From: Megalobrama amblycephala
Lineage: Eukaryota; Chordata; Actinopteri; Cypriniformes; Xenocyprididae
Assembly: GCF_018812025.1 (NCBI RefSeq)
Contig: NC_063045.1
Coordinates: 59,448,383-59,512,382 of the forward strand
Reading direction: 5' to 3'
DNA length: 64,000 nucleotides
Positions 1-64,000 of this stretch are shown piece after piece (the stretch's first letter is position 1; every line of letters starts with the position of its first letter). The notes under the pieces were generated by a model. That model was not told the origin of the DNA. It worked only from the letters and a program-made list of their open reading frames with translations, and ran no database searches. Position numbers and translations under genes: made by a program.

Positions 1-43
1 GTCACTCTTAGTTTGCGTAAATAAAAAACAAGCTTTGTCATTA

Positions 44-33727
<33,684 letters not shown>

Positions 33728-34500
33728 TATATTCATTTAATATTAAAACAACAAACAAATATCTACATCTTAAAATGAAATGCTCGTCTGGTGACAGCTG
33801 ATGAGAGCTGCGGCTACGGAAAGCCCGAGCGCACATTTGGCAAGGTCATTATTGCGATAGGGAAACGCACTATCAGACGCAGTCTCAGCTTCACGCTTGA
33901 TGGTGGGATTTTCCAAGTAAAATAAAAAAGTTGCATGTGGGATAAAATGTACATTTGGTATCAATGGTATAATGTACAAAAAAAGAAAAAGAAATATATG
34001 ACATCATACAAAAATTAAGTTAGAAAATCGAATATATACAAAAGATGGATCACCGATTCTTTAGCAATATATATATATTCCACTGAATGTTTTCATATTT
34101 AGATTACCAAAACACTGTTGACCATGGCAAATAATGTTTTTAGTACATCTGTTACTGCATTTATATTTTGCAATATTAATATCTCCAATAAATATCACTA
34201 TGAATAAAGGGTTATTGGTCTAAGTTAGGAGGGGAGAATCCAGGGTTTTAATACATCTCTACTTGGGATTGCATCAAAGATCATAGCATAATCTTCTTGA
34301 TTCACGGGAATCTTAAAATTATATATTGAGGAATTCTTCTGATATGATAAAAGTAGGCCTCGTTCATTAAGCTGCTGAATAACAGTAGTCATACCAGGTC
34401 TGATACAATTTTTTAATGATATTTAAAACCCAGTGTCATCAAAAATTTCTGACACCAAATATTTCAGAACACCGGCACATGAATATTCATGAGGTTTGTG
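33728..34500. other. pi4ka upstream region
   Basis: The promoter should lie here. The first 130 bases upstream of the start are richer in CpG than their surroundings (CGCGACG, GAAAGCCCGAGCGC), and no TATA box is evident. Further left it turns AT-rich, with no gene recognised. Confidence 0.45.
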
Positions 34501-34539
34501 TTAAAGAGCCACTGAAAATAGAGTGCACGCTCCTGGAAT

Positions 34540-36720
34540 CACAGAAACTGTTTTCGGTTAATTGCATTTCAGGGGCTGTTTTTACACAACATCGTTTTCA
34601 TCTAAAAATGGAAAACTTTTTTATGCATTTTGACCGTTTGTTTACACGACAGCAGTGTTTTGGGGGGCTGAAAACACAAACTTTTGAAAACAGGATTCAA
34701 TACTGTTATCATCTCCATGTAAACAACAAAAATGTGAATTTGTGAAAATGGCGATGTTATTTGCATGTATATTATGTGTTCAGTCTATAGGCGCATAGTG
34801 TTTCTTTACAAAGTGACATCGCCAACTACTATGGAGTTTCTTTTGTGTCTTTTCAAACAAACATATTGTGTTTGAGAGTAAAACTAATTATTTTGTAATT
34901 AAAAAATATATATATTGCAAAAAAAGTCGTCTTAAGGCTCAAAAATAAAGAAGTTGATAACAGAATTATTTGCAGTGCGTGTAAATCTTTGAAAACCTTT
35001 ATTTTTCCTTGTGCACTTCGAGAACTTTTCATCCCAAACCCACACATTTTGCTCTCTTTTCTGCTGTCTTTTTTGCGGGTCAAAATATTTTGCTTGCGAG
35101 GTGAATAGGTTTGCAAGCTGAAAAGTTTTGCAAGTTGAAAAGTTTTGCGAATTGAAAAGTTTTGTTTGCACGTGAAGCTGTAGCTCAGTGGGCGGTCTCT
35201 ACCAACCAGGATGAAAGGCATTTTTCTATTGGTCACCCTCGATTGAAGTGACAAGTTGGCCACGCCCACTACGGTTTCCAGCCTCTGCTGCTGCCACCGA
35301 GAAGATAAGAGAAGCGAGAATGGCGAGCAACAGGTCGTTTACTGGGTAAGATAACTAATATCATAAACGCAGTGACAAGTGAACTGAATGATTCTCTCTT
35401 CTTATGCTGCCGTTGACTAGATTTTATTAACGTTAGCCAACACTAGCAGCCAGAGCCACCATTAGTAACGTTTGCCGTGTGGTCGATGTCCAATGTTGCT
35501 AGCTGAGCTGACATTCATAATCACATTTGGATTTTCTCAGCGTAAAGGTTGAGAGGCACTATTTTCGATGTTCGTAGAGTTGGGCCTAGGTTCTGGGGTA
35601 AAAATATCCGCTTGTTAACTCGTGACGTAAGGAACGCCGTTTCTGGGTCCAAGCCCCGGCTAGTTTGACTTGAGAATGCCATCTCCGCGGCCGTTTATGA
35701 GCGCTATTTATTCATAATAAACATTTATCATTTTAAAGTTACACGTTTAAAATACTTACAGTCTATACAACAGTCTCCATGGTCACAGCGTCACAGACAT
35801 TAATATTTTAACGATTTATAAAAGATGAATCACTGTCTGGCAATCTGGGATTTTGGTATGGAGATAAAGGTTATGATTATAATTTTTTTTTTTGTAGTAT
35901 TACACCACATTATGTCAACCTTTACTACAGACTGGTCTAGCCAACGTTAAGTATTTAAATGGGACAGCATAAGAAGAGAGAATCATTCAGTTCACTTGTC
36001 ACTGCGTTTATGATATTAAATTAGTTATCTTACCCAGTAAACGACCTGTTGCTCGCCATTCTCGCTTCTCTTATCTTCTCGGTGGCAGCAGCAGAGGCTG
36101 GAAACTGTAGTGGGCGTGGCCAACTTGTCACTTCAATCGAGGGTGACCAATAGAAAAATGCCTTTCATCCTGGTTGGTAGAGACCGCCCACTGAGCTACA
36201 GCTTCACGTGCAAACAAAACTTTTCAATTCGCAAAACTTTTCAACTTGCAAAACTTTTCAGCTTGCAAACCTATTCACCTCGCAAGCAAAATATTTTGAC
36301 CCGCAAAAAAGACAGCAGAAAAGAGAGCAAAATGTGTGGGTTTGGGATGAAAAGTTCTCGAAGTGCACAAGGAAAAATAAAGGTTTTCAAAGATTTACAC
36401 GCACTGCAAATAATTCTGTTATCAACTTCTTTATTTTTGAGCCTTAAGAAGACTTTTTTTGCAATATATATATTTTTTAATTACAAAATAATTAGTTTTA
36501 CTCTCAAACACAATATGTTTGTTTGAGTAAAAAAGACACAAAAGAAACTCCATAAACTACTGGCCTGGTAGCAGAATACAGCAATGTTAGTCATTTTTGT
36601 GGATCTGTGTGAAGGGGGATCATTTTGACAATGTTGTCATTTGTACGTGAAGAGTACAAAGGAAAAAAGTTTCTAAGTACATTGTTGTTGTGTAAACTTA
36701 CCCTCAATGTCGAATAAAGT
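34540..36720. mobile_element. Older DNA element interrupted by the fold-back element
   Basis: ACACAACATCGTTTTCATCT and TTTTGACCGTTTGTTTACAC on the left, and GTTGTCATTTGTACGTGAAG on the right, are phrases I associate with one fish repeat. Removing 34831-36554 rejoins the two sides across a single AACTACT. Outer limits are approximate. Confidence 0.5.
34831..36554. mobile_element. Fold-back DNA element with about 580-bp inverted arms
   Basis: The left arm, 34831-35409, and right arm, 35965-36554, are near-identical inverted copies around a spacer of about 555 bp. Tips are ATGGAGTTTCTTTTGTGTC and the inverse. AACTACT flanks both sides (34824-34830 and 36555-36561), a target duplication of 7 bp, or 8 with one mismatch, the size used by hAT-type elements. 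No transposase was found. A 138-residue open frame is mirrored in both arms with one residue changed, which reflects arm identity and not a gene. Confidence 0.9.
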
Positions 36721-36873
36721 TAAGCCTTTAAATAGAAAAAAACTGTATATATGCTCAGTAGTTTTTTTTATGCTCAGCCATTGATTTGTTCCAAGTAAAT
36801 AAGCCAACAGCAATTATGTTTGCTTGGTTATAATTGTAGGCTACATTTAAAATAGTGTCACTTTGATAACTTG

Positions 36874-37145
36874 TCAAGTCAAGTCAAGTCAAATTTATTT
36901 ATATAGCGTTTTTACAATTGGTAATTGTTTCAAAGCAGCTTTACATATTAGAAGCACAGAAAAAAGGGAAGTGGTTAAAAATAAGCTGTACAAACAAGCT
37001 TGGTAATATGTAACATATACAAGATGGTGCTACATTAAGCCAATGTCGGCTGACTCCCAGGGGTGGAAAAAACCCCCTAGGAGAAAAACCCAGCGTGCTA
37101 ACACTGGGAAAAAAGTCCTAGGAGGGAAAAAACCCCTTGGAAGAT
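36874..37145 (-). mobile_element. LINE 3' end fragment (L2/CR1-like)
   Basis: Repeated GTCAA units followed by ATTTATTTATATAGCG and TTTCAAAGCAGCTTTACAT form the inverted 3' tail seen again at 45690-45780. The GGGAAAAAAGTCCTAGGAGG blocks belong to the 3' untranslated part. No coding part remains. Confidence 0.75.
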
Positions 37146-37972
37146 ATATATAATATATGTAAATATGGAGATCAAAAATGAATCTATCTTGTATGAATCT
37201 ATCTGTGGTGGCACAAGTTTCAGTTGTTTAAGTTTCATGCTGTCATTTCCTTTAAACAGCCATGTGGTTAAGCATCTATAACAAGAGCACAGGCGTGTGC
37301 TGTACAGAAGTTGGTTTTATGGTCAAATTTGACAGTAAAATAACCTCATACCCTGAACGCCTATAGACTGTCATGTGTTGCCTGTTTAAATTGTGTAAAA
37401 TTGCATTGTAAAGGGGCTTCTGGAGGTAAATTAATTATCTACAGTCTTCTGTAATTCACCTCCAGATCTTGTGAAGCTCTTTTACAATTCGTTGGGAGAA
37501 CCAAATAAGAGAAACCAGAGGGTTCATTCTTGGTACCTCGCTTAATACATCTGAGATCATTTGATAGACGCCAGATCTTCTAATGATGATAACTGAACTC
37601 TGGATAATTTGGTTCTTCAAACGAATTGGCAGATTGGATTAAAATATCTGGATTAACAGATGTAACAACATAAAAGTTGTAATAGATAAATGAAATATGC
37701 ACCTTTTTTCATGTGTGTGAGACTCCAGTAAAATTATTAGCTAATTACTTCCTTACAAATAAATCCCTCAACGAGAAAACCTGGCTGTGTCTATACTGTG
37801 ATAGAATACACAACATTATAATATTATTTGCTAATTTATTTTAAATCATTATTTATTGTCTAGTGTCTATTTACAATTAGCGTCCCTTGTTGGCAAACGC
37901 TATTTACATTTGCTCAAAAAAGACATGTGGAATTCAACGTCTTCAGTGGCACAACAGTAGCAAGTAAGGCTT
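37146..37972. other. Intergenic stretch, no gene
   Basis: No family recognised. A short hairpin is possible between TCTGGAGGTAAATTAA near 37420 and the inverse GAATTCACCTCCAGA-like phrase near 37455. Confidence 0.4.
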
Positions 37973-38215
37973 TGTCACTTTTAGAGTATTTTTTTGATCA
38001 GTTTTCATGCTTATTTTCTGTCTTCTGTCAGTTTTCTAGTTTGTTAATTGTTTCAGTTCTCCTTGTGTGCCTGGCTGTTTGTCTCCTTGTTTACTGATTA
38101 ATTAGTGTCTTCAGTTCAGGTGTACTGTAAAAAAATATTCCGTAGTTTTTACAATATAATTTTGGCAGCTGTGGTTGCCAGAATAATTTTGTAAAAAATA
38201 CAGAAAAACTGTAAA

Positions 38216-38599
38216 CTACGGAAGAGGATTAGGGCCAAGCAATAATAATAAAAAAATAAAACCATCTCGAGATTAAAGTTGTTAAATTTCGAGAAAAAAC
38301 ACGTTAAATTTCGAGAAAAAGTCGAGATAAAATGTTGAGAATAAAGTCATTAAATTATGAGAAAAAAGTTGTTAAATTACGAGAACAAATTTGTTAAATT
38401 ACGAATTTGTTCTCATAATTTAAAGACTTTTTTCTCGTAATTTAATGACTTTATTCTCATAATTTAATGACTTTATTCTCAACATTTTATCTCGACTTTT
38501 TTCTCGAAATTTAACGAGTTTTTTCTCGAAATTTAACAACTTTAATCTCGAGATGGTTTTATTTTTTTATTACTGCTTGGCCCTAATCCTCTTCCGTAG
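38216..38599. mobile_element. Perfect-palindrome MITE with CTACGGAAGAGG ends
   Basis: The arms 38216-38400 and about 38405-38599 are inverted copies with tips CTACGGAAGAGGATTAGGGC. They are built from repeats of TTAAATTTCGAGAAAAA. TAAA on both sides may be the target duplication. Confidence 0.88.
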
Positions 38600-38742
38600 T
38601 AAACACATTTACAGAACAAACTGTAAATTTTACAGTATAAAACTATAATTTAAGAAAATCTGAATGTAAACCAATAAATTCAGCAATGCACACTACTACT
38701 AAAATCTGTTTTGTACCTTTAACATATACTGACAACCACCAT

Positions 38743-39185
38743 TGTGACGATCACCATCAGTTCCTGTCAGTTCCCGGACTACATTTCCCACAATCCTCCA
38801 TGTTCACTCTACACCAATCACTTGTTGCCACATACAGCTTAGCACACTACCTGGACTATAAAAGACTCGCACACACACTACCTGTTTGCAAAGTCTTGTT
38901 TACCCTGTGTTACATTACTGAGCGTTTATATCCTGTCTGATTGTCTGTTACCATTCCTGCCTGTTACTCGTTATCGACCCGTCGCTGCCTGCCTTTGACC
39001 CCTTGCCTTGTCTGCTGTTCTGTGAACGATATCTGCCTGTCCTCACCATTGCCTGTATCCTGACTACGATCCTGCCTGTCCCTTGCTGTTCCTGTTTGTT
39101 CCCGTTTGACCCTGCCTGTACGACCACCCTCACTTTTAATAAAAGCTTTGCAATTGGATCCCTGCCTGAGTCCTGCTTCGTTACA
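38743..39185 (+). mobile_element. Solo LTR, family B type
   Basis: 443 bp from TGTGACGATCACC to CTTCGTTACA, matching the LTRs of element B (56688-57157 and 61417-61885) in blocks such as CCACATACAGC, GAGCGTTTATATCCTGTCTG and CTGCCTGTCCCTTGCTGTTC. ACCAT flanks it exactly (38738-38742 and 39186-39190). Confidence 0.92.
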
Positions 39186-39906
39186 ACCATAATAATGCAG
39201 GTGTTAATAGAGAAAGCCACATGAAGAATCAGAGTTCATCACAAATAGCTTTTCCATGAGCTAAAGTATATATTAATATAAAGAAGGTGCAAAGAGTCAT
39301 TCACGCAAACGCAAAACACCATCATGGTAACCCACAATACTTAAATAATGCAATAAACTTTCATTACACAACAGAAGATGTAACATAAAACCCTAATGTA
39401 CGCAACTGATAACAAAAACTATTAAGAAACATGATTATTTAAACAAAATACTTTCAAATGTGGAGTGTCACACAGGGAATTGTGGGAATATCAGTTTACA
39501 GATTTTGACTGTAAATTATACATTGATTTTGTCTTTTTTACTTATAAAAATGTACAGCACTTTACTGTGAAAAATGCATAAATGTCTGGTAAGAGCTTTT
39601 ACAGGTTTTCCCTGTATGTAATACGGGAACTTACTGTTAACCTATTTACATTTTTTTTTTTTTTTTTTTACAATATTTTACTGTTAAAATCACATTCATT
39701 TTTTACAGTGTGTATTGTTAATCAAGTCTCGTTAACTCCTCTGTTTGCTGTGTATTTAAGCCTTGACTTTCAGTCTGTACGTGGTGTTTGTAGTTTAATT
39801 TCCTGTTGATTTTCTCTGTTCCTTGTTCAGATTACTCCATTAAAAGTTCTTGAAGATATCTTCTTCATTGTGTGTTTCAATACTCCAACCCCAGTGCGAC
39901 AGGCTT

Positions 39907-40610
39907 GCAGTCCTGGCATTTAATGCGACTGACGCGGGTTCAAATCCACCTTTTGCTGAGCTTGCATTTACTTTGAATAAAAATGGAAATGTTCTAAAAG
40001 TAGAAATAAACTGTGAACGAGTGTTTACTAATATTAAAAGTGTTTATTGGATTGGGTTAGGGGAAGGTGTAGGGAAGGTTTTTATTCTCCCAATAAGGCA
40101 GCATCCATTTAATAATTTTAATAAATATAATAATTTACACTCTATGATATTGCATCTTGTTAATGTACAAAAATATTGAGGTGCAAATAGTATGTGCCGA
40201 TATAAAGTATAGATAGCATCTAATTGCAAAGAACTGATACTTTTATATGGTGTAAATAGAATCTATAGCTATTTTCACCTATAGTGTAAACAGCATATCG
40301 CTAAAAAAAATGCTGCTATTGTCACTCAGTCACTGCCTTATTATTGTCCCTGGTTCACATTTGTAAGAAAGTAGCAGTGGCTTGGGACAGCTTTAAAAGA
40401 TGCAATCTAATCCTGTTTACATGAAATAAGCCTGCTCCAGAGCAGGTTTGAACTTATGGACCTGTTGCTTTGACAGAAAGTCCAGGATGAGTGTCGAAGA
40501 ACCAAACAATCCAAGATCATGCCAAATCGTCATCAATCAAATCCAGCTGAGTTAGCAACATACAAAGTTCTTGGTACGTTGCTAACTCAGCTGGATTTGA
40601 TAAAGTGATA
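39907..40610. repeat. Duplicated upstream segment, copy 1
   Basis: Matches 53956-54690 in order, beginning GCAGTCCTGGCATTTAATGC and including AGAAATAAACTGTGAACGA and CCAAACAATCCAAGATCATG. No gene. A small hairpin lies at 40546-40600. Confidence 0.8.
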
Positions 40611-40649
40611 TTTGCCAAATTACTTGTCTGGTCCGCATAATACAGAAAA

Positions 40650-43070
40650 ATTTGTTGTGTCCGCGTTTCTATGCGAACTGGAATAATTTTGATAACGTTT
40701 TATCTACACATAGGGAAAGGAAAGGGAACTGGGCCTTTGCAGGGGATAGTTTAGATGAAATGTCATGTCTAGATGCAGGTCCTTCATTTCTTCTGGATAC
40801 GGCCTGGATCTGGCAGGCTACGGCAAACCTCGGGATAAACAGAGAGAAACTAATATTAGCGTAGACGCCATTCTTCTTATGATATTTCGTGTACATCAGG
40901 TGTTATGGGAAGTGTTACTGGTTCTGGCTGGCCTAATCTATACAGCCTCACAATTTACATGATTTAAATTATAGAAGTAGATAATGGTTTATGTGTATGC
41001 AAGTTTAAACAGATGTGGTTTTAGGCTTCAACTGACAGAGCGTGTCTGCTTCCCGAACAGTGATAGGAAGACCAAGCTTCTGCACACATACACACTCAAA
41101 CCTATAGACTAAACATGTAAATGAACGGCAAGAACGCATTAAAGGTATTCAGTTTTCAGTCGGAAAGGTGTCATTTAAGCAGCCACTAAAGTAATTAACT
41201 TTAGCTCAATAAGAATTTGAAGCTGCTTTGAAACAATATGTATTGTGAAAAGCGCTATATAAATGAAGATGACTTGACTTGACATTCTCATTCATGTGTA
41301 TGTGACTTTCAGCACATCGCATGTTGAACTTACTAGAGTCAAAGGGCAACATCCTGTTATTGTCTGTCTGTATTAAACTGAGCATCAACTAAACAGCAAT
41401 CTGGGGTCTGTTCTTCTAGGATACACGAGGATACGTACCGAAAATGTTGTTATTAAACCTCTTATTAAAAAAACACAACTTGATCCTAGAGAATTAGTCA
41501 ATTACAGGCCGATCTCAAATCTCACTTTTCTGTCAAAAATACTAGAAAAGGCAGTTTCATCACAACTATGTTCCTTTTTAGAAAGAAATAGTATCTTGAG
41601 ATAGATTACTGTAATAGTTCTGGCTGACCTAATCTATACAGCCTAACAATTTACATGATTTAAATTATAGAAGTAGATAATGGTTTATGTGTATGCAAGT
41701 TTAAACAGATGTGGTTTTAGACTTCAACTGACAGAGTGTGTCTGCTTCCAGAACAGTGATAGGAAGATTGTTCCAGAGTTTAAGTGCTAACAGAAAAAAG
41801 GAACATAATTTTCGAGTCTGTTCAAAAGAATATTGTGATCAATAGTGTCAAATGCAGCACTGAGATCCAGTAACACTAATAGAGAGATACAACCACAATC
41901 TGATGATAAGAGCAAATCATTAGTAACTCTAATGAGAGCAGTCTCAGTACTATGGTATGGTCTAAATCCTGACTGGAAATCCTAACAGATGCTATTTCTT
42001 TCTAAAAAGAACATAGTTGTGATGAAACTGCCTTTTCTAGTATTTTTGACAGAAAAGTGAGATTTGAAATTGGCCTGTAATTGACTAATTCTCTAGGATC
42101 AAGTTGTGGTTTTTTAATAAGAGGTTGCAGCCAGCTTAAAAGTTTTTGGTACGTATCCTAATGACAAAGATGAATTAACAATATTAAGAAGAGGATCTAT
42201 GACCTCTGGAAGCATCTCTTTCAATAGCTTAGTCGGTATAGGGTCTAACATACATGTTGTTGATTTTGATGATTTAACAAGACAATTCTTCCTCTCCTAT
42301 AGCAATGAATGAATTTAATTTTTCCTCAGGGACACTACAATGCACTGTCTGACATGATACTGTAGTAGATGGTTGCATGGTTATAATTTTCTCTCTAATA
42401 TTGTCAAGATTGCAAGTAAAGAAGTTTTCTCTATTTCTCTTAAATTTAGCCACTGTAAATACCTAAAAATGCGAAAAACTGATGTAGGTGAGTAGCCTGT
42501 ATCAGGTGTTATGGGAAGTGTTCCCGGCTCCGGCTGACCTAATCTATGCAGCCTAACAATTTACACGATTTGAATTATAGAAGTAGATAATGGTTTATGT
42601 GTATGCAAATTTAAACAGATGTGGTTTTAGTCTAGACTTAAACTGCCAGAGCATGTCTGCTCCCCGAACAGTGATAGGAACATTGTTCCAGAGTTTAGGT
42701 GCTAAATAGGAGAAGGATCTACCGCCTGCAGTTGATTTTGATATTCTAGGTATTATCAGCTGGCCTGAATTCTGAGATCGCTTTAGACGTGAAGGACTCT
42801 GCATTAAGAGCACGCTCAGGTACTGGAGAGCTAAACCATTTAGTGCTTTATAGGTAAGTAGCAAGATTTTAAAATCTATACATTGTTTAATAGGGAGCCA
42901 ATCCAGTGTTGACAGAACCAGGCTAATATGGTCATTCTTCCTAGTTCTAGTAAGAACTCTAGCTGCTGCATTTGGACGAGCTGTAGTTTATTTATCAGGC
43001 GAGCAGAGCAACCACCCAGTAGAGCATTACAGTAATCTAGCCTTGATTTCTAGTTTTTGAATGTAACTGT
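40650..43070. mobile_element. Scrambled LINE fragments, both strands
   Basis: Pieces of the same L2/CR1-like LINE as 45678-48980. A plus-strand 3' tail lies at 41221-41284, and a plus-strand reverse-transcriptase piece at 41440-41605 (ELVNYRPISNLTFLSKILEK). Minus-strand pieces lie at 40660-41055, 41614-41790, 41815-42430 and 42495-43060, the last ending in a SRLKPHLFKFAYT C-terminus. No piece is coding-competent. Confidence 0.82.
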
Positions 43071-43500
43071 GATCAGCTAACTATTTTGTATTATGGCAAT
43101 AAAATCTTCTCTAAGTTCTACTGGACCTACCATATGCACCAGGAGCATAAGAAAATTGATCTTTTGTGCCATGCAGTTGTGATATGTAATATGCAGAGGG
43201 TCACAGAGGGGGGGTGCAGTTAGTTTTACGTTCTGTATTTGCTGATATTCACCTAGAGGGGGTTTGACCACTCGTTTATTTGCTGGTTGGTCTTATTAGC
43301 TGATTTCCAGCATGACAGAACTGGTGGTTCTAGCTGGTCTGTCAGATGATTTTAGTTTCAAAACTCCTCTGTAAAAGCATGATTGAGCCTTTTGCCATTG
43401 TTGGTCCTAGTCTAAGGAATAACCAATTCCAGTTAGAACTGCTTCCTCTTTACCAACTTTGAAGAAAAAACACCTTTTATCAATAGAATTCGACCAGGCA
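43071..43500. repeat. Duplicated upstream segment, copy 1, second part
   Basis: Matches 54765-55175, sharing CTGTGATCAGCTAACT, GCACCAGGAGCATAAGAAAA and CACCTAGAGGGGGTTTGACC. No gene. Confidence 0.75.
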
Positions 43501-43507
43501 TAATTAG

Positions 43508-43551
43508 AGCCCGAACACAGATGGTGTGAGGACCCTATTGGAATTGCTTAG

Positions 43552-43592
<41 letters not shown>

Positions 43593-44594
43593 CCTAAGTG
43601 AATCGCATTTTTGAGGGCCTAAATGTGCTTGAAAACTCATGCATCAGAAGCATCAGAAGTGGTGAAAATGGGTTTCAGAATATGGTGTGGCAAAATGGCT
43701 TGATAGCGCCACCTATAAATTTTCAATGAAGTATAAAATTCAGTACACACATGTTGTTATATGCCCAATATCTACAAAAAAGTCTCTTGGAGCAAAATCT
43801 GAAACCAAATAGGAAGTCAGATATTTTTAATTAACTTTACAAAATTTGTGCAATTTTTGCCCTTTCCAGATGTTGTACTTTAACCAACACCTCCCAGAGC
43901 TTTAATCAGATCAACATCATCATTGGTCAGTCTAATCTAAAGGCCTTTGCGACGTTACATTGCGAAGATCATAACTCTTCACTGAAGCGCGTGTCCGTGG
44001 CGCACTGACAAAATCTGAGGTTTTGCCATGAAAGAGAAAGCTGTTGTAAGTCAGTCAAACAATCTGCTCCGATCTGCCCAAAACTTCACATGTGTGATAA
44101 GAGTCCTGGCTTAAAAAAAAAAACGTCTATATGACAATATTCAGTTAGCCATAGCGCCACCTGCTGGCAACAGGAAATGACATGCTTTGCTAAACAAGTC
44201 AATCCCAGAAACACATTTCAATATGCCACAAACTACCAAAAATGCAAGAAACAAGTTAAATCATGCAACACTTGGCTGAATGCTAATGAATGGGATTAAC
44301 GCCACGAAACAGGAAGTTGTTGTTACTCAGGCATACAGAGTCCGATCTGCTCCAAACTTCACGTTTGATAATAGTCCTGGCCTGAAGACATCTACATGCT
44401 AATATTTAGTCATAGTCAAAGCGCCACCTGCTGGCAACAGGAACTGTGTTGCATCAAAATGACTTATTTAATGACATATTTCTCCTCTATTTATCTGCTT
44501 AAATGAATATCGCCCACTGTTCAGTTTTCCTAAGGCCACCGGGTGGTGGTGAGCCCAGGTATGAGGGCCCTTTCATCGCTGCTTGCAGCTATAA
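43508..44594. repeat. Interspersed repeat with ATT microsatellite
   Basis: Starts AGCCCGAACACAGATGGTGT and ends GGGCCCTTTCATCGCTGCTT, with repeated AGCGCCACCTGCTGGCAACA phrases inside and an ATT repeat at 43555-43592. I know this as a common fish repeat, but no protein or terminal repeat assigns it to a class. Confidence 0.6.
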
Positions 44595-44689
44595 TGTTTG
44601 TTTTGTGTTTTTTTTGTGCTGTATTGTATTGTAGTATCAGGGTTTTGTTGTGCAATACATAATAATTATGTATTGTGCAGCATTTTAGT

Positions 44690-44941
44690 ATAAGGGGCAA
44701 AACTCTAGCTGTGACAATCGGTTTATGCTTAAGCCTTTGACCTGGTCCTTACTCCAATAAAGGAAAACAAGTTAACGTGTTTACATGAACATGATCCACC
44801 CCCTGCAAATTTATACATACTTTTGTCAGTCAAACACTTTAATACACATTTCTGGGTCCATTTGGTGAAATATTATGTTTTTTTTTAAATATATACAGAT
44901 AAACTACTTGCTGACCAGTAAAGGACCTGATTGAGAGCATA
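44690..44941 (+). promoter_or_regulatory. Conserved upstream region of secreted-protein gene copy 1
   Basis: This stretch is about 94% or more alike in both gene copies (second copy about 62157-62406), apart from a few short indels. A TTTATAC phrase near 44810, about 130 bp before the ATG, is kept in both and could be a weak TATA element. Confidence 0.4.
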
Positions 44942-45092
44942 ATGATTTCAACTTTGAAGCTCATGCTGGCTTTGGCCACAGTTTTGGGGGTTGTAGTAAC
45001 CACCGTAAACTCCATCCCCCCTAAGAGTGAGATACACCAATACACAAACCTCACACACACATACACCAAGAGTGAGGAACACTAATATAATG

Positions 45093-45146
<54 letters not shown>

Positions 45147-48100
45147 CTAAACTAAAGACATTACCTACCTTTTCTCCTAAATCACAATCTACAATGTCTG
45201 TTTTATTCATCCATTAAAATAGGATATACAGCGTTGTTCTATGCACATATGAACTAAAGAATCAGTACCTAATAAATTACTGTGTGAATGTTTGCATGTC
45301 ACCATTGTGTTTCCTGACAGAACAGAATGTGAATCAGAATAATGCTGCTTTGGAGAATCAGCTCAGAACCGCTGCCGAGCAAGCACTACAAGCCATTGGT
45401 TCTACTCGCACGGCGACTGCTTCTTCTGCGCTAGCAGACCGGGGCCAGCATGTCTTCAACAACAACCTCCTTAAGTTGCACCGAAGCGTTCTGGAGGGCA
45501 TGCTGAATTTTTTGGGGGCCTCTGAGCAGCTGAATAACCTGGAGCAGTACCTCAGAATCCCCCTCAGCCAACTTCAACGAGAGGCAATTAGCACGACAAT
45601 GGTGGTCCACTTCAGGTCAGTGTGTGTGTGGTCAGGTGGGATGAGTGCTACAGTGTGTATAAACTTTAGTGTGTAAGTGTATTAGGTCTGGAAGATAAAG
45701 TCAAGTCAAGTCAAGTCACCTTTATTTATATAGTGCTTTTTACAATGCAGATTGTGTCAAAGCAGCTTTACATTGATAACTGGTATATAATTTTGGCTGC
45801 ACAGCAGCTCTTAAAGAATAGTGTCAATGCAGCAAATCAAAGCACTGTTGAATAAATGTCAAGAATACTGTTGAATATCAAATGTGAAGTCAAATGTCAA
45901 GTGTCCCCAACTAAGCAAGCCAAAGGCGACAGCGGCAAGGAACCCAAACTCCAACAGGTGACATCAGGTGGCAAACAAGTGGCAAATAGGTGTTAAAATG
46001 GAGAAAAAAAAAACCTTGGGAGAAACCAGGCTTAGTCGGGGGGCCAGTTCTCCTCTGGCGAACAGTGCTTTGTTACGAATCAGGTAGCTATCATAAGTCT
46101 GATAGGATCGCAACAATCAAAGTATTTATTTCAGTTCCATCCAGTTGAGGATCGTATTCATCACGCTGGTATGGACGGTTTGTTGAGGAACTGTGCTACT
46201 GGCTGTCGTGTTGATGAGGCCTTCACAATGGATGATCTAGTCGACTCAATCTCTGCTGATACTATGTGTTGTGGTCGTGTCAAGGCGCAGGTCCTTGGTC
46301 TCAGCTGGATACGGCCCGGATCCGGTTGACAATGGTAAACCTCGGGATAAACAGAAAAACTAATATTAGCGTAGATGCCATTCTTTTTCTGATGTAACGA
46401 GTACATCTGGTGTTATAGGAAGTGTTCCCGGTTCCGGCTGACCTAATTTATGCAGCCTAATAATCCTTTAACGGATTTGAAAATATAAATTTATAATGTG
46501 TTATGTGTATGCCAGGTTAAAGAGATGCGTTTAACTGACAGAGTGTGTCTGCATCCCGAACAATGCTAGGAAGATTGTTCCAGAGTTTGGGTGCCAAATA
46601 GGAGAAGGATCTACTGCATGCGGTTGATTTTGATATTCTAGGTTTTTATTATTAGCTGGCCTGAATTCTGAGATCGCAATAAACGTGAAGGGTTATAATG
46701 ATTTAAGAGCTCGCTCAGGTACTGGGGAGCTAAACCATTTAGTGCTTTGTAAGTAATTAGCAAGATTTTAAAATCTATACAGTGTTTAACAGGTAGCCAA
46801 TGCAATGACGACAGAACTGGGCTAATATGGTCATAGTTCCTAGTTGTAGTAAGAACTCTAGCTGCTGCATTTTGTACAAGCTGTAGTTTATTTATCAAGC
46901 GGGAGGAACAACCACCCAGTGGAGCGTTACAGTAATCTAGCCTTGAGGTCATGAACGCATGAACTAACTGTTCTGCATTTGTCATTGAGAACATATGTCG
47001 TAGTTTAGATATATTTTTAAGATGGAAGAATGTGGTTTTACATATGCTAGTAACATGGCCTTCAAATGAAAGATTGGTATCAAAGAGCACACCCAGGTTC
47101 CTACCTGACAACGAAGACTTAACAGAGCAGCCATCAAGTGTTAGACAGTATTCTAGGTTATTACTTGAAGACGTTTCTGGTCCAAAAATTAGAATCTCTG
47201 TTTTTTCTGAATTTAGTAGTAGGAAATTACTGGTCATCCAGTTTTTTATATCAGCTATACATTCTGTTAATTTAGCGAATTGGTAAGTTTCGTCAGGGCG
47301 TGAAGAAATATAGAGCTGAGTATCATCAGCGTAACAATGAAAACTAATGCCATGCTTCCTAATGATATCTCCCAAGGGTAACATGTACAGAGTGAAAAGC
47401 AACGGTCCTAGTACTGAGCCTTGCGGTACTCCATTTTTAACTTGTGATCGATATGACATCTCATCGTTTACTACTACAAACTGATAACGGTCAGATAAGT
47501 ATGATTTGAACCATGCCAATGCAATTCCATTAATGCCAACATAGTTTTCGAGTCTATTTAGAAGAATATTGGGATCAATAGTGTCAAATGCAGCACTAAG
47601 ATCCAGTAACACTAATAGAGAGATACAACCACGATCTGATGATGGTACGGTCTAAATCCTGACTGGAAATCCTCACAGATACTATTTCTTTCTAAAAACA
47701 AACATAGTTGTGATTAAACTACCTTTTCTAGTATTTTTGACAGAAAAGTGAGATTTGAAATTGGCCTGTAATTGACTAATTCTCTAGGATCAAGTTGTGG
47801 TTTTTTAATAAGAGGTTTAATAACAGCCAGCTTAAAAGTTTTTGGTACGTATCCTAGTGATAAAGATGAATGAACTATATTAAGAAGAGGATCTATGACC
47901 TCTGGAAGCATCTCTTTCAATAGCTTAGTCGGTATAGGGTCTAACATACATGTGGATGATTTTGATGATTTAACAAGTTTAGACAATTCTTCCTCTCCTA
48001 AAGCAGAAAATGAATTGAATTTTTCTTCAGGGACACTACAATGTACTGTCTGACACGGTACTGTAGTAGACAGTTGCATGGTTATAATTTTTTCTCTAAT

Positions 48101-51100
48101 ATTATCAATTTTGCAAGTAAAGAAGTTAATAAAGTCATTACTGCTATGCTCTTTGGAAACATCAGAAGTTGAAGCTTTATTTCTTGTTAATTTAGCCACT
48201 GTATCAAATAAATACCTAGGGTTGTGTTTATTTTCTTCTAAAAGTTTTGAAAAATAGGCAGATCTAGCAGTTTTTAAGGCCTTTCTGTACTCAATCATTC
48301 TCTCCACGAAATGCGAAATACTTCTAGTTTTGTTTTCTTCCAGCTGCGCTCCATTTTTCTAGCTGTTGTTTTTAGGGCCCGAGTGTGCTTATTGTACCAT
48401 GGCGTTGGATTAATTTCCTTAATTTTTTTTAAGCGCAAAGGAGCAACTGAGTCTAATGTGCTGGAAAAGACAGAGGCAATAGTTTCTGTTGCAACATCGA
48501 GGTCTTCTAAGCTGTCTGGTATGCTAAGGCGATGAAACTGATCAGGAAGATTATTTATAAAGCGATCTTTAGTGGTAGTAGTGATTGTTCTACCATATTT
48601 ATGGCAGGGAGGCAGTTTAGCCTCTTTGACTAAATGTAATATACACGAGACTAGATAATGATCTGAGATGTCGTCACTCTGCTGCAGAATTTCAACGGCA
48701 TCAATATCGATTCCATGTGACAATATTAGATCTAAAGTATGATTACGACAATGAGTGGGTCCCGACACGTGTTGTCTAACACCAGTAGAGTTTAGAATGT
48801 CTGTAAATGCCAATCCTAATGAGTCTTTTTTATTATCTACATGGATATTAAAATCACCAACAACAAGGACTTTATCTGCAGCTAGTACTAATTCTGATAG
48901 AAAATCGGCAAATTTTTTGATAAAGTCTGTATGGTGTCCTGGTGTCCTGGTATAAATACTTATCACGATAAAAAATTAAGATTTAATGTCACAGCTCTTA
49001 CTCATGCAGACCATATCTAGTACATTGCACTGTCAGTCACAATACATGGAGCAAAAACATCTAAGCCAACACTTGTTAGTGGGGGTCAGTGGTAGGGTTG
49101 GGTACCATTCACATTTTAATCAGTATCGGTACCTGAAATTCAGTGCCGGTAACCAACTGTACCTTTTTTTCTTTACTTTACTCTCTGAGTAAAAAAAAAC
49201 ATTTATTTCAGTAAAAATTCAGTAAACATTTTGTTATATATTTATAAATTTTACATACTAGACAAAATAAATCTCTACAGTCTCCAGCCTGGAAATCACG
49301 TAACATCACAGTGTCTCCAGTCCAAGGTATAGTGTGAACACACTGTTATGTGTGCGGTGTAGTAGAATTCAAATATCACGAAAGACCATATCTCGTGCTG
49401 TTCTGTATCATATATGGACTGGAGTAAGCATGTTTCAGTTATTATGGACATATTGCAAAAAGCATTGACTGCATCTAGTTTTCTGAATTGTAACCACACT
49501 TCAGAACTTTAACCTGTGTGATGTGTCTGAAGGTGCAGGGGTAACGTCGAATGGTCTCTCTCTTGCTTTAACGTACCTTACTCTTGCTCGCAGATGCATT
49601 CTCAGGTACTGAAATTTGTTTGTGGGTTCCATGAAAATTACGGCATGTGACACACTCATGAATGACACTGAAGTCTGAACCTCTAGCCACCAGCTGGCCA
49701 AAAACCAGCAGCACCCTCCATGAAATGTCTTCCTTGGTGTTATACTTTCCACAGCAAAATTAGGATTTATAGTGGAAACAGACCTGATCCAAATGGATCC
49801 TTGGAAGGGTCAAGCCCTGACTGATTGGCTCGTTCTCTCATGTGTCAGGGACATCAGTGGTTTCTCAGTTTTGCTCATTTCCATAGGAACTTTAGTTCTG
49901 TGGACGCTCTGCTTTCTGCACTCACCAAGGGAGGAAGAGTAAAGTTCTTCTGGACCCATGAAGCTGAAGCTGCCTTTTCTGAGCTCAAGTGTCTATTCAT
50001 ATCTGTCCCTATCCTAACTTTCCCAGAACCTGACAAACAATTGTTGGTAAAGTTACATAAGAATCTCGAATACATCCAACAGGCCAAATGCTTTTAAAAT
50101 CCACTGCATCTGCGCTGAAACTCGCCGCATGTTGCAATGCTACTTCGGCTCGTGATTAGAATCTAAAAAATCTGTCTTCATAGTGCTGTATGTACACCAT
50201 CAGCGTGCTCATTTATAATAAAACAAGTTTGACAAGATAGACAGCTGTACAACATCTAATGCTATGAGCAGCCATTCAATATTCATTGCTAATTTACCCA
50301 CACCCCTCCAACCTAATCAGTCAGTTTTTCTTATTTTTAGCCCACAGAAGTTCCAAAATGTAATCTCCAGCCGATCCCCCCCTTAATCAACAATAATAAT
50401 TCAATAATACAATAAAACATTGCTTTCCAAACAACCTGTCTCACAGACAAGCTTATCAATTACCCATTCAATCATCTAGCCACAACAGTGATTTATTTAT
50501 TTATTTATTTATATTTAAATATGTATCACTTCACTGCTGCAGTGATTGCAGTGATTTCTCCCTTTGTCAAAAATAATCTTTAGGTGTGTTTGTTTTTGTT
50601 TTTTGTCTCTGTAGTTCAGATGAGTTCTATGTGGATTATAATGCAGGTGTGTACGGAGCGTACGTGGAGAAGCTCCGACATGAACTTGTGGAATACCTCA
50701 AGGCCGATACATCTGACAACGATGATGAGAGAAACAGAACCAGGACGCAGGTGCAGTTCATCACCGGTGAGATGGTGAACCGTAATGTGATTGTGGACCC
50801 GATGGCCCGCGATCACTGGGTTAAGAAGGACCAAAACCGTTTGCAACAGTACAATGATATCAGAGCTGCATTGATGAATATGTTCCAGAACATCCTGGAG
50901 GACTTCGAAAAAGTGTCAGAAAGGATCAAACACTATTACGAGAGTGGAAAGTGGAACAGGTTAGACAGCTGGCTCCTGGATTACATTCATGTACAAACAA
51001 TAAATTTAAAAATATAAAAAAAGTAAAAAAGTGAATCATTGACAGACCCAAAATACCTTCTGATGAGTTCAGTAGAGCTCCTCTTAGTCCATTAAATCAT

Positions 51101-51167
51101 GTAGTGGATGACCTTCGAAGTAAATGACCTTTTCTCATGTAACTCTTGTTTTCTTTTCAACAGATAG
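44942..51167 (+). CDS. Unrecognised secreted, cysteine-free 242-residue protein, copy 1
   Basis: Four exons with consistent phases: 44942-45026, 45321-45615, 50615-50959, 51164-51167. Exon 1 encodes a clear signal peptide (MISTLKLMLALATVLG then VVVTTVNS), with cleavage likely just after VNS. Exon 2 (KQNVNQNNAALENQLRTAAE onward) and exon 3 (SSDEFYVDYNAGVYGAYVEK onward) look largely helical and charged, with no cysteine anywhere in the protein. There is one N-glycosylation site, NRT at residue 167, after an acidic run DTSDNDDER. The C-terminus is HYYESGKWNR. Splice sites are standard: GTGAGA and GTCAGT donors, CCTGACAG and CTCTGTAG acceptors. Intron 2 holds a 3.3 kb LINE. I considered four-helix cytokines such as interferon gamma, but neither exon phases nor motifs fit. 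The function is unknown. Confidence 0.82.
45095..45144. repeat. (TG)n microsatellite in intron 1 of copy 1
   Basis: TG repeat of about 50 bp, present at the same place in copy 2 (62561-62606). Confidence 0.95.
45321..45615 (+). CDS. Exon 2 of secreted protein copy 1 (fast-evolving)
   Basis: Encodes 97 whole codons between two split codons (phase 1 in, phase 2 out). It aligns to exon 2 of copy 2 over its whole length with 57 of 92 residues identical by eye and five codons net difference, while the flanking introns differ at only about 5% of bases. Conserved anchors are QNVNQNNA, RGQHVF and MVVHF. Confidence 0.85.
46638..47612 (-). pseudogene. LINE reverse transcriptase, fragment
   Basis: Reads [40 protein letters not shown] and the catalytic FHCYADDTQLY. 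The first two are the fingers and palm motifs and YADD the active site. About 30 residues upstream are deleted near 47620-47700, and the C-terminus is cut by a frameshift near 46640. Confidence 0.9.
47714..48966 (-). pseudogene. LINE endonuclease C-terminal part and linker
   Basis: 48966-48295 reads VLVVGDFNIHVDN and SDDISDHYLVSCIL, the GDFN and SDH motifs of AP endonucleases; 48307-47714 continues in another frame to NYRPISNLTFLSKILEKVV at the start of the reverse transcriptase. The N-terminal endonuclease is missing and a frameshift lies near 48300. Confidence 0.88.
49083..49250. repeat. Shared repeat phrase in intron 2 of both copies
   Basis: GGTTGGGTACCATTCACATT and ATCGGTACCTGAAATTC occur here and at 63239-63300, so they predate the duplication. 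The form resembles a fish MITE tip; class unclear. Confidence 0.5.
49820..50096 (+). pseudogene. Ty3/gypsy pol fragment (reverse transcriptase to RNase H junction)
   Basis: The phrases FLSFAHFHRNFSSVDALLSA and LTKGGRVKFFWTHEAEAAFS followed by PILTFPEPDKQLLVK are the standard connection between reverse transcriptase and RNase H in fish gypsy elements. It is an isolated fragment with no LTR nearby. It lies in intron 2 of the secreted-protein gene. Confidence 0.85.
50615..50959 (+). CDS. Exon 3 of secreted protein copy 1
   Basis: Adds 114 whole codons and completes a serine codon across the junction. It contains the acidic run, the NRT glycosylation site and a long C-terminal amphipathic stretch from about YNDIRAALMNMFQNILEDFE. 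It ends AACAG|GTTAGA. The partner exon of copy 2 is beyond the right edge. Confidence 0.83.
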
Positions 51168-52065
51168 ACACACATCAAGAAATCTATCTTCTGACCCAGA
51201 GTGATCACTGTGAGGAGCTCTTCTTTCTGAAATCAATAAGCAATGCTTTGGTTTTACCCACATTCAGTTTTAAATCACATGAACTAATAATAATAATTTA
51301 AACTCTCTTTGTAGGCCAGATCATTGCCTTGATTAATTAAACCCAACAGGGCTCTATCATCTAAAAACTCGATGCCATGGGACTCTTTTTATAGTTAAAT
51401 AGGAATAGTTGACCCAAAAATGAGAATCTGTTGATACTTTACTCACTCTCAGACCATTCAAGATTTACAAACCTCATTTCCACAGACGAGGGACATTAGA
51501 GAAATTACAATGCACAAAAGAAAAGATTGTATGTTTGTAATATATGATGTTTTTTCTTTGTGTGTGTTTTGTGTTGAAGCCAAAGACAAATTTAAACTCA
51601 CAGAACTGAGCCTTCAATTACAATTTCCCAAATATCCCAACTTTTCTGGAAATGGGGTTTGCAGAATATGTTTTGTTTGATGTATTGAAGCATTTCTTGT
51701 GGAGGATCTAAGGATTCTCAATAGCCTACTTGATTTATACCATTTATCATTTAATCATTTCATTATTATTATTATTAATTGATGTAATTTTCTGTTTTCA
51801 TATTTTATCATACTTAATTCCTTTCTATTATTGTCTTTAATCTTATGATTGTGTGGTTTGAAGGGATGTTTGTCTTCATGAGAAAGAGAAAAGAAAATGT
51901 CTCCATTTCAAGGTTTTTAACATCACTGGACGATGATGTGAAGAAGTCATTTTTCATTGTTTTTCCCTTAATATAATAACACTTGTTGGATTTGTGATGG
52001 TCAGATGAAGTCTAAGCATTAAAACATACGCAACTAAGATTATTCAATAAAGTCTGCTCTTTTTT
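51164..52065 (+). other. Terminal exon: stop codon and 3' UTR of copy 1
   Basis: The acceptor TTTTCAACAG is followed by A-TAG. The A completes the last arginine codon and TAG stops translation at 51165-51167, so the exon is almost all untranslated. It runs to the poly(A) signal near 52046. Confidence 0.6.
52046..52051 (+). terminator. Poly(A) signal AATAAA of secreted-protein gene copy 1
   Basis: AATAAA followed within 20 bases by a GT- and T-rich stretch (GTCTGCTCTTTTTTC). It is the first good signal after the stop codon that is not inside an obvious repeat. Confidence 0.55.
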
Positions 52066-52322
52066 CATCACTTCATCTCCTTCTGTTCTTCTCTGGATTT
52101 CCCAGTTAAACTCTCAGGCTGATAGAAGACTTCAGCGTTCAGGGTCACATCCAATATATTTGATATTTCTGACATGAAGATCCATCCGATCTAACATTTT
52201 GGCATGATCTAACAGGGGTAAATTGAGCCTAGGGAGAGGATAAGTTGAGCCACATGGGGGTAAATTGTGCAATTCATTATGCTGAAGTAAAATTGAACAT
52301 TTTACTTGGCCATCTATATAAA

Positions 52323-52325
<3 letters not shown>

Positions 52326-52367
<42 letters not shown>
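52326..52367. repeat. (AC)n microsatellite
   Basis: AC repeat of about 42 bp downstream of copy 1. Confidence 0.95.
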
Positions 52368-52369
<2 letters not shown>

Positions 52370-53335
52370 TGGCACTATAGTGGCATCATCATTTATGTAA
52401 GTGCACTGTATTAAAAAAATAAACAAATTCTGAATAATGTATTTACAAAGAGAAATAGACTCATTTGTCCAGTCAGCATTATTTATTCTGGATCAGAACA
52501 TGAGCTGAAGGCACAATGTATTTTTTGTTAGCATGACAATTAATGCATATTTAAGGTCACACATTTGGAATGCATTCTGATCACTGATACAGAAACACAA
52601 AATAAAATCCTTTCCTGGCAGAACATGGGTCAGCTATACCATACTGTTTACAAAATCCAATAAACACTATATCAAGATTTGGCTGCAACGTGGTATCTTC
52701 GATATATGGCATTACAGTATATCTAAAACATGTCTTTCAACTTAATCAAGAAACACAGGCACAAATGATAGTTTTGACAGTCAGACCTGTCTGTAAATTC
52801 AAGACAGTTACTCTCCCATAATCACACATGATGTGCGGTGAAGGCAAAATACACATTATTTACTATGAATGAGGTACTTCTAACTTCTAAAAGTGTTGCA
52901 TACTACAAGTTAAGACACTCTAGTTCTCTGGTCTGCTGTGAAATACAAGCCGCCAGAGTATTAAAATACATTTGAAAAATTAACATTCAGTTTTTACAAT
53001 GTCTGTTACATGTCAGTCTGCAGTAAAGGCCCGTTCACACCAAGAATGATAACTATAAAGATGATAAAGGTATAGATTTAAAAATCATTCTAAATATAAA
53101 AGAATAGCATGGAGCCCACACAACAGCTATAACGATAATGATATAGAGAAACGATATCATTGGGATTTCCAGCTGTTAAACGATAAAACACTGACAGCCA
53201 ATCAGAATCCACTCATGCATTTAATATGGTGAAGAAGTTAATCACTGAGATCCAGAAAAATCCACCCATTTGACAAGTCAAATCCCCTTTTCAATACAAT
53301 AAAAAATGACATATATGGAAAACAATCTCCAGAAC
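52370..53335. other. Intergenic stretch with a MITE-like piece
   Basis: Mostly unrecognised. From 53026, AAGGCCCGTTCACACCAAGA with repeated ACGATAA-type phrases looks like the end of a fish hAT-type MITE. No gene. Confidence 0.45.
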
Positions 53336-53337
53336 CT

Positions 53338-53609
53338 GCAGAGGACCTATGGCTAATCAACTTTTGGTCAGAACCAATACCAGCCCCCGACCAGGGTCCA
53401 GTGCAGGCCTGGTCCCCCAAGCTCCCGACTCCACCCCGGAGGCTTCACACCTGCCTGCACCTCTACTCTCACCCTCCTGTAAAGACACCAGGGTGCCCAC
53501 CTTCCCACCCCTTGAACTTTTGTTTACTCTATGCCCTCCTCCCCAGCCACCCTGCCTCTGGGCTATCTTCTTACAGCGCAAGGATGTGCCTTTTTGGGAG
53601 GGGGCGTAC
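53338..53609 (+). mobile_element. 3' end of the internal region of an LTR element, family C
   Basis: A proline-rich reading frame (LFTLCPPPQPPCLWAIFLQR) ends in a purine run GGGAGGGGGCG directly before the LTR, the polypurine tract that primes plus-strand synthesis. The same closing phrase type (LQRKDVPFWEG) is seen before the 3' LTRs of elements A and B. The 5' remainder is lost. Confidence 0.75.
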
Positions 53610-53950
53610 TGTCACGTTTAGAGTATGTTTTTGATCAGTTTTCATGCTTTTTTTCTGTCTTCAGTTTCTTAGTCAGTTTTCTAGTTTGTTAATTGTTTCA
53701 GTTCTCCTTGTGTGGTTACTGATTAATTAGTGTCTTCAGTTCAAGTGTGTCTTGTTTAAGTCTCATTAACTCCTCTGTCTGCTGTGTATTTAAGCCTTGA
53801 GTTTCAGTATGTTCTTTGTCTAGCTTTACATGGTATTTGTAGTTTAATTTCCTGTTGATTTTCTCTGTTCCTTGTTCAGATTACTCCATTAAAAGTTCTT
53901 GACGATATCTCCTTCAGTGTGAGTTTCAATACTCCAACTCCAGTGTGACA
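53610..53950 (+). mobile_element. 3' LTR, family C
   Basis: 341 bp from TGTCACGTTTAG to CCAGTGTGACA, with TGTATTTAAG and ATTAAAAG signals. It is followed by GGCTTGCAGTCC, the same flank as the solo LTR at 37973-39901, so both derive from one insertion. Confidence 0.88.
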
Positions 53951-53955
53951 GGCTT

Positions 53956-54690
53956 GCAGTCCTGGCATTTAATGCGATTGGTACGGGTTTAAATCCGCCT
54001 TCTGCTGTGCTTGCATTTATTTTGAATAAAAATGATAATGTTCTAAAAGTAGAAATAAACTGCGAACAAGTGATTAATAATACTGCGAATAAACTGTGAA
54101 TAAAGTGTTTATTGTGTAGGGTTAGGGGAAGGTGTAGGCAAGGTTTTTATTCTTCCAATAAAGCAGTATCCATTTAATAATTATATAAGTATAATAATTT
54201 ACACTCTATGATATTGCATCATGTTAATGTACAAAAATACTGAGGTGCAAATAGTATGTCGATATAAAGTATAGATAGCATCTAATTACTATTTACTCTT
54301 ATTGCAAAGAACTGATACTTTTACATGGTTTAAATAGAATCTACCTCAGAATCTCACCTAGTGTAAACAGCATATCGCTAAGAAAATGCTGCTATTGTCA
54401 CTTTGTGTAAATAGTCGCTGCCTTATTATTGTCCCTATAGTTCACATTAGAGTATTTCACATTAGGGTCACATAACACTTTTAAGTAAGTAGCAGTGGCT
54501 TGACTTGAAAAGACTTTATCACCTCTGCTTAAAAACATGCAATATAATCCTGTTTACATTAAATAAGCCTGCTCCTGAGCAGATTTGAACTTATGAACCT
54601 GTTGCTATGACAGCAAGTCCAAGATGAGCGTTGAAGAACCAAACAATCCAAGATCATGCCAAATTGCATTAATAAAATCCAGCTGAGTTA
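53956..54690. repeat. Duplicated upstream segment, copy 2
   Basis: Matches 39907-40610 in order. No gene. Confidence 0.8.
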
Positions 54691-54764
54691 GCGACGTATG
54701 ATACTCAGTTTAATACAGTCAGACAAGTTCAACATGCAATGTGCTGAAATGATATGAATGAGAA

Positions 54765-55175
54765 TGTAACTGTGATCAGCTAACTCTTTAGTATTATGAC
54801 AATAAAATCTTCTTTCAGTTCTACTGGACTTACCATACGCACCAGGAGCATAAGAAAATTGATCTTTTGTGCCATACAATTGTAATATGTAATATGCCGA
54901 GAGTCATGGGGGGTGGGGGGGGGGGCGGGGTAGTTAGTTTTACGTTCTGTATTTGCTGATAATCACCTAGAGGGGGTTTGACCACTCGTTTATTTTCTGT
55001 TTGGCTAGTTTTATTATCTGGTTTCCAGCCTGACAGAGCTAGTGGTTCTAGCTGGTCTGTCAGATGAGAATAACTTACCAATTCCAGTTAGAACTGCTTC
55101 CTGTTTACCAAGTTTGAAGTATTTGCTTAATATTTGCTTAAAAAAACACCTTTTATCAATAGAATTCAACCAGGC
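54765..55175. repeat. Duplicated upstream segment, copy 2, second part
   Basis: Matches 43071-43500. It contains a G-rich run at 54908-54930. The scrambled LINE fragments found between the two parts in copy 1 are absent here. Confidence 0.75.
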
Positions 55176-55870
55176 ATAATGTTTTGTGTTCTTTTGTATT
55201 GATTTTTGTTGTATTGTACAGCACTTTGAGTCAACCATGAGTTGTGTTGAAAGTGCTTTACAATAAAAAAAAAAAAAGGCAATAATCTTACACTGGTTTT
55301 ACATGGGGGGGGGGCACTTTTTACTCGCCTCCTCGCTGTGCTTCTCCTCACTTCACTTTCTGCCTCCTCGACTTGCAGTCAGACGATACGACTGTAGCTG
55401 ACAAGAGGTAACTACCAGCTTATTATTGCTGTTAATAAATTGAATACTATGTGAATTTGTAGTTGAATGAGGGCATCCATTTTTCAGATTCAATTTACTT
55501 GGCAGATTTCATTAATAATGTTAACTGCAAAATAATGCTTGCTGATCTCTTCTAATTTGGCCAGGGGTACAGGAACTATCTTCACAGGTTTATAAACACA
55601 ATGCAATTTTTATAAATTCAGTAATATTTAAATCAGTAATGAATTTCACTGTTAATTGTATTGTGCTACAAACCTTTGTTCTTATTTAAATGTTTTAATT
55701 TTAAGTTTTCATTCTTAAAATTATAGTCTATTATTTCATTTCTCTTGGATCTTGACTGGCGCTCATCAGGGTCTGAAATTAGATTGTGGCAAAAATGGCA
55801 TCAAAATCAGTTCCTGAATCAAGTTACTTATTAGTTTGATACTTATTGACTCCCCTTTAAATGACGCAAC
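55176..55870. other. Intergenic stretch, nothing recognised
   Basis: Contains an A run at 55265-55278 and a G run at 55305-55314. No gene or repeat family recognised. Confidence 0.45.
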
Positions 55871-57190
55871 GCTTCCTTAAAGGATTAGTTCACTTCTGAA
55901 TTAAAATTTCCTGTTAATTTTACCCCCATGTCATCCGAGATGTTATGTCTTTCTTTCTTCAGTCAAAAAGAAATTAAGGTTTTTGAGGGGGGAAAAAGTC
56001 CAGGATTTTTCTCCATATAGTGGACTTCAACAGTTACCAACAGGTTGAAGGTCCAAATGTCAGTTTCAGTGCAGCTTCAAAGAGCTCTACATGATCCCAG
56101 ACGAGGAATAAGAGTCTTATCTAGAGAAACGTTCGGTCATTTAAAAAAAAATAAAAAATAAAATTACATACTTTTTAACCACAAATGCTCATCTTGCACT
56201 GCTCTGAGATGCTCCACGCATTACGTAATCACGTTGGAAAGGTCACGTGACATAGGTTAAAGTACACATCAAGTGTTCACAAAGCAAACGTGCAAAGACT
56301 AAGTCAAATGCCTTTTACAAAAAAAAAAGGTAAAACAACGATGTCGGATGATTTTGAAGCTGGAGGAGAAAATGAGCTGGAGTTTTTAGCCCTACCGGGG
56401 TACTTCTGGCTACATCATGTGTGACCTTTCCAACATGATTGCGTAATGCGTGGCGCATCACAGAGCAGTGCAATTTTTTATTTTTTTTTATTTTTAGAAA
56501 ATAAACAATTGTTTCACTACTTATATTACTCGTCTGAGATCATGTAGAGCTCTTTGAAGCTGCACTGAAACTGACATTTGGACCTTCGACCCGTTGAACC
56601 CCAGTGAAGTCCACTATATGGAGAAAAATCCTGGAATGTTTTCCTCAAAAACCTTCATTTCTTTTTGACTGAAGAAAGAAAGACAAAAGACACGTCTGCT
56701 CCTGTCAGACTACACTCCCCATAATCCTCCCTGCCAGTCACGTTCACTCCACACCAATCACCTGTTGCCACATACAGCCATGCACACACTCCTCACTAAT
56801 CACCATACCCAGCTGCAGCTCATTACCTGGACAATAAAGGACTCTCATTCACACCATCTGATCGCAAAGTCTTGTTAACACTGTTACAATTCCGAGCGTT
56901 ATATCCTGTTTGCCTGTCTGTTACCATTCCTGCCTGTTACCTGTTATTGACCCGTTGCTGCCTGTCCTGACCTTTGCCTTGTCTGCTGTTCTGTGAATCA
57001 TATCTGCCTGCCTCGATCTACTGCCTGTACCCTGACTACGACTCTGCCTGTCCCTTGCTGTTCCTATTTGCTCCTGATTGACCCTGCCTGTATGACCACG
57101 CTCATCTTTAATAAAACGCTGCATTTGGATCCCCTGCTTGAGTCTCCCTGCTTTACAGAAGACTTCGCCACACTAGATCCAGCAGCTTCC

Positions 57191-57382
57191 ATGAGCATTT
57201 CCAGCCTCAGCATGGACCCAGCAATGCGTCTCGTCAGCCTTCGTCAAGGTAACAGTACCCTCGAGGCACATATTCAGAAGTTCCTGGATGTTGCTTATTT
57301 ATCTGATCTGCCGGACTGTGCCCTCATTGACCTTTTTGCTTATGGATTAAACGAACCACTAAAGAGCAGTTTACTCACCAGT
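57191..57382 (+). pseudogene. gag-like reading frame of element B, split by element A
   Basis: The start MSISSLSMDPAMRLVSLRQG is followed by AHIQKFLDVAYLSDLPDCAL, the shape of a short capsid-like gag domain (E/H-x-F-x-D/E-x-A-Y-L-x-D-L/W-P-D) that element A also has. The frame continues after element A at 59592 (VEFLDFALLRVGSLFTVG) to a stop near 59905, so the insertion interrupts a frame that was open. Confidence 0.7.
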
Positions 57383-57717
57383 TGTTACAGATCCCTTGTT
57401 CCCCTGGACTCCATTTCCCATGATCCTCCTGTTTCGTCACCTGCACTCACTTCCCTCGTCAGCTCCTCATCATCACTCATCACCTGCACCTGGACTTGAT
57501 TATCATCACTCCCTTTATATGGCACTCACTCCCTGCACTCCTTGTCCGTTCTCTGTTGTGTTATGTGTATGTTTGGTGATTCCCTGCATTGGTTTATTAA
57601 AGTACCTTATACTATTGTGGAAATCTGTATCTGCCTCATCTCTACACCAGCAACCGTAACAGAAGAACGGACCAAAAACTGACCGGATTTCCACAGAAAG
57701 AGAAAAAAAAAAGAAAT

Positions 57718-58044
57718 ATGGATGCTTCCTTCATCTCCCGGGCTCCAGCTTCTCCCATGCCTTCCACGATCTTGACTGCCGGCGATCGCCTCATCGGGCT
57801 TCTTCAGGTTGGTCGTTCACTGGAGAGGTATGTGGAGGAGTTCATTGAGCTGGCTTATCTGACTGACTGGCCCGATGCTAATTTAATCGCCCTGTTTTTG
57901 GACGGTCTGGATGACAACACTCTCCGTTTCCATGAACCAGATTATCGTTTCTCCTTAAGCGAAACTATCAATTTTATTTTGTTTTTGAATAATTCCAAAT
58001 TCTATGTGGACAAGGTTCAGGATGAGTGTTGGTCTCCAGTCTGA
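57718..58044 (+). CDS. gag-like protein of element A
   Basis: 108 codons starting MDASFISRAPASPMPSTILT, 56 bases after the 5' LTR. The core RSLERYVEEFIELAYLTDWP followed by LFLDGLDDNTLRF resembles the capsid-like gag domain of fish Ty3/gypsy-type elements. It ends at TGA 58042-58044, yet the same frame stays open to 59079, so the stop may be a recent mutation or a read-through site. Confidence 0.65.
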   Translation: MDASFISRAPASPMPSTILTAGDRLIGLLQVGRSLERYVEEFIELAYLTDWPDANLIALFLDGLDDNTLRFHEPDYRFSLSETINFILFLNNSKFYVDKVQDECWSPV

Positions 58045-59230
58045 CGGCCGGGCCAGTTAGTCAGCCTCCGTATTCCTCCGCTTACCCCTCCGGTGAACTT
58101 CCTTCCTGTCCTACGCTGGGTCCACACTCTCCCGTTGGGTCCAGAAGGCGGAGGAAGAGGAAAAATCCTGCCGCTGAGCCCTCTCCAGCCTCCACCGAGC
58201 CCGCTCCCGTTCCAACGGGAATTTTTAATTATATTTGAGGGAATGAACTCCGAGCCCGCTCCAGCCCTCTCCGAGCCCTCTCCGAGCCCTCTCCGAGCAC
58301 GCTCCAGCCCTCTCCGAGCACGCTCCAGCCCTCTCCGAGCACGCTCCAACCCTCTCCGAGCACGCTCCAGGCCTCTCCGAGCCCTCTCCGAGCACGCTCC
58401 AGCCCTCTCCGAGTACGCTCCAGCCCTCTCTGAGCACGCTCCAGTGGCAGAAGGGATTCTGGTGGAGTATGAGGGGATGAACTGGCCCTCAGCTCCAGCC
58501 GCCGCCGAGCCAGCCACTCCAGCCGCCGCCGAGCCATCCGCTCCTGCCGCCGCCGAGCCAGCCGCTTCAGCCCGTCACGAGCACGCTCCTATGATGAACT
58601 TTGTTATAAAAGTCTCCAGCCCTAAGACTGTTTACCCTCCCTGCCTCCCTCTCCCACCTCCTTCCATTTGTGTCTATACTGCACCTCCACCTCAAGCCCC
58701 CTCGCCCAGATCTCCACCTCGGACCTCTGGGCGATTACCTACACCCTGGCTCCAACCTCCCTCGACTCCACCATGGTCCATCAGCCACCAGTCTCACCAG
58801 TCTCCATCCTGCCCCCGTTCACACCTTGGTCACTCGTCAGCCTGCCTTCACTTCTGGACTGCACTCCTCCGTCTCCGCTCCGTCCCTCCGTCCCTCCGTT
58901 CCAGTTGGCTTCCTCACTCCCCCTGGTGTTCACTTTGTTGTATGTCATCTGTCTTCAACTGCGGCCTTCTGGAGCCCTGGCTGCGCTTCTCCCGCCGGTC
59001 CTTCAGCGCCTCCTGGGCTCGACGGCATCAAGGCCTCGGTAAAGGCCCTGGACCCGCCATGGCCGCCTTCGGCTCCTGACCCTCCATGGCCGTCCACGGC
59101 TCCTGACCCTCCATGGCAGCCCGCTTCACCTGACCCTCCATGGCTGCCCGCTTCACCTGACCCGCCATGGTTCTTGGACCTGCCCTGGAGACCTCCACTC
59201 CAGTCTACTCCTCCCCCTGCTCCGGCTTGA
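58045..59230 (+). pseudogene. Repeat-rich second frame of element A
   Basis: The open frame in phase with gag runs to 59079. It holds a 21-bp repeat (58245-58440, residues LRARSSP and variants) and AAAEP repeats (58495-58565). From about 58670 the better frame shifts by one base and carries PDPPWLPAS repeats up to 59230, just before the 3' LTR. Element B has the same closing PDPPWLP repeats, so this part is shared between the families. Function unknown. Confidence 0.55.
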
Positions 59231-59887
59231 GGTCTCCAGGGCGCCCACCCCCCTCCCAGTTGTTCCATCTACAGCGCGAGGACGCGCCTACCGGGAGGGG
59301 GAGGTACTGTTACAGATCCCTTGTTCCCCTGGACTCCATTTCCCATGATCCTCCTGTTTCGTCACCTGCACTCACTTCCCTCGTCAGCTCCTCATCATCA
59401 CTCATCACCTGCACCTGGACTTGATTATCATCACTCCCTTTATATGGCACTCACTCCCTGCACTCCTTGTCCGTTCTCTGTTGTGTTATGTGTATGTTTG
59501 GTGATTCCCTGCATTGGTTTATTAAAGTACCTTATACTATTGTGGAAATCCGTATCTGCCTCATCTCTACACCAGCAACCGTAACACCAGTGGTCCCCGA
59601 GGGTCGTTTGTGGAATTTTTGGACTTTGCCCTGCTTAGAGTTGGTTCACTTTTTACTGTGGGTGTCGCGGAGAAATGCGACACCACAGAGAATCACGTAA
59701 TGGCTGCCGCTCAGGAGAGCACTCACAAAATGGCGGCCACTACAACATCACATCACGTCTTCACTGATCGCCCAGAGCCACGTCCTGTCTCCGTTGATCG
59801 CCCAGAGCCACGTCCTGTCTCCGCTGATCGCCCAGAGCCACGTCACGTTTCTGGATCTGTCCAAGGGCGCAGAGACTACGTTCCAGT

Positions 59888-60880
59888 GTGGCTGATCCTC
59901 CGCTGACTTCAGCTCGAGCGGCTGGCATTCTGAAGCCTCAGCCGGCCGCTTCGCACTCAAGCCCGGAGGCCGCTTCGCACTCAAGCTCGTCGGAAGCTTC
60001 GCACTCAAGTTCGTCTGTTGCAACGCTCTCAAGTTCGTCTGTTGCAACGCTCTCAAGTTCGTCGGCTGCAACGCTCTCAAGTTCGCCGGTTGCTATGGAC
60101 TCATGTTCGCCGATTGCAACGCACTCAAGTTCGCCGGTTGCTATGGACTCATGTTCGCCGGTTGCAACGCAGTCAAGTTTGCCGGTTGCAACGCACTCAA
60201 GCGTCCTGGACGCAATGGACAAAATGACTGCTTTGCCAGTGCCCACGGGCAAGATGGCCACCCCTGCGGTGCTCAAGGACGTAGGAGTCGTTCCAGCCGT
60301 TGAGTCCGCTCCAGAGTCCGCTCCAGCCAGTGCGTCCGTTCCTGAATCCGCTTCAGCCCGTGAGCTCGCTGCAGTGCCCACCGAGGAGGTGAACACAGAG
60401 CCGCCACCTCGTCCACGAAAGAGGAGGTGGAGGAGGAAGAAGGCTCCTTTCATCTTTCAGGGCTCTGAGGCCTTCCCAGAGCCCGTTGTGGGCCCGGAGA
60501 CCACGCTAGAGGTCTCTTCAGCGCCGCCCAAGCTCCTAGCCCTGTCAGCACCGCCCAGGCTCCTTGCCCTGCCGGCACCACCTGAGCTCCTCGCTTTGCC
60601 GGCGCCACCCAAGCGTCTTGCCTTGCCGACATCGTCCAAGCGCCTTGCCCTGTCGGCGCCACCTGAACTCCTTGCCCTGCCTGCGCCGCCCAGGCTCCTA
60701 GCCCTGCCCGCGCCATCCAAGCTCTTTGCTCTACCAGCACCACCTGAGCTCCTTGCCCTGCTGGCGTCACCCAAGCGCCATGCTTTGCCGGCGCCATTTG
60801 AACTCCTTGCCTGTGAACCCGCCACGGCTCCCATTGAATTCCCCAAGAACTTTTTTGGGGGGGGGGGGCAGTATACCTGA
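59888..60880 (+). pseudogene. Repeat-rich second frame of element B, first part
   Basis: Open for 330 codons in a different frame from the gag-like part. Serine-rich units (SVATLSSS, about 24 bp each) lie at about 59940-60215. A basic patch RPRKRRWRRKKAPF lies near 60415-60450, and about eleven 27-bp units (LLALPAPPK and variants) at about 60532-60815. It ends at a G run (60857-60867), where one slipped base would rejoin it to the next frame. Confidence 0.55.
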
Positions 60881-61289
60881 GGGTGGGGAGCTTGTGGGTG
60901 GGGACCTTGCCCGACCACTGCCGTCATGGGCCTTTGAACTGTTATGGCCACCTTTGGACTGCAATTTAGTATGGCCACTAATGGACTCTGACCCGCTGGG
61001 GTCATCTATGTACTCTGTCCTGACGTGGCTGCTCAAACCATCTGACCTGCCGTGGCTGCCCAAGCCATCTGACCTGCCGCGGTTGCCCAAGCCACCTGAC
61101 CTGCCGTGGGTACCCAAGCCACCTGACCTACCGTGGTTACCCAAGCCTCCTGACCCGCCGTGGCTTCCTGACATTCCGGACTCGCCATGGATGCCCGTGG
61201 CACCTGACCCGCCATGGCTGCCCGTGGCACCTGACCCGCCATGGCTGCCCGTGGCACCTGACCCGCCATGGCTGCCCGTGGGTACCTGA
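60870..61289 (+). pseudogene. Repeat-rich second frame of element B, last part
   Basis: Nine-residue units KPSDLPWLP, KPPDLPWLP and VAPDPPWLP repeat from about 61036 to 61285 (27 bp each), ending LPVGT and a stop 127 bp before the 3' LTR. The last three units are nearly identical in DNA. Confidence 0.55.
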
Positions 61290-61921
61290 CCCGCCATGGC
61301 TGCCCTGGAACTTGCATTGGAGACCCTGTTCCTGTCTGAGCTCCAATGCACCCACCCCCCCTCCCTATTTGTGCCATCTACGCCGCGAGGACGCACCTTC
61401 CGGGAGGGGGGCGTTATGTCACGATCACTGTCTGCTCCTGTCAGACTACACTCCCCATAATCCTCCCTGCCAGTCACATGTTCACTCCACACCAATCACC
61501 TGTTGCCACATACAGCCATGCACACACTCCTCACTAATCACCACAGCCAGCTGCAGCGCATTACCTGGACTCTCATTCACACCATCTGATCTCGAAGTCT
61601 TGTTAACACTGTTACAATTCCGAGCGTTATATCCTGTTTGCCTGTCTGTTACCATTCCTGCCTGTTACCTGTTATTGACCTGTTGCTGCCTGTCCTGACC
61701 TTTGCCTTGTCTGCTGTTCTGTGAATCATATCTGCCTGCCTCGATCTACTGCCTGTACCCTGACTACGACTCTGCCTGTCCCTTGCTGTTCCTATTTGCT
61801 CCTGATTGACCCTGCCTGTATGACCACGCTCATCTTTAATAAAACGCTGCATTTGGATCCCCTGCCTGAGTCTCCCTGCTTTACACAAACATATTGGACG
61901 ACATGGGGGTGAATAAATTAT

Positions 61922-62030
61922 AGAATAAACCAGCTCAAACCAGCTCATGACCAGCTAAGGACCAGCATAAACCAGCTCAAACCAGCTTCCATGCTTCAAA
62001 ACATCCTATCCAGCATATGCTGGTTTTTTC
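61922..62030. repeat. Small hairpin repeat with ACCAGC units
   Basis: Repeated AAACCAGCTC phrases followed by CCAGCATATGCTGG, a perfect 14-bp palindrome. This is a common fish MITE-like repeat. Confidence 0.6.
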
Positions 62031-62156
62031 AACAGGATGGATACGCTTAAATCCACAGTAAGGATGCGTTCCTGTCATATATCACACATGTGCACTTCAA
62101 TAAGCCGACAGAACGCAGGTTAATGTGTTTACATGCTGGCTGAAATCGGAGTAAGG

Positions 62157-62406
62157 GGCAAAAATCTAGCTGTGACGATTGGTTTATGCTTAAGCCTTTG
62201 ACCTGGTCCTTAAAGGAAAACAAGTTAACGTGTTTACATGAACATGACCCACCCCCTCCCCCAGACCCCCTGCAAATTTATACATACTTTTGTCAGTCAA
62301 ACACTTTAATACACATTTCTGGGTCCATTTGGTGAAATATTATGTTTGTTTTTTTTTTGGATACAGATAAACTTGCTGACTAGTAAAGGACCTGATTGAG
62401 ACCATA
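62157..62406 (+). promoter_or_regulatory. Conserved upstream region of secreted-protein gene copy 2
   Basis: Near-identical to 44690-44941, with a 9-bp loss after CTGGTCCTT and a small CCCTCCCCCAGAC-type gain. It keeps the TTTATAC phrase at about 62279. Confidence 0.4.
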
Positions 62407-62558
62407 ATGACTCCTATTCTGAAGCTCATGCTGGCTTTGGCCACAGTTTTGGGGGTTCTAGTAACCACCGTAAACTCCATCCCCCCCTAAGAGTGAGATA
62501 CACCAATACACAAACCTCACACACACACACACCAAGAGTGAGGAACACTAATATAATG

Positions 62559-62605
<47 letters not shown>

Positions 62606-63059
62606 TCTAAACTAAATGCATCACCTACCTTTTCTCCTAAATCACAATCTACAATGTCTGTTTTATCCATCCATGAAATAGGATACACAGTTTTGTTCTA
62701 TGCACACATGATCTAAAGAATCAGTACCTAATAAATTACTGTGTGAATGTTTGCATGTCACCACTGTGTTTCCTGACAGAACAGAATGTGAATCAGAATA
62801 ACGCTTTTTTGAAGGATCAGCTCAAAAACGCTGCCCAGCAAGCACTAAACGCCATTCAATCTACTCGCACGCCGACTGCTTCTCATGAGCTAGCAGCCCG
62901 GGGCCAGCATGTCTTCAGCAATGGAATCCTTACGTTCCACCGCAACGTTCTGGAAGACCTGGTGGGCAATGAACAGGTGGATAACCTGGTGAAGGACTCA
63001 ATAATCCCCCTTGGCCAAACTGAAAAAACTGCAATTAGTGAAATGGTGGTCCACTTCAG
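62407..63059 (+). pseudogene. Secreted protein, tandem copy 2, exons 1-2, frame broken in exon 1
   Basis: Exon 1 is 62407-62492 and exon 2 is 62780-63059, with the same splice sites and phases as copy 1. The signal peptide starts MTPILKLMLALATVLGVL. The C run before TAAGAGTGAG has seven bases here against six in copy 1, so translation reads into TAA at 62488-62490, after 27 residues. Exon 2 itself is fully open for 92 codons (QNVNQNNAFLKDQLKNAAQQ onward, ending MVVHF), which argues against long decay. Either the extra C is an error, or it is a recent null allele. Exon 3 would fall beyond 64000. Confidence 0.75.
62561..62606. repeat. (TG)n microsatellite in intron 1 of copy 2
   Basis: Same position as the repeat at 45095-45144. 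Confidence 0.95.
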
Positions 63060-63360
63060 GTCAGTGTGTGTGTGCTCAGGTGGGATGAGTGCTACAGGGT
63101 GTAGACACTTTAGTGTGTAAGATTTAATGTCACAGCTCTTACACTCATGCAGACCACATCTAGTACATTGCGCTGTCAGTCACAATACATGGACCAAAAA
63201 CATCTAAGCCAACACTTGTTAGTGGGGGTCAGTGGTAGGGTTGGGTACCATTCACATTTTAACCGGTACAGCTACCAGTATCGGTACCTGAAATTCGGTG
63301 CTGGTACCCAACGGTAGCTTTTTCCTGTACTTTACTCTCTGTGTAATAACAAAAACATGT

Positions 63361-63725
63361 AGTGGTTTCATGTTGTTGTTATGCATTTTCTCGTATCCAT
63401 CTGGCTGAGGAACTTCAGTACAGCCGTGCTGAACTCCTCGAACCCAACACTGGGGGACACATGTCGTTCAACAGTGGATAGAGACAGAGGAGGAGACACT
63501 GCGAGCGGCGGCAGAAAAGAGGCAAGCGGGCTGGCGTGCTAACTAGGCTAAAGGCTAACCTGTTTAAGCCCCCGCTCCATACCATCTTCCTCTCTAATGC
63601 CCGATCAATCCGCAGTAAGGTGGACGAGATTCGACTGAGACTGACAACACAGAGGAATATAGCCAACTGTAGCAGCATGATGGAAATCATGGAAATCTGG
63701 CTGGATTTAGGGATTGTGATAGGGA
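63361..63725 (+). mobile_element. Start of a non-LTR retrotransposon (AP endonuclease N-terminus)
   Basis: The frame around 63565-63690 reads KPPLHTIFLSNARSIRSKVD and EIRLRLTTQRNI, the opening of AP-endonuclease domains in fish LINEs, then decays. It sits in intron 2 of copy 2, at a different place from the LINE in copy 1, so it is an independent insertion. Confidence 0.7.
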
Positions 63726-64000
63726 CTGTGTGTTTGTGTTTATGTGTGTTTATTTATGTAAAATTTTTCAGATTTAGGACAGTTTTGTTGATTTTATTTG
63801 CCAATTTATATAAAAATGCTCTCTGTTGCAGTCACACACATGTGTGTGTGTGTGTGTGTGTGTGTATGAGTTAGAAAGTTCGTTCCACTTTGTGTTTATG
63901 GTCTAGGACCAGACCTTTATGGAAATGTAGAACATTTCAGATTTATTCTGGATTTTTTTTTTTTTTCATCAATTCAATTTTTTCATCTTCCCATTCATTT
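63726..64000. other. Intron 2 of copy 2, right edge
   Basis: Contains a short GT microsatellite at 63840-63865 and a T run at 63953-63966. No exon 3 is seen before the window ends. Confidence 0.5.

Follow-up and report, generated by a model that had tools for sequence, protein, structure and literature searches.

Divergence concentrated in one exon of a tandem gene pair in Megalobrama amblycephala: selection or an older exon?

Why should a coding exon differ more between two tandem gene copies than the introns on either side of it? The question was raised by a stretch of 64,000 nucleotides from Megalobrama amblycephala (contig NC_063045.1, positions 59,448,383 to 59,512,382; hereafter the 64-kb window), in which two copies of one gene, A and B, lie in tandem about 17 kb apart. 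In copy A, which like copy B runs on the forward strand, exon 1 (44942-45026) holds the start codon and a segment that, judged by inspection, looks like a signal peptide, and it ends at a phase-1 donor (AAGA/GTGAGA, with the slash at the exon boundary). It is preceded by an upstream and 5' untranslated block (44694-44941) common to both copies. The divergent exon, exon 2 (45321-45615, 295 bp), is entered in phase 1 and left in phase 2, with CCTGACAG/AAC as acceptor and TTCAG/GTCAGT as donor. A third exon at 50615-51017 (133 codons and a stop), missed by the first-pass annotation, was predicted behind the acceptor TCTCTGTAG, and its phase is compatible with that of exon 2. When 49241-52060 was shuffled 1000 times, 2.5% of the shuffles contained a stop-free run of at least 146 codons; since a run of such length is only moderately unlikely by chance, exon 3 is treated as predicted. 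Spliced together, exons 1-3 (the third as predicted) give an open frame of 260 codons with zero cysteines, about half of the protein being contributed by exon 3, and the product is probably secreted.

Copy B repeats the first two of these exons. Its exon 1 (62407-62492) has one extra C at 62481-62487, where seven C stand against six in copy A, and the extra base leads to a TAA stop (62488-62490) ahead of the donor. Its exon 2 (62780-63059) keeps an open frame, with gaps of 12 bp and 3 bp relative to copy A that are both in frame. The extra C may be a recent frameshift, an assembly error in the homopolymer, or a base bypassed by splicing from a weaker donor; judged by eye, splicing from position 62470 to an acceptor five bases inside exon 2 would keep the frame and leave the sequence unaltered. 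Searching the 64-kb window by tblastn revealed no exon 3 for copy B and no further copies of exon 2 or exon 3. The similarity of the two copies ends in intron 2 of copy B at about 63361, and a further insertion beyond this point may separate copy B from its own exon 3. Within 63361-64000, a frame at 63536-63874 resembles a LINE endonuclease by eye.

The exon 2 boundaries had been placed correctly by the first-pass annotation in both copies, and the AG/GT splice sites match. Between these boundaries 58 of the 280 aligned bases differ (20.7%). The two copies share a block at about 44694-45676 that resumes beyond a LINE insertion at about 48980, and four non-coding stretches could be compared: the upstream stretch including the 5' untranslated part (11/237 differ), intron 1 (12/241, with the microsatellite at 45095-45146 left out), the start of intron 2 (4/61), and intron 2 past the LINE insertion (12/209), the last being cut at 49205/63343, the point where the similarity fades. 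The four were mutually homogeneous (chi-square p=0.91) and were pooled to 39/748, or 5.2%, as against the claimed figure of about 5%. The divergence of exon 2 was thus about four times that of the surrounding non-coding DNA (Fisher p=1.5e-12), and the claim that a coding segment outpaces its own introns several-fold held. The non-coding gaps measured 14, 8, 3, 1 and 1 bases (microsatellite left out) and, past the LINE, 2, 12 and 1 (end gaps left out).

A change-point scan that was supplied with no exon positions located the elevated segment at 45343-45597 on the forward strand (58/240 differ), entirely within exon 2, with 2dlnL of 62.5 (the highest value among 200 permutations was 22.4); the first 22 and the last 18 bases of the exon contain zero differences. 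A second, weaker cluster at 44887-44954 (12/65 differ; p=0.02, 300 permutations) spans T-rich non-coding upstream sequence and codons 2-5 of exon 1, so the clustering is not strictly exon-limited. Exon 1 differs at 6/85 bases overall, five of them falling within the nine bases 44946-44954 (codons 2-5, ISTL in copy A and TPIL in copy B), and the remainder of exon 1 shows one base difference besides the extra C.

The explanation to which we give somewhat better than even credence is that selection drove apart this single exon of the two tandem copies. The simplest counts say little about it. About 40 non-synonymous against 5 synonymous changes had been claimed, while the Nei-Gojobori method gave 48.2:9.8 over 210.8 and 65.2 sites, about twice as many synonymous changes as had been claimed. 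The claimed 57 identical residues out of 92 became 56/92 over whole aligned codons, and 57 was obtained only if the split last codon was read through (the read-through identity is 58.16% of 98 columns). Random substitution of copy A exon 2 left 55.1 residues identical on average, and 56 were observed; because most random changes are non-synonymous, the raw ratio is of little help. By Nei-Gojobori, dN was 0.272 and dS 0.168 (ratio 1.62, p=0.13), and dN did not exceed dS in 8.7% of 2000 bootstrap replicates. Maximum likelihood gave an omega of 2.6 with omega=1 rejected (p=0.020), the joint fit with non-coding sites again gave a free omega of 2.6 (omega=1 rejected, p=0.018), and the parametric bootstrap against omega=1 returned 2/150; fixed values of 0.5 and lower were rejected by maximum likelihood at p<=2e-5. 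The p-values of these selection tests and of the synonymous-rate tests below are per test, uncorrected for the number of tests. Diversifying selection as proposed by the first-pass annotation is therefore favoured by maximum likelihood (p=0.018-0.020), but with two copies it stays unproven (Nei-Gojobori p=0.13). From two copies compared without an outgroup, positive selection on exon 2 is the favoured conclusion.

The signal depends in part on codons that changed more than once. Exon 2 has 43 changed codons, 32 with a single difference and 11 with two or three. When the 11 were removed, omega was 1.37 and not significant, a step that is itself biased against fast-changing codons; the single-change codons split 25:7 non-synonymous to synonymous, about the neutral share (p=1.0). 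If exon 2 simply mutated faster, or by multi-nucleotide events, in the absence of selection, such multiply changed codons together with the omega signal would be expected. However, an ordinary model at the same divergence gave a mean of 10.5 of them in 150 simulations, which the observed 11 match, and only 7/58 differences stand in CpG context. Besides, a mutation hot spot restricted to an exon would be unusual, and we regard mutation without selection as very improbable, the least credible of the explanations considered. Weak/strong base differences numbered 18 versus 30 in a check for GC-biased change; assigning them a direction would take an outgroup.

The extra C in copy B suggests another account, namely that copy B is a pseudogene by its exon 1 frameshift, with a stop ahead of the donor, and that its exon 2 drifts freely under relaxed constraint. 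The residue identity of exon 2 does equal the unconstrained expectation. Free drift, however, caps at the neutral level of about 5%, and 21% was observed; furthermore, exon 2 of copy B is without stops and its gaps are in frame only. When 58 random changes were placed in copy A, the frame stayed open in 17% of 20,000 runs. Relaxed constraint could account for the present state of copy B, but not for the excess in exon 2, and as an explanation of the latter it seems unlikely to us.

A stronger competitor is an exon that is older than its surroundings. Conversion may have homogenised the introns and flanks while sparing exon 2, or a tract from a distant paralogue may have replaced about 255 bp, and in both cases omega would be near 1. 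The first-pass annotation had itself named old exons between homogenised introns as the case against selection, and the synonymous clock gave it partial backing: exon 2 dS was 0.12-0.17 depending on the method, and it was raised in two of four tests, though not at 4-fold sites. It exceeded the non-coding divergence by Nei-Gojobori (p=0.003), as did the synonymous rate in unchanged codons (7/41.6 sites, p=0.008); by joint maximum likelihood the excess was marginal (p=0.09), and 4-fold sites differed at 2/30, near the non-coding rate (p=0.66). In the joint fits, for which the non-coding sites were 27/539 differing (the post-LINE stretch left out), equal rates everywhere were rejected (2dlnL 50.9, p=1e-12). 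A single clock for synonymous and non-coding sites gave an omega of 5.6 (lnL -694.08). An older exon clock with omega=1 gave a dS of 0.25 (lnL -695.44), which is only 1.36 lnL below clock-plus-selection at an equal number of parameters. The free model gave a dS of 0.12 and an omega of 2.6 (lnL -692.65), and the single clock was rejected only at p=0.09.

An older or imported exon would also suit the position of the hot segment, which begins 22 bases and stops 18 bases inside exon 2, and primate red/green opsins are described as having a one-exon divergence peak between homogenised introns (PMC3924837). On the other side, omega=1 was rejected at p=0.018, the 4-fold sites are not elevated, and tblastn detected no donor copy within the 64-kb window. 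The non-coding divergence is even on both flanks of exon 2 (p=0.91) and free of patchiness, while gene conversion often leaves divergence patchy. A chance tract must in addition coincide almost exactly with the exon, and selection would still be needed to maintain the difference. We consider the older or imported exon a real possibility, though one holding clearly less than half of our confidence. On balance the evidence leans towards selection, which may have acted on a segment that is older in part.

If selection is indeed responsible, the history of the locus might have run as follows. The starting point would be the tandem duplication, with copies about 17 kb apart, of a gene whose product is small, lacks cysteine and is probably both secreted and helical. 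After the duplication, to which we would date most of the changes, selection for amino-acid change, presumably positive, would have driven most of exon 2 apart, the exon that would encode the N-terminal part of the mature protein, whilst the ends of exon 2, the introns and the upstream DNA would have stayed at the neutral divergence of about 5%. Older sequence retained in or imported into exon 2 may supply part of the excess. Copy B would probably have been functional until the exon 1 frameshift, provided that the extra base is real. Most likely, going by the pattern of change alone, the surface encoded by exon 2 would touch a fast-changing partner such as a pathogen, a gamete or another ligand.

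Divergence confined to an exon is a known pattern, since it has been seen in semen-coagulum genes, three-finger toxins and opsins. For example, in the REST genes of mammals (semenogelin and the seminal-vesicle secretory proteins), the exon for the signal peptide is described as evolving much more slowly than exon 2, the introns and flanks remaining recognisable (PMC7556508, PMC3209443). As portrayed there, these genes resemble the present pair in encoding a secreted protein, in their fast exon 2 and in its phase-1 start. However, the third exon of REST genes is given as non-coding, whereas exon 3 of copy A is predicted to be coding and to continue the frame of exon 2 for 133 codons, and no sequence relation is claimed. 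In snake three-finger toxins, the accelerated segment switch in exons (ASSET) was reported for genes with three exons and conserved introns, the divergence lying in exon segments of about 4-53 bp, the switched ones sharing 12.5-50% identity (PMC2474615). The likeness to that description extends to the exon-confined divergence, the conserved introns and the three exons (the third predicted here). The difference is that we observed one long segment, about 76% identical, with mostly single-base changes and without a cysteine scaffold; instead of short segments swapped for unrelated sequence, 58/240 bases differ and 32/43 changed codons carry a single difference. The primate red/green opsins form a tandem pair about 24 kb apart, in which the divergence peak of exon 5 lies between low-divergence introns and was attributed to selection restricting gene conversion (PMC3924837). 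High exon divergence amid low-divergence introns of a tandem pair is shared with A and B. However, according to that source, other species show that the opsin introns were converted, whereas A and B were compared without an outgroup; moreover, the A/B peak covers nearly the whole exon.

The identity of the protein was sought by family and structure searches. No Pfam family passed the cut-off for the exon pieces or for the spliced copy A protein, for which the best hit was Peptidase_S46 (E=0.004, 16.3 bits versus a cut-off of 22), and PDB sequences yielded no match to the spliced copy A protein (best E=0.63). Structure models were all helix at low confidence, with a mean pLDDT of 57.3 for exon 3 alone and 46.0 for exon 2 from the two-sequence alignment. 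A conserved-core reading of exon 2 found no support: hydrophobic positions were kept between A and B at 24/27, no more than expected by chance (p=0.17), so that a fold constraint on exon 2 is not demonstrated. Among viral contigs, the patterns of copy A exon 3 and exon 2 gave 12 and 18 matches, and among prokaryote genome contigs the A/B exon 2 alignment pattern gave 236, with no relative confirmed in either set. A narrow literature search found nothing, under those terms, on pi4ka-linked tandem genes or on exons outpacing introns, and the gene itself may be undescribed. We put forward with considerable doubt the broader proposal of an unnamed, probably teleost, family of cysteine-free helical secreted proteins whose exon 2 is under strong positive selection (omega about 5.6 when timed by the introns). 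Its locus would be a tandem one, evolving by birth and death close to a pi4ka-like gene, and its exon 2 a fish counterpart of the semen-coagulum and toxin exons. Should the pattern be confirmed with more copies, it would offer a clean natural example of adaptive protein change timed by a gene's own introns, and a gene that lacks a family match in Pfam and PDB might lead to a host-pathogen or reproductive factor that has so far escaped notice. Telling selection from conversion at this locus would also test the general caution about dN/dS in tandem genes.

The LINE-type insertion in intron 2 of copy A (45678-48980, minus strand) contains a reverse transcriptase-like frame at 46638-47612 (RVT_1, E=2.5e-23); judged by eye, both of its edges carry TAAG and one end an AGTCA-like repeat. 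In copy B the corresponding site, near 63118-63121, is empty. Directly upstream of copy B, 56762-61888 looks like a retrotransposon, judging from its layout: direct repeats at 56762-57160 and 61500-61888 are 95.5% identical and about 4.7 kb apart (they may reach further left, at the query edge), the frame at 57718-58044 between them is gag-like (Retrotrans_gag, E=0.0014, below the cut-off), and the interval contains many tandem repeats. Farther away, two minus-strand frames match the N-terminal region of PI4-kinase, one at 10644-10958 (E=1.6e-10) and one at 23221-23823 (E=4.9e-5, just under the cut-off), and they probably belong to a pi4ka gene. The region 34853-36526 resembles a large inverted repeat and may be a mobile element; its two 138-codon frames in opposite orientation (34853-35269 and 36110-36526) differ by one residue by eye, and tandem repeats with a 17-bp unit lie within them, at 35094-35164 and 36215-36285.
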